A stretch of 64,000 nt of DNA from the NCBI GenBank assembly GCA_023248215.1, contig JAHFEW010000006.1:1-64000 (forward strand), read 5' to 3'. This document shows positions 1 through 64,000 of the stretch, in pieces. Positions within the stretch are counted from its first letter, which is position 1, and each line of letters begins with the position of its first letter. The notes under the pieces are model-generated. The model was not told the DNA's origin. It worked only from the letters and a program-made list of their open reading frames with translations, and did no database searches. Source of the stretch: Nitrospira sp. (GTDB lineage Bacteria > Nitrospirota > Nitrospiria > Nitrospirales > Nitrospiraceae). Made by a program: the position numbers and the translations under genes.

Positions 1-312
1 GTGGATTCGGCGAATCATAGTCAGTGAGAGGCCTCGCTTTTTAGAGAGAATTTCCGAGACTCGGCCCCGCCCGCCGAGCAATGCCTCCAAATCCTTCCGG
101 CTCATGCCTAATTGTTCCATCCGAAATCGAATCGCTTCAACGGGATCAGGTGGACTGACTGCATGATGCTTGGCCTCGTAGGCTTCCACGAGGGTGGTGA
201 GAATGTCCAACTCGTCTCCGGCCTTGGTGCCGGGCTTTGCATCCATAAGGTGTTCGATGCGGAGCAACGCACGCTCATGATCCCGCTTGGTTTTGATAGG
301 AGAAATATTCAT
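1..312 (-). CDS. higA: HigA-type antitoxin (partial, runs off window)
   Basis: Antitoxin of a HigBA type II toxin-antitoxin pair; HigA proteins neutralise the toxin and repress their own operon through a helix-turn-helix. The start ATG is at 312 (minus). About 104 codons are visible, reading MNISPIKTKRDHERALLRIE at the N-terminus. A C-terminal HTH region is visible (FRMEQLGMSRKDLEALLGG, then GRVSEILSKKRGLSLTMIRR). The stop lies beyond base 1. The gene begins 15 nt after the toxin stop, so the two are one operon with the toxin first, the usual HigBA order. The order and sequence resemble the HigA family closely; only the missing C-terminus is uncertain. Confidence 0.85.
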   Translation of the reverse strand, partial: MNISPIKTKRDHERALLRIEHLMDAKPGTKAGDELDILTTLVEAYEAKHHAVSPPDPVEAIRFRMEQLGMSRKDLEALLGGRGRVSEILSKKRGLSLTMIRRIH

Positions 313-327
313 GGCTTCTGCACCTCG

Positions 328-621
328 TCAGACGGTGTGTGCGTCGATCTGGTCATACTCTTGATGGGTACCGACGAAACGGATGTAGACAATCCGATAG
401 GCGTAGTTAATCTTCACCACCAATCGGTACTGGTTCCCTGCAATGTTGAACACCGCGCGGCTGCCTTGCAGCACACTCGCTGAGCGAAACTGAGCTTTAA
501 GCTCCGACGGGCTTGTCCAGTCTGCATGAACCACTTCCTGATGCCACGCTTCTAAAGGTCCTCTCGCGCGCGGGTACCGCTTCCAGAATGTGCCAAGAGT
601 CCGTTTCGCGATGATGCGCAC
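328..621 (-). CDS. higB: HigB-type toxin (mRNA interferase family)
   Basis: 97-residue toxin of the HigB family, whose members cleave mRNA on the ribosome. The sequence carries the family hallmarks: MRIIAKRTL at the start, a central KAQFRSASVL block, FNIAGNQYRLVVKINY and IRFVGTHQEYDQIDAHTV at the end. It is full length for the family. The start is GTG at 621. It has no Shine-Dalgarno and sits about 7 nt after a -10-like hexamer, so the message could be leaderless. It precedes higA by 15 nt. Confidence 0.85.
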   Translation of the reverse strand: MRIIAKRTLGTFWKRYPRARGPLEAWHQEVVHADWTSPSELKAQFRSASVLQGSRAVFNIAGNQYRLVVKINYAYRIVYIRFVGTHQEYDQIDAHTV

Positions 622-627
622 GGGCGC

Positions 628-656
628 AGTCTACCATGATCCCAATTTGGGATCAA
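628..656 (-). promoter_or_regulatory. higBA promoter with palindromic operator
   Basis: On the minus strand a -35-like TTGATC (651-656) and a -10-like TAGACT (628-633) are separated by exactly 17 nt. A 19-bp palindrome, TGATCCCAA-T-TTGGGATCA (637-655, 9-bp perfect arms), overlaps the -35 box and spacer. This is where a HigA dimer would be expected to bind and shut off the operon. The sequence is seen directly; the role is inferred from the HigA family. Confidence 0.7.
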
Positions 657-863
657 TTGCACAATAAAGGAAAAGGGCGCCTCACAGAGACTACAGGCGT
701 TCAAAAACCTCGACAGCGCGACCTTCCAGCTTAACGATAGGACTGGTCGATAGTTGCTCAAAAAGACTGCAGGAAAACACCGAAAGGGTGCCTCTGGGGC
801 ACATTGAGGATTTTAGAGCCGAGAATGAAGCTGGAAGGAATGTTCGGTAGCCGATGAAAGTTC

Positions 864-1060
864 TCTGATGGCGCCTTGGAGGATTGTGATCTGCGTCATC
901 GGATCGCCAGCGGCCTGGAGCTCCGAGCGGGCCTACCGCTTGAGGGAGCTGGAGTAACCGGACTTTGTCGATGAGGTGGAGAAAGCGCTCGGAGGACAGC
1001 AGGGTCTGGTTCTAGAGTGCATCGGGGGTCTTGTCATTCGCCGATATACACGACAACATT
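864..1060 (-). pseudogene. Decayed copy of the 1947-2216 gene
   Basis: This stretch matches the C-terminal and central part of the intact 89-codon gene at 1947-2216 in the same orientation. Shared blocks include gatggcgcctt, gtcatcggat and gctcggaggacagcagggtc. It has an in-frame TAG (in the sequence ctctagaacc on the minus strand), several substitutions and no intact start. It is an inactivated paralogue, not a functional gene. Confidence 0.65.
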
Positions 1061-1084
1061 CGGCCATCTGGAGCGGGGTGCTAT

Positions 1085-1462
1085 CTAATGAAGCCAATTT
1101 TTGAATGATCCCGCCTCCTCGCTTGCGCTCTCACGAGATAAAGCAGCCTGAATGGCAATGTCGTGCTGCTTGATCCACTGCTTCAGTTCCCTCAGCTCTC
1201 GCTCCTCCCCAACCCATCGCGCGGCAGGGTCTGGGTACACACGATGGTCGCGATAGTCTAGATATTGCCTCTGCTGATCTGAGTCCAGTCGTGTCAGGTA
1301 CACCGTATCCGTCTGACGGATATCAATTTGCTCTGTAGCATCGAGGTACCTGCTCACCGCAAGGGATGCGGCCACCACAGCAATTGTGACCAGCAAGCTT
1401 GGTAGGGCCGAGGCGACGGGTGTGACGAGATTTCTATCAAGCATGTCAATCTCGCATGTCAT
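1085..1462 (-). CDS. Small single-span membrane protein, unknown
   Basis: 125 codons, not recognised. There is one hydrophobic span (about residues 20-40, VASALPSLLVTIAVVAASLAV), then a charged, probably soluble part rich in Asp, Arg and Gln. The start at 1462 has no good ribosome site; an internal Met at 1444 is an alternative. No clear family. It lies between a decayed gene copy and an apparently empty region, so it could be a remnant; moderate to low confidence that it is expressed. Confidence 0.45.
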   Translation of the reverse strand: MTCEIDMLDRNLVTPVASALPSLLVTIAVVAASLAVSRYLDATEQIDIRQTDTVYLTRLDSDQQRQYLDYRDHRVYPDPAARWVGEERELRELKQWIKQHDIAIQAALSRESASEEAGSFKNWLH

Positions 1463-1946
1463 GGCCGAGCGTAAGATAGCCCGGACTAGGGCTCCGATCT
1501 CCGAGAATCCAGAAAAAGCCTCACGGAGGATTACTCAGAGCAAACCTGGATGAAGTATAGCGCGCGATTCAAAAACGACCAGCCGACCGGGTTCGAGAGG
1601 CCCCGGCGTCGCTGGTTTCATGACTATGGGCTGGCTCGGAAGGGTTGTGGTCCAGCGAGAGGCGGATGTAAATTGTTGATAACGTGAGTGACTTCCCGCG
1701 TAACCCCCTGCAACGTAAGGATGTCGCTGAGACCATGTACGCCGACTCGATAGGCTGAGGGCGGAGGCGCCGCACACCGCTCCGTTGGGATGAGACAGGA
1801 AAAGTGGCGAACGAAGCGAATGAACGAGAGTGTGCTCGATTCGTGAGACAGGATAGGTGAATGCCGAATCGATAATGCGGCATTCCTCGTAAAGCGCGTG
1901 AGGCCCGAGGGACGATCGACGCTTCGGGAGCGTCAAAAGGCAGGAG
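1463..1946. other. 484-bp region with no supported gene
   Basis: Open frames here have unlikely composition and no ribosome sites, so none is called. A small stem-loop (AATGCCG / CGGCATT, 1860-1884, 11-nt loop) lies upstream of the next gene. A TATACT hexamer on the minus strand near 1553 could be a -10 box for the gene at 1085-1462, but no good -35 goes with it. Confidence 0.4.
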
Positions 1947-2216
1947 TTACAATTCGCGGATGGCGCCTTGCAGGACCGTGATCTGTGTCATCGGATCTCC
2001 GGCGATCTGGAGCTCCGCGCGGATCTGGTCTTTGAGGTAACTGGAGTAGCCGATTTTGTCGACGAGGAGTTCGAGGAAGCGCTCGGAGGACAGCAGGGTC
2101 TGCGCTTTCAGTTCATCAAGGGTCTCATCGCTCACCGGCACGTAGCTGCTGCCGATGTGGAAGATGATGTTGTAATGGCGGTCTCGCCCGAGCCGTTCGA
2201 ACCGTAGTCCCTTCAC
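1947..2216 (-). CDS. Conserved-looking small protein, unknown
   Basis: 89 codons, GTG start at 2216 with a strong purine-rich ribosome site (AGGAAGGA) about 7 nt upstream. The protein is soluble, acidic and helix-rich: MKGLRFERLGRDRHYNIIFH, then VSDETLDELKAQTLLSSERF and a C-terminal ITVLQGAIREL. No family recognised. A decayed paralogue lies at 864-1060, so the gene has been duplicated locally. Next upstream on the same strand is the P-II-like gene, 117 bp away. Confidence 0.65.
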   Translation of the reverse strand: MKGLRFERLGRDRHYNIIFHIGSSYVPVSDETLDELKAQTLLSSERFLELLVDKIGYSSYLKDQIRAELQIAGDPMTQITVLQGAIREL

Positions 2217-2333
2217 GTACCGTCCTTCCTCTTACAGGTCAATGCGGGCACATTGTAGACAATCATCGGTGAGAAGACAAGGTTGGCCCATCCCTGCGCG
2301 GGCTCATCAGGCGCGGGGTTCCTGGTCTATGGA

Positions 2334-2675
2334 TCAGGACTTGGCTGTCTTCTTTCCGAAGTACTCACGCCGGCTCACGGCGACATCGGAGACGAACATG
2401 ACGCCGGAATACCGATCGAACAGCGGCCGCAGCCCGGCCAGAACGGGTTCCACTTTTTCTTCCGGCACCACCGCCATAATCATCACCAGGCTTTCTTGTT
2501 CGCTGAACATGAAGTGGGCTTCACGCACACCGTGATGCCCCTTCCCCGAGATATTGCCGATGATGGTGTACCCGGTTGCCTGTACCTTGTCCAACAGCTC
2601 GGTCACAAAGGGTCGGTTCTCACCCGACACGATGACGCGGATTTCTTTCATCGGATGCAGCGTCAGTTCGCCCAT
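2334..2675 (-). CDS. P-II-like protein of the DAB operon
   Basis: 113 residues, P-II (GlnB)-like fold by sequence: KEIRVIVSGENRPFVTELLD beta-alpha start, a short T-loop region (GKGHHGVREAH) and a C-terminal SGVMFVSDVAVSRREYFGKK. P-II proteins sense nucleotides and metabolites and bind transporters; divergent P-II-like proteins are known to sit beside bicarbonate transporters and DAB genes. The start at 2675 is supported by AAAGGAG 7 nt upstream, overlapping the end of dabA. The canonical uridylylated Tyr of the T-loop is not evident, so control by GlnD is unlikely. Probable job, inferred from context: regulating the DAB pump. Confidence 0.8.
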   Translation of the reverse strand: MGELTLHPMKEIRVIVSGENRPFVTELLDKVQATGYTIIGNISGKGHHGVREAHFMFSEQESLVMIMAVVPEEKVEPVLAGLRPLFDRYSGVMFVSDVAVSRREYFGKKTAKS

Positions 2676-2678
2676 GTC

Positions 2679-5600
2679 TCAACTCCTTTGAAAAGAGGTC
2701 TTGCCCGACGTGATGCCTGTCGCGATGTATGTGTCACTGGGATTTCTGACCCGGCGCCAGACTCCCGACGGCATGAAGCGGTACCACGTTCCGTCCTCGG
2801 GGTCCAGTGCAGTCAGGTGTACCCACTCGTTGTGATAGAAATGTTGCAGCACCTCGTGCCGGGCGATGAGTTTCTCGATGCGTGCGCGCGACGCTTCGAC
2901 CAGCGTCAGGAGGCGCATGGGTTCGTGATAGGGCATGTCGTCGTTCATGACGGTCTGCCAGGCCAGGCCGAGCCGGAGATCGCTCCACGGACCGGACATG
3001 ATGCCGACGCGGCCGACGACGTTGTGATAAATCTTGCTCCCGCCTCCATAGACCTCATTATCCACGGCCGAAAAATAATGTTCCATGTTGATCCACTGCG
3101 CCACCACTTGCGCCGCGGTCAGGAGCACTTCGAGCAAGCGGTCCGTGGGGTCTTCCCGATAGTCATAGGAGTGGAGGAACACGCGTCCGGCCAAATTGAG
3201 TCCTTTCGTCAGCTCCCGCCGGCCGATGATGAAGGCGGTATTGCCGGACAAGCCCCATTCCGGTCGTACCTGGCTCCAGTCCGCGCTGCGCCCGGACACA
3301 TGGGCGGCCGCCTGGTCGAACGGCAGGACGGCGCCGACGTCAGGAAACCGGGTGCAGCGCTCCTGGCTCGTCAGCTGGGCGGCTTCTCGCAAGTCATCGA
3401 ACAGCCTGGCTACGTCTTTGCGGTGTGTCGGCGGCACGTCCTCGAGATCGAAGAGCTGTACCTCGTCCGTCGTGGTATCCACCTGGCCGGCGAGGAAGTG
3501 GGTATCCGATGGAATCTCGATGCCGCGTCTCGCCAATCGTTCCCGGACCGGCGGTCGGTTCGCCATCGCCGCGAGCACACGTGCGTTGGGTTTTCCCTCG
3601 TTCCCCCCGCAGGCGCCGCAATCCAGGGCCGATTCGAAGGGGTTGTTCTCGGTGGTGCTGCCGTGCGCGCAGAAGAGCACGAGCCGCGCGAAGTTTCTGA
3701 CCAAGCCCATCATGCGCAACGCCGTTTCGACCGTGATGACCTGCTCGTCGAGCGTGAAGCCCGTCCGCGTGATCCGTTCTTTCTGGCGCGAGGCTGCGCG
3801 GCGATTGATGCGGTACTGCTGCCGGAGCTCGTCGAGAAACGCCGTCAGTTGCTCCGCCGACAACTCGACCGACTTGGCCGCGTCGCTCAAGAAGGGTTCG
3901 ACCGGAGCATCCTCATCCAGGGCCCGTCGCCGTAAGGCCTCGACGAATTCCGGATCGACCCGTGATCCATGGAGACCGAACCGGTCGCGTAGCGCCTTCC
4001 AAATCAGCGCGCGTTGTTCGGACACCACCATCTCTTCGGTTTCGGCCGGGGCCAATTTGTCCACCGTGACGCTGGTGGCGATCGGCGGGACGAACAGGCG
4101 CCGCACCCAGCCGGTCAGGCGTTTGTACAGGGCGGGCAGCATCGTCTTTCCCACGATGGGCAGCGCGTAAAACCACCCCAGCGACTCCACCATGACGTAC
4201 GGCGTGACGACATTCTCCTTGAGATCGTGCAGCAGGGTATGGCCGGCGTGGACCAGTTTGGCTCGCGACTGGTGCTTGGACACGTAGTGATCCAGGTAGC
4301 TGCGGGGGATCTCGCGCACTTCGTTCTTCGCACGCATGATCACCGGAAACTGTTCGGTCTCATGTTCCTTGCCCCATGCCCGATAACGAATAAAGACCGC
4401 GAAGAATCCGGCGAAGCCATAGGTGTCGTTCGCGCCGGTCGATTCCAGGTGGCGGCGGAACGGCTCGGACCGCACATCAATGCAAAAGACCGATTGCGAA
4501 TGGGGCCGCACCGGCGGCTGGTGTTCGGGGACGGCCGGTTGGGGTTTGGCCGGCGCGCGCAGAAGCATGTCGAAGAGTTGATCCTGGTACCCCGCCTCGA
4601 ACGCCTTGAGCCACACGGGACCATGCGCCGATTCCGGAAAGGCGTCCATCCAATCCAGGAGTACTCGAAGGTCTGTCGGAGAACTCTCCATCAGTACGGT
4701 CGGGACGATTTCGAGCGCCTGGGCGAGCGTGAGCAGGCGTCGGGCCATGACCCGCTGCGCGGCCCGCTCGCGGCGTGGTCCGAATTCTATTTGGTCATGA
4801 TGGGTAAGCTGTTCCCACTCGTGGGAGAGGACTGCCGTTCCCTCCCGCCTGTTGCTGGTCCGGGCATGGAGCCGGTCGACCCGTTCGGCATAGGAAGCCG
4901 GCAGCCGTCCTGCGGCCCGTTCCTTGCGCATGAAGTAGGCGTGGGGTTGCTGCTCCATGTAGGTCGAGATCGCGCGATAGTTCCCTTCGATTCCCAATTC
5001 TTCTTGGCAGACTTTCTGGACCAGTTCGCGCACATACCACAAACGGACTGCGAGAAATTTCACCAGCCCGACGGGATAGGCCTGTTGCCACGCATAGTCA
5101 TTTTCTTCCGCACGCCATTTGATGAACCCGGCCCAACCGGGGAGGGCCGCGAGTTGGAGCGAGAGGTAGTCCTGCTGGAATTCCGCGGGGATCGCCAGCG
5201 CTTCGAGGCAGTCGAAGACCGTGTCCTCGGGATGCTCCGGCAGCGCGGTAATTTTTTGGCGACTCTCCGCGATGCCGCAGGTCGCCCATTCTTTCCCGGC
5301 CAGTGTTTTCCAGGCCGCATAGAGGCCCTGTTCCCGTCCCGGCATCGACCAGGTGGCATGGCCCTCGTCCAGAAAAGCCTCACACCACTTGATCAACTCG
5401 CTGTTGATCTGGTCAACAATCTGGGTTCCCAGCGTCCGGTCGCACCAACTCGAGAGCGTCACCTGTCGTCCCAATGCGGCCAGGTCCTCGCGGACCGTTG
5501 TGGCCATCCGTTCCTGCACGGTCGGCGAGGAGAGTGAAACCAGGTGCTTGGCCAGGGTGTCGATTTGCTCCTCGTTCGGCTCGCGTTCCATCAGACGATC

Positions 5601-5996
5601 GAGCGGTTCGTCCGTCGGCGTGGACAGCCCATGGGTCAGGCAGGCCCGCAACACCTCACGGTGCGAGATGCGGCAGGGGCCCAGGGCCACATCCTGGTCG
5701 CGCGCCAGCGGCGCCAACGCGTCCTCGATGTGGCGGACCAAAATCCTGCCGGACTTCAGATAGCGTCGATACACGTCACCGGGAAGATAGCCGCTGCCGC
5801 CCACAAATTGTTGGCCACGGCGGACCGTTTCAGTGAACGGGAGATACTCCAGGCTATGCAGCGGATTGTGGTGGACGAACGTCCGCATGGGCCAATACTG
5901 CGCGATCACCTCGCTGGCGAGGCGGATCATGCCCCGCAGCTCCATACGGCGCGCTTCAATGTCCAGCTGGTGGTGGGTGGTTACCAGTGGATCCAT
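2679..5996 (-). CDS. dabA: Inorganic carbon transporter subunit DabA (DUF2309)
   Basis: 1105 residues. DabA is the cytoplasmic, carbonic-anhydrase-like subunit of the DAB inorganic-carbon accumulation complex, thought to turn CO2 into bicarbonate one-way using ion motive force. The zinc site known for the family is present: C505 and D507 in SVFCIDVRSEPFRRHLES, H778 in CAHGS and C793 in DCGACGG. The spacing H to C (15) matches the characterised Halothiobacillus protein. The protein is longer than the roughly 830-residue Halothiobacillus form, with extra sequence between the two halves of the zinc site. Its start overlaps the preceding membrane-subunit gene by 16 bp, suggesting coupled translation. 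A P-II-like gene follows directly. Confidence 0.92.
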   Translation of the reverse strand: MDPLVTTHHQLDIEARRMELRGMIRLASEVIAQYWPMRTFVHHNPLHSLEYLPFTETVRRGQQFVGGSGYLPGDVYRRYLKSGRILVRHIEDALAPLARDQDVALGPCRISHREVLRACLTHGLSTPTDEPLDRLMEREPNEEQIDTLAKHLVSLSSPTVQERMATTVREDLAALGRQVTLSSWCDRTLGTQIVDQINSELIKWCEAFLDEGHATWSMPGREQGLYAAWKTLAGKEWATCGIAESRQKITALPEHPEDTVFDCLEALAIPAEFQQDYLSLQLAALPGWAGFIKWRAEENDYAWQQAYPVGLVKFLAVRLWYVRELVQKVCQEELGIEGNYRAISTYMEQQPHAYFMRKERAAGRLPASYAERVDRLHARTSNRREGTAVLSHEWEQLTHHDQIEFGPRRERAAQRVMARRLLTLAQALEIVPTVLMESSPTDLRVLLDWMDAFPESAHGPVWLKAFEAGYQDQLFDMLLRAPAKPQPAVPEHQPPVRPHSQSVFCIDVRSEPFRRHLESTGANDTYGFAGFFAVFIRYRAWGKEHETEQFPVIMRAKNEVREIPRSYLDHYVSKHQSRAKLVHAGHTLLHDLKENVVTPYVMVESLGWFYALPIVGKTMLPALYKRLTGWVRRLFVPPIATSVTVDKLAPAETEEMVVSEQRALIWKALRDRFGLHGSRVDPEFVEALRRRALDEDAPVEPFLSDAAKSVELSAEQLTAFLDELRQQYRINRRAASRQKERITRTGFTLDEQVITVETALRMMGLVRNFARLVLFCAHGSTTENNPFESALDCGACGGNEGKPNARVLAAMANRPPVRERLARRGIEIPSDTHFLAGQVDTTTDEVQLFDLEDVPPTHRKDVARLFDDLREAAQLTSQERCTRFPDVGAVLPFDQAAAHVSGRSADWSQVRPEWGLSGNTAFIIGRRELTKGLNLAGRVFLHSYDYREDPTDRLLEVLLTAAQVVAQWINMEHYFSAVDNEVYGGGSKIYHNVVGRVGIMSGPWSDLRLGLAWQTVMNDDMPYHEPMRLLTLVEASRARIEKLIARHEVLQHFYHNEWVHLTALDPEDGTWYRFMPSGVWRRVRNPSDTYIATGITSGKTSFQRS

Positions 5997-7291
5997 GCAG
6001 CAACCTTCATCGCAACAGAAGCCGGAGGAGTCGTCGCGCTCGACTGAAAGAGTCGAGAGGGGGCGGTACCCAGGGCCAGCAGGAGAAGAACCAGCATCAA
6101 CAGAGAGGCGAACTCCGTCCGGCGCAGGTCTTCATAACGGAGATCGGACCGTTGCCTGCCGAAGACCAACTGTTGCACCACATCGAGAAAGTACCAGGAC
6201 GCGCTGAACCAGACGAGCATGATGATGGCGAACGGCCCCGAGGGTGTGAACGCGGGACTGAGCAGCATGCCCAGGAAGCCGGAAAACACGCCGAAGGGCG
6301 GCATACCGAGGGCGGCGAGCGCCAGGAGCGCCAGCAGGGTGCTGAAGCGGGGCATGGCGTAAGCTAAACCGCCGAGCGCGCGCACATCGATCTCGCCATA
6401 ACGAGCCCGGATGGCATACCAGGCCAGCAAGAGCCCGCTCATCGCGAGGCCCACGGCGCTCAGGTACACCACGGTGTGCACGGGCGCGGTTCCCGTTGCG
6501 GCCACATACCACCAGAGCATGGAAAAGAAGGCAAGGCCGGCATAGGCGAGGCGAGGCAGGATGCGTGACTGAATCAGCGCCCGGAGCGAACCATAACAGG
6601 CGCCCGCCAGTGCCAGAATCGCCAGGGTCTGAAGCATGGTGACGGTCAGGTTCGGGAGGAGCAGGAGGAGGCTGTGAAAGCCGAGCGCGGGCAACAGCAG
6701 GGCCAGAAACGCGGGAAGATTGCCCGGCAATCCTGTGAGGACCGCGACGAATCCCCCATGCAGAGGGAGCAGAGGCAGCAGGGTCGCACAGGTCACCAGG
6801 ACTGCGACGGTGGACGCCGGTGCCGGGAGGATCAGAGCCGGCAGGGTCGAGGCCATGCCTAGGCCGTAGGTCGCCAGCCCTCGCCAGGCATCAGGCATGA
6901 CCGTGTTTTGATAACGATAGATCAAGCCGCAGAGAAGGCCAAGAAGGGTGACGAGCAAGATCAGTCGGACTGATTCCTGACTGGTCAGGATTCCCAGCCC
7001 CAATCCCAACAGCACCAGCGTCATCAACCAGGCCAGGCGGTTGTCGGGATGCCGCGGTTGCCCGAGCAGCGAGAGGAACGCCGCCACGGGGAGTAGGCAG
7101 AGAAAAGGTATCTCAGCGAGCGGGTCGTTCAGATTCCATGACAGTCCCATCACGCCGAGGAGACTCGCCACCGTGGTCAGCAGTGCCCAGGTTTTCATCC
7201 GGTGGAGTGAAGACCACAGGAGCAGGCTGAGTGCCGAGCCGAGGGTGGGAATGGCGATGAGCAGCCAGGGCGTCATCCAAGTCTGTATCAT
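5981..7291 (-). CDS. Second NuoM/MrpD-like membrane subunit of the DAB operon
   Basis: 436 residues, almost entirely hydrophobic, about 12-14 predicted spans. It belongs to the proton-translocating antiporter superfamily by overall pattern (LPLHGGFVAVL matches the FPLHTWLP block, ALGMPPFGVFSGF matches the LGxPxxxGF block of NuoM). The charged residues that carry protons in true antiporter subunits appear lost: the usual GK before FPLHTWLP reads LLPLLPLHGG here, and the KRLLAYSS block reads LPRLAYAGLAFFS. ATG at 7291 has GGAGG five bases upstream. It lies between dabB and dabA and overlaps dabA by 16 bp. It may be a structural or accessory subunit; function inferred from position. Confidence 0.75.
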   Translation of the reverse strand: MIQTWMTPWLLIAIPTLGSALSLLLWSSLHRMKTWALLTTVASLLGVMGLSWNLNDPLAEIPFLCLLPVAAFLSLLGQPRHPDNRLAWLMTLVLLGLGLGILTSQESVRLILLVTLLGLLCGLIYRYQNTVMPDAWRGLATYGLGMASTLPALILPAPASTVAVLVTCATLLPLLPLHGGFVAVLTGLPGNLPAFLALLLPALGFHSLLLLLPNLTVTMLQTLAILALAGACYGSLRALIQSRILPRLAYAGLAFFSMLWWYVAATGTAPVHTVVYLSAVGLAMSGLLLAWYAIRARYGEIDVRALGGLAYAMPRFSTLLALLALAALGMPPFGVFSGFLGMLLSPAFTPSGPFAIIMLVWFSASWYFLDVVQQLVFGRQRSDLRYEDLRRTEFASLLMLVLLLLALGTAPSRLFQSSATTPPASVAMKVAAWIHW

Positions 7292-7349
7292 GCCCGGCCT
7301 CCGGTCATGGGCTGACGATCGCTGATTCGCGCGCTCCGCTCCTGCGTCA

Positions 7350-9044
7350 TCATGACAGCCGTTTCTCCAAGCGCTGGGCGACCAGGGTTACGACTCGGCC
7401 GAATTTGAGATAGAGCTGGTCCAGGTAGAGTCGGTTCATAAAAATGACATACAAGCGGACCAAGAACGCCTCGATCCATCCAGGAACCCTGACTGTGCGT
7501 CCATGCGCATGGGCATACAGATAAAACCAGCCCAGGATGGTCAGCAAGGTCGTCCCGACTACCAGGCTGTCGAACAGCCGCCCCGGCAGTGCCGCGGCTC
7601 GGAAGTACGACGCCACCTCATCCGCATTCGGGTACAGAAAATGGGTGAAGCTTTCCACCGCAAACAAGTACGTAAAGACGACGAAGACGAGCGTCAGCAG
7701 CATGGCGGCGGACACCTTCCAGGACGCGACGGCGCGAATGCGCGTCAGTGACAGAATGGCCTGCGAGGAGGTGACCCAGATGAAGAAGAGGAAGATCACC
7801 GTCCCCTGCGATTCGAGCAGTGGAATTCTCAAGACGCCATGCGTGACCAGCAGGATCACGAGCGGCAACAGCAGAGTCGTCAAAAAGCCCGTGGACCAGG
7901 TCAGGTTGGAGAAGCTGCTTTCTTCGGCTTCGTGCCCGGCATGAGGAAATGAGGGTTCCTGCCGGGCCTTGTGGATCACATTGCCACAGTTCAAAAAGAC
8001 AGTGCCCTTGAACAGCCCGTGCGCGATGAGATGGAACACGGCGAGGGAAAAGGCGCCTAGGCCGCATTCCATAATCATGTAGCCCATCTGGCCGATGGTC
8101 GAGAAGCCCAGGGTCTTCTTGATGTCGTTCTGGGTCAACATCATGGTGGCACCGAGGATGGCCGTGAGCATGCCGATGATGAACACGACATGCAGGGTCG
8201 TGGGGCTCAGGCCGTAGAGCGGGGCAAGACGATTCAGCAAAAATCCGCCGGCGTTGATGATCCCGGCATGCAGGAGCGCATGGACTGGGGTCGGTGCATA
8301 GAGCGATCGCGGGAGCCAGGTATGGATCGGGAACTGGGCCGACTTGCCCATGGCGCCGACGAAAATGAGTAGGGTCACCGCCGTGACACCATTCATCTCC
8401 CAGCCGAGTGCCGGCCAGAGGGAGAGGGTGACGGGAGTTTCTGCGGCCCGGGTGAAGAGCGTCTGAAATTCGAAGGTGCCATAGAGGGAATAGGCCAGGA
8501 CGATGCCGGCGAGAAACGCCACATCGCTGAGCCGCAGGACTGTGAAGGTGTTCGAGGCTCCGGCGAGCGTGGCGGCATGCGCATGGTTGTGCGCCAGAAG
8601 AAACAACAGCCACGAGAGAATTTGCCAGAATAGAAACAGCATCACCAGATTGGCGCTGGAGACCATGCAAAGCAGCACCGAGGTCGTGATGCCGAGCATT
8701 CCTAGGTACCGGCGATAGCCGCGATCTTGATACATGTAGCCCATGGAATAGCGATAGATGAGGGTGGCCACTCCCGTAATGAGGACCATCATGACCGCGC
8801 TGAGACGGTCAATGTAGAAACCGATCGGAAAGGCGAGATTGGCGATGGCGGCCGGATCGTACAGCTGGACGGTGATGGCGCCCTCGGAGGTCACCAGCAC
8901 CAAGGTGATGAGGGCCCCCAGAAAGGCCGCCAGGATGGGAAACAGCCCGGCCCTCGCGTTCTGGTCCTGATCGGTGCGATCACCGGTCATGACGATGAAC
9001 GCCGTCAACAGCGGCAACAGCGGAACGAGCACTAGGAAGGCCAT
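7350..9044 (-). CDS. dabB: Inorganic carbon transporter membrane subunit DabB (NuoL-like)
   Basis: 564 residues, first gene of the operon. It is a proton-conducting membrane transporter of the NuoL/MrpA family with the expected conserved Lys (GKSAQFPIHTWLPRSLYAPT) and LLHAGIINAGGFLLNRLAPL, followed by QNDIKKTLGFSTIGQMGYM. In DAB systems this subunit couples cation or proton flow to DabA. About 14 predicted membrane spans. It is followed 58 bp later by the second, shorter antiporter-like gene and then dabA. A structured leader with a terminator-like stem precedes it. It is not likely to be a complex I gene because no other nuo genes are present. Confidence 0.88.
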   Translation of the reverse strand: MAFLVLVPLLPLLTAFIVMTGDRTDQDQNARAGLFPILAAFLGALITLVLVTSEGAITVQLYDPAAIANLAFPIGFYIDRLSAVMMVLITGVATLIYRYSMGYMYQDRGYRRYLGMLGITTSVLLCMVSSANLVMLFLFWQILSWLLFLLAHNHAHAATLAGASNTFTVLRLSDVAFLAGIVLAYSLYGTFEFQTLFTRAAETPVTLSLWPALGWEMNGVTAVTLLIFVGAMGKSAQFPIHTWLPRSLYAPTPVHALLHAGIINAGGFLLNRLAPLYGLSPTTLHVVFIIGMLTAILGATMMLTQNDIKKTLGFSTIGQMGYMIMECGLGAFSLAVFHLIAHGLFKGTVFLNCGNVIHKARQEPSFPHAGHEAEESSFSNLTWSTGFLTTLLLPLVILLVTHGVLRIPLLESQGTVIFLFFIWVTSSQAILSLTRIRAVASWKVSAAMLLTLVFVVFTYLFAVESFTHFLYPNADEVASYFRAAALPGRLFDSLVVGTTLLTILGWFYLYAHAHGRTVRVPGWIEAFLVRLYVIFMNRLYLDQLYLKFGRVVTLVAQRLEKRLS

Positions 9045-9060
9045 ACCGATTCCATTCTTT

Positions 9061-9119
9061 TCATGAAAAGAAAAAGGCCAGCCGACGGTCCTTCAGACAA
9101 GGAACCAGCGACTGGCCTG
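9061..9119 (-). terminator. Terminator-like hairpin in the dabB leader (attenuator candidate)
   Basis: Read on the minus strand, a hairpin forms from AGGCCAG (9112-9118) and CTGGCCT (9075-9081), with an inner stem (AAGGTTCC-like arms at 9099-9106 and 9087-9093). It is followed at once by TTTTTCTTTT. The U-tract ends only about 17-20 nt before the dabB ATG. It therefore sits between leader and gene, where an intrinsic terminator would act as an attenuator. The structure is seen; conditional control is inferred. Confidence 0.6.
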
Positions 9120-9127
9120 CACTGTCC

Positions 9128-9156
9128 CCGGCCTTTCCCCGGAGGGGAAACACCGG
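9128..9156 (-). other. Second stem-loop in the dabB leader
   Basis: A strong hairpin, TTTCCCC-gga-GGGGAAA (9134-9150), is extended by an outer CCGG/CCGG pairing (9128-9131 with 9153-9156) across a small internal loop. It lies immediately upstream (minus strand) of the terminator-like hairpin. The two-hairpin arrangement suits a structured 5' leader or an unclassified riboswitch-like element. No known riboswitch class was recognised. Confidence 0.45.
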
Positions 9157-9380
9157 CAAGACCCTACTGCCTGTCTCATTGCATCAACAAAAGTGGGTCC
9201 GGGTCGCGCATGATTCACGGCCTCTCGACGGCACCACCGGAAAACTGTGTTAGATGTATCCGCGCCACCCTCGCAAATGCAAGCGAAAAGTCGAAGGAAA
9301 ATGGCCCAGTGGCTGGTCCGATGGGCCCAGTCACTCACCTCGCGTTCATGGCCATACTTCGAACGAGAAGCGGAGGGGGT

Positions 9381-9410
9381 TGGAGTCCACACGTGGCCGT
9401 GACTATAATC
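9381..9410 (+). promoter_or_regulatory. Sigma-70-like promoter for the DUF2294 gene
   Basis: A perfect TATAAT at 9405-9410 is preceded by TTGGAG at 9381-9386 with an 18-nt spacer. A start near 9417 would give a leader of about 40 nt before the GTG at 9458. The 9045-9457 stretch also contains the dabB leader hairpins on the other strand and no other gene. Confidence 0.55.
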
Positions 9411-9457
9411 GGCCCGACTCAGTCTTCCATCGGAACACGAAAAGGATCGTACTGCCT

Positions 9458-9820
9458 GTGCCCAGTAAGGGAGAAAAAGAAGCCGCGGTCCGGACCGCGG
9501 TCATCAAGTTCGAACAGGAATTTCTCGGACGCGGTCCCGACGAAGTCCGGGTGTTTATCGTGCGGGATATGTTGGTCGTCCGTTTGAAAGGAGTGCTCAC
9601 GCCCGCAGAACGGCAATTGGCCAAGACGGCGGAAGGCATCGATATGGTGAAGCGGCTTCGTCAGAACCTCATCGCCCAAGGTCGGGAGCGGCTCTGCGAG
9701 CAAGTGACGGATCTGATCGGCGCGAAGATCACGGCCTTGTTTACCGACATCGACACAGTTGTCGGAGAGCGCGTTTTCGTCTTCACATTGGAATCGGACC
9801 TTGAAGCCAATTTTCGGTAA
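9458..9820 (+). CDS. DUF2294 family protein
   Basis: About 120 residues with the DUF2294 pattern: KFEQEFLGRGPDEVRVFIVR, MLVVRLKGVLTPAERQLA, and C-terminal TDIDTVVGERVFVFTLE. The family is small, soluble and of unknown biochemical role. The start is taken as GTG at 9458; the open frame extends further upstream but composition and a promoter inside that part argue against it. AAAGGA lies 12 nt upstream. It is divergent from the DAB operon and 21 bp before selO. A link to carbon uptake is suggested only by position. Confidence 0.75.
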   Translation: MPSKGEKEAAVRTAVIKFEQEFLGRGPDEVRVFIVRDMLVVRLKGVLTPAERQLAKTAEGIDMVKRLRQNLIAQGRERLCEQVTDLIGAKITALFTDIDTVVGERVFVFTLESDLEANFR

Positions 9821-9841
9821 TTTCCAGGAAAGTCGAGCAGG

Positions 9842-11320
9842 ATGACGCCACTCCGCACCCTCGAGACAGTCACCTTTGACAATAGCTACGCGCGCCTGCC
9901 GGAGGTGTTCTGTGCCAAGGTGAACCCCACGCCGTTCTCCGCGCCGCCCTTTCTCATCAGTGTGAATCCAGCAGGCCTCGACTTGCTCGACCTTGATCCC
10001 CTTGAGGCGACACGTCCGGAATTCGCCGGGGTTTTCGGAGGAAGTCTCTTGGTGCCCGGCATGGAGCCGCTGGCGATGCTCTATTCCGGCCATCAGTTCG
10101 GGGTGTACGTGCCACAGCTCGGCGATGGCCGGGCAATTCTCCTAGGAGAAGTGAAGAACGAGCGTGGCGAGCGCTGGGATTTGCACCTGAAGGGGGCAGG
10201 CATGACACCCTTCTCGCGAGACGGTGACGGACGATCCGTGCTCCGTTCGGCGATCCGTGAATATCTCTGTTGTGAAGCCATGCACGGATTGGGCATTCCG
10301 ACCACGCGTGCGTTGTGCCTGGTCGGGAGCGACGACAAGGTCTATCGCGAGCAGGTCGAAACCGCCGCGACGATCGTCCGGATGGCACCCTCGCACGTGC
10401 GGTTCGGCACGTTTGAGATCTTCTACTACCGCAAACAGCATGAACATCTGAAAGTCTTGGCCGACTATGTGATCGACCAGCATTTTCCCCATCTGCGGGA
10501 CGCGTCGGAGAAGTACGCTCGCTTCTTCGCCGAAGTGGTCGAGCGAACGGCGCAGTTGGTGGCCAAATGGCAAGCCGTCGGGTGGGCGCATGGCGTGTTG
10601 AATACCGACAACATGTCGATCCTGGGAATCACGCTGGACTATGGGCCCTATGGCTTCATGGATGACTACGATCCCGGCTTCATTTGTAATCATTCGGATC
10701 ACAACGGGCGTTATGCTTTCAACCAACAGCCCTATATCGGGCTCTGGAATCTGAGTTGTTTAGCGCAAACCCTGTTGCCCCTGGCGCCCAAAGAAGAGCT
10801 GAAAGCAGCCCTCGACAGCTACCAGACGAGCGTCGATCGGCACTATCGAGGCCTGATGCGTGCCAAGCTGGGGCTGGTCGAGAAACGCGCAGAGGATGAA
10901 GGCCTGCTGCAGGACCTGCAGTCGCTCTTGGTTGGAAGCCGGGTGGACTACACGATCTTTTGGCGCGAGCTCGGCACGTTTTCCTCTGCCGCAGGCGCGA
11001 CGAATGACCGGCTGCGCGAGCATTTCCTGAACCGGGAACGGTTCGATGTGTGGGCCGAGCAGTATTGCGCACGGCTGTTGAGCGAGCAGAGTCGCGACGA
11101 AGAACGCCGCCACCGAATGGATCGCGTCAATCCCAAGTACATCCTGCGTAATTACCTCGCCCAAGGGGCCATCGAGAAGGCCCAGCAGAAAGACTATTCC
11201 GAGATCGACCGACTGTTGACGCTGCTCCAGAACCCCTTCAGCGAACAGGCCGGCATGGACTTCTACGCCGCCGCGCCCCCGAACTGGGGCAAACACATCA
11301 GTGTGAGTTGCTCGTCGTAG
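9842..11320 (+). CDS. selO: Protein adenylyltransferase SelO (YdiU)
   Basis: 492 residues, full length. SelO is a pseudokinase-fold enzyme that transfers AMP from ATP to Ser, Thr or Tyr of target proteins, linked to redox stress. The key residues match the characterised Pseudomonas syringae enzyme with a constant offset of four: K117 (HLKGAG), D256 and N257 (NTDNMS) and D266 (DYGPYGFMDDYDP). GAGMTPFSRDGDGRSVLRSA is the glycine-rich activation block. It follows the DUF2294 gene by 21 bp and is probably co-transcribed. Confidence 0.95.
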   Translation: MTPLRTLETVTFDNSYARLPEVFCAKVNPTPFSAPPFLISVNPAGLDLLDLDPLEATRPEFAGVFGGSLLVPGMEPLAMLYSGHQFGVYVPQLGDGRAILLGEVKNERGERWDLHLKGAGMTPFSRDGDGRSVLRSAIREYLCCEAMHGLGIPTTRALCLVGSDDKVYREQVETAATIVRMAPSHVRFGTFEIFYYRKQHEHLKVLADYVIDQHFPHLRDASEKYARFFAEVVERTAQLVAKWQAVGWAHGVLNTDNMSILGITLDYGPYGFMDDYDPGFICNHSDHNGRYAFNQQPYIGLWNLSCLAQTLLPLAPKEELKAALDSYQTSVDRHYRGLMRAKLGLVEKRAEDEGLLQDLQSLLVGSRVDYTIFWRELGTFSSAAGATNDRLREHFLNRERFDVWAEQYCARLLSEQSRDEERRHRMDRVNPKYILRNYLAQGAIEKAQQKDYSEIDRLLTLLQNPFSEQAGMDFYAAAPPNWGKHISVSCSS

Positions 11321-11561
11321 CGGGTTCCCCCACATACCCATCGCTCCATTTCCAGTTCTCTCCGACAACACACGGTATCCATTCTGATACGTGACTGTAT
11401 CTAGGTCGATACACAATTACGACTCGGTGCTCCATCCGGCGCGAAAGATAAGCCATTTCTGTCGAACCTTGGCCGCGAGTCGATGGCACATAACATGCTG
11501 AATACACCTAGTGGTAACGGGGTATGACCACGCACACAACCTCTGAAGCCAAGGATCGTGC

Positions 11562-14500
11562 ATGGCGTTCAAGGGAGACGATTCAACCTTTTCATTGGCC
11601 GCGACGGTGACCCTGGCCCTTGCCGTGGCGGCCATGGTGTTCGTGAAGGAGCCGCTCAAGAGTTCACGGCCGTCTGGAAATGGGGCCGACTTGAATGGAG
11701 CGACCAGCGAATTGAAGGCTCGCGCCAGACTTTGGGAGGACCCGTTTGCGGTAGTCCAAAGGGATCTCGAAGCCAGAAAAGAGCGCGGTCTGGTTCTCAC
11801 GGGAGAAGGCCAAGTCAGTCTTTCGGGTGTCGGTCCTGCTCCGGCACGGTCACTGGCCGGAGAGGTGACGGTCACATCGCGGGTGGCGAAGACCGAGAGT
11901 GACGGGCTGGGCATCCTTCAAAAAAGGATCAGGGACGTGGCCCGTCAGGGCGACCAGCTCACCGCTCTGCTTGTGATGACCGGGGGAGGGTCCTCTGTGG
12001 AGGACGGCGAGTCGCGCATCCGTGATCGGTATGCCGTGGGAGCCGCGCTGGAAGTCGGATGTTTCGCACCGGACAAGACGCAGTCTCTTGCCTATTTCAC
12101 ATGGGAATTTCCGGCGGATGTCGCCCAGCCTGGTGTCACGACGCCTGTCGCCACGCCATACGAGTGGTACAGCCGCAGTAGGATCGCCGCCTGCCGGGCA
12201 TTCGATGAAAAGGCGGGAGAAGAAAAAGCGCGTCATGTGCTCGTGCTCTGGATGGCGGCGGAAGAATCTGAGCAAACGATCCTCGGACGCATCGACGCGC
12301 TGCTTTTTAAGTTGCCCCAGTCGAACGTCACGGCAAAAATCGTCGGCCCCCGCAACTCATCCGAATTTCAGCGCATGCTCAAGGAAATCCAGGACCGGAG
12401 CCAAACGGAAAAGGCCGGGGCCGACAAGAAGAAGGCGCTGTTCTCCTGGCACAAGGGAAATGGCAACATAGCACTGTATTCGCCCTGGACCACGGCTATG
12501 CCCGGGCTTCTCTCCTATGGGCTGAAACGTGGGAACCAAAAAGATGGCGTGGAATGCCGCTCCTATGCAACGTGCAAGGACGTTTTCCCTCAATTGCTGT
12601 CGGATGCCCATCTCGATCTGCGGTACAGCATCGACAGCGACGAGGTACTGTTCGAGTCCCTGTTTGAGGAACTCAATCGCCGGCAAGTGACCGTGGGAGA
12701 GGACCCGATCGCCCTCATCGGAGAATGGGACTCATTCTATGCTCGGGCCCTTCCGCTCACGTTTAGTGCGGCGGCCTGTCGTTACATTACTGATGCGACT
12801 GTTAAGAAGGTACATCCTCCATCCGATGTGCTCATGAACAAGTTAAGGGGGAAGTGTGCAACAACGGAAGAAGGTGTGGACCAATTCAAGAGAGGATCAA
12901 TCTCGCCACTGACCCTACACGTCAGGCAGTACAGTTATCTGAGTGGTCTGGACGGAGAAGCCTCGGACGATCAGCCGGGAAAACCCAAGCCCAAGGGCGA
13001 TGACAAGGAAAAGGATAAGGGTGAAGGTGGCAAAGCAAAGCTTCGCGATATCGGATCCTATGAAAGACCTGAAGGGCCGTCGCAACTCGACTATGTCCGA
13101 AGGCTGGTCGCGCGAATCAAGGCTGAGGACCAGGACAAGAACGCGGATCAGCAGGGCAAGAAGGTCAAGGCCATCGGAATTCTCGGGAGAGATGCGTACG
13201 ACGCGCTCCTGATCCTTCAGGCTGTGCGAGAGCAGTTTCCGACCGCGCTGTTCTTTGCGACCGATCTGGATGCGCGGTATTTCCACGAGGATGAGCAGAA
13301 GTGGGCTCGCAACCTGATCGTCGTGTCCCATTTCGGCCTGCAACTGGGGCCGTCCATACAGCAGGCCATCCCGCCCTTCCGCAACTCCCTCCAAACGTCG
13401 ACCTTCTTTGCCATCTTGCGGGCGATCGATCATGTCGGCTATCGGCCGCAGCAGGGCAGTGGCCAGAACGCGCCACCTACCGGGTACGTGTTGAACGGCG
13501 GCAACGGTGAACGGATGGAGTACAGCACGACGATCCGTCCCCGCCTGTTTGAGATCGGACGGCATGGGGCGGTCGATCTCAGCGTGGACCGTCCTGACAA
13601 TGGACTGAAGAGCGTCCATCAGGGAAGAAGCGATGTCCAGGCGAAGGATGGAACCGTGAGACTCCCGGAGAGGCTCGGGCCGCTCTGGATCGTCTTTGTG
13701 GTCCTGTGCTTCCTTACTGTCTGGAGCCATCGAGTGTTGTGGAACTGGCTCACGGCAAGGGATGAACGCGACCGGAACGCACGAGCCTTCAAAGGACTGC
13801 TCAGACCGGCGTGGGTGCTGCTGCCGGTTCTAGGAGCACTCCTCCTGTGGTGCAAGATCCTGCATTTCAATTATGTGGAAGACGAGCCCTTTTCCTGGTT
13901 CGACGGGGTGAGCATCTGGCCCACGGAACTGCTCAGGCTGTTCGCGGCCCTGCTCTGCCTCTTCTTCCTGATCAAGGCCTGTGCGGATCTGGCCAACAAC
14001 ACGGCGGACCTGACCACCCGATACTTTCCACGCGACGACTTGAGCGGCATGACGAAGAGGGGGTTGCGGAACGGTTTCGACGGATTCTGGCGCAATCTGG
14101 ACTGGATGTTTCACGGTGCCAAACAGGATCGCCCCGCCGCGGCGGTCGAGCTCTGGACTCAGTATTGTCAGGCCCATACCCTGCCTCAACGTGCGGCCCG
14201 GATTGCGCTCTGGTTCCTCATTTACTTGGTGATCATCTTCCCTGTGTGGAGGTTCATGAACGACGGCGAGCCGCGCTTGTTTGTGCCTTGCCGGGGGGAG
14301 TTCAGTTGTGGTGCTGATACGGTCGTGACCTCGATGAGCGTCTTCTTGCTCATCATTCTGAACCTGGCGGTGTTAGATGCGGTCTTGCTCTGCACCAGGT
14401 GGATCCTGGAGATGCCGGCGACTACAGGACTCAGCGCGATGGGCCAGATTCGCCTCATCGTCGAGCGGACGAGGATAGTCAATCGCCGAATACTCTATCC

Positions 14501-14882
14501 CTTCTTAGCGTTATTCCTTCTCATTGCGGCACGGAGTCATTACTTCGACAACTGGGACTTCCCGCCGGTCTTGATTCTCGTCCTCACGGTCAACAGTCTG
14601 GTGGCTCTCGCCAGTGCCTGCATGTTATATCTGGCGGCGGTCGGGGCGAGGCGGAGGGTGCTCGCACCCATTCAGCATGATCTCGATCGGGCCTTGACGC
14701 AGCAAGAGCATGCAGAACCACCCTTGGCCATGGGACCTTCGAGTGATAGCCTTCGCCAGATCATCAGCGAGATCGATGCTGTTCAACAGGGAGCCTTCGT
14801 GCCGTTCTACCAGCAGCCGGTCGTACAGGCCACGTTGGTCGCCGCGCTTGCCTTTCTGCAATATTGGTATCTTGGCCAGTAG
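11562..14882 (+). CDS. Orphan 1106-residue membrane protein, unknown
   Basis: Not recognised. One N-terminal span (about residues 12-28, AATVTLALAVAAMVFV), then about 670 residues that should be extracytoplasmic, then about eight spans in the C-terminal third (from LGPLWIVFVVLCFLTVW to FLQYWYLGQ). The large loop has Rossmann-like segments (ARHVLVLWMAAEESEQTILG; KAIGILGRDAYDALLILQAV) reminiscent of periplasmic binding folds, and a Lys/Glu-rich low-complexity linker around residue 470-495 (KPKGDDKEKDKGEGGK). AAGGA sits 6 nt before the ATG. It is a single gene with 240 bp upstream and 139 bp downstream. No function proposed. Confidence 0.75.
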   Translation: MAFKGDDSTFSLAATVTLALAVAAMVFVKEPLKSSRPSGNGADLNGATSELKARARLWEDPFAVVQRDLEARKERGLVLTGEGQVSLSGVGPAPARSLAGEVTVTSRVAKTESDGLGILQKRIRDVARQGDQLTALLVMTGGGSSVEDGESRIRDRYAVGAALEVGCFAPDKTQSLAYFTWEFPADVAQPGVTTPVATPYEWYSRSRIAACRAFDEKAGEEKARHVLVLWMAAEESEQTILGRIDALLFKLPQSNVTAKIVGPRNSSEFQRMLKEIQDRSQTEKAGADKKKALFSWHKGNGNIALYSPWTTAMPGLLSYGLKRGNQKDGVECRSYATCKDVFPQLLSDAHLDLRYSIDSDEVLFESLFEELNRRQVTVGEDPIALIGEWDSFYARALPLTFSAAACRYITDATVKKVHPPSDVLMNKLRGKCATTEEGVDQFKRGSISPLTLHVRQYSYLSGLDGEASDDQPGKPKPKGDDKEKDKGEGGKAKLRDIGSYERPEGPSQLDYVRRLVARIKAEDQDKNADQQGKKVKAIGILGRDAYDALLILQAVREQFPTALFFATDLDARYFHEDEQKWARNLIVVSHFGLQLGPSIQQAIPPFRNSLQTSTFFAILRAIDHVGYRPQQGSGQNAPPTGYVLNGGNGERMEYSTTIRPRLFEIGRHGAVDLSVDRPDNGLKSVHQGRSDVQAKDGTVRLPERLGPLWIVFVVLCFLTVWSHRVLWNWLTARDERDRNARAFKGLLRPAWVLLPVLGALLLWCKILHFNYVEDEPFSWFDGVSIWPTELLRLFAALLCLFFLIKACADLANNTADLTTRYFPRDDLSGMTKRGLRNGFDGFWRNLDWMFHGAKQDRPAAAVELWTQYCQAHTLPQRAARIALWFLIYLVIIFPVWRFMNDGEPRLFVPCRGEFSCGADTVVTSMSVFLLIILNLAVLDAVLLCTRWILEMPATTGLSAMGQIRLIVERTRIVNRRILYPFLALFLLIAARSHYFDNWDFPPVLILVLTVNSLVALASACMLYLAAVGARRRVLAPIQHDLDRALTQQEHAEPPLAMGPSSDSLRQIISEIDAVQQGAFVPFYQQPVVQATLVAALAFLQYWYLGQ

Positions 14883-15021
14883 CCCGGACATCCCGACACC
14901 ATGTACATGACCGTACGTGCTTCATAAGAAGGCGGTTTGCAGATGCGTCTGCCGCTTCACCGGGGATGATACCAGCACATTCTGACCCATTGAGACGCCT
15001 CTGAACGGGAGAACCGAACGC

Positions 15022-15735
15022 ATGCGTATGGACAAACTCGGCGGCCTGACGGTCCGCATCACGGGTGGCACCGACGGGAAGGGCGGAGGCAACGGTCCGC
15101 TCGTGGTGTTGCTCCATGGCTTCGGTGCGCCGGGAGACGACTTGGTGGCCCTCAGCGAATACCTCGATGCGCCCGCCGGCACCCGATTTTTGTTTCCTGA
15201 AGCGCCGATTTCGATTCCGATGGGATTCGGCGATTCGCGCGCCTGGTGGATGATTGATATGGCCCGTATTCAGGCGGATCGGGCTGCGGGGAAAAGCCGG
15301 GACATGTCGAACGAAATCCCGCGCGGGCTTCCCGAAGCGCGGGAGCGCATGAAGTCGTTTCTGGACGAGCTGCACCGCAAAGTCGGGGTCGACCCCAAAC
15401 ACACCATCCTCGGCGGCTTCTCCCAAGGGGCCATGCTCTCCTGCGATGCCCTACTCCACAGCGCACAGCCCTATGTCGGACTCATCCAACTCTCCGGGAC
15501 CCTGGTGGCCAAACCGGAATGGGGTCCGTTACTGGCAAAACGAAAGGGATTGCCGCTCTTTCAGAGCCACGGCACCCAGGACCCGATCCTTCCCTACGCT
15601 ATGGCGGAGCGGTTGCGTGACGAATTTCTCCAAGCCGGGATGAATGTCGACTGGCAGCCTTTCCGTGGCGGCCATGAGATTCCGGAACCGGTATTGCGAA
15701 AGCTGGGCAGTTTCATGCTGAAGGTTTTGCGATAA
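15022..15735 (+). CDS. Carboxylesterase / phospholipase family hydrolase
   Basis: 237 residues, alpha/beta hydrolase of the small carboxylesterase (PF02230-type) family. The catalytic triad is visible: S134 in GGFSQGAML, D187 in THGTQDPILPY-like context and H218 in RGGHEIPEP. The oxyanion block LLHGFGAPGDDL is near the N-terminus. No signal peptide, so cytoplasmic. The substrate cannot be told from sequence. The next hydrolase gene starts 11 bp downstream. Confidence 0.85.
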   Translation: MRMDKLGGLTVRITGGTDGKGGGNGPLVVLLHGFGAPGDDLVALSEYLDAPAGTRFLFPEAPISIPMGFGDSRAWWMIDMARIQADRAAGKSRDMSNEIPRGLPEARERMKSFLDELHRKVGVDPKHTILGGFSQGAMLSCDALLHSAQPYVGLIQLSGTLVAKPEWGPLLAKRKGLPLFQSHGTQDPILPYAMAERLRDEFLQAGMNVDWQPFRGGHEIPEPVLRKLGSFMLKVLR

Positions 15736-15746
15736 ACACGAGAACG

Positions 15747-16493
15747 ATGGAACCTTTCCAGCTCAGTTGTGCCGATGGCACATTGATCCGAGGCGACCGC
15801 GCCTTGGGTAAGAACCGCCAGATTCTCTTCGTCACCGGCTTTTTGTCCAAACGGTGGGGCAATAAGAGCAAGGCGCTTGCTCAATGGTGTCAGGAGCGAG
15901 GATGGGGTTTTTGCTGTTTCGACTTTCGCGGTTGGGGTGATTCGGATGGGACGTGGGGTGAGTATAGACTGGTGCAATGGCTGGAGGATGCCGAGGCAGT
16001 CACCCACCTATTAGCGGCTGGTCCGCCGGTGACGATTGTCGGCAACTCCCTCGGTGGTTGGCTCGCCTGGCTGGTCGCCCAGAAGCAGCAGACTGTGGAA
16101 GAATTGATTCTGATCGCCCCGGCGTTCAATATGATGGGTCTGCGCGCTTCGCAGATTCCCGCCGAGCGGCGTGAGCGGTGGCAAGCGACCGGCTCCATGC
16201 CGTGGGACGACGAGCCCATGCATAAGGATGCGCCGATTCCCTGGCACTGGGTCGAGGACAGCCAGGCGCTCTGGAGCCGTCGCTACAGCATGCCGCGTCG
16301 CGTCAAGACGACCATTCTGCACGGCTTGCAGGATGCGGTGATCAAACCGGAAGGCAGCTGGGCCTTCGTTCAGCAGGTGCTTTCGCAGGATCCTGAATTT
16401 CCCATCGAGTTGTTATTCAAAACCGGTGATCACCGGCTGAGCAGCCCGGAGCATTTGGACGCGTTCAGGCAGCTGGTGACCCGATCACGATAG
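15747..16493 (+). CDS. Alpha/beta hydrolase
   Basis: 248 residues. Nucleophile elbow GNSLGGWLAW, acid in HGLQDAVIKPEGS, and a C-terminal His in TGDHRLSSPEH. The pattern resembles serine aminopeptidase/lipase-like S33 hydrolases. It begins 11 bp after the preceding esterase, so the two are likely co-transcribed. The substrate is unknown. Confidence 0.8.
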   Translation: MEPFQLSCADGTLIRGDRALGKNRQILFVTGFLSKRWGNKSKALAQWCQERGWGFCCFDFRGWGDSDGTWGEYRLVQWLEDAEAVTHLLAAGPPVTIVGNSLGGWLAWLVAQKQQTVEELILIAPAFNMMGLRASQIPAERRERWQATGSMPWDDEPMHKDAPIPWHWVEDSQALWSRRYSMPRRVKTTILHGLQDAVIKPEGSWAFVQQVLSQDPEFPIELLFKTGDHRLSSPEHLDAFRQLVTRSR

Positions 16494-16695
16494 AGGCGCG
16501 CATATGCTCGTGTTGATCCATAAAGAATGCGGTGGCCCGGCGTTGGACGAGTCGCCGGTCGGCGAGGTCTGTGCCATTCCAGTCAATCAGTTTCCATTCA
16601 CCTGTTTCACCTGCCTGGAAGATATCCTCGACGAATCCGAAGTGCGACTCACTGAAGATTTGGGGATCTAAGATCGTCGGAAGAGAGCCAGGCAT
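16465..16695 (-). CDS. Small unknown protein
   Basis: 76 codons on the minus strand, with a good GGAGG (16700-16704) five bases before the ATG at 16695. The product (MPGSLPTILDPQIFSESHFG, then TGEWKLIDWNGTDLADRRLV) is soluble with no recognised family. Its 3' end overlaps the hydrolase gene on the other strand by 29 bp. The ribosome site and plausible composition support it. Confidence 0.55.
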   Translation of the reverse strand: MPGSLPTILDPQIFSESHFGFVEDIFQAGETGEWKLIDWNGTDLADRRLVQRRATAFFMDQHEHMRASIVIGSPAA

Positions 16696-16785
16696 CGGAC
16701 CTCCGCGTCCCCGCCCTCAGTGGAAATTCACGCCGCATCCAGGGTAAGGTGTCACGCAGCTCATTGCATAGAAAAGAGGCGATCG

Positions 16786-17592
16786 TTGTCATTATCACGA
16801 CAGCATAATAGCGGACCGGATTCAGATGGTCCTGATGTGCCCGAACCGTCCCATGCCGAGCGGGCCAGGACATTGGTCCACTTGCAGCAGACGGGCAGTC
16901 TCTCGACCCTCTCCCGCAAACAGCCAGGTTGGCCCTTCGGCTCGGTGATGCCCTATGGGTTGGACGAGCGCGGGCAACCGATTTTTCTCATCAGCACCAT
17001 GGCCATGCATACGCAAAATCTCCTGGGCGATCCACGTGCCAGCTTGCTGGTGACGCCGCCGGAGAGCAGGAGCGATCCACTGGGCGCGGCCAGGGTGACA
17101 TTGATGGGGTCGGTGACGAAGGTGCCAACAGAGCAGGTCGCGCAGGTTCGCGAGCTCTACCTGGCTCGACATGCCAACGCCTCCTACTGGGTGGACTTTA
17201 ACGACTTTGGGTTTTTCCGCATGGCAATCGAGGATATCTATTTTGTCGGTGGCTTTGGTTCGATGGGCTGGGTCGCCCCCGAAGACTATGCGGTGGCCGC
17301 CGTAGACCCGCTTGCGGACGAGGCATCAAGTGTGATCCGGGAAATAAATGAGCAAGAGACCGCCACGCTGTTGCTCCTCGCTCGGGTGTACGGCAATGTG
17401 GAGGCGCAGCAGGCGACGGTGACCGCATTGGATCGCTTGGGTTTTCACCTGCGGATCAAGACGGCCGATCGGATGCGGGGGGGACGAGTCGCCTTCACCA
17501 GTCCGGTGCGCAACGCGTCGGAGGTCAGAGCCGGCCTCGCCGGCATGGCCGCTCAGGCGAAACAGGGTCTTCAACTCCTGCATTCGCTCTAA
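16786..17592 (+). CDS. HugZ-like heme utilisation / pyridoxamine oxidase-fold protein
   Basis: About 268 residues. The N-terminal half is a PNPOx-like split barrel (LVHLQQTGSLSTLSRKQPGW, then PLGAARVTLMGSVTKVP) and the C-terminal part is a DUF2470-type domain (EINEQETATLLLLARVYGN onward). Such two-domain proteins include HugZ heme oxygenases, but many members are not proven to act on heme. The start is chosen as TTG at 16786, with AGAGG six bases upstream; an in-frame GTG at 16720 would add 22 residues of unlikely sequence. Confidence 0.8.
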   Translation: MSLSRQHNSGPDSDGPDVPEPSHAERARTLVHLQQTGSLSTLSRKQPGWPFGSVMPYGLDERGQPIFLISTMAMHTQNLLGDPRASLLVTPPESRSDPLGAARVTLMGSVTKVPTEQVAQVRELYLARHANASYWVDFNDFGFFRMAIEDIYFVGGFGSMGWVAPEDYAVAAVDPLADEASSVIREINEQETATLLLLARVYGNVEAQQATVTALDRLGFHLRIKTADRMRGGRVAFTSPVRNASEVRAGLAGMAAQAKQGLQLLHSL

Positions 17593-17651
17593 TTCACCGC
17601 TCGATTCCAGTGCGCCGGACGTATCGTTCGCCGCGTGTTGTTACGGCACCA

Positions 17652-18374
17652 TTACCGCTTCTCGGTCGCTTTGATGATCGTGTCGCGCAGGCTCTCCGAG
17701 TATGGGTTCTTGACCTCACGGCGGATGACGATGTCGGTTGGCGTCACGGCCTTGCCGTAGTAAATCCTGCTCCACTCATCCCGGGAAATCAGCGCGGCCC
17801 CTTCTAGGGAGACGCCCGCGAACAGGCCCTTTGCTCGCACGAACGACAACAGATCCGCGCTCAGGTTCGGCGTGGTCGCGGCGGAGACACCGGCCCCGAC
17901 CGGCCCGACGGCGACCGAGCCGTCCGCACCCAGCTTGAAATTGCCCAGCAGAAGCGAATCGACCCCTCGCTGCGTCAAGACGAGCAACACGACTTCCGAG
18001 ACCTGCGCGCCGAACTGAAACCCGAAACTGGCAGCTCCCATGGTGAAGAAGGCCGGCTCACTCCATTCCCCTGTCTTCTCGTCCCGAGCCACGAAGACAC
18101 CGCTGCCGCCGGCTCCCCCATAGAATAGCGCCGCCTTCAGGAATTGCGGCGCGATGAACAGGCCCTTCGCGTCCTTGATGTGGTCGCGGAACCAGGTCAT
18201 GTTGGAATCGGCAAGAAAATTGGAGAGAGTCATGCGGGACTGGTCCACCAGGTCCCGTTGCTCGCGGTCGTCTGCTGCGGTGGAGGCCGGAGCGAGCCAG
18301 ATCACGAGAGGGACAATCAGCATCGCAAGGACGGTCCAATGGGCCCGCATCCGGTCACGGCTGTCGCGATTCAT
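17652..18374 (-). CDS. Exported SYLF (Ysc84-type) domain protein
   Basis: 241 codons. N-terminal signal peptide (HWTVLAMLIVPLVIWLAPAS, then TAADDRE). A SYLF lipid-binding domain follows: FRDHIKDAKGLFIAPQFLKA, GFQFGAQVSEVVLLVLTQRG and a Gly/Ala-rich VGPVGAGVSAAT stretch. The start at 18374 is chosen because it begins the signal peptide; a longer frame to 18566 adds basic, unlikely residues. The protein is probably periplasmic or outer-membrane associated. It is convergent with the HugZ-like gene and divergent from ettA. Confidence 0.85.
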   Translation of the reverse strand: MNRDSRDRMRAHWTVLAMLIVPLVIWLAPASTAADDREQRDLVDQSRMTLSNFLADSNMTWFRDHIKDAKGLFIAPQFLKAALFYGGAGGSGVFVARDEKTGEWSEPAFFTMGAASFGFQFGAQVSEVVLLVLTQRGVDSLLLGNFKLGADGSVAVGPVGAGVSAATTPNLSADLLSFVRAKGLFAGVSLEGAALISRDEWSRIYYGKAVTPTDIVIRREVKNPYSESLRDTIIKATEKR

Positions 18375-18545
18375 GGGCAAGGTGTTCTCCCTCTGCCTCC
18401 GGCCTCTGTTGCCACTGCCATACAACCAGGGATGACGGGCCACATCAAGTGAGGCGCGCTTGCGCAGTTGTGAATCGATGCGCGCTTTGTTATGGTGACC
18501 GATTGCACGAACGGGATGACGGCTCACACTCCACCGAGGATGGCT

Positions 18546-20228
18546 ATGGCGACGAACGATAAGCAAGTAATTTTTTCACTGGTCGGCGTGGGCAAGGTCT
18601 ACCCGCCGAAGAAACAGGTGCTGCGCGATATCTACCTGGGTTTTTACTACGGGGCCAAGATCGGCGTACTCGGCTTGAACGGGTCTGGGAAAAGCTCGCT
18701 GCTGAAAATCATCGCGGGGTTGGATCCCAACTATGTCGGCGAGATCACGCGTTCCAAGGGGTACAGCGTCGGGCTGCTGGAACAGGAGCCGCAACTCGAC
18801 CCCAACAAGACTGTGAAGGAGGTCGTCGAGGAAGGGAAGAAGGAGCTCGTAGGGCTACTGCACGAGTACGAAGCGGTCAGCAATAGCATGGGTGAAGCGG
18901 GCCCGGACGAGATGGAAAAGCTCATCGATAAGCAGGCACAGCTGCAGGAAAAGATCGAAGCGGCTAACGGCTGGGAACTCGAGAGCGAACTCGAGATTGC
19001 CATGGATGCCTTACGTTGTCCGCCGGCCGACCAGAAGGTCGGTCTGCTTTCGGGAGGCGAGAAGCGCCGGGTGGCGCTCTGCCGCCTCATGATCCAGGAG
19101 CCCGATATTTTGCTGCTCGACGAACCGACGAACCACCTCGATGCCGAATCAGTGCAGTGGCTGGAACTGCATCTGCAGCAGTACAAGGGCACGGTCATCG
19201 CCGTGACGCACGACCGCTACTTCCTCGACAACGTGGCGGGCTGGATTCTGGAACTGGACCGGGGCACCGGTATTCCCTTCCAAGGTAACTACACCTCCTG
19301 GCTCGAACAGAAGCAGGACCGGTTGGAGAAAGAAGAAAAAGCCGAATCCAAGCGGAAGAAAACTCTCGAGCATGAGCTGGAATGGATCCGCATGTCGCCG
19401 AAAGCCCGTCAATCGAAGGGCAAGGCGCGGCTCAATCGTTACGAGGAACTCGTCAATCAGAAGCAGGACCAGCTCGCCGAGGATCTCGAAATCTACATTC
19501 CGCCCGGACCGCGACTCGGTGACCTGGTGGTCGAGGCCAAGGGGATCAGCAAGGCGTTCGGTGAGAATGTGCTCTACGAGAATGTCGAGTTCAGTCTCCC
19601 GAAAGGCGGCATCGTCGGCGTGATCGGACCCAACGGAGCGGGCAAAACGACCATGTTCCGCATGATCCTCGGCAAAGAGAAGCCGGATGCGGGTACCATC
19701 AGGATCGGCGAAACGGTCAAGCTCGGGTATGTCGATCAGGATCGCAGTCTCGACCCCAATAAGACCGTCTATGAAATCATTTCCGATGGGCAGGATACGA
19801 TCAAGCTGGGGAAGGCTGAAGTGAACGCCCGCGGCTATTGCGCGCGCTTCAATTTCGCCGGCACAGATCAACAAAAGAAGGTGAAGGACCTGTCGGGCGG
19901 CGAGCGCAATCGCGTGCACTTGGCTCGCATGCTGAAGGAGGGGGCCAACCTCATCATCCTCGACGAGCCGACCAACGACCTGGATGTGAACACGCTGCGC
20001 GCGTTGGAAGAGGGCCTGGAAGGATTTGCCGGCTGCGCTGTGATCAGCAGTCACGATCGCTGGTTTTTGGACCGTGTGGCCACCCACATTCTGGCCTTCG
20101 AGGGCGACAGCAAAGTGGTCTGGTACGAAGGCAACTACAGCGCGTACGAGGCCGATCGCAAGAAACGGCTCGGGAAAGAAGCCGACCAGCCGCACCGCAT
20201 TCGCTATCGCAAGTTGACCAGAAATTAG
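18546..20228 (+). CDS. ettA: Energy-dependent translational throttle protein EttA (ABC-F)
   Basis: 560 residues with two ABC ATPase domains: Walker [13 protein letters not shown] and [12 protein letters not shown], signatures LSGGEKRR and LSGGERNR, and Walker [13 protein letters not shown] and [11 protein letters not shown]. The linker carries the arm and P-site tRNA-interaction motif region ([20 protein letters not shown]), typical of EttA. EttA binds the ribosomal E site and gates entry into elongation according to ATP/ADP. No membrane spans. ATG at 18546 with GAGGA five bases upstream; an ATG six bases earlier is possible. Confidence 0.95.
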
Positions 20229-20254
20229 TCCCGTCCTCCGGCCTGCACCCAGCA

Positions 20255-20285
20255 TCGAGGCGGGGTCGCTCGGCGCTCGCCTCGA
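20255..20285 (+). other. Stem-loop between ettA and the patatin gene
   Basis: TCGAGGCG (20255-20262) pairs with CGCCTCGA (20278-20285) around a 15-nt loop, 26 bp after the ettA stop. There is no T-run after it, so it is not a convincing intrinsic terminator; it may stabilise or end the ettA message another way. Confidence 0.3.
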
Positions 20286-20344
20286 ACAAGTGACTGTGTG
20301 TCCGGAGGGGCATCCATTTGTAGATTTCGACCGTATTGTGATGC

Positions 20345-21607
20345 ATGAGGATGTTGCGCAGACTTCGCACAGGCCAATGGCTGCTGGCTCTCGCGCTTAC
20401 CATCGCCTCAGCTTCCTGCACCGCGCTTGAGCCACCGCCGATATTATCGACAGCGCCTCTCTCCCCGACTACGAGAGCCACGCTCGATTTAGGAACCAAA
20501 GAACTAGCCGATGGCCGATTCATCGGACTGGCGTTCTCGGGTGGAGGTAGCCGCGCGGCTGTATTTGGCGCGGCGGTGATGAAAGAACTCGACCGGGTGG
20601 GCCTGTTGGCACAGGTCGATGTCCTCTCGGCCGTGTCGGGAGGCACACTACCGGCTGCCGCATACGTGCTTGAAGGCTACCGTGACTTTAGTTTTCGAAA
20701 TGGATTCGTGGAGCAGGTCGGTCGTGATTTTCAACGGGCGATGCTGGGGCCCTGGTATACCGTTCCGCAGAACGCGCTGCGGTATGCGCTGACCGACAGG
20801 ATTCCCGCCGAACAAGTCATTCAGGTGTTGGATGACAGGCTGTTTCGCGGCGCAACCTTCGCGGATCTGAATCCTTCCAAACCGATCCTCCTGATGAATG
20901 CGACCGATGCACTCACCGGCGAGCCCCTCATCATCTCCGATGAATGGTTCAGGGACCTGCATCAGCCGCTTGCTCCCTTCAGTATCGCTCGAGCCGTCTA
21001 CATGTCCGCAGCCTATCCCGGCGTACTGGAGCCGCTGGCCCTCTACGACGGAGGGGTGGGTCGCAACGGGTTGGACCGTCCTCCGGTGCTGGCCTACGAT
21101 GGGGGCGCCGCGGATAATCTGGGAATCAAGACCCTGATGCAGGTTCTGCAGGGGGCTTCATCGGCGCGATCGATGACGGAGCTGTTTCCACGGGGTTGCC
21201 TGGTCGTCTCAGTGGACGCGACAGGCCGGCAGCAGAATGAGGCGCGCAAACCCTTGTCCGCGGCGGCGGTGTTGCTCAAGAGTCATCGACGTGACCTGCT
21301 GGAGCTGGCCGGAATTCCCGCCGCAGAACAGGACGTGGCCATGTTCGGCACCTTCCGGGTGGGTCGAGACGGAGCAGGAGGGACTTGCCGCTTCTGGCAC
21401 CTCGCGTTGCGTCAGTTGCCGGACAGCGATCCGTTGGGTGCGCTGGTCACGGGTATCAAAACGAACCTCGGGCTGTCGCCGGAGGATCAGGCCTCGCTGG
21501 TCGAGGCCGCAGCGCGCCTAGTGGCGAAGGGCCGTGAGGCTATGAAGCGCGCAGCAGACTGGACCAGCTTCATAGTGGGCCCGCCCGCTCTCTTCTCACA
21601 TCCATGA
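20345..21607 (+). CDS. Patatin-like phospholipase, probable lipoprotein
   Basis: 420 residues. Lipoprotein signal with lipobox Cys (LALALTIASASC). Patatin domain: oxyanion GGGSRAAVFG, nucleophile S98 in SAVSGGTLPAA, and catalytic D252 in YDGGAADNLG. Patatin-like proteins are Ser-Asp dyad lipid acyl hydrolases. It probably acts at the cell envelope. It ends in an ATGA overlap with the next gene, starting a three-gene operon. Confidence 0.88.
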   Translation: MRMLRRLRTGQWLLALALTIASASCTALEPPPILSTAPLSPTTRATLDLGTKELADGRFIGLAFSGGGSRAAVFGAAVMKELDRVGLLAQVDVLSAVSGGTLPAAAYVLEGYRDFSFRNGFVEQVGRDFQRAMLGPWYTVPQNALRYALTDRIPAEQVIQVLDDRLFRGATFADLNPSKPILLMNATDALTGEPLIISDEWFRDLHQPLAPFSIARAVYMSAAYPGVLEPLALYDGGVGRNGLDRPPVLAYDGGAADNLGIKTLMQVLQGASSARSMTELFPRGCLVVSVDATGRQQNEARKPLSAAAVLLKSHRRDLLELAGIPAAEQDVAMFGTFRVGRDGAGGTCRFWHLALRQLPDSDPLGALVTGIKTNLGLSPEDQASLVEAAARLVAKGREAMKRAADWTSFIVGPPALFSHP

Positions 21608-22278
21608 CCAAACCAGCCGATGCCCGCCGCTTGTTTATTACCGGCGCGACCGGTTATCTGGGAGCCCGGCTCATCCCGCTGTTGCTCGAACGGGGCCATC
21701 ACGTCACAGCCTTGGCTCGGCAGGAATCCGTCAGGAATGTCCCGGCGGGCTGCCAAGTCGTCGTCGGCAATCCGCTGGAGAGCCATACGTTCGCCGAACA
21801 TGTGCAAGGCGCCGACACCCTCGTCCAGTTGGTAGGAGTCCCGAAACCCGCGCCCTGGAAGGGCCCGCTGTTTCACGCCATCGACGGACCCGCCGCGCTG
21901 GCATCGATTCGAGCCGCCCGCGCGGCGGACGTTCGGCATTTCGTCTACGTCAGCGTCGCGCATCCCGCCCCCATCATGCAGGACTACATTGCCGTTCGCA
22001 CTGCCTGCGAAGCCGCTATCGCGAAAGCTGGGCTGATCGCCACGATACTCCGGCCCTGGTATATTCTCGGCCCCGGACATTGGTGGCCGTTGGCGCTGCA
22101 GCCAGTCTACCGGCTGTTAGAACGATTCCCCGGCACCAAAGAAGCGGCGACCAGGCTGGGGCTGGTGACGATTCGCGAAATGCTCGCCGCCATGCTCTGG
22201 TCCATCGAACAGCCACCGACGACCACTCGCGTGATTGAGGTTCCAGAGATCCGGCTGCTTGGTCGGAATGGACTATGA
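21604..22278 (+). CDS. Atypical SDR, NAD(P)-binding protein
   Basis: 224 residues, Rossmann fold: LFITGATGYLGARLIPLLLE dinucleotide motif, then ALARQESVRNVP and DTLVQLVG. It resembles the NDUFA9-like / NmrA-like atypical short-chain dehydrogenases, which often lack the classical catalytic Tyr-Lys pair. ATGA overlaps with both neighbours indicate coupled translation with the patatin and RmlD-like genes. Substrate unknown. Confidence 0.8.
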   Translation: MTKPADARRLFITGATGYLGARLIPLLLERGHHVTALARQESVRNVPAGCQVVVGNPLESHTFAEHVQGADTLVQLVGVPKPAPWKGPLFHAIDGPAALASIRAARAADVRHFVYVSVAHPAPIMQDYIAVRTACEAAIAKAGLIATILRPWYILGPGHWWPLALQPVYRLLERFPGTKEAATRLGLVTIREMLAAMLWSIEQPPTTTRVIEVPEIRLLGRNGL

Positions 22279-23159
22279 AGCCGATCGCATTGATCACAGG
22301 AGCCGCCGGTCTCATCGGCGGCTATCTCGTCCGGACCGCCGCACGTTGGGCGCCACAGTGGGATGTGCGCGGACTCAGCAGGGCTGGGGCGGATCTGACT
22401 GATTCACCCCAAGTAGCGGAACTCTGGCGGCGGTACTATCCCAGCCTCGTCATTCACTGCGCGGCGCTGAGTCGAACCGGCGCGTGCGAACAAGATCCGG
22501 CGCGAGCCAGGCGGATCAACGTCGATGCGACCAGGCACCTGGCCGACTTGGCTCATGGTATTCCGTTCGTCTTCCTCTCCACCGATCAGGTGTTCGACGG
22601 GTCGAAAGGGAATTATGTGGAAACGGATGGGGTCAACCCGCTCAACGTGTACGGGCAAACCAAAGCAGAGGCAGAGCAGGTGGTGCTGCAGAATCCGGCT
22701 CATTCGGTGATTCGTATAGCCCTGACGGCCGGCACGTCTCCGACGCGTGACAGGAGTTTCGTTGAGGACATGCTACGGTCCGTGGAGAAGGGGAGCATGC
22801 TGACCCTCTTCACCGACGAGTTTCGTTGTCCGATTCCGGCTGGACCACTGGCGCGGGCCCTGTGGGAATTCGTCGCGCAGCAGCGACCAGGTCTGTACCA
22901 TCTGGGGGGTCGTGAGCGATTATCACGATGGGAGATCGGCGACCTGTTGGCGCGCTGGTATCCTGAATTCGCGCCTTCTATTCAACCGGGATCGGTGGCC
23001 GACTACCAGGGCCCGCCTCGTCCGCCGGATCTGTCGATGTGCAGCGACAAAATTCAAGCGCTCCTGCCCTTCCGCCTGCCGGGGTTCCGACAGTGGCTGT
23101 CAGTCGGTTCCCACCAGGGAATAGATCCTTGGGACGAGCCACCCTCTGATCGGCAGTGA
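22275..23159 (+). CDS. RmlD-like SDR (dTDP-4-dehydrorhamnose reductase family)
   Basis: 294 residues, extended SDR: ITGAAGLIGGYLVRTAA at the N-terminus, VIHCAALSRTGACEQDP, STDQVFDGSKGNYVETD, and catalytic YGQTKAE (Tyr-x3-Lys). The pattern fits the RmlD group that reduces nucleotide-activated 4-keto sugars. No other rhamnose genes (rmlA, B, C) are nearby, so its true substrate is open. Third gene of an overlapping operon; a dispersed repeat copy follows its stop by 20 bp. Confidence 0.82.
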   Translation: MKPIALITGAAGLIGGYLVRTAARWAPQWDVRGLSRAGADLTDSPQVAELWRRYYPSLVIHCAALSRTGACEQDPARARRINVDATRHLADLAHGIPFVFLSTDQVFDGSKGNYVETDGVNPLNVYGQTKAEAEQVVLQNPAHSVIRIALTAGTSPTRDRSFVEDMLRSVEKGSMLTLFTDEFRCPIPAGPLARALWEFVAQQRPGLYHLGGRERLSRWEIGDLLARWYPEFAPSIQPGSVADYQGPPRPPDLSMCSDKIQALLPFRLPGFRQWLSVGSHQGIDPWDEPPSDRQ

Positions 23160-23178
23160 CGACATCCAGAACGTTCGT

Positions 23179-23300
23179 AGGATGGTCAAAAAGATCGCCC
23201 AGCGAGGCCGCAGCAATGCGAGGGGGCGAGGCGTACCCTTGCGGTACGTTGAGCCTCGGAGCAATGCGAGAACAAAGCTGGCGGTCTTTTTCAACATCCT
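23179..23300. repeat. Dispersed repeat, copy A (short form)
   Basis: 122 bp bounded by aggatggtcaaaaag and ctttttcaacatcct, which are near-perfect inverted repeats. The inside contains GTACCCTTGCGGTACGTTGAGCCTCGGAGC. It is in the opposite orientation to copy B at 24739 and fills the space between two convergent genes, ending 6 bp before the cytochrome stop. Confidence 0.85.
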
Positions 23301-23305
23301 GCCAG

Positions 23306-23662
23306 TTACTTGGGCAATGTCCGAACATACGCCAGCACATGGCGAATGTCGCGCTCTGAAAGCAGGCCTTTCCAGGACGGCATGTTCGGCTTGCCCTCGT
23401 GGATCGTCGCGAGCAGATCGGAATCGGATTTCTTTTTGGTCGAGGGCGATGTGAGGTTGGCCGGGTCAGGGCCGAGCAGCTTGTACCCATCCCCTTTGCC
23501 TTGAGATCCGTGACAGCCGGCGCAGTGCTTGCTGAAGAGGGTTTTCCCCTTCGCGAGATTTCCCGGCTGAGGTTCGGCCTTTTCCGTCGCATCCGACAGG
23601 ATCGGCGCTCCACAAGCGAACGCCACCAAGACCACCAGCATTCTGACAGAGCCCATTCTCAT
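23306..23662 (-). CDS. Exported monoheme cytochrome c
   Basis: 118 residues. Signal peptide (VRMLVVLVAFACGAPILSDA), one heme motif C47-A-G-C50-H51 (KHCAGCHGSQGKGDGYKLLG) and a likely axial Met94 (EGKPNMPSW). The layout is a small class I cytochrome c, periplasmic, expected to shuttle electrons. Its 3' end abuts repeat copy A. Its redox partner cannot be told from this window. Confidence 0.92.
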   Translation of the reverse strand: MRMGSVRMLVVLVAFACGAPILSDATEKAEPQPGNLAKGKTLFSKHCAGCHGSQGKGDGYKLLGPDPANLTSPSTKKKSDSDLLATIHEGKPNMPSWKGLLSERDIRHVLAYVRTLPK

Positions 23663-23925
23663 TGCATCACCTCATGTAGCGCGGGCCGAGGCCCTGGGCC
23701 TCCGACCGACTCCTGGTTGTGTGTGGGCCACCTCTTTGGCCACGGTACGTTCTTGAATCATAACGTCGTGCAGACGGCAATTCCATCGAAGGTTTGCTCC
23801 TGTCAGCCGTCAGTCGCGACCGCCATGTGTGTGTTGAATTGGATGTGAAATAATGCGGTCATAGTACAATCCACGAAAGGCCGTGAGTGCTGTCGGCAAT
23901 GTGCTGACCACCGAGACCTGAGGGC

Positions 23926-24726
23926 ATGACGACGATGGATCCTCTCTTCCTTCTCGTGACCGGCTGGGCCGCTTCAGCGCTGCTCATGGTTGTGCTCTGG
24001 ATGGTCCAGCGTCGGCTGCGCAATGCAGCTATCGCCGACGTGGGCTGGTGTTACGGATTGGCGCTTGTCGCGCTGTGGTACGCAGCCTCTGTTTCCGGGG
24101 AACCGGCCAGGCGGTTGCTGGTGGCCTTGATGGTCTTCCTCTACGCAGTTCGCCTTGGTACGCATGTGCTCGTCGATCGGGTCTGGAACAAAGCAGAAGA
24201 CGGACGGTATCGTGCCCTGCGCCTTCGATGGGGCGAGCAGGAGCCCCTGCGAATGTTCTGGTACTTCCAGCTGCAGGCTGCCGCCATTGCGTTGTTTTCC
24301 CTCCCTCCCTTGGTGGTCATGCAGAATCCCCACCCGCCGTTTCACTTCTGGGACTTGGCTGGATTTCTCCTCTGGGGCGCTGCCGTGAGCGGAGAGGCGA
24401 TTGCCGACTGGCAACTTGCCACGTTTCGGAGCAAGCCCTGGAACAGGGATCGTGTCTGCCGGATCGGCCTCTGGCGCTACTCGCGCCATCCCAATTATTT
24501 CTTCGAATGGCTGCACTGGTGGAGTTATGTGTTGATGGGGCTGGCGATCCCGATGGGAAATTTGGGCATGACCCTGATTGGCCCGATCGCGATGGGGGTG
24601 GCGTTGCTCAAGGTCACCGGGATTCCCTGGACCGAGGCCCAGGCCATGGCGACCCGCGGTAAAGAGTATGCAACCTATCAACGCACGACGAACGCCTTTG
24701 TCCCCTGGTTTCCGCGCCGTCCGTGA
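23926..24726 (+). CDS. DUF1295 membrane protein (steroid 5-alpha-reductase C-terminal-like)
   Basis: 266 residues, about six or seven spans. DUF1295 hallmarks: ADVGWCYGLALVALW, CRIGLWRYSRHPNYFFEWLH, and a C-terminal RGKEYATYQRTTNAFVPWFP. The HPNYF region resembles the cofactor-binding end of isoprenylcysteine methyltransferases and steroid reductases. The substrate is unknown. A single gene followed by repeat copy B. Confidence 0.88.
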   Translation: MTTMDPLFLLVTGWAASALLMVVLWMVQRRLRNAAIADVGWCYGLALVALWYAASVSGEPARRLLVALMVFLYAVRLGTHVLVDRVWNKAEDGRYRALRLRWGEQEPLRMFWYFQLQAAAIALFSLPPLVVMQNPHPPFHFWDLAGFLLWGAAVSGEAIADWQLATFRSKPWNRDRVCRIGLWRYSRHPNYFFEWLHWWSYVLMGLAIPMGNLGMTLIGPIAMGVALLKVTGIPWTEAQAMATRGKEYATYQRTTNAFVPWFPRRP

Positions 24727-24738
24727 CGAGCAGCTAGC

Positions 24739-24861
24739 AGGATGTTGAAAAAGTCCGCCAGCTTTGTTCTCGCATCGCTCCGAGGCTCAACGTACCGCAA
24801 GGGTACGCCTCCGCCTCCTCGCATCGCTGCGGCCGCGCTGGACGGACTTTTTGACCATCCT
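24739..24861. repeat. Dispersed repeat, copy B (short form, with outer inverted repeat)
   Basis: 123 bp bounded by aggatgttgaaaaagtccgcc and ggactttttgaccatcct, homologous to copies A, C and D. A wider inverted repeat surrounds it: CTAGCAGG-at-GTTGAAAAA at 24734-24752 and TTTTTCAAC-gg-CCTGCTAG at 24924-24942. This suggests a nested or larger element of about 209 bp. The right outer arm supplies the stop codon of the pseudogene at 24939. Confidence 0.85.
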
Positions 24862-24938
24862 GCGGGCTTTCTCGATGTCGTCTTCGACTCCGCACCATCT
24901 GCGTTTTCGGAGGTGCGAAATGGTTTTTCAACGGCCTG

Positions 24939-25163
24939 CTAGGGCTTATCGGCGAATTCAGCCAGCCGTGTCTTGGCAGTCTGGGCGGCAGGGCTGTCGG
25001 GATAGCGATGGATGATGTCTTCGTAGAGTTGCTTGGCGTGGGCCCGGTTGTTCTGGCGTTCTTCGAACTGAGCGGTTTCGAGGAGTTGCGCTGCCTAGTC
25101 GGGACCGCAGGCCGATCCCATCAAGAGCAGGGTAAGGATGATCCACTTGGAAGCGGTGTTCAT
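24939..25163 (-). pseudogene. Small lipoprotein with TPR-like end, in-frame amber
   Basis: Reading from ATG at 25163: a lipoprotein signal (KWIILTLLLMGSACGPD) then TAG at 25095-25097, then an unbroken frame AAQLLETAQFEERQNNRAHA, LYEDIIHRYPDSPAAQTAKT and RLAEFADKP to a stop at 24939. The downstream part is a typical single TPR-like helix pair as in YbgF/BamD-type proteins. A CAG to TAG change would explain it. The start overlaps the SulP gene by 4 bp. It is a recent pseudogene, a sequencing error, or (less likely) a read-through product. Confidence 0.7.
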
Positions 25164-26734
25164 GCGGCTGTCCGTTGAGATGGCTCGTCGGGGAGCGCGG
25201 TCGCAGTGACCTTGCAATCGGCGAGGTTGCGGAGTCGCTCCCAGGGAATCACGGCACGGCCTCCGGTGCCTGCATGCAGTTTCTCCCAAGACTCCAAGAG
25301 ATTCAAGCAGGCATGGTCGATGTGCCATAGTTCATCCACGCGCACATCGATCTCCGCCATCGGCGGAGTTCGTTCGAGGGCCTGCGCCAGACGGGGGAGG
25401 CTCAGGAAGGTCGCGACTCCCGACAGTTCCAGGGTGAGTTTGCCGCTGTGCGGATCGTGCAGATAGGCGGTTTGCAACGATTGGGTGCGATAGAGCAGTT
25501 TTCCCACGGCCAACCCCAAGCCCAGGAGCACGCCGATCAAGAGATTAGTCGTCACGATCGCTACCATGGTCATCAGGTAGATGGCGACTTCGCTGAGTCC
25601 GTGCGGTTTGAGTTCTTTGATCGCCTGTACGTTCATGAGCTTGTAGCCGGTATAGACCAACACGGCGCCGAGGCTCGCGGTCGGGATGAGCCGGAGGACG
25701 AACGGCAGGAGCGACACGAACAACAGCAGCCACAGTCCGTGAAACACCGTGGCCATACGGGTTCGTCCGCCCGCTTGCACATTGGCCGCGCTGCGGACGA
25801 TGACGCCGGTCATGGGTAACACTCCGAGGAGACCGCAGAGGCTGTTGCCGACTCCATGGGCGAAGAGCTCACGGTTGTAGCGTGTGCGTGGGCCGGTATG
25901 GAGCTGGTCCACCGCGGTGGCGGACAGCAACGTCTCCACGCTGGCAATAAAGGCCAGGCCCAAGGCTTTGGCCCAAATCGAGATATCGAGGAGGTGTGTG
26001 ACGTCGTCGGCTTGAGGCAGGCTGATGACCCACAACAAATTGTCGCGGACTGAGACATGGCTCACCGGCAGGTGATGGAGGGCCACGACGGCAGTCGCCA
26101 CCGTGACACCCACCAGCATCGGCGGGATCAGACGGAGAGAGGTCGGCGCGAACTTCGTCCACAAGACGATGGTGGCGATCGTCAACAATCCGATCCAGGC
26201 CGCTTCGTGGTTGCTCGTGGCCGTATCGTTGCTGGTGAGCAGACTTTTCCAGATGGCGGCCGGAATGGTCGACAGGTTGGCCAGCCCGCTGCTCTGCGGC
26301 ACATCGTCGATCATGACGTGAAACTGGCTGGCGAGGAGGAGGAGCCCGATACCGCTCAGCATGCCGTGAATCACGGCCGGAGACACCGCGCGAAACCAGT
26401 GGCCGACCTTGAGCCAGGCGGCCAGAATCTGAATGACGCCGGCCAAGAGAATAATGATTCCGATGTGGTCCGGTCCGTGGACCTGCACCAGTTCCCAGAT
26501 CACGACCGTCATGCCGGCTGCCGGACCGCTGACCTGGAGGGGGCAGCCTGCCAGGAGGCCGACCAACAGCCCTCCGATGATGCCGGTGACAATTCCTTCG
26601 CCGGGCGGGACGCCGGATGCCACGGCGATGCCCATGCAGAGCGGCAAGGCGACCAGTACGACCACCACGGAGGCGAGCAGATCCTGCTTCAGATCTGCGA
26701 CACGAGGAAAGGAAAAGGATTGAGGCCAGGCCAT
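25160..26734 (-). CDS. SulP family anion transporter
   Basis: 524 residues. SulP-type transporter: DLLASVVVVLVALPLCMGIA, VSGPAAGMTVVIWELV, SVETLLSATAVDQLHTGPRT and LPMTGVIVRSAANVQAGGRT, then a C-terminal STAS-like domain (about residues 425-515, YLHDPHSGKLTLELSGVATF onward). SulP members carry sulfate, bicarbonate or other anions, often with Na+ or H+. With the DAB operon in the same window, bicarbonate is a possible cargo, but no residue here decides it. About 11-12 spans, inner membrane. Confidence 0.9.
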   Translation of the reverse strand: MAWPQSFSFPRVADLKQDLLASVVVVLVALPLCMGIAVASGVPPGEGIVTGIIGGLLVGLLAGCPLQVSGPAAGMTVVIWELVQVHGPDHIGIIILLAGVIQILAAWLKVGHWFRAVSPAVIHGMLSGIGLLLLASQFHVMIDDVPQSSGLANLSTIPAAIWKSLLTSNDTATSNHEAAWIGLLTIATIVLWTKFAPTSLRLIPPMLVGVTVATAVVALHHLPVSHVSVRDNLLWVISLPQADDVTHLLDISIWAKALGLAFIASVETLLSATAVDQLHTGPRTRYNRELFAHGVGNSLCGLLGVLPMTGVIVRSAANVQAGGRTRMATVFHGLWLLLFVSLLPFVLRLIPTASLGAVLVYTGYKLMNVQAIKELKPHGLSEVAIYLMTMVAIVTTNLLIGVLLGLGLAVGKLLYRTQSLQTAYLHDPHSGKLTLELSGVATFLSLPRLAQALERTPPMAEIDVRVDELWHIDHACLNLLESWEKLHAGTGGRAVIPWERLRNLADCKVTATALPDEPSQRTAA

Positions 26735-26860
26735 AGGGAGGGGCGCGTGACATCGAGTACGGCCCCGAGCCTACCCTATCAAACCGGAGAAGGACTCCCA
26801 AATGGAATGCGAGTTCGTGCAGGGCCGGTCTCGACGGCGTGGTGCGCCGAGGCCGTGACC

Positions 26861-27172
26861 CTATCGCGCCTCTTGTTCGCGTATGCCGTACCGGGGAGAC
26901 GTAATGGCTTCGCTGCGACAGCGGGGACAACGGCTGGGTCTGGTGAGTCTGGTACGGTCACGAAAGGCGAAGGCGCAGTCCTGACATTCCGACGGTTCGA
27001 GCAGGAACGTACGCGACGGATCGCGGGCGATGGTTTTCACGATATGCGTCAGATGGTCTTCCACTTGACGCTCCGGCATCCCCAGGAGTTGGGCCAGCTG
27101 GTGCGAGGACAACAATGTGCCGGTCAGCAGTTCGATGATCCGCCGGCGGGGAGTCTGTTCTGGGGGTAACAT
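26861..27172 (-). CDS. HTH plus zinc-ribbon predicted regulator (COG3357-like)
   Basis: 103 residues. N-terminal winged-HTH (RRIIELLTGTLLSSHQLAQL, LGMPERQVEDHLTHI), then a C-terminal zinc ribbon with CQDC and CPRC pairs. This architecture matches the COG3357 group, common in archaea and in some deep-branching bacteria. It is probably a DNA-binding regulator. Divergent from tldD (114 bp between starts) and 126 bp upstream of the SulP gene on the same strand. Confidence 0.75.
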   Translation of the reverse strand: MLPPEQTPRRRIIELLTGTLLSSHQLAQLLGMPERQVEDHLTHIVKTIARDPSRTFLLEPSECQDCAFAFRDRTRLTRPSRCPRCRSEAITSPRYGIREQEAR

Positions 27173-27286
27173 ACGGCGGTCATCATAAGAGAATGGCTTG
27201 CCAATGAAAATGCAGGAAGAGGCCGCTGCGATCTTGCTATACTAGGCCGGACTTCTTGTGTGTTCCTCCGCAACGAAAGAGAGGCT

Positions 27287-28744
27287 ATGAGCGAACCGCT
27301 GTGGGACGAGTTGGCCGAGCTGGCGCTGACTCGTGTGCGCGCGGCCGGGGTGGAGTATGCCGACATCCGGCTGCTCGACACGACGACGCGTACCATCAGC
27401 GGGGAAGACCGGCGCATCGCGCACATTGGGGACAGCTCCGACCGCGGGTTCGGCATTCGAGTGCTGCACCGCGGCGCGTGGGGATTCGCGGCGAGTTCCA
27501 TTCTCTCGCTCGAAGAGATTCCTCGCGTGGCTGATCTGGCCGTAGAGATTGCGAAGGGATCGGCCTCCCTGGCGATCGAAAAGGTGCGCCTGGCGCCTGA
27601 GCCGGTGCATCGCGATCGCGTCATCACCCCCTGCCGCCTGGATCCCTTTGCGGTTCCCTTAGAGGAACAGACATCGCTGCTCCTGAGCACGATGGACTCG
27701 ATCCAGCGGCACCCGGGCGTGGTCAGGAGTCATGCCAGCCTCTGGGCGCAACGCGATCGCAAACTGTTCGTCTCCACCGAAGGCTCCCATCTTGAGTTTA
27801 CCCTGCTGGCGATCCAAGGCGACTGTACCGCCACGGCGGTCCACGACGGACGCTTTGCCACCCGCTCCTTCAACAGCCCGCATTTGCGTATGGGCTATGA
27901 ACTGATTCGGGAGACCGACTTCGTCCGCGAAGGGGCGCGGATCGCCGCCCAAGCGGTAGAGAAGGTGCAGGCCCCCGCGGTCGAGGCTGGGCGGTACGAC
28001 CTGGTTCTCGATCCGGAGCACCTCGCGCTGACGATGCACGAGTCCTGCGGACATCCCAGCGAATTGGATCGGGCGCTCGGCTACGAAGCCAACTACGCCG
28101 GCACCAGTTTCTTGACGCCGGACAAGCGTGGGACCTATCGCTACGGCTCGTCCCATGTGAACCTGGTGGCCGACAACACCGAACCGGAAACTCTGGCGGC
28201 GACGGGGTACGACGACGACGGGGTGAGTTGCCAGAAGTGGGACATCGTGCGGGAGGGGGTCTTTGTCGGGTACTGCACGAATCGTGAGGTGGCGCCGAGA
28301 ATCAAAGATGAGCGTTCACGCGGGTCGAACCGAGCCGACAGTTGGGGCAGCGTACCGATGGTTCGGATTGCGAACATCGGGCTTGAACCAGGTACGGCGA
28401 CCGTCGATGAGCTTCTAGCCGGTGTGAAGCGCGGGATTTATATTGAGGGCCACGGGTCGTACAGCATTGATCAGCGGCGTTATAACTTTCAGTTTGGCGG
28501 CGATGCGTTCTGGCTGGTCGAAAACGGCCGTCGTACCCACATGTTGCGCGATGTGATCTATCACGGCATCACGCCGGAGTTTTGGGGCCGGTGCGACGGA
28601 GTCGCCGACCGCTCCCATCGACGGCGTTATGGATTCATCACCTGCGGCAAGGGCCAGCCGGGCCAATCGGGCTGGATGACCCACGCGGCGTCCCACGCTC
28701 GGTTCCGACGCGTCGACGTGATTACGGGACAAGCCAAGGAATGA
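27287..28744 (+). CDS. tldD: Metalloprotease TldD
   Basis: About 485 residues. TldD is the catalytic half of the TldD/TldE metalloprotease that trims RiPP precursors (for example microcin B17) and other unfolded peptides. The zinc motif HEXXXH is present as H251-E-S-C-G-H256 in LTMHESCGHPSELDRALGYE. ATG at 27287 follows AAAGAGAGG. It ends in an ATGA overlap with the PmbA/TldE gene. No RiPP biosynthetic genes are evident in the window. Confidence 0.94.
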   Translation: MSEPLWDELAELALTRVRAAGVEYADIRLLDTTTRTISGEDRRIAHIGDSSDRGFGIRVLHRGAWGFAASSILSLEEIPRVADLAVEIAKGSASLAIEKVRLAPEPVHRDRVITPCRLDPFAVPLEEQTSLLLSTMDSIQRHPGVVRSHASLWAQRDRKLFVSTEGSHLEFTLLAIQGDCTATAVHDGRFATRSFNSPHLRMGYELIRETDFVREGARIAAQAVEKVQAPAVEAGRYDLVLDPEHLALTMHESCGHPSELDRALGYEANYAGTSFLTPDKRGTYRYGSSHVNLVADNTEPETLAATGYDDDGVSCQKWDIVREGVFVGYCTNREVAPRIKDERSRGSNRADSWGSVPMVRIANIGLEPGTATVDELLAGVKRGIYIEGHGSYSIDQRRYNFQFGGDAFWLVENGRRTHMLRDVIYHGITPEFWGRCDGVADRSHRRRYGFITCGKGQPGQSGWMTHAASHARFRRVDVITGQAKE

Positions 28745-30087
28745 CTTCGCCGATCACCACATCGTGGCCCAAGTTGACGAGTCTCCAGGAGTTCGATTTC
28801 CTAACCGATCTCGTGATGAGCCATTCGACGGGCGACCACACCTTCCTGTCGTTGCGCGATGTGCATGGCGGCACGACCCGCTTTGCGAACAATCAGGTCG
28901 TGCAGAACGTGAACCAGCGTCGCGGGACCCTGTCCATCACCGTGGCCTTCGGGCGGCAACATGGTACCGCGACCACCACCGATTTCACCGCCGGATCGGT
29001 GCGGGAGACCCTCAAACAAGCTGAGCGTCTCGCTCGCGTCTCGCCGGAAGACCCGGAGTATCTGCCGCCCGTCGGGGCCCAGTCCTATCTATTGCTGCCG
29101 ACGTTTCGTCCTGAAACGAGCGCCGCTGGTCCCGCGCGGCGGCTCGACTATGCCCGTGAAGCGATCGGACAATGCAAGATGGAGAATTTGAACGCTGCCG
29201 GGACGGTGTCGTCAAACGTCGCGGTGGTGGGGTTGGCGGCCGATACCGGACTATCGGCATACGAGGAGCGTACCGAGGGACGGTTCAGCCTGACGGTGCA
29301 AGCCGGCGAAGCCACCGGCTGGTCGGCGGCAGCCCATCGGTCCATCGATCACCTGCATGTTCAGGAGCGCACGCTGGCAGCCATCAACAAGGCGAAGCGA
29401 GGCGCGGACGAACCGCAGGAATTGCCGCCTGGGCGGTATACCGTCATCCTCGAACCGGCAGCCGTCGCGGGCCTCCTGAGCTGGATGATCTGGATGCTCG
29501 ATGCGAAATCATTCTACAAGGGGACGAGCCCCTTCAGCGGAAAGCTGGGCACGCGGATTCTCGACCGACGACTGTCCTTGCTCAATCAGCCGGACCATGC
29601 GGATCTTCTTGGGAATGGATTTACGAGTGAGGGACTTCCTGTGATCGGGTCCGACTGGATCGAGGCGGGTGTGCTGACGCAGCTGTTACATGATCGGTAT
29701 ACCGCGCAGGAACATCATGTCGATCCCCTGACGACGCTGGAGTCCCCCTGTTTGTCGGGAGAACGCCCCCTGGGTACGCGGGTCGACGATCTCATCCGTA
29801 CGACACAACGGGGTATCCTGGTGACGAATTTCTGGTACATCCGTCCCGTCAATCCGTCCGACCTGACGCTGACCGGGATGACCCGGGACGGAACCTTTTT
29901 GATCGAGAATGGCGAGATCGTGTCGGCCGTGCGGAACTTCCGGTTTCATGACAGCCCGCTACGCGCCTTCAACCATGTGGATGCCTACACGACGCCGGCG
30001 GAAGCAGTGACATCGGAAACCGGCAAGGCTTTGGTGCCGGCCATGCGGCTCCACGATTTCAACTTCTCGAGTGTCACCCGCTTCTAG
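28741..30087 (+). CDS. pmbA: TldE/PmbA, non-catalytic partner of TldD
   Basis: About 448 residues, TldD/PmbA family without the HEXXXH motif, as expected for the partner subunit. Family blocks include RFANNQVVQNVNQRRGTLSI, FYKGTSPFSGKLGTRILDRR and GILVTNFWYIRPVNPSDLTL. The start is ATG at 28741, overlapping the tldD stop by 4 bp. It forms a heterodimer with TldD. Confidence 0.92.
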   Translation: MTSPITTSWPKLTSLQEFDFLTDLVMSHSTGDHTFLSLRDVHGGTTRFANNQVVQNVNQRRGTLSITVAFGRQHGTATTTDFTAGSVRETLKQAERLARVSPEDPEYLPPVGAQSYLLLPTFRPETSAAGPARRLDYAREAIGQCKMENLNAAGTVSSNVAVVGLAADTGLSAYEERTEGRFSLTVQAGEATGWSAAAHRSIDHLHVQERTLAAINKAKRGADEPQELPPGRYTVILEPAAVAGLLSWMIWMLDAKSFYKGTSPFSGKLGTRILDRRLSLLNQPDHADLLGNGFTSEGLPVIGSDWIEAGVLTQLLHDRYTAQEHHVDPLTTLESPCLSGERPLGTRVDDLIRTTQRGILVTNFWYIRPVNPSDLTLTGMTRDGTFLIENGEIVSAVRNFRFHDSPLRAFNHVDAYTTPAEAVTSETGKALVPAMRLHDFNFSSVTRF

Positions 30088-30238
30088 CGCGCCCCGCTTG
30101 CGTCCACCGGCAGGGTCGAACCCTGGTTGCGTTGCCGGCCACCTGGGTGGCGAAAAAACCCTGCTGGGACCATTGACTAGGACCATGGGAAAGAGTAATG
30201 AATAAAAGAGGTTCCACCGATAAGACCATGGTTCATGT

Positions 30239-30940
30239 ATGACGCGGAAACAGCAGCGTTTAGCCGAAAAGCCGGTTAATCTCCTAACCCTCGCTCCCGA
30301 CAAAGGTGAGAAGGGTGGGGTCAATCCATTTGCGCCTTCGCCGTTGCGCGCCACGATCAGCAAGGTCTTCGTCAAACTGGAGGATCTCACCGAGCGCTTT
30401 GAAGATTGGTGCCAGTACGGACCCTCTGAAGAGCGGGCAGTGCAACCGCTGGGGCAGCGGGTGTCGAAGTGGCTGGGAGCTCCAGTGGCCCGGCATGCCG
30501 AGGAGGCTTCCCAGGCCGAATGCGGGTTGGTGCCCGCTCGACGATGGGAAGGCTCGGTCGGGGAGGTGATTTTCCGGCTGCGGGACCGGGCAGGCTACGT
30601 GCAGCGCGTATTGACGGCCCAAGCCCGCGAACTCAAGGAATGGGTGATGCAACAGACCCAATCCACCCAAGCCGAGGTCGATCAGCTCCGGGAACAGGTT
30701 TCTATCCAACAGGCGCAGGTCGAGGACCTCACGGCGCAACTTCAAGACCTGCGTGCCCTGGTGACCTCACAACAGCAGGTGTTGATGTATATGGGCAAGG
30801 ACATGGATCTGGCTCAGCCTCCCGGGCTTGAGCTCTCCCTTGTTCCGCCTCGCTCGCTCCCCTATCGTGACAAGAAATCGTCGAGAGACCGGCGGGACGC
30901 CGCTGCTGAAGCAACCCAGACTCCCTACCTCAACGCGTAA
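30239..30940 (+). CDS. Coiled-coil protein, unknown
   Basis: 233 residues. No family recognised. A long helical segment with heptad pattern (residues about 125-180, QTQSTQAEVDQLREQVSIQQ, VEDLTAQLQDLRAL) predicts a coiled coil; both ends are basic and disordered. It lies 150 bp after pmbA and is followed by repeat copy C. No signal peptide. It could be a phasin-like or structural protein; nothing decides this. Confidence 0.65.
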   Translation: MTRKQQRLAEKPVNLLTLAPDKGEKGGVNPFAPSPLRATISKVFVKLEDLTERFEDWCQYGPSEERAVQPLGQRVSKWLGAPVARHAEEASQAECGLVPARRWEGSVGEVIFRLRDRAGYVQRVLTAQARELKEWVMQQTQSTQAEVDQLREQVSIQQAQVEDLTAQLQDLRALVTSQQQVLMYMGKDMDLAQPPGLELSLVPPRSLPYRDKKSSRDRRDAAAEATQTPYLNA

Positions 30941-30956
30941 TCTCCGCAGATCCAGC

Positions 30957-31189
30957 AGGATGCTGAAAAAGTCCGCCAGCTTTGTTCTCGCATCGGTCAG
31001 ACCCTCAACGTACCCCCAGGGGAAAAGAGTCTGTCCCGGCAGGCGCGGGGCGGGCGGGTAAGAATGTGACGCCTCGGCCCGGGACACGGCCGGCTCACCG
31101 TCTCGCCGGCCTGCGCAGACTTGACGCTCTTTATTCATCGCGTCGCGCACCTCGCTGCGGCCGCGCTGGACGGCCATTTTGAGCATCCT
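30957..31189. repeat. Dispersed repeat, copy C (long form)
   Basis: 233 bp bounded by aggatgctgaaaaagtccgcc and cattttgagcatcct. The left half matches copies A, B and D (CCAGCTTTGTTCTCGCATCG). The centre carries an extra block also present in copy D: GAGTCTGTCCCGGCAGGCGC and GACACGGCCGGCTCACCG. It lies 17 bp after the coiled-coil gene stop. Confidence 0.82.
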
Positions 31190-31504
31190 GCATGTGGACT
31201 TCTCGTGAACGCATACCGTCGAGCAGAGGGTCTCCGGTCTCTAAAATAGGTTTTGAACAGTCCTTGCCGGTTCCCTGGCATCAGGTTTTTCTGGGCGCAT
31301 CGAATACCGAAACCGCCAACGAACCCATCCGGTTGACTCGGGCCGTTCCCTCCACATCATCTCTTGTCTCGGCTCTCCGACTAGCATCTTCTCGACGGGA
31401 CTGCTAATTTGTGCCGTTATGTGCGGCGGTTGAGTCGCCAGAGGGTGATGGCCTCGATGGTCTTCAATGTCCACAGTCGACAACAAAGGTCAGGAGCGTG
31501 GTCG
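31190..31504. other. 315-bp region without a gene
   Basis: Between repeat copy C and the TPR gene. Short frames are present but none has good composition or a ribosome site. The TPR frame itself extends upstream to 31409 without a signal-peptide-like start there. Nothing else is seen. Confidence 0.4.
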
Positions 31505-33139
31505 ATGGTGAGCGGGAGATACGCAAGAGCGGTAATTCACGGCTTGATGGTCGCAGGGTTGTCTCTGCCTGTTTCTATCGGAGTGGTTTGGGCGGAGGCG
31601 ACGCTGTTCGACAATCTCGGCACGGTGCATCACGAGATCACGACGACGTCCGAACGTGCGCAGAAGTTTTTTGATCAGGGACTCAGGCTGGTCTACGCCT
31701 TCAATCATGAGGAAGCCATGACCGCATTCATCGAGGCGTCCCGCCTCGATCCTGATGCTCCCATGCCCTATTGGGGTGTGGCGTTGAGCTTGGGGCCGAA
31801 CATTAATGCGGCCATGGATCCGAAAATGGAGCCACGTGCCGTTGAAGCCGTCAACAAGGCCACGATGCGTCTGGCGCAGGCCACTCCCAGGGAGCGGTCC
31901 TACGTGGAGGCCCTCGCCACGCGTTATTCACTCAAAAAGTCTGTGACCAGGCGGGCGAAGGACGAAGCCTATGCCAAAGCCATGCGTCGCCTCGCGCGAG
32001 AGTATTCCGATGATGTGGATGCGGCGACCTTGTCGGCGGAAGCACTGATGCTTCTCCGGCCCTGGGACTATTGGCGGGCGGATGGGCGACCCCAACCGGG
32101 AACGGACGAGCTCGTGGCGACGTTGGAAGCGGCGCTGCAGCGAAACCCGAATCACCCGGGAGCCTGCCACTACTACATTCACGCCGTAGAAGCGTCGCGT
32201 GAACCTCAGCGAGCGCTCGACTGTGCAAAACGATTGCCATCCCTCATGCCGGGCGCCGGACATCTCGTGCATATGCCGGCGCATATTTACATGCGTCTGG
32301 GTCTCTATCAGGAGGCGTCTGAGCGCAACGCCATGGCTGCGACGGTGGACCACGAGTATCTGGCCCGCCATCCGCTGGAGGGCAATTACGCGACGGGGTA
32401 TTATGCGCACAACCTCCATTTTCTGAATGCTTCGTTGATGATGGAAGGGCGGAGCGCGGAAGCTCTGCAAGCCGGGCGGGATCTCCTGGCGAAGGTTTCG
32501 AGTGAAGAGGTGGCCAAGGAGCCGTCACTGGAATGGTATGCGCCGACCTTGTTGTTGACGCAGGCTCGGTTCGGTCACTGGAACGACCTGATCCGTCAAC
32601 CTCCGCCTCCCAAAGGACTGCGGCTCACCACCGGCCTCTGGCACTACGTGCGCGGCTTGGCGTTCGCCGCGACGACACGGTTCGGGAGTGCCGAGGGTGA
32701 ATTGTCGAATCTCAGAAAGGCCTTGAAGCCGTTTGCCAGGGCGAGGACGGCGGAAGCCAAAACGAGTCGCGCCATCTTGAAGGTAGCTGAACGGGTGTTG
32801 GTCGGGGAACTGGCGGCAAGGCGCGGGCAGTACGACGCCGGCATTCAGGCCTTGCGCGAGGCCCTGCAGCTGGAGGCCGCATTGCCTTACAGCGAGCCAC
32901 CCTTCTGGTTTCAGCCGGTTCGCCACAATCTGGGAGCGGTACTTTTGCTGGCGGGGCGTCCGGGTGAAGCCGAATCAGTCTACCGCGAAGATTTGCGCCT
33001 CAATCCCGAGAACGGGTGGGCGCTGCAAGGACTCGTCCAAAGCCTGCGAGCACAGAACAAGGACGCAGCACAGGAAGAAACCCGGTTTCGTGCCGCCTGG
33101 GTGCGGGCTGATGTCATGTTACTGGGGTCTCGATTTTAA
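31505..33139 (+). CDS. Exported TPR-repeat protein, unknown
   Basis: About 545 residues. N-terminal signal peptide (ARAVIHGLMVAGLSLPVSIG, cleaved after VVWA). Many TPR-like helix pairs follow, such as FDQGLRLVYAFNHEEAMTAF and AGRPGEAESVYREDLRLNPE. The FNHEEAMTAF, PGACHYYIHAVEASREPQRA and HIYMRLGLYQEASE blocks define a widespread but uncharacterised periplasmic TPR family. ATG at 31505 follows AGGAG by 10 bases; earlier in-frame starts add basic sequence with no signal. Likely a periplasmic scaffold. Confidence 0.8.
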   Translation: MVSGRYARAVIHGLMVAGLSLPVSIGVVWAEATLFDNLGTVHHEITTTSERAQKFFDQGLRLVYAFNHEEAMTAFIEASRLDPDAPMPYWGVALSLGPNINAAMDPKMEPRAVEAVNKATMRLAQATPRERSYVEALATRYSLKKSVTRRAKDEAYAKAMRRLAREYSDDVDAATLSAEALMLLRPWDYWRADGRPQPGTDELVATLEAALQRNPNHPGACHYYIHAVEASREPQRALDCAKRLPSLMPGAGHLVHMPAHIYMRLGLYQEASERNAMAATVDHEYLARHPLEGNYATGYYAHNLHFLNASLMMEGRSAEALQAGRDLLAKVSSEEVAKEPSLEWYAPTLLLTQARFGHWNDLIRQPPPPKGLRLTTGLWHYVRGLAFAATTRFGSAEGELSNLRKALKPFARARTAEAKTSRAILKVAERVLVGELAARRGQYDAGIQALREALQLEAALPYSEPPFWFQPVRHNLGAVLLLAGRPGEAESVYREDLRLNPENGWALQGLVQSLRAQNKDAAQEETRFRAAWVRADVMLLGSRF

Positions 33140-33197
33140 GGGAGCCGCGGCTTCTCGGCTCCGGAGCTCGCTCATGGTGCCCAACAAAGGACGAGAG

Positions 33198-34013
33198 ATG
33201 CTGAAGACGGATTATGTGTTCCACGCAGTGGAAGAGCCGCGCGAACTCGAGCGGTTGCAGATGCTTGAGCGGATTTTCGATCCCGGCACGCAACGCCGGA
33301 TGCTGGCGACCGGCCTGACGACCGGGTGGCATTGTTTGGAAGTGGGGGCTGGGGCCGGGTCTATCGTTCGGTGGTTGGAACAGCGGGTCGGTCCCTCGGG
33401 GAAGGTGGTCGCGCTCGACAGCAACCCGCGCTTCTTGCGGAACAGCGGCAGCTCGACCATCGAAATTCTCCAGGGGGATATCTGTGACATGGAACTCCCG
33501 CCGGCAACGTTTGATCTGGTACATGCGCGGTATGTCATGATTCACATTGCGGAGTATCGGACGGCGTTTGAGCGCATGCTGCGCTGCGTCAAACCAGGTG
33601 GTTGGGTGGTCATCGAAGAGCCTGATTTCGAAGGGGCGCGGGCGGTAACCGGCCCGGATGAAGCCCGGGCGGCTTTCGGACGTGTCACGGCCGCCATTGA
33701 ACGAATGTTCACGTCCATTGGAATGGACTATGCTCTGGGAGCGAAGTTGCCCGCGCTGTTCCAACATCATCACCTGAGCCAACTGACGGTGGAACATGAG
33801 GGGCATCTGTCGGCCGGGGGCGGGTTGATTCCACAGCTGATGAGGCTGTCCGCCAAACAACTTCGGATCAAGTATGTGGCGACGGGGATGGTCGCGGACA
33901 CCGATATCGATCTGTACTGCCGGTTGGCCGATGATCCGGAGGCCTGGGCCATTTATTACGCGACCGTGGCGGTGAGTGGTTGGTGGCAGCCGCAGTGTGG
34001 CGGGCGAATGTAA
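33198..34013 (+). CDS. SAM-dependent methyltransferase, class I
   Basis: About 271 residues. Motif I LEVGAGAGSIVRWLEQRVG, motif II VVALDSNPRFL, motif IV FDLVHARYVMIHIAEYRTAF and CVKPGGWVVIEEPDFE. The C-terminal half is longer than minimal methyltransferases. ATG at 33198 follows AAAGGACGAGAG; an in-frame ATG at 33174 is an alternative. Substrate unknown. The next gene begins right after it. Confidence 0.85.
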   Translation: MLKTDYVFHAVEEPRELERLQMLERIFDPGTQRRMLATGLTTGWHCLEVGAGAGSIVRWLEQRVGPSGKVVALDSNPRFLRNSGSSTIEILQGDICDMELPPATFDLVHARYVMIHIAEYRTAFERMLRCVKPGGWVVIEEPDFEGARAVTGPDEARAAFGRVTAAIERMFTSIGMDYALGAKLPALFQHHHLSQLTVEHEGHLSAGGGLIPQLMRLSAKQLRIKYVATGMVADTDIDLYCRLADDPEAWAIYYATVAVSGWWQPQCGGRM

Positions 34014-34021
34014 GGATGGGC

Positions 34022-34555
34022 ATGCGATACGTTGTGGGCGTCATGGGTCCCGCCAAGGCCAGAAAAAAAGATATCGACAATGCCCGCGTGCTTGGTGAGT
34101 TGATCGCACGGCGGGAGTGGGTGGTGCTGACCGGCGGTCGCGATGTGGGGGTGATGGACGCGGCCTCTCAAGGCGCCAAGCGAGTCCCCGGTAGCTTGAC
34201 GATCGGTGTGCTCCCGTCAGCTCGGGAACGCGTGTCCAAATATGTCGATTTGGCGATCATCACCGAAATGGGCAATGCCCGAAACAACGTCAATGTCATG
34301 TCCAGTAATGTGGTAGTGGCGTGCGGTTTGACGGGGGCTGGAACCGTTTCGGAGGTGGCACTCGCGCTGAAAGCGGGGAAACCGGTTATCTTGGTGGGGG
34401 CCACACCGGCTGAAGAAAAGTTTTTCAAGAAACTGGGGGGCCGGTTAATTGCCGCCGTAGAAAACCCGGAAGAGGCCATTACGCTCATGATGAAGCAATT
34501 CGAACAGCAGCAACCTGATTTGGTTCAGGGGGCACGGTCCTGGGGAGGTGTGTAG
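34022..34555 (+). CDS. SLOG / LOG-like nucleotide-binding protein
   Basis: About 177 residues, Rossmann-like SLOG fold: MRYVVGVMGPAKARKKDIDN at the start, VVLTGGRDVGVMDAASQGAK, VVVACGLTGAGTVSEVALAL. It matches the group around TIGR00725, relatives of lysine decarboxylase-like / LOG proteins that bind nucleotide-like ligands. ATG at 34022 has AAGGA five bases upstream; ATG at 34016 is also possible. It follows the methyltransferase closely and precedes repeat copy D by 1 bp. Confidence 0.8.
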   Translation: MRYVVGVMGPAKARKKDIDNARVLGELIARREWVVLTGGRDVGVMDAASQGAKRVPGSLTIGVLPSARERVSKYVDLAIITEMGNARNNVNVMSSNVVVACGLTGAGTVSEVALALKAGKPVILVGATPAEEKFFKKLGGRLIAAVENPEEAITLMMKQFEQQQPDLVQGARSWGGV

Positions 34556-34556
34556 A

Positions 34557-34773
34557 AGGATGTTGAAAAAGCCCGCCCGCTTTGTTCTCGCCTCGCTCCG
34601 AGGCTCAACGTACCGCACACGGGAAGAGAGCCTGTCTCGGCAGGCTCGGGGTGGGTGGGTAAGAAAGATGTGGCCTCGCCCCCAAGACACGGCCGGCTCA
34701 CCGGCGTCCGCAAACGTGGCGCTCATTATTCTTCGCGCCGCGGACCTCGCTGGACGGCCTTTTTGAACATCCT
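34557..34773. repeat. Dispersed repeat, copy D (long form)
   Basis: 217 bp bounded by aggatgttgaaaaag and ctttttgaacatcct, a perfect 15-bp terminal inverted repeat. The centre has the long-form block shared with copy C (GAGCCTGTCTCGGCAGGCTC, a hairpin, then GACACGGCCGGCTCACCGG). It begins one base after the SLOG stop codon. Confidence 0.88.
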
Positions 34774-34942
34774 GTGAACGCTTCTGATCCTCTCATTCCG
34801 GCGATCCTACACAAACATCCAATCGATTGCGACGCTCCTAGATAGAGAGTGACGGCTCGGGCTACCCCAACGGCAGAAGCAACGGCCTTTCCGGTAAGAT
34901 GATCAGGCAGGAATCGACTCAGTTGCAGGGAGGGTTATTCCA

Positions 34943-35566
34943 ATGAACGTTCAGATACGAATCATGCTCTGCAGGGTCCTCTGCCTGTCGATGGTCGTGG
35001 CAGGAATCCTCGTTCCGGTCGGTCAAGCCGCCGATAATCCTGGTCTCATCAAGGCGTTCTTTGCCGGCGGCTGTTTCTGGTGCATGGAAGAAGTGTTCGA
35101 GAAAGTCCCCGGTGTCACGGCGGTGACCAGCGGGTATATGGGCGGGCGGGTCGAGAATCCCAGCTACGAAGATGTCTCGCGTGGTGGAACGGGTCATGCT
35201 GAAGCGGTGGAAGTGCTGTACGATCCGGCCAAGGTCAGCTACGCCATGTTACTCGAGACATTCTGGCACAATGTGGATCCGGTAACGCCCAATGCGCAGT
35301 TCTGCGACCATGGAAGCCAGTATCGCTCGGCGATTTTCTATCAGACCGATGAGCAGAAACGCCTGGCCGAAGATTCGAAGCGGACTCTCGATCAATCCAA
35401 GCGGTTTATTCAGCCGATTGTCACCGAACTCGTCATGGCGTCGGACTTCTATCCGGCCGAAGACTATCACCAGGATTTCTATAAGAAGAATCCGATCCGA
35501 TACAAATTCTACAAGTACAACTGCGGGCGAGCCCAGCGGTTGGAAGAACTTTGGGGGCCCTCGTGA
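34943..35566 (+). CDS. msrA: Peptide methionine sulfoxide reductase MsrA, exported
   Basis: 207 residues. An N-terminal signal peptide (LCLSMVVAGILVPVGQAA) is followed by MsrA: catalytic C44 in GCFWCMEEVF, GYMGGRVENPSYEDVSRGGT, and DHGSQYRSAIFY. It reduces methionine-S-sulfoxide in proteins, here probably periplasmic. The conserved C-terminal Cys is in YKYNCGRAQRL and could resolve the sulfenic acid. It overlaps the next gene by 4 bp. Confidence 0.93.
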   Translation: MNVQIRIMLCRVLCLSMVVAGILVPVGQAADNPGLIKAFFAGGCFWCMEEVFEKVPGVTAVTSGYMGGRVENPSYEDVSRGGTGHAEAVEVLYDPAKVSYAMLLETFWHNVDPVTPNAQFCDHGSQYRSAIFYQTDEQKRLAEDSKRTLDQSKRFIQPIVTELVMASDFYPAEDYHQDFYKKNPIRYKFYKYNCGRAQRLEELWGPS

Positions 35567-36012
35567 CGAGTGGTGCGCTCTCGCCGGAGATGTTGGTGGC
35601 CCTGCTCAGAGATTGTCGGACCATTGCGGTGGTGGGCTTGTCGTCGAATCCGGCCCGGCCGTCGTATCGGGTGGCAGCTTACATGCAGCAGCAGGGAAAG
35701 GTGATTATCCCTGTGAATCCACACGAGACGATGGTGTTGGAGGAACCGGCCTATCCATCGCTGTCGGCTGTGCCTGGCCCGATCGATCTGGTGAACATCT
35801 TTAGACGGTCCGAGGAGGCGGGGTCGGTCGTCGATGAGGCCATATACGTCAAGGCCAAAGCCCTGTGGCTGCAAGAGGGCGTCATCGACGAGTCGGCTGC
35901 TGCTCGTGCGCGACAGGCCGGGCTGCAGGTGGTGATGGATCGTTGTTGGCTCAAGGAGCATGTGCGTTATTTAGGTACCGCGGGCATGAATCTTCGGCAG
36001 GTGGGGCGATGA
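35563..36012 (+). CDS. CoA-binding protein (YccU-like)
   Basis: About 149 residues, CoA_binding Rossmann fold: IAVVGLSSNPARPSYRVAAY, VIIPVNPHETMVLEEPAYPS, DLVNIFRRSE and LWLQEGVIDESAAARARQAG. The start is taken as GTG at 35563, giving a GTGA overlap with msrA; a TTG at 35551 is possible. It overlaps the next gene by 4 bp. Role in the cell unknown. Confidence 0.88.
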   Translation: MTSGALSPEMLVALLRDCRTIAVVGLSSNPARPSYRVAAYMQQQGKVIIPVNPHETMVLEEPAYPSLSAVPGPIDLVNIFRRSEEAGSVVDEAIYVKAKALWLQEGVIDESAAARARQAGLQVVMDRCWLKEHVRYLGTAGMNLRQVGR

Positions 36013-36449
36013 CGCCGGACAGCGCACTGGTCCGGCTCATTGTCGCCATTGCGGTGCTCAACGGAGTGCACTCCATCGACCATGTCATCCGGGGGGATTT
36101 CCAGTGGCCGATCGACGGGCAATCCATCGGTTTTGTGCTCGTCGTAGCCGCCATCTATCTCGTGATCGGAATAGGATTATGGTTCTATCGCCGGGGACTC
36201 GTCGGTCCGCTGGTCTGGAGCGGTGTCGGACTGGCCGGATTGGTTTTTGGATGGCTGTCCCACTTTAGTCCCTTCACCGACCAGCCGGTGCACGTTATTT
36301 ATGGGGCCTACCATGCTCCGCTCGGGGGCGCGACGGCGGTCGCCTGTTTGATCGCGCTGATGGCCCTTGTGTTCGCGACGACTCTCTATTCTACCTATCT
36401 CTGGTATCATCTTCGTACAGGCTCCACGCCGCGCCCTGTCACAGGCTAA
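36009..36449 (+). CDS. Four-span membrane protein, unknown
   Basis: 146 residues with about four spans (LIVAIAVLNGVHSIDHVI, GFVLVVAAIYLVIGIGLWF, PLVWSGVGLAGLVFGW, ACLIALMALVFATTLYSTYL). His residues near HSIDHVIRGDF and around residue 105 (VHVIYGAYHAP) are notable. No family recognised. ATGA overlap with the CoA-binding gene: third member of the msrA operon. Confidence 0.75.
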   Translation: MTPDSALVRLIVAIAVLNGVHSIDHVIRGDFQWPIDGQSIGFVLVVAAIYLVIGIGLWFYRRGLVGPLVWSGVGLAGLVFGWLSHFSPFTDQPVHVIYGAYHAPLGGATAVACLIALMALVFATTLYSTYLWYHLRTGSTPRPVTG

Positions 36450-36606
36450 CCTTCTTCACCCTGGTGGCGCGCTTTCAGGGGTTACTCACAGGCCGATTGT
36501 TTTCATTTTCTTGTACATCCTCTGTCCCCGTGGAATAGTGACATGACGTGGCGCGGACACCGTCGCGCACCGGCATCAGTACGTCTCAGACACGGAGGTT
36601 CCAACC

Positions 36607-36828
36607 ATGCTGCCATCGCCCAAGCCTTGCCATCATTTGTTTCTCCTCATTCCGATGGGGACTCTGGTGATGGGCTGCATACAGCCTGCCCTGCAGGGGC
36701 GTGCTCCTCAAGTAGATCCTGAACGTGGAAGCATTTCCGGGCCCACCGTGGGTGACCACATACAATCGTGGTTCGATCGGCAGGGACCTGTCGGGGCCAT
36801 CACGAGCCTTAATGAGGATGTTAGGTAG
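36607..36828 (+). CDS. Small predicted lipoprotein
   Basis: 73 codons; GGAGG lies about 8 nt before the ATG. Signal with lipobox (LFLLIPMGTLVMGC) then a short hydrophilic tail. No family. Its 3' end overlaps the upstream start choices of the lytic transglycosylase gene. Supported by the ribosome site and lipobox. Confidence 0.5.
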   Translation: MLPSPKPCHHLFLLIPMGTLVMGCIQPALQGRAPQVDPERGSISGPTVGDHIQSWFDRQGPVGAITSLNEDVR

Positions 36829-37480
36829 CCCCGGCCCACAGCGGTCGAGCCGGCTCTCCATCATGCGACATTCGGAATGGAACCCTCGCTGGATCCACGT
36901 GGCTCGCGCACTCTGCCCCCTGGTGGTCGCGGGATGCTTGACGATTGTGATGTCCCCGGTGAGCCGGTTCGCACTCGACCCTCGCGTGATGGACTTGGAT
37001 ACTCCTCGCTCTCCCGAGCCGATCGCCTCCCTCATTGCCACCTATGCCAAGCAATATGCCCTTGATCCGGCCCTCTTACAGGCGGTGATTAAGGTTGAAT
37101 CCAATTTCAATCCGCAGGCCCTGTCTTCGAAGGGAGCAAGCGGGTTGATGCAACTCATGCCGCTGACTGCAGCGGCGCTGCATGTCCTGGACCCCTTCGA
37201 TCCGGACGATAACATTCGCGCCGGTGCGGCGCTGCTGCGCCGTCTTCTGGACCGATTCGGGGGAGATCTCTCGCTCGCTCTGGCCGCCTACCATGCCGGT
37301 GAAAGGCGAGTCAGTCAGGCAGTCGGCACGGCGTCACTCCCAGGAACCCAGCTCTATGTCGAACGCGTGCTGCGTCACTACGACCATTTCGCTGTCGATG
37401 CCTCTCTGTCGGCTGCATGGTCCGGCACGATCCATCGTCAGGGCCATCCTGTTTCGACCCCTCCTCACTTTTTAGAGTGA
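36812..37480 (+). CDS. Lytic transglycosylase (SLT domain)
   Basis: About 222 residues; a hydrophobic export signal (ARALCPLVVAGCLTIVMSPV) then an SLT/lysozyme-like domain: catalytic Glu in VIKVESNFNPQALSSKGASG, LMQLMPLTAAAL and ALAAYHAGERRV. It cleaves peptidoglycan glycan strands, making anhydro-muropeptides. The start could be 36812 or, judging by the signal, 36863; neither has a strong ribosome site. The former overlaps the small lipoprotein gene, suggesting coupling. Confidence 0.85.
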   Translation: MRMLGSPGPQRSSRLSIMRHSEWNPRWIHVARALCPLVVAGCLTIVMSPVSRFALDPRVMDLDTPRSPEPIASLIATYAKQYALDPALLQAVIKVESNFNPQALSSKGASGLMQLMPLTAAALHVLDPFDPDDNIRAGAALLRRLLDRFGGDLSLALAAYHAGERRVSQAVGTASLPGTQLYVERVLRHYDHFAVDASLSAAWSGTIHRQGHPVSTPPHFLE

Positions 37481-37706
37481 CTCCATCCTGGAAGAGGCAT
37501 TCATCCCCCACAGGTTTTATTTGCCAGCTCCCCCTCGGCGATTGCATTTTTCTGTAGAACGGGGTACGGGAAGGGCAATCTCGCTGTGAGACGATTGAGC
37601 GGGAGAGGAAAGAGGAGCATAAAGGAAGCGTCTCGTTCGTGAAGGACAGGTGGACAGGGCGGACAGGTATCGTTTCGGCAGGTCACATCACTGGAGGGGG
37701 CACGCG

Positions 37707-38033
37707 ATGAAGCATGCGAGAGGTATCATTCCACGGCGAAGCATTCAGGTCTCGGTGTTGGCCTGCGTACTAATGGTATTCACGGCCCTGCCTCTGTCGG
37801 CGGAGGAACTGCAACCCGATGTGAATGCGGCAGACACGATCAAGCAGACGCTCGACCAACAAGTCGGAAAGAGGGCGAAGGTGAAACTGCGCTCAGGCCA
37901 TGAACTCGACGGAAAAGTCCTCAAGGTCGGTTCCAATGGGGTGCATCTGGCCGAGCTGACGGGAATGGAGTACTTTGACGCCGTGATTCGATTGGAAGCG
38001 ATCGATGCCGTGATCGTTCGAGTCCGCAAATAG
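37707..38033 (+). CDS. Small exported Sm-like/SH3-barrel protein
   Basis: 108 residues. Signal peptide (SIQVSVLACVLMVFTALPLS, then AEE). The mature part has a small beta-barrel pattern: VGKRAKVKLRSGHELDGKVL and GVHLAELTGMEYFDAVIRLE, like bacterial Sm-fold segments. GGAGGGGG lies upstream of the ATG at 37707. Function unknown; not an RNA chaperone by location, as it is exported. Confidence 0.7.
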   Translation: MKHARGIIPRRSIQVSVLACVLMVFTALPLSAEELQPDVNAADTIKQTLDQQVGKRAKVKLRSGHELDGKVLKVGSNGVHLAELTGMEYFDAVIRLEAIDAVIVRVRK

Positions 38034-38143
38034 CTGTATAGTTATGATTCCATGCCTAGCTATTCAGCATGCGTGAAGGAGCGACTGAATCAGCGCCCAT
38101 TTTGCGAGAGAACACACCTGACTCAAGACATCGAGGAATGTTG

Positions 38144-39298
38144 ATGAACAAAAGCGATCGCACCGCACGCCTAGCCCAATCCGATATCCGCGCCATGACA
38201 CTCGCCTGCGCCAAGGTCAATGGGATCAATATGTCTCAGGGCGTCTGCGATACTCCCGTCCCCTCAGTCGTCGTGCAGGCTGCGAAAGACGCGATGGAGC
38301 AAGGGTGTAACATCTATTCACGATTTGACGGCATCGCAGAATTACGGCAAGCGATTGCCGTCAAGTTAGCGGCCTACAATCGGATCACGGCGGACCCGGA
38401 AACCAATGTCACCGTGAGCGCCGGAGCGACGGGCTCCTTCCAAGCAACCTGCATGGCGCTGCTCAATCCCGGTGACGAAGTCATTCTCTTTGAGCCATTC
38501 TACGCCTATCACATCCAAGCCATTCTTGCCGTTGAGGCTACCCCGCGTTATGTGACGATGCGCGGCCCAGAATGGAGTTGGGATGTAAATGAATTGGAGC
38601 AAGCGATTACACCGAAGACCAAGGCGCTCGTCGTGAATACTCCTGGAAACCCGTCAGGGAAGGTGTTTACACGAGGAGAACTGGAACATATTGCGGAGAT
38701 CGCCTGTCGCCATGACCTGATGGTGATCACCGATGAGATCTATGAGTATTTTCTGTTTGATGGCCGCGAGCACGTCAGCATGGCATCTCTTCCGAACATG
38801 TCGGAACGGACCATCACGATCGGGGGCTACTCAAAAACCTTTAGCATCACGGGATGGCGCATTGGCTACAGTGTGGCAGAGACCACCTGGGCCAAGGCCA
38901 TTGGAGCCATGAGCGATGTGCTGTATGTGTGTGCCCCGACTCCGCTCCAATATGGCGTCGCCGCTGGGATTCGGGCGCTTCACGAATCATTCTATGCCGG
39001 TCTTGCCACAGAGTATCAACAAAAACGAGATCGGTTCTGTCGGGCGCTGGAGAAAGCGGGCCTGCCCCCCTCCGTTCCGCAGGGCGCATACTATGTGCTG
39101 GCGGATGTGTCTCGGCTTCCAGGTCAAACGGGTCGCGACCGAGCGATGTATCTGTTGGACAAATCCGGTGTGGCGGGCGTGCCAGGCGAAGCGTTTTTTG
39201 AGGGGCCACAGGGGAGTCGATTCATCCGTTTTTGTTTTGCAAAGACCCACGGGGATCTTGAGCGAGCCAGCCAGTGCATCGAGCAATTGACGTCATGA
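38144..39298 (+). CDS. PLP-dependent aminotransferase, class I/II
   Basis: 384 residues, fold type I. Schiff-base K231 in IGGYSKTFSITGWRIGY, PLP-phosphate SAGATGSF, VNTPGNPSGKVF, and Arg near the end (SRFIRFCFAK). Close to the AspC/AatA-like branch, transferring amino groups between aspartate or aromatic acids and 2-oxoglutarate. ATG at 38144 follows GAGGA by six bases. A single gene; partner pathway unclear. Confidence 0.9.
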   Translation: MNKSDRTARLAQSDIRAMTLACAKVNGINMSQGVCDTPVPSVVVQAAKDAMEQGCNIYSRFDGIAELRQAIAVKLAAYNRITADPETNVTVSAGATGSFQATCMALLNPGDEVILFEPFYAYHIQAILAVEATPRYVTMRGPEWSWDVNELEQAITPKTKALVVNTPGNPSGKVFTRGELEHIAEIACRHDLMVITDEIYEYFLFDGREHVSMASLPNMSERTITIGGYSKTFSITGWRIGYSVAETTWAKAIGAMSDVLYVCAPTPLQYGVAAGIRALHESFYAGLATEYQQKRDRFCRALEKAGLPPSVPQGAYYVLADVSRLPGQTGRDRAMYLLDKSGVAGVPGEAFFEGPQGSRFIRFCFAKTHGDLERASQCIEQLTS

Positions 39299-39326
39299 CA
39301 TAACTCCGACGCTTTCACGTCACAGG

Positions 39327-40733
39327 TCATCGTGTCTGCCAGGACGCGGTTCTGGTCATCGCTCCCCACACAGCCTTCTTTCCGATCATCCAGCGATACA
39401 GCCCGATCAACTTCCAGACGGAATTGAGTTGGCGATAGCCAAAATTTTCCAGGACCGCGGCGAGAAGCAGTTTAAGGACGTCGCGTTGATCGGGATACAT
39501 ATGGAAGGACATCTCCTCCAGCAATAGGGCGCTGACTGAGAGCAGCACGCCGAGTCCGATCGCGGTGATGAGCAGGATCAGCCAGGCCTGCACGGACACG
39601 AATCCCAGAAGGAATCCGGCGGTTACGAAGCAATACCCAAACACCTCGATCGCCGGCCCGATCCACTCGAAGGCCGCCATAAAAGGGAAGGCCAGCCATC
39701 CGATCGTGCCCCCTTTAGGGTGACAGAGCAGGTCGACGTTCTTCGTCAGGCTTTCACACAAGCCGCGCTGCCAGCGAATCCGTTGATTTTTGAGAGTTCG
39801 AAGATCCTCAGGGGCTTCGGTCCAACAGACGGAGTCGGGGACGAACGTGATTCGATACGACTTCCCACTCAAACGCAGATGGCGATGCAATCGGACGACG
39901 AGTTCCATGTCTTCACCGATCGTGTCCGACCGATACCCTCCCACGGCGGCCACGGACTCTTTGCGAAAGATGCCGAAGGCGCCGGAGATGATCAGCATCG
40001 CGTTCATCGGCGACCATCCCAAGCGTCCGAAGAGGAACGCGCGGAGGTATTCGACTATTTGGAAGACCGCCAGAAGATTCGTGGGGAGCCCAATCTTCGT
40101 CAGAAACCCGTTCTCCACGCGACAGCCGTTGGCGATGCGGACCGTCCCTCCACTGGCCACCGTGCGATGATCGTCCAGAAACGGCTGCACGGCCCGTCGC
40201 AGGCTGTCCGGTTGGAGGATCGAATCCGCATCGATGCAGCAAAAGAGCGGATAGACCGACAGGTTGATTCCGGCATTGAGGGAATCGGCTTTCCCGCCGT
40301 TGTCCTTGTCGATCACGCGAAGATTGGCATGTACGGAGGAATGGTAGATCGCCCGGATCGGTGCCGTGGTGAGCTGCGCATTGTAGGCCTCAGGAAAGGG
40401 GAATAGGTCGAATTCCTTTCGCAACACGTCGATCGTGGCGTCCTTCGAGCCATCGTTCACGACGACGATTTCATATTCGGAATAGCTCAGTTGCAGAAGC
40501 GAACGGATGGAGCTGGCAATGGTGGTGGCTTCGTTATAGGCCGGGACAAGGACGCTGATCTGCGGCTCAAAGCCCGTATAACTTTGCGGCAGACTTTCGA
40601 GGACTCGCTCCTCCAGGTATTGCCGGAGATGAAAAATGGCGATGATGTCCAGCATCAAGTATCCGGCCGTCAGGCCGAGAAGGTAGAGCAGGAACAGCCA
40701 TTCAGAAATTGAAATGAGGGTCTCTAACCACAT
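39327..40733 (-). CDS. Membrane glycosyltransferase family 2 (PgaC/HmsR-like)
   Basis: 468 residues. One N-terminal span, a GT2 catalytic domain with VPAYNEATTIASSI, DKDNGGKADSLNAG, DADSILQPDSL, TIGEDMELVVRLHRH and QRIRWQRGLCESL (processive D, DxD, ED, QxxRW set), then several C-terminal spans. Processive GT2s of this type polymerise UDP-GlcNAc or other sugars while passing the chain across the inner membrane. Divergent from the secreted TIM-barrel gene; the annotated starts overlap by 20 bp. Probable synthase of an exopolysaccharide. Confidence 0.88.
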   Translation of the reverse strand: MWLETLISISEWLFLLYLLGLTAGYLMLDIIAIFHLRQYLEERVLESLPQSYTGFEPQISVLVPAYNEATTIASSIRSLLQLSYSEYEIVVVNDGSKDATIDVLRKEFDLFPFPEAYNAQLTTAPIRAIYHSSVHANLRVIDKDNGGKADSLNAGINLSVYPLFCCIDADSILQPDSLRRAVQPFLDDHRTVASGGTVRIANGCRVENGFLTKIGLPTNLLAVFQIVEYLRAFLFGRLGWSPMNAMLIISGAFGIFRKESVAAVGGYRSDTIGEDMELVVRLHRHLRLSGKSYRITFVPDSVCWTEAPEDLRTLKNQRIRWQRGLCESLTKNVDLLCHPKGGTIGWLAFPFMAAFEWIGPAIEVFGYCFVTAGFLLGFVSVQAWLILLITAIGLGVLLSVSALLLEEMSFHMYPDQRDVLKLLLAAVLENFGYRQLNSVWKLIGLYRWMIGKKAVWGAMTRTASWQTR

Positions 40734-42393
40734 CGATCAACGTGTCTCCGCTCACAGTCGCGCCTGCCCGAATAGGGTTACCTGGACTCCGGCGAGGTCG
40801 GCCCATGGCCGGTCGCGGCGCCACGGTCTCCAGGTGATAGGGTGGGCGTTGGGGCTACTCGGGATCATGGCCACGCTCCCTCCCGCGCACTCCGGCGACA
40901 TTCCCTTGGCCGAGCCCATTCCTTCCACGGTCTACGAGATTGAGCTCACCTATGTCGGCGAGCACACCACGCCTACCGTGGCCCTCAGTGGCCCTTCTGA
41001 TGCCGTTCCGCCTCTTCTTTATCGACCGTTTGTGCCCATTCTTGAACTGCATTCAGGGTTAGGGGATGCCCGCCCGTTCGGTCCCTGCCAAGGACAGATG
41101 ACCAAGACTCACAAAGGCATCGAACTACAGTGGATAGCCGGGGATGGAGCCCACTGTGGACAGCGCATCGCGCTGCATGAGGCCGGGTCGCCGATGGATC
41201 TCATGTCATACGAGCGGTTGCGGATACGCGGACGAGCAACGGGCCAGGTGGTGGTGGCGTTGGAAGATTTGGCGGGTAGCCGGCGGGAGGACAACCTGCC
41301 GTTGGTGACGGTCACCGGACCCTTCGACATCACTATTCCATTGAAGCAGATCGGTCGCCGGTTGGATCTCCGGCACCTGACCGCCCTAGTGGTCTCCACG
41401 GAGGCCAGCAGCGCGCACATCGTTTTTGAACAGGTTGAAGTGGCCCAGGGGCCGTCGGGGGCCATGCGCCCAGCTGGCACCGGCTTCTGGGTGTGGAATT
41501 ATCGCGCGGCGGTGCAGGACCCTGAGACGATGTTGAGTACTTGTAGGGCACAGGGCTGCTCCAGAGTCTTGATCCAGATGCCTTCGCAGTCAGACGACGA
41601 GGCCCTCTGGAGCGAGTATGCGAGGTTGTTGACGAAGATGCAGGAGGCCGGAATTGAGGTCCTGGCGTTGGACGGGTATCCCGAAGCCATTCAGGAACCT
41701 CACCCATTGGCCGATAAGATACAGAGACTGCTTCATCTTCTGAAGCCAGGCACGTTGTTCGGCGTGCAACTCGATATCGAGCCCTATGTGTTGCCGGGAT
41801 TTCTGAAGGATGAGGCACAACTCCGCCGGTATGTCGAGACCATCGAGACGGTGAAAGAGGTTATTGCAGGGCGTACCCGTCTCTCGATGGTGATTCCCTT
41901 TTGGCTGGCGTCTCCGACGATCGGTGGCCGTCCTTTGGCGTACGCCGTGATGGACCGGGTCGACGAAGTTGCGGTGATGAGTTATCGCACCGACTTGGAC
42001 GAAGTGCAGGACATCGCCGAAGACATCCTGCGCTATGGCGATCTGATCGGAACCACGGTGTGGTTGGCAGTGGAGACGACGCCGCTGCCGGTAGAACAGC
42101 ACGTGGTTTTGCGCCGGGAAACGCATCCTGCTCGGGTCGACGCCGTGCTGGACCATGATCGCCGGCTCCTACAATGGGCGTCGGTGCCCGGGACGCAAGC
42201 CGCGCCGCCTCGGCAGGAGTGGTTCCGCATTCATCACCGGTTTACGGTCAGGCCGGAGCGTCTGACCTTTGCCGGTCGTTCGCGAGGCGAGGTGACGGCG
42301 GCCGTCGAGACAGTGCTGAACGGCACGTCGCACCAAAGTTTTGCGGGAGTGATCATTCACGACCTCGATGGGTTCCGAGCCCTAAGAGAGTAG
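40714..42393 (+). CDS. Exported TIM-barrel protein, glycosidase-like
   Basis: About 559 residues. Export signal around residues 38-62 (GWALGLLGIMATLPPAHSG). N-terminal beta-sandwich-like part, then a TIM-barrel domain with GVQLDIEPYVLPGFLKDEAQ (a DxE pair at a strand end, as in GH18-like enzymes), RLSMVIPFWLASP and VAVMSYRTDLDEV. No named family assigned. Start uncertain: ATG at 40714 or GTG at 40834 (before the signal). It may process the polymer made by the neighbouring GT2. Confidence 0.7.
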   Translation: MRVSNHIDQRVSAHSRACPNRVTWTPARSAHGRSRRHGLQVIGWALGLLGIMATLPPAHSGDIPLAEPIPSTVYEIELTYVGEHTTPTVALSGPSDAVPPLLYRPFVPILELHSGLGDARPFGPCQGQMTKTHKGIELQWIAGDGAHCGQRIALHEAGSPMDLMSYERLRIRGRATGQVVVALEDLAGSRREDNLPLVTVTGPFDITIPLKQIGRRLDLRHLTALVVSTEASSAHIVFEQVEVAQGPSGAMRPAGTGFWVWNYRAAVQDPETMLSTCRAQGCSRVLIQMPSQSDDEALWSEYARLLTKMQEAGIEVLALDGYPEAIQEPHPLADKIQRLLHLLKPGTLFGVQLDIEPYVLPGFLKDEAQLRRYVETIETVKEVIAGRTRLSMVIPFWLASPTIGGRPLAYAVMDRVDEVAVMSYRTDLDEVQDIAEDILRYGDLIGTTVWLAVETTPLPVEQHVVLRRETHPARVDAVLDHDRRLLQWASVPGTQAAPPRQEWFRIHHRFTVRPERLTFAGRSRGEVTAAVETVLNGTSHQSFAGVIIHDLDGFRALRE

Positions 42394-42425
42394 AGCGAGA
42401 GAGAAGGCTGGCCGAGTTGAGACGG

Positions 42426-44810
42426 ATGCATGGCCCTAAGCAGGGATCATTCGAGATAGTCCTTGCGGCCTTCCGCCTGGCGACGATGGCAGCCGTTACG
42501 GCGGGCTGGTGGGGAGCGCCAGCCGTCACTGCATTCGCGGGCATCAAAGAATCCTCACCGCGGACCCTATTAGAACGGGCCAAAACCCACGAACAGGCGA
42601 AGGAGTATCACGCCGCCATCGCGGACTATCGTCAGTACTTGTCTGCTCGGCCTGAAAATGATGACGTTCGTGCCACGATCGCGAAACTCCTCTCGTGGCA
42701 AGGTCAGTTTGCCGAAGCCGCCTCGCTCTATCAAGATGTGTTAACCCGGCATCCCCTCGATGACGAAAGCCGAGTCGGCCTTGCGCGAGTCCTTTCGTGG
42801 CAACAGAAGTATGACGACGCCCGGCGAGAGTATGAACGGGTCATCCAGGAGGACCCTCAGCACCTCGACGCCTTGCGAGGGCTTGCCGATGTGCTGGCAT
42901 GGAGCGGCCATCCGGACCAGGCGATCCCATACTATGAGCGGGTCGTGGCGGCCACTGGCGATGCAGAGGTGGGTGCCCGCCTTCGTGCCTTGAACGCCGA
43001 GTTGACCTCTCCGAAAGCTCCATTACCCTATGGTCCTCCGTCCGATTCCTCGTCTGCCCGGACGGGTGAAGTGGGTTCCACCGATGGACGGCAGGCGCTG
43101 GAGCGGGGGCGCCAATTCGAGACGACGCATCAGTACGTCGAGGCGGTCTCCGTCTATCGCGAGGGGTTGCAACAGTATACCGAGAACGACGAGCTACGCA
43201 GCGCCTTGGCGCGGGTCCTTTCCTGGCAGGGGGCGCAGGCCGAGGCGACCATGCTGTATCGCGAGGTGCTGGCTCGCCATCCAGAAGATCAAGACATTCG
43301 TGTCGCCTTGGCTCGGGTCCTCTCGTGGCAGAAGCAATTCGATGAAGCCCACCAGCTCTACGACCAGGTGCTGCAGGCCGAGCCGAAGCATGTAGAGGCC
43401 CGACGCGGACTCGCTGAGCTGGCGCATTGGCAGGGCCATCAGGCGGACGCCCTCGTTCGCTATGAGGCGTTGGTCGCGGAAACGCACGATCCCGAGATCG
43501 AAGAGCAGCTGAACGCCGTCAAGTCCGAGCTGCTCGCTGCCTCGCAGCAGTCTGGTGTAGGCACGGCTCTCCCGACCACGCCAACGCAGGACACAGGATC
43601 GCGAGCCACCACTGCCGCATTGGAGCGAGCTAGCAAGTTTGAGGTGAGCAAACAGTATCGTGAGGCTGCGGGCCTGTATCGTGAGGTGTTGACGCAACAC
43701 CCCGACAACGACGACGTTCGCAGCGCCTTGGCGCGGGTCCTTTCCCGGCAGGGGGCGCAGCCCGAGGCGACCATGCTGTATCGCGAGGTATTGGCTCGCC
43801 ATCCAGAAGATCAAGACATCCGTGTCGCCTTGGCGCGGGTCCTCTCGTGGCAGAAGCAATTTGATGAAGCCCACCAGCTCTACGATCAGGTGCTGCAGAC
43901 CGAGCCGAAGCACGTAGAAGCCCGACGCGGACTCGCCGAAGTGGCGCATTGGCAGGGCCATCGGTCGGAGGCCCTGGTGCGTTATGAGGCGTTGGTCGCG
44001 GAGACGCACGATCCGGCCATCGAGCAACAACTTCGCGCCGTCAAGTCTGAACTGCTGGTGTCGCCACGGGCGGCGGTGGGACAAGGACTGACCGGGCTGC
44101 GCCTCCCCTATCGCGACTATGCCAAGATCGGCTACGGGCACTATTCCTATACCAAGAATCAACCCGATGAGCGCGATCTGCTCTTTGAAATTGCCAAGCC
44201 GATCGGTGATCAAACGTTGGTGCTGCGGGCCGAGCCGATCAACCGTTTCGGGTTTCACGACACGCCGGTCTCGGCCGAGTTGTACAGCCCGCTCTGGCAG
44301 CGGGCCTGGGGCTATGTAGCGGCGCAAGGGACCGTGAATCCAAAATTCGCGCCCAACTACTCATTCGTCGGCGAAGTCGCGCAGGGGCTGGGCGGGTTGC
44401 ATGCATCCCTGGCGCCCCTCGAAGTGTCCTTCGGGTATCGTCGTCTGAATTACAAGAAGGACGATATCGATCTGTTGATGCCAGGGCTGACGATTTTTCT
44501 GCCGTTCAATGTGTGGCTGACTGAGAAGATCTACCTGATCCCTCAGACGGGAGCCATCACGCTCTCCTCGCAACTGACCTGGCGGCCGACGGATCGACTG
44601 CAGTTCTTTGCCTCAGGCTCCTTCGGTACGTCGGGTGAAAGGATTGTGGCGGAGCAGGACTTTACTCGGGTAGGGAGCCGAACGCTTCAGGGAGGGATGA
44701 CGTTTCCGATCACCGAGCGATTCTCGGCCGAGGCATCGGGCTACTACGAAGACCGCGGATTTCTCTATGTCCGTCGGGGCGGCAATCTCAGCCTGATCTA
44801 TCATTGGTAG
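42426..44810 (+). CDS. TPR plus YaiO-type outer-membrane beta-barrel protein
   Basis: About 794 residues. Signal-like N-terminus (ATMAAVTAGWWGAPAVTAFA), then TPR helix pairs (LLERAKTHEQAKEYHAAIAD; RVLSWQKQFDEAHQLYDQVL), then a C-terminal barrel of about 240 residues starting YRDYAKIGYGHYSYTKNQ and ending GGNLSLIYHW (aromatic last residue, as in outer-membrane proteins). TPR plus barrel is the architecture of polysaccharide export porins such as PgaA; the barrel itself is YaiO-like. It contains a 522-bp internal duplication. The start at 42426 is chosen by the signal; the frame extends upstream to 42174 overlapping the previous gene. Confidence 0.78.
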   Translation: MHGPKQGSFEIVLAAFRLATMAAVTAGWWGAPAVTAFAGIKESSPRTLLERAKTHEQAKEYHAAIADYRQYLSARPENDDVRATIAKLLSWQGQFAEAASLYQDVLTRHPLDDESRVGLARVLSWQQKYDDARREYERVIQEDPQHLDALRGLADVLAWSGHPDQAIPYYERVVAATGDAEVGARLRALNAELTSPKAPLPYGPPSDSSSARTGEVGSTDGRQALERGRQFETTHQYVEAVSVYREGLQQYTENDELRSALARVLSWQGAQAEATMLYREVLARHPEDQDIRVALARVLSWQKQFDEAHQLYDQVLQAEPKHVEARRGLAELAHWQGHQADALVRYEALVAETHDPEIEEQLNAVKSELLAASQQSGVGTALPTTPTQDTGSRATTAALERASKFEVSKQYREAAGLYREVLTQHPDNDDVRSALARVLSRQGAQPEATMLYREVLARHPEDQDIRVALARVLSWQKQFDEAHQLYDQVLQTEPKHVEARRGLAEVAHWQGHRSEALVRYEALVAETHDPAIEQQLRAVKSELLVSPRAAVGQGLTGLRLPYRDYAKIGYGHYSYTKNQPDERDLLFEIAKPIGDQTLVLRAEPINRFGFHDTPVSAELYSPLWQRAWGYVAAQGTVNPKFAPNYSFVGEVAQGLGGLHASLAPLEVSFGYRRLNYKKDDIDLLMPGLTIFLPFNVWLTEKIYLIPQTGAITLSSQLTWRPTDRLQFFASGSFGTSGERIVAEQDFTRVGSRTLQGGMTFPITERFSAEASGYYEDRGFLYVRRGGNLSLIYHW
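43095..44084 (+). repeat. Internal 522-bp tandem duplication in the TPR gene
   Basis: Two direct copies, about 43095-43616 and 43617-44084, are offset by 522 bp (174 codons). The block from cgcagcgccttggcgcgggt (43197 and 43719) through the next roughly 340 bp is nearly identical. Each copy encodes five TPR-like repeats ending in ETHDP-type and AVKSELL blocks. Confidence 0.85.
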
Positions 44811-44814
44811 CAAC

Positions 44815-46757
44815 TTGGAACGGTCCACCTTCATTCGTCTTACTGGCATCGCCATTTTCTTTCTCTCGATCGTGATTGGAGGGGCAATCCTCTTCTGGCT
44901 GCCACCGGTTCAGCATACCGAAATCCCCGAGTAAGATTTTCATCGATTTCCGGGGGTATCGGGCCCGGCCATGTGACGGTCGTGCCGCCGCAAGTACCGG
45001 CCTCGTGGACTACCTATGGGCAGGGCTCAACGAGTCGCCTGGCGATTCTGCTCACCGATCCCGACTCCTCATGGCTCGGGTTGGCACATGGGTTGAAGTC
45101 CGTCGGCATCCCATTTCGCATCACCCGTGATGTTCATGAAGCGTTGGCGCATCAGGTCGTGCTGGTCTATCCAATGATATCCGGGAAGGTGTTGGCTCCC
45201 GAGGCGCTCCAGGCGCTGGCAGAGTTTCCTAAGGCGGGCGGCACTTTGATCGGAGTGCAAGTGCTGGGCGGCGGACTGAACCAGGTGTTCGGCTTTCGCG
45301 ACGCGGTGGCCTCGCGCCAGCGTTATGGCATGCGATTGGCGGCGTCGGATCCGTTGCTGGCGGGACTGACTGATCCGCGTGAGCGGCAGCTGCGAGTCGA
45401 TATTCGAGACAAGGGCCTCGAAGTGATGGGGACCTATGGCTATACCGAGAGCACCGCCCCGCTGGCCTTGTTCGAAGACGGGACCGCGGCCATCACGCAG
45501 GCAACCTACGGCCGGGGGCCGGGCCTACGCGATCGGATTGGATCTCGGGTTTCTGTTTCTGAAGGGGTACAACAATCGCGGAGAGGAACTCGCACAGACC
45601 TATGATAATCAGTTCGACCCCACCCTGGATGTCTGGCTGCGCCTGCTGAAATCGATCTATCGCGCGACAGAAGAAGGCGCCGTGACGTTGGGGGCCGTCC
45701 CGTATGGGAAGTCCCTGTCCGTGATGCTCACGCACGATGTGGATTTCACCCAGTCCATCAGGAATGCGATCGACTAGGCGGAGTATGAGAAGAGTCAGGG
45801 GCTGGTCGGCACCTACTTCATCCAGGTGAAATACATTCGCGACTACAATGATGACATCTTTTTCAACGATGAGGGGGTGCGCCATCTCGCGCGTCTTGCA
45901 GAATTGGGGATGGAGCTGGGGAGTCACACCATTGCTCATTCGAAGGTCTTCAATCGGTTCCAATGGGGACAGGGCGCGAGGCCTACCCATCCTATGCGCC
46001 GTTCGTGAAAGATCGCCTGACCGCATTTAATGCGAGCATTCTTGGAGAATTGCGTGTCAGCAAGTTCCTCATCGAGCATTTTTCCGGCCAGACGATCGTC
46101 TCGTTCCGGCCCGGCGAGCTCTCCAATCCCTTCAGCCTCCCGGAGGCCTTACTGGCGACGGGGTTTCGATACAGTTCGACGGCGACCGCGAATAACTCGC
46201 TCACCCATTTGCCGTATCAACTGAACTACAATCGTCTGACGGACAGTGAGGTCGACATCTTCGAATTCCCCGTGACGATCGAAGACGAAGAGCTCCCGAA
46301 GCTGGGCGACCGACTGCCGCAGGCCCTCAAGGTAGCCCGCCGAATCAGGCGGTATGGTGGCTCGGTGGTGGTGCTCATTCACCCGAACATCCTCGACCAT
46401 AAGCTGGCCTTCGAAAAAGGGTTCGTGAAGGGAGTGCGGCCTTATGCATGGTTCGGCTCGGTGGGAGAATTGGGCCGGTGGTGGGCTGCACGCAACCAAG
46501 TTGAGATCGACGTGGCGCGCGATTCTGCGACCATGCGAGTGACCACGATCGCTCCCCAACCGGTGGCCGGGTTGACGATCGAGGTCCCCAAAGGATGGAG
46601 ACTCACTCTATCCAGCTCTTTTCCCAAAGGGACCAAGCAACGGCGGACGATTGTGACATTTTCAGCACTGCAGGGCACGCAGACGTTCCAGTTCACGCGT
46701 AGCGTGGCATCGATGGTGCCTCAGCTTCCACCACCATCTGCCCATCGGCGCTCGTAA
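44815..46757 (+). pseudogene. Polysaccharide deacetylase (NodB-like), broken
   Basis: Pieces of one exported deacetylase lie in different frames: an N-terminal anchor (IAIFFLSIVIGGAILFWLPP) ended by TAA at 44932; then AILLTDPDSSWLGLAHGLKS in another frame; a G-run at 45514-45518 one base too long shifts frame; AVPYGKSLSVMLTHDVDFTQ (metal-binding THDVD) is followed by TAG at 45775-45777; LGMELGSHTIAHSKVF (SHTxxHS) is followed by a missing base near 45960; then EAYPSYAPFVKDRL, VSFRPGELSNPFSLPEALLA and a C-terminal part to 46757. Metal and catalytic motifs survive, so decay is recent or the assembly is faulty. In a Pga-like system it would de-N-acetylate the polymer. Confidence 0.8.
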
Positions 46758-47034
46758 TCAGGTGGCAGAGATGCCCGGAAACATGTGCATCGCTGCGTCG
46801 AGTCGTTGGACGACGAAGGTTGGGAGTAGGCTGTGTGGATATTGGCCGCGTCTGTGCGAGGTTCAACAGGTGCTCTGCTGCCATGGAGCATAGTGCGGAC
46901 AAGGCTTCTGAGCTCCTCATCTCTCTCCGTCCCGAGTGTGTTCAGCGAATTGCTACCTGCAGTACACCCGGATGCGAAAGGGCGTCCCGCATTGTCGTGC
47001 AGCGATGATCGGAGCAACAGTTGGCGGATAAGCC

Positions 47035-48147
47035 CTAGGATCTTTGTGGAGGTGAAGCAGCGGTAGGAACCGGGAGGGTTTTCCCAACGTTTGTTTGGGC
47101 CATGAAGGGAAGCAGGTGCTCGTGCGACTCAATCGTCGACAGCGCGCCGCACAGTTCGGCCATTTTCTCTGCGGTCATCCAGGGGAGATTCGATAGGGCT
47201 TCAGCCGCCCGATAGCGCACCCACCAGTGATCATCATCGAGTAACCGAATAAGCCGAGGCTCGTCCTCTTCAACCCCCATCTTGCCCAGTGCCGATGCGG
47301 CCTGGAGCCGCACGTACCAGGTTGGGTGAGCCAGGTGCGCACGGACCGTCGGGACATCTCTCGGGTCGCTGCATTGGCCGAAAAGAAACAAACAGGCAGA
47401 GAGCACGTCATCCGATGGCGACCCCTCTTGAAGCAGTGCCCGTAGCGGAGGAAGCCCTTGTGGGCTCCGGGTCGCGGCAAGGTGACGAATCAGGCGCGCG
47501 GCGATTTCAGGCGGGGCCTGGGTGGCGGCTTTGGCGATGGTTTCAGCCGCGAGGTCAGCGCCCACGGCCTCGAACATGGCGACCACTTTGAGCGGGGACC
47601 AGTCCTTTCGATGGCTTATCACCGGGATGAGAAGAGGGATGGCTGCCTGAGCATCAATGTTCAGCAAGGCCTTGGCCGCGACCAAGGACAAGAACGCATT
47701 GTCGGCATGTAATGTGGCGGCGAGCTCGTTCCAGATGGACCGTTCTTGCAGGTGGCCCAGCGTGACAATCGCCAGGAGGCGTCGGCGCAGGAGTCTGGCG
47801 CGCAAGAGTCGTTTGGCAAACTGGTCGGTCCCCATCCGTCGCGCGAGCTCGTTCAGCTGAGTGCGTGCATCTCCACGGATCGATTCATAGCAATGGTTCC
47901 AGAGATAGAGGAAGTCCACATGGTCACGAGGCTTGAGCGTGGGAAGGGTGTCGGGCATTTCGACGACACATTGGGCGAGCAGGGGCCGCCAGGTCTCGGT
48001 GACTCTTTGCCGGCGACGTTCCTTGGCGAGTCGCACGAACCTGAGCAGGAGAATACACAGCAGAAGGAGAATGACCGCCGTATAAATACAAAGGACGGCA
48101 AGGCTGCCGACCCGGAGCGTCAGATCGGAATGATTGACGGCAAGCAC
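47035..48147 (-). CDS. Membrane-anchored HEAT-repeat protein
   Basis: About 370 residues. One N-terminal span (VGSLAVLCIYTAVILLLLCI), then HEAT-like helical repeats (VRLQAASALGKMGVEEDEPR, VRYRAAEALSNLPWM). GTG at 48147 is preceded by AGAGG; the longer open frame to 48327 only covers the end of the receiver gene. It begins 24 bp after the last receiver protein and is the last gene of the signalling array. A scaffold or output for the receivers is plausible; no enzyme motif is seen. The region 46758-47034 downstream holds no supported gene. Confidence 0.72.
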   Translation of the reverse strand: MLAVNHSDLTLRVGSLAVLCIYTAVILLLLCILLLRFVRLAKERRRQRVTETWRPLLAQCVVEMPDTLPTLKPRDHVDFLYLWNHCYESIRGDARTQLNELARRMGTDQFAKRLLRARLLRRRLLAIVTLGHLQERSIWNELAATLHADNAFLSLVAAKALLNIDAQAAIPLLIPVISHRKDWSPLKVVAMFEAVGADLAAETIAKAATQAPPEIAARLIRHLAATRSPQGLPPLRALLQEGSPSDDVLSACLFLFGQCSDPRDVPTVRAHLAHPTWYVRLQAASALGKMGVEEDEPRLIRLLDDDHWWVRYRAAEALSNLPWMTAEKMAELCGALSTIESHEHLLPFMAQTNVGKTLPVPTAASPPQRS

Positions 48148-48170
48148 GTGGAAATCCTCTCCGGAATCTC

Positions 48171-48566
48171 TTAAGCCAGCGGGCCCAAAAATCGCTTCAG
48201 TCGGGTGGTGAGCTCGCGTGGGTTGAACGGTTTGAGCATATAGTCGTTCGCCCCGTTCTCGAGGGCTCGCTTGATGTCGTGCTCGCTCCCGTCGGCCGTC
48301 AACATCACAATCGGCACCTTCTCCCATTCTAGTTTGCTTCTGATATAGGTGAGTACTTGGAGGCCGCTCACAAAGGGGAGCATCACATCCAGCAAGACGA
48401 TGTCCGGAAGCGGCATGGTGTCGACCAGTTCCTGCGCACTTCGGCCATCCTTGGCGTGGACCACACGGTAATTCGCCCGCTCCAAGAGAAACTTCAGTAG
48501 GCTGGCGGTATCGTCCTCATCTTCCACCATTAAGACTTTCGGCTTATAGTTCGCAGTCAGTTCCAT
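48171..48566 (-). CDS. Stand-alone response receiver 1
   Basis: 131 residues, a single REC domain: acidic pocket VMVEDEDDTASLL, phospho-Asp in DIVLLDVMLPFVSG, Thr in VMLTADGSEHD, Lys in YMLKPFNPREL. No output domain. Order on the minus strand: receiver 3, 2, 1, then the HEAT gene. It is a phosphoacceptor, expected to work by protein contact. Confidence 0.9.
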   Translation of the reverse strand: MELTANYKPKVLMVEDEDDTASLLKFLLERANYRVVHAKDGRSAQELVDTMPLPDIVLLDVMLPFVSGLQVLTYIRSKLEWEKVPIVMLTADGSEHDIKRALENGANDYMLKPFNPRELTTRLKRFLGPLA

Positions 48567-48613
48567 TGGAACGCTCCTTGGTCACCGGATCCGGAGGGGG
48601 CTGTGCCCTCACA

Positions 48614-49027
48614 TCAACCGGTTTTGGTTCTGGGCGAATCCATCAGGAGGCGGTTCAGCCTCATGGCCAGCCGGGTCGGACTCACAGGTTTGAGGATATA
48701 GTCGTTAGCACCGAGTAGCGCCGCCTTACGCATATCGAGGCTCTCGGAGTTGGCGGTGAGCATGGCAACGGGTGTCTTTTGCCAGCGTTCCTGTGTTCGC
48801 AGGTAAGCGAGTAGATCGAGACCGGTCGTGTCGGGCAGGAAAATGTCCAACAATACCGCATCCGGAGGCTCCATCGTGGTGATCAGGCTCCTGGCGCGCT
48901 GCCCGTTGTTGGAGTGAATCACCCGGTAGCCATTCTTTTGTAACACAAATTCCAGAAGACACGCGGTATCTTCTTCATCTTCAACCAGGAGAATGGTCAG
49001 TGCGGTCGAGCCGTTGTCGTCGGTCAT
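48614..49027 (-). CDS. Stand-alone response receiver 2
   Basis: 137 residues, single REC domain: LLVEDEEDTACLLEFV, DAVLLDIFLPDTTGLDLL, AMLTANSESLD and YILKPVSPTRLAMRL. No output domain. It overlaps receiver 3 by 4 bp and is 47 bp from receiver 1. Confidence 0.9.
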   Translation of the reverse strand: MTDDNGSTALTILLVEDEEDTACLLEFVLQKNGYRVIHSNNGQRARSLITTMEPPDAVLLDIFLPDTTGLDLLAYLRTQERWQKTPVAMLTANSESLDMRKAALLGANDYILKPVSPTRLAMRLNRLLMDSPRTKTG

Positions 49028-49527
49028 TTGGCCCCGCCTTTCCTGTCATTGGTGGGTGCGGCTCGCCGAGCGCGAGCCTTCGGACGGCGTGCGACCGGCG
49101 TCACCGTCGCAGGACACACCCTGTCGCCGGTCCCCGTTTTCCGGTCCTCGTCGGTGGACGGGGACAGCACTCGTGTCACCTTTTGAACCAGGTCCTTGAT
49201 CCCGGTCGTCTTTACCATGTAATCGTTTGCCCCTAGAGCCGGCGCTCGTTCGATGTCCGCGCCACAGGAATCCGCACTGACCATGATGATCGGTACGTGT
49301 TTCCAATCCGGATTCAAGCGGAGAGCCGCCAAGAGCTCGAACCCATTCACGTAAGGGAGAATGACATCCAGCAGGATCAGTGCTGGGGGAAGCATGGTCT
49401 CAATCAGACAGATGGCCTGACGACCATTGACGGCACGAACGACCACATAACCTTCCCGTTCGAGAATGGCCTTGAGCAGAGCGGATGTGTCCTGTTCATC
49501 TTCAACGCACAGGATTGTTCGAGACAT
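49024..49527 (-). CDS. Stand-alone response receiver 3, with basic tail
   Basis: 167 residues: REC domain with CVEDEQDTSALLKAIL, ALILLDVILPYVNGFELL, IMVSADSCGAD and DYMVKTTGIKDLV (Lys kept but followed by Thr instead of Pro). A 40-residue Arg/Lys/Ala-rich tail follows (VARRPKARARRAAPTNDRKG), unlike the other two receivers; it may bind nucleic acid or the membrane. Confidence 0.88.
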   Translation of the reverse strand: MSRTILCVEDEQDTSALLKAILEREGYVVVRAVNGRQAICLIETMLPPALILLDVILPYVNGFELLAALRLNPDWKHVPIIMVSADSCGADIERAPALGANDYMVKTTGIKDLVQKVTRVLSPSTDEDRKTGTGDRVCPATVTPVARRPKARARRAAPTNDRKGGAK

Positions 49528-49643
49528 ATGACCCTCCTGCTTGTTCCGTAGGCAGGCTGTGCGATACGGATGGTTCGGGTGGTCCCCGTGGTACCGCTCG
49601 CGGCCTGAGGATACTTATCCTCGAGCTTGTTCCCTGCCCACCA

Positions 49644-49979
49644 TCAGTCGTAGACGACTTCGACGCGATCCAGATACGAAGCCAGCGCAGCGAGGTCATT
49701 GCGAATCGATCCCGCGTCAGCGGTCTTGGCGGCCTGTTCAAGTCGAGCTGCCACGGTGGTCATCTCGGGAAATCCGTAGCTTCCGCTGACTCCCTTCATC
49801 CCATGGGCCACCTTCCTAACAGTTTCGAAGTCGCCCTGTGCCACGGCCTCCGTCATGGTCGTGACCTCTTTCTTCCTGTTGGTCATGAATTTCGGAACCA
49901 GTGGTTCAAATGAGGCATCAACGTGGACCACCACCGGCCCAGATCCGAGGTCTGAAGACGTATGCACGATCTCATTCAT
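49644..49979 (-). CDS. Histidine phosphotransfer (Hpt) protein
   Basis: 111 residues. Hpt domain with the phospho-His in VRKVAHGMKGVSGSYGF and a four-helix pattern to the end. It starts at 49979 with an ATGA overlap with the hybrid kinase stop. It can carry phosphoryl groups from hybrid kinase receivers to the stand-alone receivers. An upstream in-frame ATG (50021) is inside the kinase gene and is less likely. Confidence 0.85.
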   Translation of the reverse strand: MNEIVHTSSDLGSGPVVVHVDASFEPLVPKFMTNRKKEVTTMTEAVAQGDFETVRKVAHGMKGVSGSYGFPEMTTVAARLEQAAKTADAGSIRNDLAALASYLDRVEVVYD

Positions 49980-52900
49980 CAGGCCGCCTCCTTTCGTGGG
50001 TTCACTCTGGCGTATCGGCAAATGGCTTCCAGCAGGGGCTGTTTCTTGATGGGTTTGGTCAGATGCGCATCGCAGCCGGCGGCCAGGCTCTTGTCGAGCT
50101 CTTCCTGAAACGCGTTAGCCGTAAGGGCCACGATCGGCGTCGGCGCGCGATGTTGCTCCTGTTCCCACTGGCGAATCGCAGCGGTTGCAGCATACCCATC
50201 CATCTGCGGCATCTGAATATCCATCAAGACTAGGTCGTAGCGGCTGGCCTTGAACTTCTCCACAGCCTCCAGACCCTGTTCGGCCATTTCGATGGTGTAG
50301 GGCTTGTCCTTGAGAAACAATGCGATCACGTCGCGGTTGTCCTCGAGGTCCTCCACGAGCAGGATGCGCAGGGGCCCGGTTCTCTCGGGACCCGGCGTGT
50401 CTGGTCTTGGCACCGGCAACGGAAGATCGGCCACTTGCTCGCTGTGCATGGCGCGCAAGACTGCTTGGAGCAATGGTGTGCGTCGAATCGGCTTGGCCAG
50501 ACAAGCTCTTAGCCCGGCGGCTTCTAGCTGCTGTGCGTCCGAGGGGCGTGCCTCGGAGGTCAGCATGATGGCCGGTACCAGCCCCAGCTCGGCGTCTGCC
50601 TTGAGCGCCGCCGCCAGTTGTAACCCATCCATGCCGGGCATGCGGCAATCGAGCACCACCAGATCGTAACGCTGCTCTCGTGCCGTGGCCTGCCGGAGCA
50701 TCTGCAGCGCCGACGCCCCATCGGGCGCCTCATGGACCTCAGCTTCCAAGCGAGACAGATGTTCCCGCACCACCAGGCGATTGGTGTCATAGTCGTCCAC
50801 CACGAGAATGCGTCGACCGGCCAAAGCGGAGGCTGGGAGACGAGTATCCGAACTAGACTCAATCGCCTGGCGTGCGGGCAATCGCGTCGTGAAATGGAAG
50901 GTGCTGCCAAGCCCTATGGTGCTCTCCACCCAGATGGTCCCGCCCATCAGCTCCACCAGGCGTTTGCTGATGCCGAGACCCAATCCGGTTCCCCCATACT
51001 TGCGCGTGGTGGACGAGTCGACCTGGGTGAAGTTCTCGAAGATGGCCTGCACCTTGTCTCCCGGGATCCCAATGCCGGTGTCCGTCACGGTGATATGAAG
51101 GCCGGCCGGATCTTCCGGCTTCGGATCCAGCCGCACATCCACCGTCACGCCGCCGTGTTCGGTGAATTTGATGGCATTGCCGAGGAGGTTAATCAGGATC
51201 TGCCGCAGCCGCGTGGGATCCCCCCCCACCCAGGTCGGCACCTCCGGCGCGACATGTGCCACCAACTCCAACCCCTTGGCATGGGCTCGCGTGGCCAACA
51301 GTTCAGCCGTGCTCTCAACCAACTCGCAGAGATCAAACGGGATCGTCTCGAGGTCCAGATGGCCCGCCTCGATTTTAGAGAGATCCAGGATGTCGTTAAT
51401 GAGATCCAGCAGCGCATTGGCCGCACGGGTGAAGCGGTCGACGTAATCCAGCTGGTCGGAGGTGAGCGCCGTCTCCTTCAGTAAATCGGCCATGCCGATG
51501 ATCGCATTCATCGGCGTCCTGATTTCATGACTCATCGAGGCGAGGAAGTCGCTCTTGGCCTTGGTTGCGGCCAAGGCCTGATCGCGTGCGTCCAGCAGCT
51601 CCGCGTTCCGTTCTTTGAGAATGGCTGCAGCGGTGGCCAGCGCCAGTTCCGTGTGCTTCCGTTCTGAAATATCTGTAAAGGCGACGACGGCTCCTGTCAG
51701 CGTGCCTGCTTCATACACCGGACGGGCGTCGATTTCGGCTGAGAAGGCGGTGTTGTCTTTCCTCCAGAAACTGTCGTCGTCTAGTCGGCAGCCTTCTCCG
51801 GTCTGACAGACCCGCTCCAACGCACAGTGTTCATAGGGGTACGGGGAACCATCCGCATGGGAGTGATGGATGAGGCGATGCATGGGCTGCCCCAACAGTT
51901 CCTCAGGGCTGTAGCCCAACAGCTCCGCTCCGGCCGGATTCACGAAGGTGCAGTGTCCTTCGAGGTCGATGCCGTACAGTCCTTCTGCGGTGGAGTCGAG
52001 CAGCAGTCGGATATTCCGATCCAGCCGTTCCCGTTCTTTCTGGACCTGTTTCAGCTGAGAGATGTCACGGATTGCCGACAGCACGTAGATCCCATCTTCC
52101 ATCTCCACGTGGCTGAGGCTGATCAAGACGGGGAACTCGTGCCCATCCTTATGTTGCGCGACCAAATCGGCATTACCGCCCATCGGTCTCGTATAGGGGG
52201 CGGCCACATAGTGGCCACGTTGTGCGGGATGGCGGTGCCGGTACCGTTCCGGCATCAGCACCTCAACCGGCCGGCCGAGCAACTCTTCGGGGCGATAGCC
52301 GAAGGTTCCTTCAACTACGCGGTTGGCATAGATGATCCGTCCGGTTCCGTCTGCCATGACAAAGGCGTCCGGGGCGGCATCCAGGACTTTGAGAAAGCGA
52401 CCTTCGGCCGCGACCGCACGATTGTGCTCCTGTTGAGTTTGCAACCAGGCGCGTTTCAGACTGACGGTGCTCCAGAGGAGCACTCCGATCAGCGGGACGA
52501 TGACGACCGATCCGGCCACTCCAATGACGAAGATCGTGATGAGAATGGGCCCGAGGATATCGTCACGATCGACTCGTACCAGAATGCCCCAATGCAACCG
52601 TCCCTCTTCATTATTGCCTCGCGTTCGAGCGTATCCGGTGATCACGTTGGTCTGTCGGCGAGCGAGCCATTCCTCCACGAATCCGGAGGGGCCGCTCTCC
52701 ACCAACCGCGCGGAGGGGACGCCCATCTGTTGGAGATTGTGCTGGCCCTCTTCACGCAGGAACGAATCGGCAATCAAGTCGCCCCGGCTATTCAGAAACT
52801 GGTACTCTAAATGCACCCCGGTGCCCCACAAGGCTTGAAGCGCCATCACCGTCTGGGCGAACACATCCTCGAAGGCAGGCATGCCGATCCGGGCGATCAG

Positions 52901-53428
52901 TCCTCCGTGCCATTCTCCGCCTGGTCCCTCGACGCGCGCCATGACCGTGACTACAAAAACTCCACTGTCCTCGGGGCTCATTACGGCGTCGTCGACCGCC
53001 GTTCGCGCACCTCCTCGCAAGGCGAGAAATCCAGGATCGCGACTGAAATCGTTGCCGACCAGGGAGTCCTGTGTCGACACGCTGACTCGTCCCTGCGCAT
53101 CCGTCAGCGCCACCCAGCTGTATTCAGGGGATACCTCTTGCAACGCCCGGAGGATAGACTGAATTGCCTCCCGGTTTTGGGTCCGCAGGAGCGGCGCGTG
53201 CGAGAGTAGCTCGATATTATTGATGCGTTCGCGCAAGACCATATCGAGCTTGCTGGCGATCTCAGTCGCAGCCGTGGCCAAGCTCTGTCCTGCATCGGTG
53301 ACCAAACGTGTCTCGACATACCAGAGGATAATCCCTCCGACGATGAGCGGAAGACCCGCCATCACCAGGATCAGACGCGGAAGCCAATCACTTGTGGCGA
53401 TGGCTCCATTCTGCCAGACCTTCGTCAT
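49979..53428 (-). CDS. Hybrid histidine kinase with periplasmic sensor, two receivers
   Basis: 1149 residues. Two spans (residues about 15-42, LVMAGLPLIVGGIILWYVET; and about 290-325) enclose a dCache-like periplasmic sensor. Then PAS (about 343-460), PAS (about 470-590), HisKA with H634 (SHEIRTPMNAIIG), HATPase (DPTRLRQILINLLGNAIKFT; GTGLGLGISKRLVEL), REC (VVDDYDTNRL, VVLDCRMPGMDG) and REC (LLVEDLEDNRDV, LVLMDIQMPQMDG). Multistep phosphorelay layout (BarA/EvgS-like) without its own Hpt; the Hpt gene is next. Signal unknown. Confidence 0.92.
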   Translation of the reverse strand: MTKVWQNGAIATSDWLPRLILVMAGLPLIVGGIILWYVETRLVTDAGQSLATAATEIASKLDMVLRERINNIELLSHAPLLRTQNREAIQSILRALQEVSPEYSWVALTDAQGRVSVSTQDSLVGNDFSRDPGFLALRGGARTAVDDAVMSPEDSGVFVVTVMARVEGPGGEWHGGLIARIGMPAFEDVFAQTVMALQALWGTGVHLEYQFLNSRGDLIADSFLREEGQHNLQQMGVPSARLVESGPSGFVEEWLARRQTNVITGYARTRGNNEEGRLHWGILVRVDRDDILGPILITIFVIGVAGSVVIVPLIGVLLWSTVSLKRAWLQTQQEHNRAVAAEGRFLKVLDAAPDAFVMADGTGRIIYANRVVEGTFGYRPEELLGRPVEVLMPERYRHRHPAQRGHYVAAPYTRPMGGNADLVAQHKDGHEFPVLISLSHVEMEDGIYVLSAIRDISQLKQVQKERERLDRNIRLLLDSTAEGLYGIDLEGHCTFVNPAGAELLGYSPEELLGQPMHRLIHHSHADGSPYPYEHCALERVCQTGEGCRLDDDSFWRKDNTAFSAEIDARPVYEAGTLTGAVVAFTDISERKHTELALATAAAILKERNAELLDARDQALAATKAKSDFLASMSHEIRTPMNAIIGMADLLKETALTSDQLDYVDRFTRAANALLDLINDILDLSKIEAGHLDLETIPFDLCELVESTAELLATRAHAKGLELVAHVAPEVPTWVGGDPTRLRQILINLLGNAIKFTEHGGVTVDVRLDPKPEDPAGLHITVTDTGIGIPGDKVQAIFENFTQVDSSTTRKYGGTGLGLGISKRLVELMGGTIWVESTIGLGSTFHFTTRLPARQAIESSSDTRLPASALAGRRILVVDDYDTNRLVVREHLSRLEAEVHEAPDGASALQMLRQATAREQRYDLVVLDCRMPGMDGLQLAAALKADAELGLVPAIMLTSEARPSDAQQLEAAGLRACLAKPIRRTPLLQAVLRAMHSEQVADLPLPVPRPDTPGPERTGPLRILLVEDLEDNRDVIALFLKDKPYTIEMAEQGLEAVEKFKASRYDLVLMDIQMPQMDGYAATAAIRQWEQEQHRAPTPIVALTANAFQEELDKSLAAGCDAHLTKPIKKQPLLEAICRYARVNPRKEAA

Positions 53429-53489
53429 CAGATTGCCCGCTTGTCCATCTGACCGCGTGTCTTCTCCACTCGGATCTTCTTCCGCTCAT

Positions 53490-56400
53490 CTACTTAGGCC
53501 GCTCTGCCAACGCGGGCCTGCTATATGTCAGAATGGCCTCTAACAGCGTCTGTTTTTTGATGGGCTTTGTGAGATGTGCTGTGCAGCCGGCGGCCAAGCT
53601 CTTTTCGATGTCGTCCTTGAAGGCGTTCGCCGTCAGGGCGATGATCGGCGTGGCCTCTTGTCCCTGGCTGCGTTCCCACGCCCGGATGGTGCTGGTGGCC
53701 TGATAGCCGTCCATCACCGGCATCTGAATATCCATCAGCACGAGGCCATAGGTACCCGACTGAAACTTCTGCACGCCGACGGCTCCGTTCTCTGCCATGT
53801 CCAAGTGGTAGGGCATCCCATTCAGGAACAAGGCGATCAGATCGCGATTGTCTTCCAAATCCTCGACGAGCAGGATAGCGAGTGGAGGGTGACTTGAAGG
53901 CTCGGGGTGAGCCGGCATCGGCTTCTGAGTCGCGGGGGCGGTCGGCGCCTGGTGCAGCGCGATGGCCAGAGAGGCCAGCAGCCGCTTGCGGCTGATGGGT
54001 TTGTAGACATAACTGGCAATGTTCAATTGATCGGCCCGGCGGGCGGTCGCGCGGCGCACTTCCGCTGTATGCATCACCAAGGGAAGCGCGGCGCCATCCG
54101 GCCGGTGACGGATGGCCTGCGCCAGCTCCATTCCATGCATGTCCGGCAGGTGACAGTCCAAAATGGCGAGGTGAATCGGCTCGTCCCGCCGATGAGCCAC
54201 GTCGAAGGCCATCATGGCCGCAGCTCCATCGGGTGATTCGATGACCAGGGCGCCCATGCGGGAGAGGTGCTCCCGCACGATCATCCGGTTGGTCTCGCTG
54301 TCGTCCACGACGAGAATGCGGTGTCCCTGAAGGTCGAGCGAGGGCAACGTCGACGAAGCATCCAGCGCGGGCGCATCCGTCAGTCGCAGAACAAATGAAA
54401 ACGTGCTGCCGAGTCCGACGACGCTTTCCACCTCGATGTCGCCTCCCATCAGCCCCACAATCCGTTTCGAAATGCTCAGTCCGAGTCCGGTGCCGCCATA
54501 CTTGCGCGTGGTGGACGAATCGACCTGCGTGAAGCTCTCAAAGATGGTGCTGATCTTGTTCACCGGAATCCCGATGCCGGTATCCGTGATCGAGAAGCGA
54601 AGGGAGCCCGGCGCAGACTGATCGCCGGCCCGTTCCACTTTAAGCGCGACCTCTCCTTGCTCCGTGAATTTGATGGCATTGCCGGTCAGATTGACGAGCA
54701 CCTGGCGCAGGCGCGTTGGATCGCCGAGCACGCAGGCCGGCACCTCCGGGTGCACGAACGCGATCAGTTCGATTTTTTTTGCGTTGGCGCGGACGGCCAT
54801 CGATTCAGCGGTTTTATCGACGAGATCGTGGAGGTCGAAGGGGATCGATTCCAATTCCACGTGGCCGGCTTCGATTTTAGAAAGGTCCAGGATGTCGTTG
54901 ATCAAATCGAGCAGACTGGTAGCCGCGCGGCTGAATCGGTCGACATATTCCTGCTGCACTTGCGAGAGCGCCGTTTCCTGGAGGAGGTCCGCCATGCCGA
55001 TAATGGCATTCATGGGGGTCCGGATCTCGTGACTCATGGTGGCGAGGAACTCGGTTTTTGCCTTCGTCGCTGCCAGCGCATGATCGCGTGCCTGCTGGAG
55101 TTCCACATTCCGGCCTGCCAGCTCCGTCGCGGCTTTGGCCAGCGCTTCCTCGGCCGTTTTCTTTTCGGTGATATCGGTGATCGATCCTGCCATCCGGACA
55201 GGTAACCCCTGTTCATTCCACACAGCCTGCCCGCGCGCGCGAAACCAGCGGTAGTGGCCGGACTTGGTGCGCAACCGGTATTCGACGTCATAGGGTGTTT
55301 TCTTGGCGAGGTGTGCCTTGACGGCCGCCGTGAAGCCATGTTCGTCATCCGAATGAAGGCGGGAAGAAAGGCTGGCAAAGACATTGGCGATTTCGTGATC
55401 CTCATATCCGAGCAGTTCTTTGAACCGTGGCGAGTAATACATTTCATTCGTCAGGACGTTCCAATCCCAGATTCCGTCGCTCGAGCCTCGTACGGCGACT
55501 TGATAGCGTTCTTCGCTCGCACGCAAGGCGGCTTCCGCCCGTTTGGACTCGCTCAGATCTTTGGCAATCCCCAGGTATCCTGTGATGTAGCCGGAGGCAT
55601 CGCGCATAGCGGTGACCAAGAGAGTGACCGGAATGTGCTGGCCGTCCTTCCGGAGATAGGTCCATTCGCGTTCTTCATGCGTACCGCGCCTGACCTCTTC
55701 CACGAGCACGTCGAATCCCCGGATAGGTCGTCCGAAGTGCTCCGACAGCTCCCACCCGCGGGATTCGATTTCGGATGGGAGATGAATGACGATGGGAGTC
55801 TGTTTCCCGATCATCTCGTCGGCGTCATAGGCCAGCATCCATTCCGCCCCGCGATTGAAGACGGTGATCATTCCCTCAAGATCCATCGCGATGATGGAGA
55901 CCTCCGTAGCTGCATCCAGGACTGCCTGGAGTCTCGCTTGAGCGTCCAGAATCCCGTCCCGCGCCGCCTTTTGCGCTGTCTGATCGCGACAGGTCCAGAG
56001 AAGCCAGTTGTCCTTCTTGTTTTGTTCAGGGAAGAGTGCCAGGGAAATCTCGGTAAAGACGGTGTCACCGATTTTTTTTCTCCCGATCGCTTCACCGTGC
56101 CAATGGCCCCGCTCAATCAGCGTGGGGAAAAATACCTCTTCGATTTTGACCACCCATTGGGGCGCATACAGCTCTTTCCAGGACTCTCCGATCAGTTCAT
56201 CTGGCTCATACCCGAAGATGGCCGCATAGGCCCGATTGACGTAGGTAAAACCTCCGGTCTGGTCGAGGAGGGCAATTCCGTCGATTGCGTGGTCGAGGGC
56301 AAACAGAAGCCGTGCCTGGACCAGTTCAGACTGTTTCTGAGCGGCAAGGCCTTCCTTCAATTGCCTATTGTGCAAGCGAAGATCCAGTTGGCTGATGACC

Positions 56401-56876
56401 TGGCGTCCCAGGGCGGAGAGAGCTTCTCGTTGTTCCGAGGTCAGTTGCCTAGGAACCTGGTCCATGACACAGAGGGTTCCGAGCGCATACCCATCTGCGC
56501 TTACGAGTGGGGCAGCGGCATAAAAGCGAATGGATGGAGGTCCCGTCACCTGTGGGTTCGCCGCAAACCGCGCATCGGTGAGCGTGTTTGGCACCTCGAA
56601 GACGTTGCGCTGAAGGATGGCATGGGCGCAGAATGCACAGTCGCAAGGCATCTTGCAGGCTGTCACTCCTCCCTTTACTCTCGACCACTGTCGAAAGGGA
56701 TCGATGAGGCTGATCTGTGCGATCGGCACCTGACAGATCATTGCCGCCAGCTCCACGAGATCAGCAAAGGGAGGTTCCTGCTCGGTATCAAGGATCTGGT
56801 ATCGACTGAGTGTCGCGATAGGGTGCGATTCGTGATCAGAAAGTGGCGCGTTCTTTTTCATCGAACGGTCAGTCAC
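53490..56876 (-). CDS. Soluble hybrid histidine kinase, GAF and multiple PAS, two receivers
   Basis: 1128 residues, no membrane span. Order: GAF (residues about 20-165, LAAMICQVPIAQISLIDPFR), three PAS/PAC blocks (LLFALDHAIDGIALLDQTGG; ISIIAMDL-type second; third YQVAVRGSSDGIWDWNVLTN), HisKA with H616 (ATMSHEIRTPMNAIIG), HATPase (GTGLGLSISKRIVGL), REC (VVDDSETNRMIV) and REC (LLVEDLEDNRDLIA, LVLMDIQMPVMDG). It shares its HisKA to REC2 core with the neighbour, so the two look like paralogues with different sensors. 61 bp before the next kinase. Confidence 0.92.
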   Translation of the reverse strand: MTDRSMKKNAPLSDHESHPIATLSRYQILDTEQEPPFADLVELAAMICQVPIAQISLIDPFRQWSRVKGGVTACKMPCDCAFCAHAILQRNVFEVPNTLTDARFAANPQVTGPPSIRFYAAAPLVSADGYALGTLCVMDQVPRQLTSEQREALSALGRQVISQLDLRLHNRQLKEGLAAQKQSELVQARLLFALDHAIDGIALLDQTGGFTYVNRAYAAIFGYEPDELIGESWKELYAPQWVVKIEEVFFPTLIERGHWHGEAIGRKKIGDTVFTEISLALFPEQNKKDNWLLWTCRDQTAQKAARDGILDAQARLQAVLDAATEVSIIAMDLEGMITVFNRGAEWMLAYDADEMIGKQTPIVIHLPSEIESRGWELSEHFGRPIRGFDVLVEEVRRGTHEEREWTYLRKDGQHIPVTLLVTAMRDASGYITGYLGIAKDLSESKRAEAALRASEERYQVAVRGSSDGIWDWNVLTNEMYYSPRFKELLGYEDHEIANVFASLSSRLHSDDEHGFTAAVKAHLAKKTPYDVEYRLRTKSGHYRWFRARGQAVWNEQGLPVRMAGSITDITEKKTAEEALAKAATELAGRNVELQQARDHALAATKAKTEFLATMSHEIRTPMNAIIGMADLLQETALSQVQQEYVDRFSRAATSLLDLINDILDLSKIEAGHVELESIPFDLHDLVDKTAESMAVRANAKKIELIAFVHPEVPACVLGDPTRLRQVLVNLTGNAIKFTEQGEVALKVERAGDQSAPGSLRFSITDTGIGIPVNKISTIFESFTQVDSSTTRKYGGTGLGLSISKRIVGLMGGDIEVESVVGLGSTFSFVLRLTDAPALDASSTLPSLDLQGHRILVVDDSETNRMIVREHLSRMGALVIESPDGAAAMMAFDVAHRRDEPIHLAILDCHLPDMHGMELAQAIRHRPDGAALPLVMHTAEVRRATARRADQLNIASYVYKPISRKRLLASLAIALHQAPTAPATQKPMPAHPEPSSHPPLAILLVEDLEDNRDLIALFLNGMPYHLDMAENGAVGVQKFQSGTYGLVLMDIQMPVMDGYQATSTIRAWERSQGQEATPIIALTANAFKDDIEKSLAAGCTAHLTKPIKKQTLLEAILTYSRPALAERPK

Positions 56877-56918
56877 TTATGTTCCTCAAATATCCTTCCC
56901 GACAGCCGGGTTCCCTGT

Positions 56919-56935
56919 GGCAGCTCAGAGCTGCC
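56919..56935. promoter_or_regulatory. Perfect 17-bp palindrome upstream of the kinase array
   Basis: GGCAGCTC-A-GAGCTGCC, 8-bp arms, centred about 50 bp upstream of the first kinase start. No T-run follows on either strand, so it is more like an operator than a terminator. The whole 56877-57261 stretch (385 bp) has no supported gene otherwise. Confidence 0.45.
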
Positions 56936-57261
56936 CTCCGGCCAATAGTCTGACTCCGGGCGTACCTTTCCCACCTTCTCCTTATCGGTTGAGGATGTCT
57001 GACCTTGAGGCAGCCTCCACGGAGCGAGTGGCGCTGCATGCCCGAGAATCCGATCATAAATTCAGGGCGTTGAATGTCCCATTCGTGAGCCCAATGCGTG
57101 GTGCTCTCCGTCTTTAGACCCACCCCGCGGGATGACTTCATGGTGGATATGAGCAAAAAGTGGCAGAAGACTTGAGGGAGGCGCGGATGCATGGTATGAA
57201 GAACTTTAGGGCGAGGCACCAAGAGGGCTTGTTGCGTTCAGGACACCATAGGAATCACCGT

Positions 57262-57747
57262 ATGAAGTATTCTGTTTTGTCTTTGATATCGATTTGCATC
57301 GTCTCGATGGCTTTGCAAGCCTGTAGTCATGCGCCAGTGCCATACGAGGCCTCATCGACCGCGTCTGTGCCGGCGGAAGTTTCCACACCGGCTGGGGAGA
57401 ATGCTGTCCTCGCGGGTGAATGGGAATATGAAGAAGGCGGAATGGTTGTGCCGCTGAGGCTGGATCAATTCGGAAACGGCACCTATGATTTTAAAGACGG
57501 CCGCTTTCGGACCGACCTGCTTTCGGACCGCCGCTGGGCAGGGGCCTGGGCGCAGCGAGAGAATGATCGGGAAGGTGGATTCGAAATCACGCTGTCAGCC
57601 GACTATTCGGAAGGCGAGGGCCGGTGGTGGTATACGCGCATCGAGCGTGATGCTGCTCCGAACAAGGCTGGTGGCCGGTTTCACGTGATGAAGGTTCAAT
57701 CGACTGTGGGTAATCAGAGCCTGCCCATGGATCGGTCTCCTCAGTAA
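57262..57747 (+). CDS. Small lipoprotein, unknown
   Basis: 161 residues. Lipoprotein signal (SLISICIVSMALQAC). The mature part, GEWEYEEGGMVVPLRLDQFG, GTYDFKDGRF and TLSADYSEGEGRWWYTRIER, is beta-rich and may be a lipocalin-like or unnamed barrel fold. AGGAA lies 9 bases before the ATG at 57262. Convergent with the next gene (12 bp). Confidence 0.72.
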   Translation: MKYSVLSLISICIVSMALQACSHAPVPYEASSTASVPAEVSTPAGENAVLAGEWEYEEGGMVVPLRLDQFGNGTYDFKDGRFRTDLLSDRRWAGAWAQRENDREGGFEITLSADYSEGEGRWWYTRIERDAAPNKAGGRFHVMKVQSTVGNQSLPMDRSPQ

Positions 57748-57759
57748 CCGTTACGGCCG

Positions 57760-58626
57760 CTAGTCCTCCGCCGGATCAATCTCCTCATAGATAGCCGAGT
57801 AGTCCACGGCTCCCAGCCCTTGGGCGATGGTCTCGGTGAGCAGCGACCGTATTCCCTGGAGTCCGCCGATAGCCAGGTGCGTGGTCTCTGCTGCATTGAG
57901 GACTAACTCCACATCTTTCAGCAAGTGGCGCGTGGAAAAGTTCGGGTTGTCATAGTTCCGCTCCGACAGCCGAGGCAGTTTTTTGTCGAACATCGGCGCG
58001 TACAAGGCACTTTTTCGCAACACCCTCATAAAGCTCTCCACCGCAACCCCTTCTCGGCGAACCAACCCCAGGCTCAAGGCGAAGGCCGCCATTTCCGAGG
58101 CAATGAGCTGATTCAAGGCGAGTTTTAAGACTGCGGCTTTCCCGACCGGACCGATCAGATGCACCTCCGACCCCATGGTACGCAGGAGCGGTTCATATTC
58201 GGCATACTGCTCCGGAGTCGCACCGACCATGATCAAGAGAGAGCCCGCGTGAGCTTCTGCAATGCTGCCAAGAACCGGCGCTTCCAGGTACCGACCACCG
58301 AAACGTTCGATCTCGCGCTGGATCGAACGACTCTCTGAAGGACCGATCGTGCCCATCTGGATGATGGTGCGCCCCTCGATCGCCCCGCTGGTGGCCTGAT
58401 CGAACAGCACGGCGCGGATGGCCGACGCGTCCGAGAGCAGGAGCAGGACCACGTCTGCAGTGGACATGGCCTGTTCGGCAATTGAGGTGATTCGAATACC
58501 GCGTTGACGCAGGGAGACTGTTTTTTCAAGGGAGCGGTTATAGGCCGACAGGCTGTGGCCTCTGGCGTGTAATCGCTCCGCCACTGCCTGCCCCAATAAT
58601 CCTGTGCCCAACAAGGCCACGTTCAT
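57760..58626 (-). CDS. Beta-hydroxyacid dehydrogenase family protein (6PGDH-like)
   Basis: 288 residues. NAD(P)-binding VALLGTGLLGQAVAERL, substrate loop APVLGSIAEAHAGSLLIMVG, catalytic Lys in KAAVLKLALNQLIA. Family members include 3-hydroxyisobutyrate and tartronate-semialdehyde reductases and succinic-semialdehyde reductase (GLYR-type). Exact substrate cannot be told. An inverted-repeat element lies upstream. Confidence 0.88.
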   Translation of the reverse strand: MNVALLGTGLLGQAVAERLHARGHSLSAYNRSLEKTVSLRQRGIRITSIAEQAMSTADVVLLLLSDASAIRAVLFDQATSGAIEGRTIIQMGTIGPSESRSIQREIERFGGRYLEAPVLGSIAEAHAGSLLIMVGATPEQYAEYEPLLRTMGSEVHLIGPVGKAAVLKLALNQLIASEMAAFALSLGLVRREGVAVESFMRVLRKSALYAPMFDKKLPRLSERNYDNPNFSTRHLLKDVELVLNAAETTHLAIGGLQGIRSLLTETIAQGLGAVDYSAIYEEIDPAED

Positions 58627-58646
58627 GGGAAACCTCCATGTCTGTG

Positions 58647-58827
58647 CTAGCCCGGACGATTCATGAATACCTACTTCGTCGTCGGATCTTCTCGCCCGGC
58701 GGGGCTTTTATCGTTCGGCCTCCTCGACGGACTGTCAGTACGTATACGTCGGCCTTACTTGTGAGAAGCCCCGACGGTCTTCGGTCTCGAACGCCTCGCG
58801 ACGGCATTCATGAATAATCCGGACTAG
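58647..58827. repeat. 181-bp element with long imperfect inverted repeats
   Basis: Left arm 58647-58668 (ctagcccggacgattcatgaat) and right arm 58806-58827 are 22-bp inverted copies with three mismatches (inner ATTCATGAAT is itself a palindrome). Inner segments (tctcgcccggcggggctttt; gagaagccccgacgg) also pair partly. No coding frame. It looks like a MITE or palindromic intergenic repeat, unrelated to copies A-D. Confidence 0.7.
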
Positions 58828-58863
58828 GGGCATCGTACAGACAAGATCGGGCGATGGAAAGGG

Positions 58864-59673
58864 TCAGAGGGGGGAGCCAAGGCCGGCCCCGGCCGCGCTG
58901 AGCTGCATGAGGTGGGCGCGCACCGGCGCGGCCAGGTTCGAACCAAGTGCCAAGGTGCCCTGCAGTCGAGGATCGGTGCGATTGAATGAAAAAGGATGGC
59001 CCGAGGCGGTTGTGGCGCGTCCTCCGCTTTCTTCGATCAACAGGACACCGGCGGCGATGTCCCATTCGTTACCCCCCTCCAATGTCACCACTGCGTCAGC
59101 TTGCCCTGCCGCGACCAGTGCGAGGGCATAGGCAATTGATCCAATCGGGTGGCAACGTATGTGCGGCTCAAGGGCTTGAAAGCGGCCTATCCGGAGTTCC
59201 GAGGGGCTCACAAGCGCCAGTGGACGCTCGGGCGATGTGAAGGAAGGCTGAGCGGCCTCGGGGCGGCGATCGACGCGCATGCCCAGGCCACGGATGGCCG
59301 AAAAGAACTCACCGGTGGATGGATTGAAGATGGCTGCTACCGTCGGCAAACCATTTTCCACGAGTGCCACTGACAGGCAAAATTCTGGCAGGCCTCGCAC
59401 AAACGCGCGGGTCCCATCGATCGGATCGACAATCCAGACACGTTTCTTGCTCAGCCGGTCCGAGGTGTCCGGTGTTTCCTCCGATAACCAGCCGTCATCG
59501 GGGAATGCCGCCGACAAGCTATCTCGAAGAATCTGATTCACGGCCAGGTCAGCGGACGTGACCGGCGACTGATCCTGTTTCGTATAGGTCTCAAACCCTT
59601 CGGCCGCCAATCTGAGGGCCTCGCGACCGGCTCGTGTCATGGCATCCGACAGTGTGGCAAGTTCCTGTTTCAT
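58864..59673 (-). CDS. Inositol monophosphatase family protein (CysQ/SuhB-like)
   Basis: About 269 residues. Metal-binding motif WIVDPIDGTRAFVRGLPEF, upstream SEETPDT (Glu ligand) and C-terminal GNEWDIAAGVLLIEESGGRA. This family removes phosphate from inositol-1-P, histidinol-P, PAP or similar substrates; the set seen here does not pick one. ATG at 59673; a longer open frame to 60471 overlaps corA and is a shadow. Confidence 0.88.
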   Translation of the reverse strand: MKQELATLSDAMTRAGREALRLAAEGFETYTKQDQSPVTSADLAVNQILRDSLSAAFPDDGWLSEETPDTSDRLSKKRVWIVDPIDGTRAFVRGLPEFCLSVALVENGLPTVAAIFNPSTGEFFSAIRGLGMRVDRRPEAAQPSFTSPERPLALVSPSELRIGRFQALEPHIRCHPIGSIAYALALVAAGQADAVVTLEGGNEWDIAAGVLLIEESGGRATTASGHPFSFNRTDPRLQGTLALGSNLAAPVRAHLMQLSAAGAGLGSPL

Positions 59674-59777
59674 CGAAAGGTAGGCTCCGATTAGTAAGGC
59701 TTGTGCCCCCTTCGTTCTACGGTAACAGGTCTTCGTCCGAGAACAAAGCGGAGAATGGTTCGCGCTGACGACTGCTC

Positions 59778-59806
59778 TTGACGCGTTTCCATGTTCCGCG
59801 TACAAG
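59778..59806 (+). promoter_or_regulatory. Candidate corA promoter
   Basis: TTGACG (59778-59783), a 17-nt spacer and TACAAG (59801-59806). Transcription would start near 59813, only about 5 nt before the ATG at 59818, so the message would be almost leaderless. No Mg2+ riboswitch-like leader is possible in that case. Confidence 0.4.
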
Positions 59807-59817
59807 CTGAGACTACG

Positions 59818-60876
59818 ATGAAGTTGATGCACAAACGTTCCCGCAAGGCGGGATTGCCGCCCGGCACGCTGGTCCATATCGGCGAAAAAAAATCGGAGAA
59901 GGTCACCATCTCGGTCTACGAATATGGCGAAGGACACTTCCAAGAGCGGACTGTGGCGAAGCCGGAGGAGGTGGTCCTGAGCGGGGAGCCGACCGTCCGA
60001 TGGGTGGACGTTGGAGGCATCCACAAGATGGAGGTGCTGGAGGCATTCGGGAAAATCTTTGGACTCCATCCGCTGCTGTTGGAAGATATCGCGAATACCG
60101 ACCAACGTCCGAAACTCGACGATTACGGTACCTATGGCTATGTTGTGCTCAAGATGCTGTACGAGGGGCAACGTCAGGGAGACATCAACGTCGAGCAGGT
60201 CAGCTTGGTCTTCGGAGAAAACTTTCTCTTGTCTTTTCAGGAGAATGGCGGCGATGTCTTTCAGGGCGTGAAGGAACGCCTGCGGAACGGCAAAGGCCGC
60301 CTGCGGCATGCGGGAGCAGATTATCTTCTTTATGCGCTGATGGATTCGATCGTGGATCGATACTTCATCATCTTGGAAACGTTGGGGGAAAAGATTGAAG
60401 CGTTGCAGGATCTGTGTGTCACCAATCCTGGCCCGGAAACGCTGCGAGACATCCACGCCCTCAAGCGGCAACTCCTTTTTTTACGCCGCTCTGTCTGGCC
60501 CCTGCGGGATGTGATGAACAATCTCTCACGGTCGGACGGTCAATTCTTGCAGGGATCGACGAAGGTCTTCTTTCGAGACGTCTATGACCACATCATTCAG
60601 ATCGGCGATACCATCGAAACGTTGCGGGAAATGGTGTCATCCATGATGGAAGTGTATCTGTCGAGCGTGAGCTACCGTTTGAACGGTGTCATGAAAGTGC
60701 TGACGATCATCACGACGATCTTCATGCCGCTCAGCTTTATCGCCAGTATCTACGGCATGAATTTCGAACACATGCCTGAATTGAAATCACCCTGGGGATA
60801 CCCGGCCGTGCTCGGCGTGATGGCCGTGACCGGGAGTGCCATGCTGTACTTTTTCAAGCAGAAGAAGTGGCTGTAA
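59818..60876 (+). CDS. corA: Magnesium/cobalt transporter CorA
   Basis: About 352 residues. Long soluble N-terminal domain, helical stalk (DRYFIILETLGEKIEALQDL), then two C-terminal spans with the G313-M-N315 selectivity motif in ASIYGMNFEHMPE. The C-terminal PAVLGVMAVTGSAMLYFFKQ ends in KKKW-like basic residues. CorA is a pentameric Mg2+ channel in the inner membrane. ATG at 59818; the frame runs 27 bp further up. Confidence 0.95.
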   Translation: MKLMHKRSRKAGLPPGTLVHIGEKKSEKVTISVYEYGEGHFQERTVAKPEEVVLSGEPTVRWVDVGGIHKMEVLEAFGKIFGLHPLLLEDIANTDQRPKLDDYGTYGYVVLKMLYEGQRQGDINVEQVSLVFGENFLLSFQENGGDVFQGVKERLRNGKGRLRHAGADYLLYALMDSIVDRYFIILETLGEKIEALQDLCVTNPGPETLRDIHALKRQLLFLRRSVWPLRDVMNNLSRSDGQFLQGSTKVFFRDVYDHIIQIGDTIETLREMVSSMMEVYLSSVSYRLNGVMKVLTIITTIFMPLSFIASIYGMNFEHMPELKSPWGYPAVLGVMAVTGSAMLYFFKQKKWL

Positions 60877-60896
60877 GGGCGCGCGGAACGGGGCGG

Positions 60897-61286
60897 TCAA
60901 TCCAAGACCTCGACGCGATCCACAAAGTAGGTAGTTTCTCCGAAGCAGGTGGTGGGGATATAGCGGAATTCCTTGTAATGGAGGACGACCCGTTTTCCCA
61001 TCTGCCCATCGAGTTTCCTGGCCACGGCCTCATCCCACACACTGAAATTCCATAACAGCGGGGCCACGCCGGGTACCGTCGTCATCGCGAGCTCGCCTTC
61101 CTGTGTCTTGCAGATCCACCCTTTCCGAGAAAGCTTCTGGAGATAGCCCACGCGATCTCCGTCGGAATAACTCCAGTTGAAGATGATCAAGAGGTAGGCG
61201 GCTCCGCCGAAAACCAGCAACGTAAGAAATAGTTTCGGCCTCCACAGCCAGGCCACTGGAAAGAGAATCGTTTCCCACCACGTCAT
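60897..61286 (-). CDS. Small membrane protein downstream of leuD
   Basis: 129 residues, one span near the N-terminus ([20 protein letters not shown]), then a beta-rich part ([35 protein letters not shown]). No family. Starts with a 4-bp overlap with leuD, so it is translated with the leucine genes. Role unknown. Confidence 0.72.
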
Positions 61287-61921
61287 AGGGCTCCTCTAGG
61301 CTGGGTCACATCCTGAAACAGCCAGGGGGCTTGCGTGCGACGGCGTTGTTCATACCGCTCAATCTGTCCGGCATGCTGGAGCGTGAGACCGATCGCGTCC
61401 AGCCCGCGATACAGACAATCTTTTCGGAATGGATCAATCTCGAAGTGATAGGCGGTTCCTTCCGGCGTGATCACGCGCTGGGCAGCAAGGTCCACCGTGA
61501 GTCGATACCCTTCACGGGCCGCGACGCCCTCGAACAACGCCTGGATTTCAGCTCCCGTCAGAACCACCGGCAACATGCCGTTTTGAAAACAGTTATTGTA
61601 GAAAATGTCTGCGAAGCTGGGGGCGAGCACGCATCGAAAACCCTGATCCAGCAGCGCCCAGGGCGCATGTTCACGCGATGATCCGCAGCCGAAGTTGTCC
61701 CGCGCCAAGAGAATGGTGGCCTGCTGATAACGGGGTTGGTTCAAGAAGAAGGTGGGATCCTGTGAGCCATCCTTCAGGCGCCGCCAATCATAGAACAGTC
61801 CTTCTCGCAGACCAGTCCGCTTGATCGTCTTCAGGAACTGTTTCGGGATGATCTGATCAGTATCGACATTAAGCCGGTCCAGCGGAGCAACCAAGCCTGT
61901 GAGTGTAGTGAACGCATCCAT
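61283..61921 (-). CDS. leuD: 3-isopropylmalate dehydratase small subunit
   Basis: 212 residues, full length. LeuD swivel domain: [60 protein letters not shown]. Works with LeuC to isomerise isopropylmalate in leucine biosynthesis. Follows leuC by 85 bp; the next gene overlaps its stop. Confidence 0.96.
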
Positions 61922-62006
61922 AGTGTGTCCTCAGTCTATCCTCTCTTGCTTCGTGCGTGATGGTGACTGCTGTGAACAGAACCCACGGGACAGAGCGAAA
62001 ATGGGG

Positions 62007-63416
62007 CTATGACCAGTGACGGATATCGACGAAATGTCCCTCGATGGCCGCTGCTACAGCCATCGCAGGAGACACCAAATGGGTCCTGCCGCCCGCCCCC
62101 TGGCGTCCTTCAAAGTTCCGGTTGCTGGTCGAGGCGCAGCGTTCTCCCGGTTGAAGCACGTCGGCATTCATGGCCAGACACATGCTGCATCCTGCTTCCC
62201 GCCATTCGAATCCCGACTCTTTGAAGATGCGATCGAGTCCTTCTTGTTCCGCTTGTTGTTTTACGAGACCGGAACCAGGAACCACCATCGCGTGCACGCT
62301 GCCGGCGACTTTCTTGCCCTTGGCGAACGATGCTGCGAGGCGGAGGTCTTCAATTCGTGAATTGGTGCAGGACCCGATGAACACCTTGTCGATTTTGATG
62401 TCACGGATCGGCATCCCGGGTACCAACGCCATATACTCGAGGGCCCGCTCGGTGGCTTGACGAAGCTTTTCGTCGCCCATGGTCCGAGGATCCGGCACAT
62501 TCCCATCCACACCGGTGACCATTCCCGGGCTGGTGCCCCACGTGACTTGGGGGGCGATCGTCTCGGCCCGCAACTCCACGACGGCATCGTACTGCGCACC
62601 GGGATCGGTCGTGAGTTGCTGCCAGGCCGTCACGGCCTGATCCCACAGCGCCCCCTTCGGCGCCATCGGGCGACCTTTGATGTAGGCGACGGTGGTCTCA
62701 TCCGGTGCCACCATCCCGGCGCGGGCCCCGCCTTCGATGGACATGTTGCAGAGCGTCATGCGGCCTTCCATGCTGAGCGCACGGATCGTGGAGCCTGTGT
62801 ATTCGATGACGTAGCCTGTTCCGCCGGCCGTGCCGATTTTGCCGATGATGGCCAGGATCACGTCTTTCGCGGAACAACGGGGAGACAGCTGCCCCTCGAC
62901 TCGGACCTCCATGGTTTTGGGACGTTTCTGGACCAAGCATTGCGTGGCCAGGACATGTTCGACCTCGCTTGTACCGATTCCGAACGCGAGTGCTCCGAAG
63001 GCCCCGTGGGTCGAGGTATGCGAATCGCCGCAGACGATCGTCATACCCGGCAAGGTGAACCCCTGTTCAGGGCCGATGATATGCACCACGCCCTGCCGGA
63101 TGTCGTTCATGCCGAACAGCGTGATGCCGAAGGCGGTACAGTTGTCTTCCAACGTGTGGATTTGTTTGGCGCTGATGGGGTCGGCAATCGCCACGCGACG
63201 GTCCGTGGTCGGGACGTTATGATCGGGAACGGCCAGCACGGCACCCGGTCTGCGTGGAGCCCGCCCGGCCGCCGTCAATCCTTCGAAGGCTTGCGGAGAC
63301 GTGACTTCGTGCACCAGATGGCGGTCGATATAGAGTAACGTGGTGCCGTCGGGTTCCGCCCGAACCACGTGCTCATCCCAAATTTTGTCGAACAGTGTGT
63401 GTGCAGCCATGGCCAT
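62007..63416 (-). CDS. leuC: 3-isopropylmalate dehydratase large subunit
   Basis: 469 residues. The [4Fe-4S] ligands C350 ([10 protein letters not shown]), C410 and C413 ([10 protein letters not shown]) are present, positions near the E. coli ones. Aconitase-family block [20 protein letters not shown]. With LeuD it converts 2- to 3-isopropylmalate. First gene of the leuC-leuD-membrane protein unit. Confidence 0.97.
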
Positions 63417-63518
63417 ACTCCTTGTAGACCCGCGCCGTTGTAACAGAGTGACGGCGCAGTACCGATGCGGGACTATTATATATGCGAGCAGGCCTGCCGC
63501 ATCAAGGGCTAAGGGGGA

Positions 63519-63803
63519 GTGCAGAATTTGCCGCTTCAGATTTTAAAACCGGGGACCGATAACGTCCCCATGGAACAGGAACCGGTCGACACCGAACGCA
63601 TCACGATTCCACGCTGGACCATCAAGCGCGATCCCCGGGCGCTGGGCTGCTCTATCTGTGGATCGGCGATCGTGAAAATTACGGCAGAATGGCGACAGGT
63701 CTCCTTTTGTACCTGCCGGCTGATCGAATACCGTGTGCTGCCGCGAGCCCCGAAATCCTTGCCTGCCCCTCCCCCGGCCGCAGACGTACGGAAAGATCCT
63801 TAA
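63519..63803 (+). CDS. Small zinc-ribbon-like protein, unknown
   Basis: 94 codons from GTG at 63519. Paired cysteines CSIC and CTC ([25 protein letters not shown]) suggest a metal-binding ribbon of the rubredoxin/zinc-ribbon type; the ends are Pro-rich. Alternative start ATG at 63570. No family. Divergent from leuC by 102 bp. Confidence 0.55.
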
Positions 63804-63901
63804 TATCGCTGAGTTCCTGACGACGTCCGATCCTCTGCTAGGCTTGTCTTAAAGAACCGGGACAGGGGTGCGGAGGGATCGTCTTTCAGACGGAGGATCG
63901 T

Positions 63902-64000
63902 ATGACACGATGGATAGGGGTGCTCGTCGTTGTGGGGTGGGGGAGTGTGATGAACTGGGGCCCTGTGGAGGCAAAGGATCACTCCATTGCGAGGTCGCTG
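63902..64000 (+). CDS. Exported protein, partial at window end
   Basis: Start ATG at 63902 with GGAGG five bases upstream. 33 codons visible encode a signal peptide (TRWIGVLVVVGWGSVMNWGP, then VEAKDHS). The gene runs off the window, so family cannot be given. Confidence 0.65.
   Translation, partial: MTRWIGVLVVVGWGSVMNWGPVEAKDHSIARSL

Follow-up and report, generated by a model that had tools for sequence, protein, structure and literature searches.

Introduction

In RAT antiterminators of the BglG/LicT type, a hairpin with a conserved loop overlies an intrinsic terminator and blocks it when stabilised, and in ANTAR systems the second of two successive hairpins lies within a terminator. Overlap between an aptamer and a terminator is likewise known, as the HMP-PP riboswitch (thiS motif) is presented as a terminator-embedded aptamer in the available part of its description (PMC6478431). 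The DabAB/MpsAB system, to which the genes dabB, dabA and the divergent mpsC considered here belong, is presented in the available parts of its descriptions as an inorganic-carbon uptake system (PMC6689103, PMC13144422). How CO2 uptake is controlled in nitrite oxidisers, comammox organisms and iron-oxidising Nitrospirota is hardly known. In the literature searched on dabA, dabB or DUF2309 in Nitrospira or together with riboswitches, most subscription journals being outside its scope, no RNA control was found described, and no inorganic-carbon-sensing RNA is described in the literature searched. A word search of genome-wide RNA discovery studies, a 104-motif survey and a riboswitch review returned nothing on these organisms or genes.

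The leader of dabB analysed here lies on the minus strand of a 64,000-nt stretch of a Nitrospira sp. genome (G000; contig JAHFEW010000006.1, positions 1 to 64,000), the whole of which is called the window. Like the HMP-PP riboswitch, as far as its available description goes (PMC6478431), the leader carries a small aptamer-like hairpin that shares a strand with an intrinsic terminator directly 5' of a gene; unlike it, the leader precedes carbon-uptake genes and has no Rfam match. Since terminator-overlapping aptamers are already known, the element is a candidate new class within that kind. With RAT sites it has in common a hairpin with conserved loop letters that would block an overlapping terminator when stabilised, but the core sequence differs; with ANTAR targets it has in common two successive hairpins, the second within the terminator, but not the hexaloops.

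Results

The dabB Leader Combines Two Hairpins with a Predicted Terminator

The preliminary description had placed a two-hairpin leader with a terminator at 9061-9156. Both stems were found there, but the conserved element starts further 5', comprising hairpin B and, in front of it, hairpin A (Table 1). The full leader (9200-9045) folded with -69.4 kcal/mol, as compared to -53.3 ± 4.6 kcal/mol in 200 shuffles (z = -3.5), none of which was equally stable. The predicted terminator consists of a GC-rich stem (-27 kcal/mol in the window) followed by a U-tract and ends 21 nt 5' of the dabB ATG (9044), slightly further than the approximately 18 nt given before. A simple terminator scan of the window did not call it, because the stem is long and interrupted. 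The stem CCGG..TTTCCCC/GGGGAAA..CCGG (9156-9129, minus strand), to which attention had first been drawn, is present, but it accounts for no more than the top of the putative sensor, whose core (GGC-N-GUAGGG / CAGURC-RR-GCC) surrounds its base. The loops of the window fold have 3 and 5 nt, and loop lengths vary among copies. At the position corresponding to the putative promoter, another genus has clearer -35/-10 pairs (CTTGAC..CATATTAT).

Table 1. Features of the dabB leader and of the adjoining genes in the window.
Feature	Position	Strand	Basis
Putative promoter: TTGCAT (9282-9277), 18 nt, TACATCT (9258-9252)	9252..9282	-	sequence; block kept within the genus; inferred
Upstream hairpin A, GTGG..CCAC base, GGACC motif	9193..9237	-	base helix kept in 30-sequence alignment
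Hairpin B, putative sensor/antiterminator	9110..9175	-	CM matches; P2 covariation, nearly invariant core
Hairpin B, P1: GACaGGC with GCCaGTC	9175-9169 with 9116-9110	-	CM matches
Hairpin B, inner pairs: GUA/UGC	9167-9165 with 9121-9119	-	
Hairpin B, upper part: GG/AG internal loop, P2, apical hairpin		-	
Predicted intrinsic terminator: AGGCCAGTCG (9118-9109) with CGGCTGGCCT (9084-9075), then TTTTTCTTTT (9075-9066)	9066..9118	-	
Shared strand GCCAGTC, alternative partner for hairpin B P1 or terminator	9110..9116	-	sequence; L284 changes
dabB (mpsB), first operon gene	7350..9044	-	Proton_antipo_M/N; orthologues 81-95% identity, dabA next
Second antiporter-like membrane subunit, 436 aa	5981..7291	-	Proton_antipo_M, 35 bits
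dabA	2679..5996	-	PF10070 DabA, 887 bits
P-II-like protein, last operon gene	2334..2675	-	PF00543, 79 bits
mpsC, divergent from dabB	9254-9820	+	PF10057

Like the P-II-like protein encoded at the end of this operon, PII-type proteins adjoin some other carbon transporters too. The gene mpsC stands outside the operon, yet its position is kept, as it is divergent from dabB in most family genomes.

No Rfam 15 family reached its gathering score in the window, and a search with lax filters of the leader and 10 divergent loci gave only unrelated matches far below threshold. Thus, the first impression that no known riboswitch class is recognisable was borne out.

Core Letters and Paired Positions Are Conserved

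Covariation was analysed, as suggested earlier for related dabB leaders, and both hairpins, i.e., P2 of hairpin B and the terminator, were found to covary strongly. Absence of the stems from related dabB leaders, which would have refuted the preliminary idea, was not observed. Among 57 divergent copies, 11 pairs of P2 and terminator showed changes on both sides, as compared to 5.5 in shuffles, and the number of cells with such changes was 87 versus 21. Of all cells, 94.9% were paired, as opposed to 21-44% for slid partners. For the terminator alone, 99.6% of the cells were paired and 4 pairs were changed on both sides.

The core of hairpin B reads GGC-N(1-2)-GUA-GG-G[P2]C-AG-URC-RR-GCC. Its letters are nearly invariant: GUAGGG was found in 153 of 185 copies and CAGURC in 152 of 185. 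In separate clades, the inner loop G.G is replaced by A.A or C.A and the adjacent G-C by A-U. In many copies, P1 comprises no more than 3 bp, and most of it does not vary, so that covariation evidence for P1 depends on few cases. The clearest is L284, in which GGC/GCC/GGC has become GGT/ACC/GGT, all three partners being altered together. In a subgroup of sulP leaders, UU pairing with AA takes the place of GGC.

Hairpin A precedes hairpin B in most dabB leaders, but little covariation was measured for it in the alignment of 30 sequences, and in some copies with a likely promoter immediately 5' of hairpin B it is missing or replaced. Some mnhE and dabA copies have a likely promoter only about 25-30 nt 5' of the core; given this proximity, hairpin B and the terminator represent the minimal unit.

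The Element Precedes Four Types of Inorganic-Carbon-Uptake Gene

Of 186 distinct copies, 182 were located directly 5' of one of four types of inorganic-carbon-uptake gene; the 27 genus seed copies had been retrieved via dabB, so that their gene context is not independent, whereas all others came from RNA-only searches. The targets were dabB (109 copies), mnhE of a dabA-linked Mrp operon (28), a SulP/BicA-like transporter (23) and dabA (22). The remaining 4 copies have no assigned target, and 2 of them are cut off by a contig end. Before this count, 10 weak covariance model (CM) matches lacking the full core had been excluded by eye; one of these, L305, is also located 5' of dabB, and two others, L299 and L301, are treated below. 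In G275 and G398, sulP, dabA and mnhE, all in one locus, are each preceded by a copy of their own. The target families were assigned with Pfam and NCBIfam (DabA, 880 and 887 bits; MNHE, 102 bits); the SulP targets matched Sulfate_transp with 177-196 bits, their similarity to BicA being sub-threshold. In most dabB loci, the terminator lies 22-27 nt 5' of the gene start.

The property common to the targets is inorganic-carbon uptake, which for the SulP proteins is presumed from BicA-like similarity and dabA neighbours. Na+ coupling, common to Mrp and some SulP systems, may be an alternative sensed quantity.

In L229 (808-3201, +), upstream of dabB copies and near mpsC, an element precedes the gene for a protein of 797 aa that matches no Pfam family.

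No Clear Copies of the Element Were Found outside Nitrospirales

A close dabB orthologue is present in 27 genomes of the genus, and in each of them the element is found with nearly identical letters; two congeners (G027 and G031) have neither a close dabB orthologue nor the element. In G017 and G481 (Candidatus Nitrospira defluvii, FP929003.1), the element has the same position as in the window. With the covariance model R1, built from the genus dabB leaders, the element was found in 98 of 175 host-family genomes by whole-genome search, usually as one strong copy per genome. The family-wide model R2 detected it in 121 of the 395 genomes of the phylum sample and in 42 of 48 from a second family of the order, probably Leptospirillaceae. 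Scores reached up to 95 bits inside the order, as compared to weak matches of at most 29 bits outside. Among 35 further genomes, mostly of other phyla and reached via unrelated exact-pattern matches, none scored above 24 bits except N. defluvii, the sole real copy. G006, G135 and G161 possess dabB, but the element was not detected in them.

Discussion

A conserved structured domain is thus present in the 5' leaders of functionally related genes, and its sensor fold and expression platform are predicted to exclude each other: the GCC of hairpin B P1 doubles as the 5' arm of the terminator stem, this GCC is shared in most copies, and one three-way covariation was seen. The element is probably a cis-acting, terminator-coupled leader RNA, an orphan riboswitch-like attenuator by which Nitrospirales set the transcription of their genes for inorganic-carbon uptake. 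Covariation and gene context argue for the conditional terminator proposed from the window; the idea of a dabB attenuator is upheld, although the element exceeds the earlier description in size and, with four gene types, in generality.

In the window, the terminator fold (-57.9 kcal/mol) was calculated to be better than the P1 fold (-48.5 kcal/mol) by 9.4 kcal/mol. Termination would thus be the equilibrium default, and read-through would require that hairpin B is stabilised or that the terminator is escaped kinetically. Judging from their order, hairpin B would be transcribed before the 3' strand of the terminator. If hairpin B is not stabilised, the later strand CGGYUGGCYU would capture GCC from P1, the terminator would form, and RNA polymerase would be expected to stop just 5' of the gene. 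The internal-loop core and P1 could be held by a carbon-limitation signal, for which a small molecule is likelier than a protein; with both held, the base of the terminator could not close and the gene would be transcribed.

In this model, the state with stabilised hairpin B is probably ON. Should this sign hold, an increase of the signal in carbon shortage would be expected, and a limitation metabolite would fit better than bicarbonate. If the ligand loosened hairpin B instead, bicarbonate or CO2 would fit. One RNA before four kinds of carbon-uptake gene resembles a so far undescribed inorganic-carbon-sensing switch. It is conceivable, and put forward tentatively, that it constitutes a new riboswitch class, limited to Nitrospirales within the range of the searches, sensing inorganic-carbon status directly (bicarbonate/CO2 or a shortage metabolite) and controlling the main uptake systems via one small terminator-overlapping aptamer. 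The small size of hairpin B for a metabolite aptamer counts against a riboswitch-like reading. With a defined consensus and a named host (N. defluvii), the conserved RNA before four uptake gene types allows the existence of such a sensor to be tested.

One hairpin that overlaps a terminator and is conserved in its internal loop, as hairpin B is, is typical of protein-binding sites. Hairpin B might therefore be bound by a carbon-responsive RNA-binding protein, with protein-dependent antitermination as known from RAT hairpins for BglG/LicT; this is rather unlikely. The CAT_RBD domain of BglG/LicT (PF03123) was absent from all 21 relatives searched, while control genomes gave matches, and a RAT antiterminator was rejected. 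An ANTAR protein (PF03861) was found in 15 of 17 element-bearing genomes, but not in G115 and G116, which are near-complete and carry strong copies; nor do the loops, which vary in length and measure 3 and 5 nt in the window, match the two conserved hexaloop stems of an ANTAR antiterminator, which was likewise rejected. A protein of another, so far undescribed kind may nevertheless act here.

It is improbable that the element is a weak terminator of fixed, unregulated strength or an RNA stabiliser, serving only to damp expression or to give rise to a small RNA. Terminators 5' of genes can be constitutive dampers, and the preference for the terminator fold would suit this role, but damping does not need the nearly invariant GUAGGG/CAGURC core, and a small RNA acting in trans would not have to be present separately 5' of four types of carbon-uptake gene. 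The translation-linked switch considered at the outset is highly improbable: short ORFs span the window leader, but start, frame and length are all unconserved among the genus leaders examined, where no conserved short ORF over the hairpins was found, and conservation falls on hairpin letters, not on codons.

Most Nitrospirales tested encode one ANTAR-domain protein per genome (e.g., G000:C45:14636-14791). In L299 (1900-1997, -) and L301 (645-725, +), a ribosome-binding site and start codon lie 3' of a GCCAGTC..GGCTGGCTTTTTTAT terminator; the gene downstream in L299 encodes a monomeric isocitrate dehydrogenase (PF03971). Since the GUAGGG core is missing from both, they may represent a different attenuator, acting on an enzyme that handles CO2. 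In dabA leaders of one genus (L288:659-781, L360:659-781 and L364:3475-3597), a variant core, GUCGGA / URGAAU, occurs together with a longer continuous P1 (GGUUUGU/AUAAGCC), and the variant is possibly a subclass with changed specificity.
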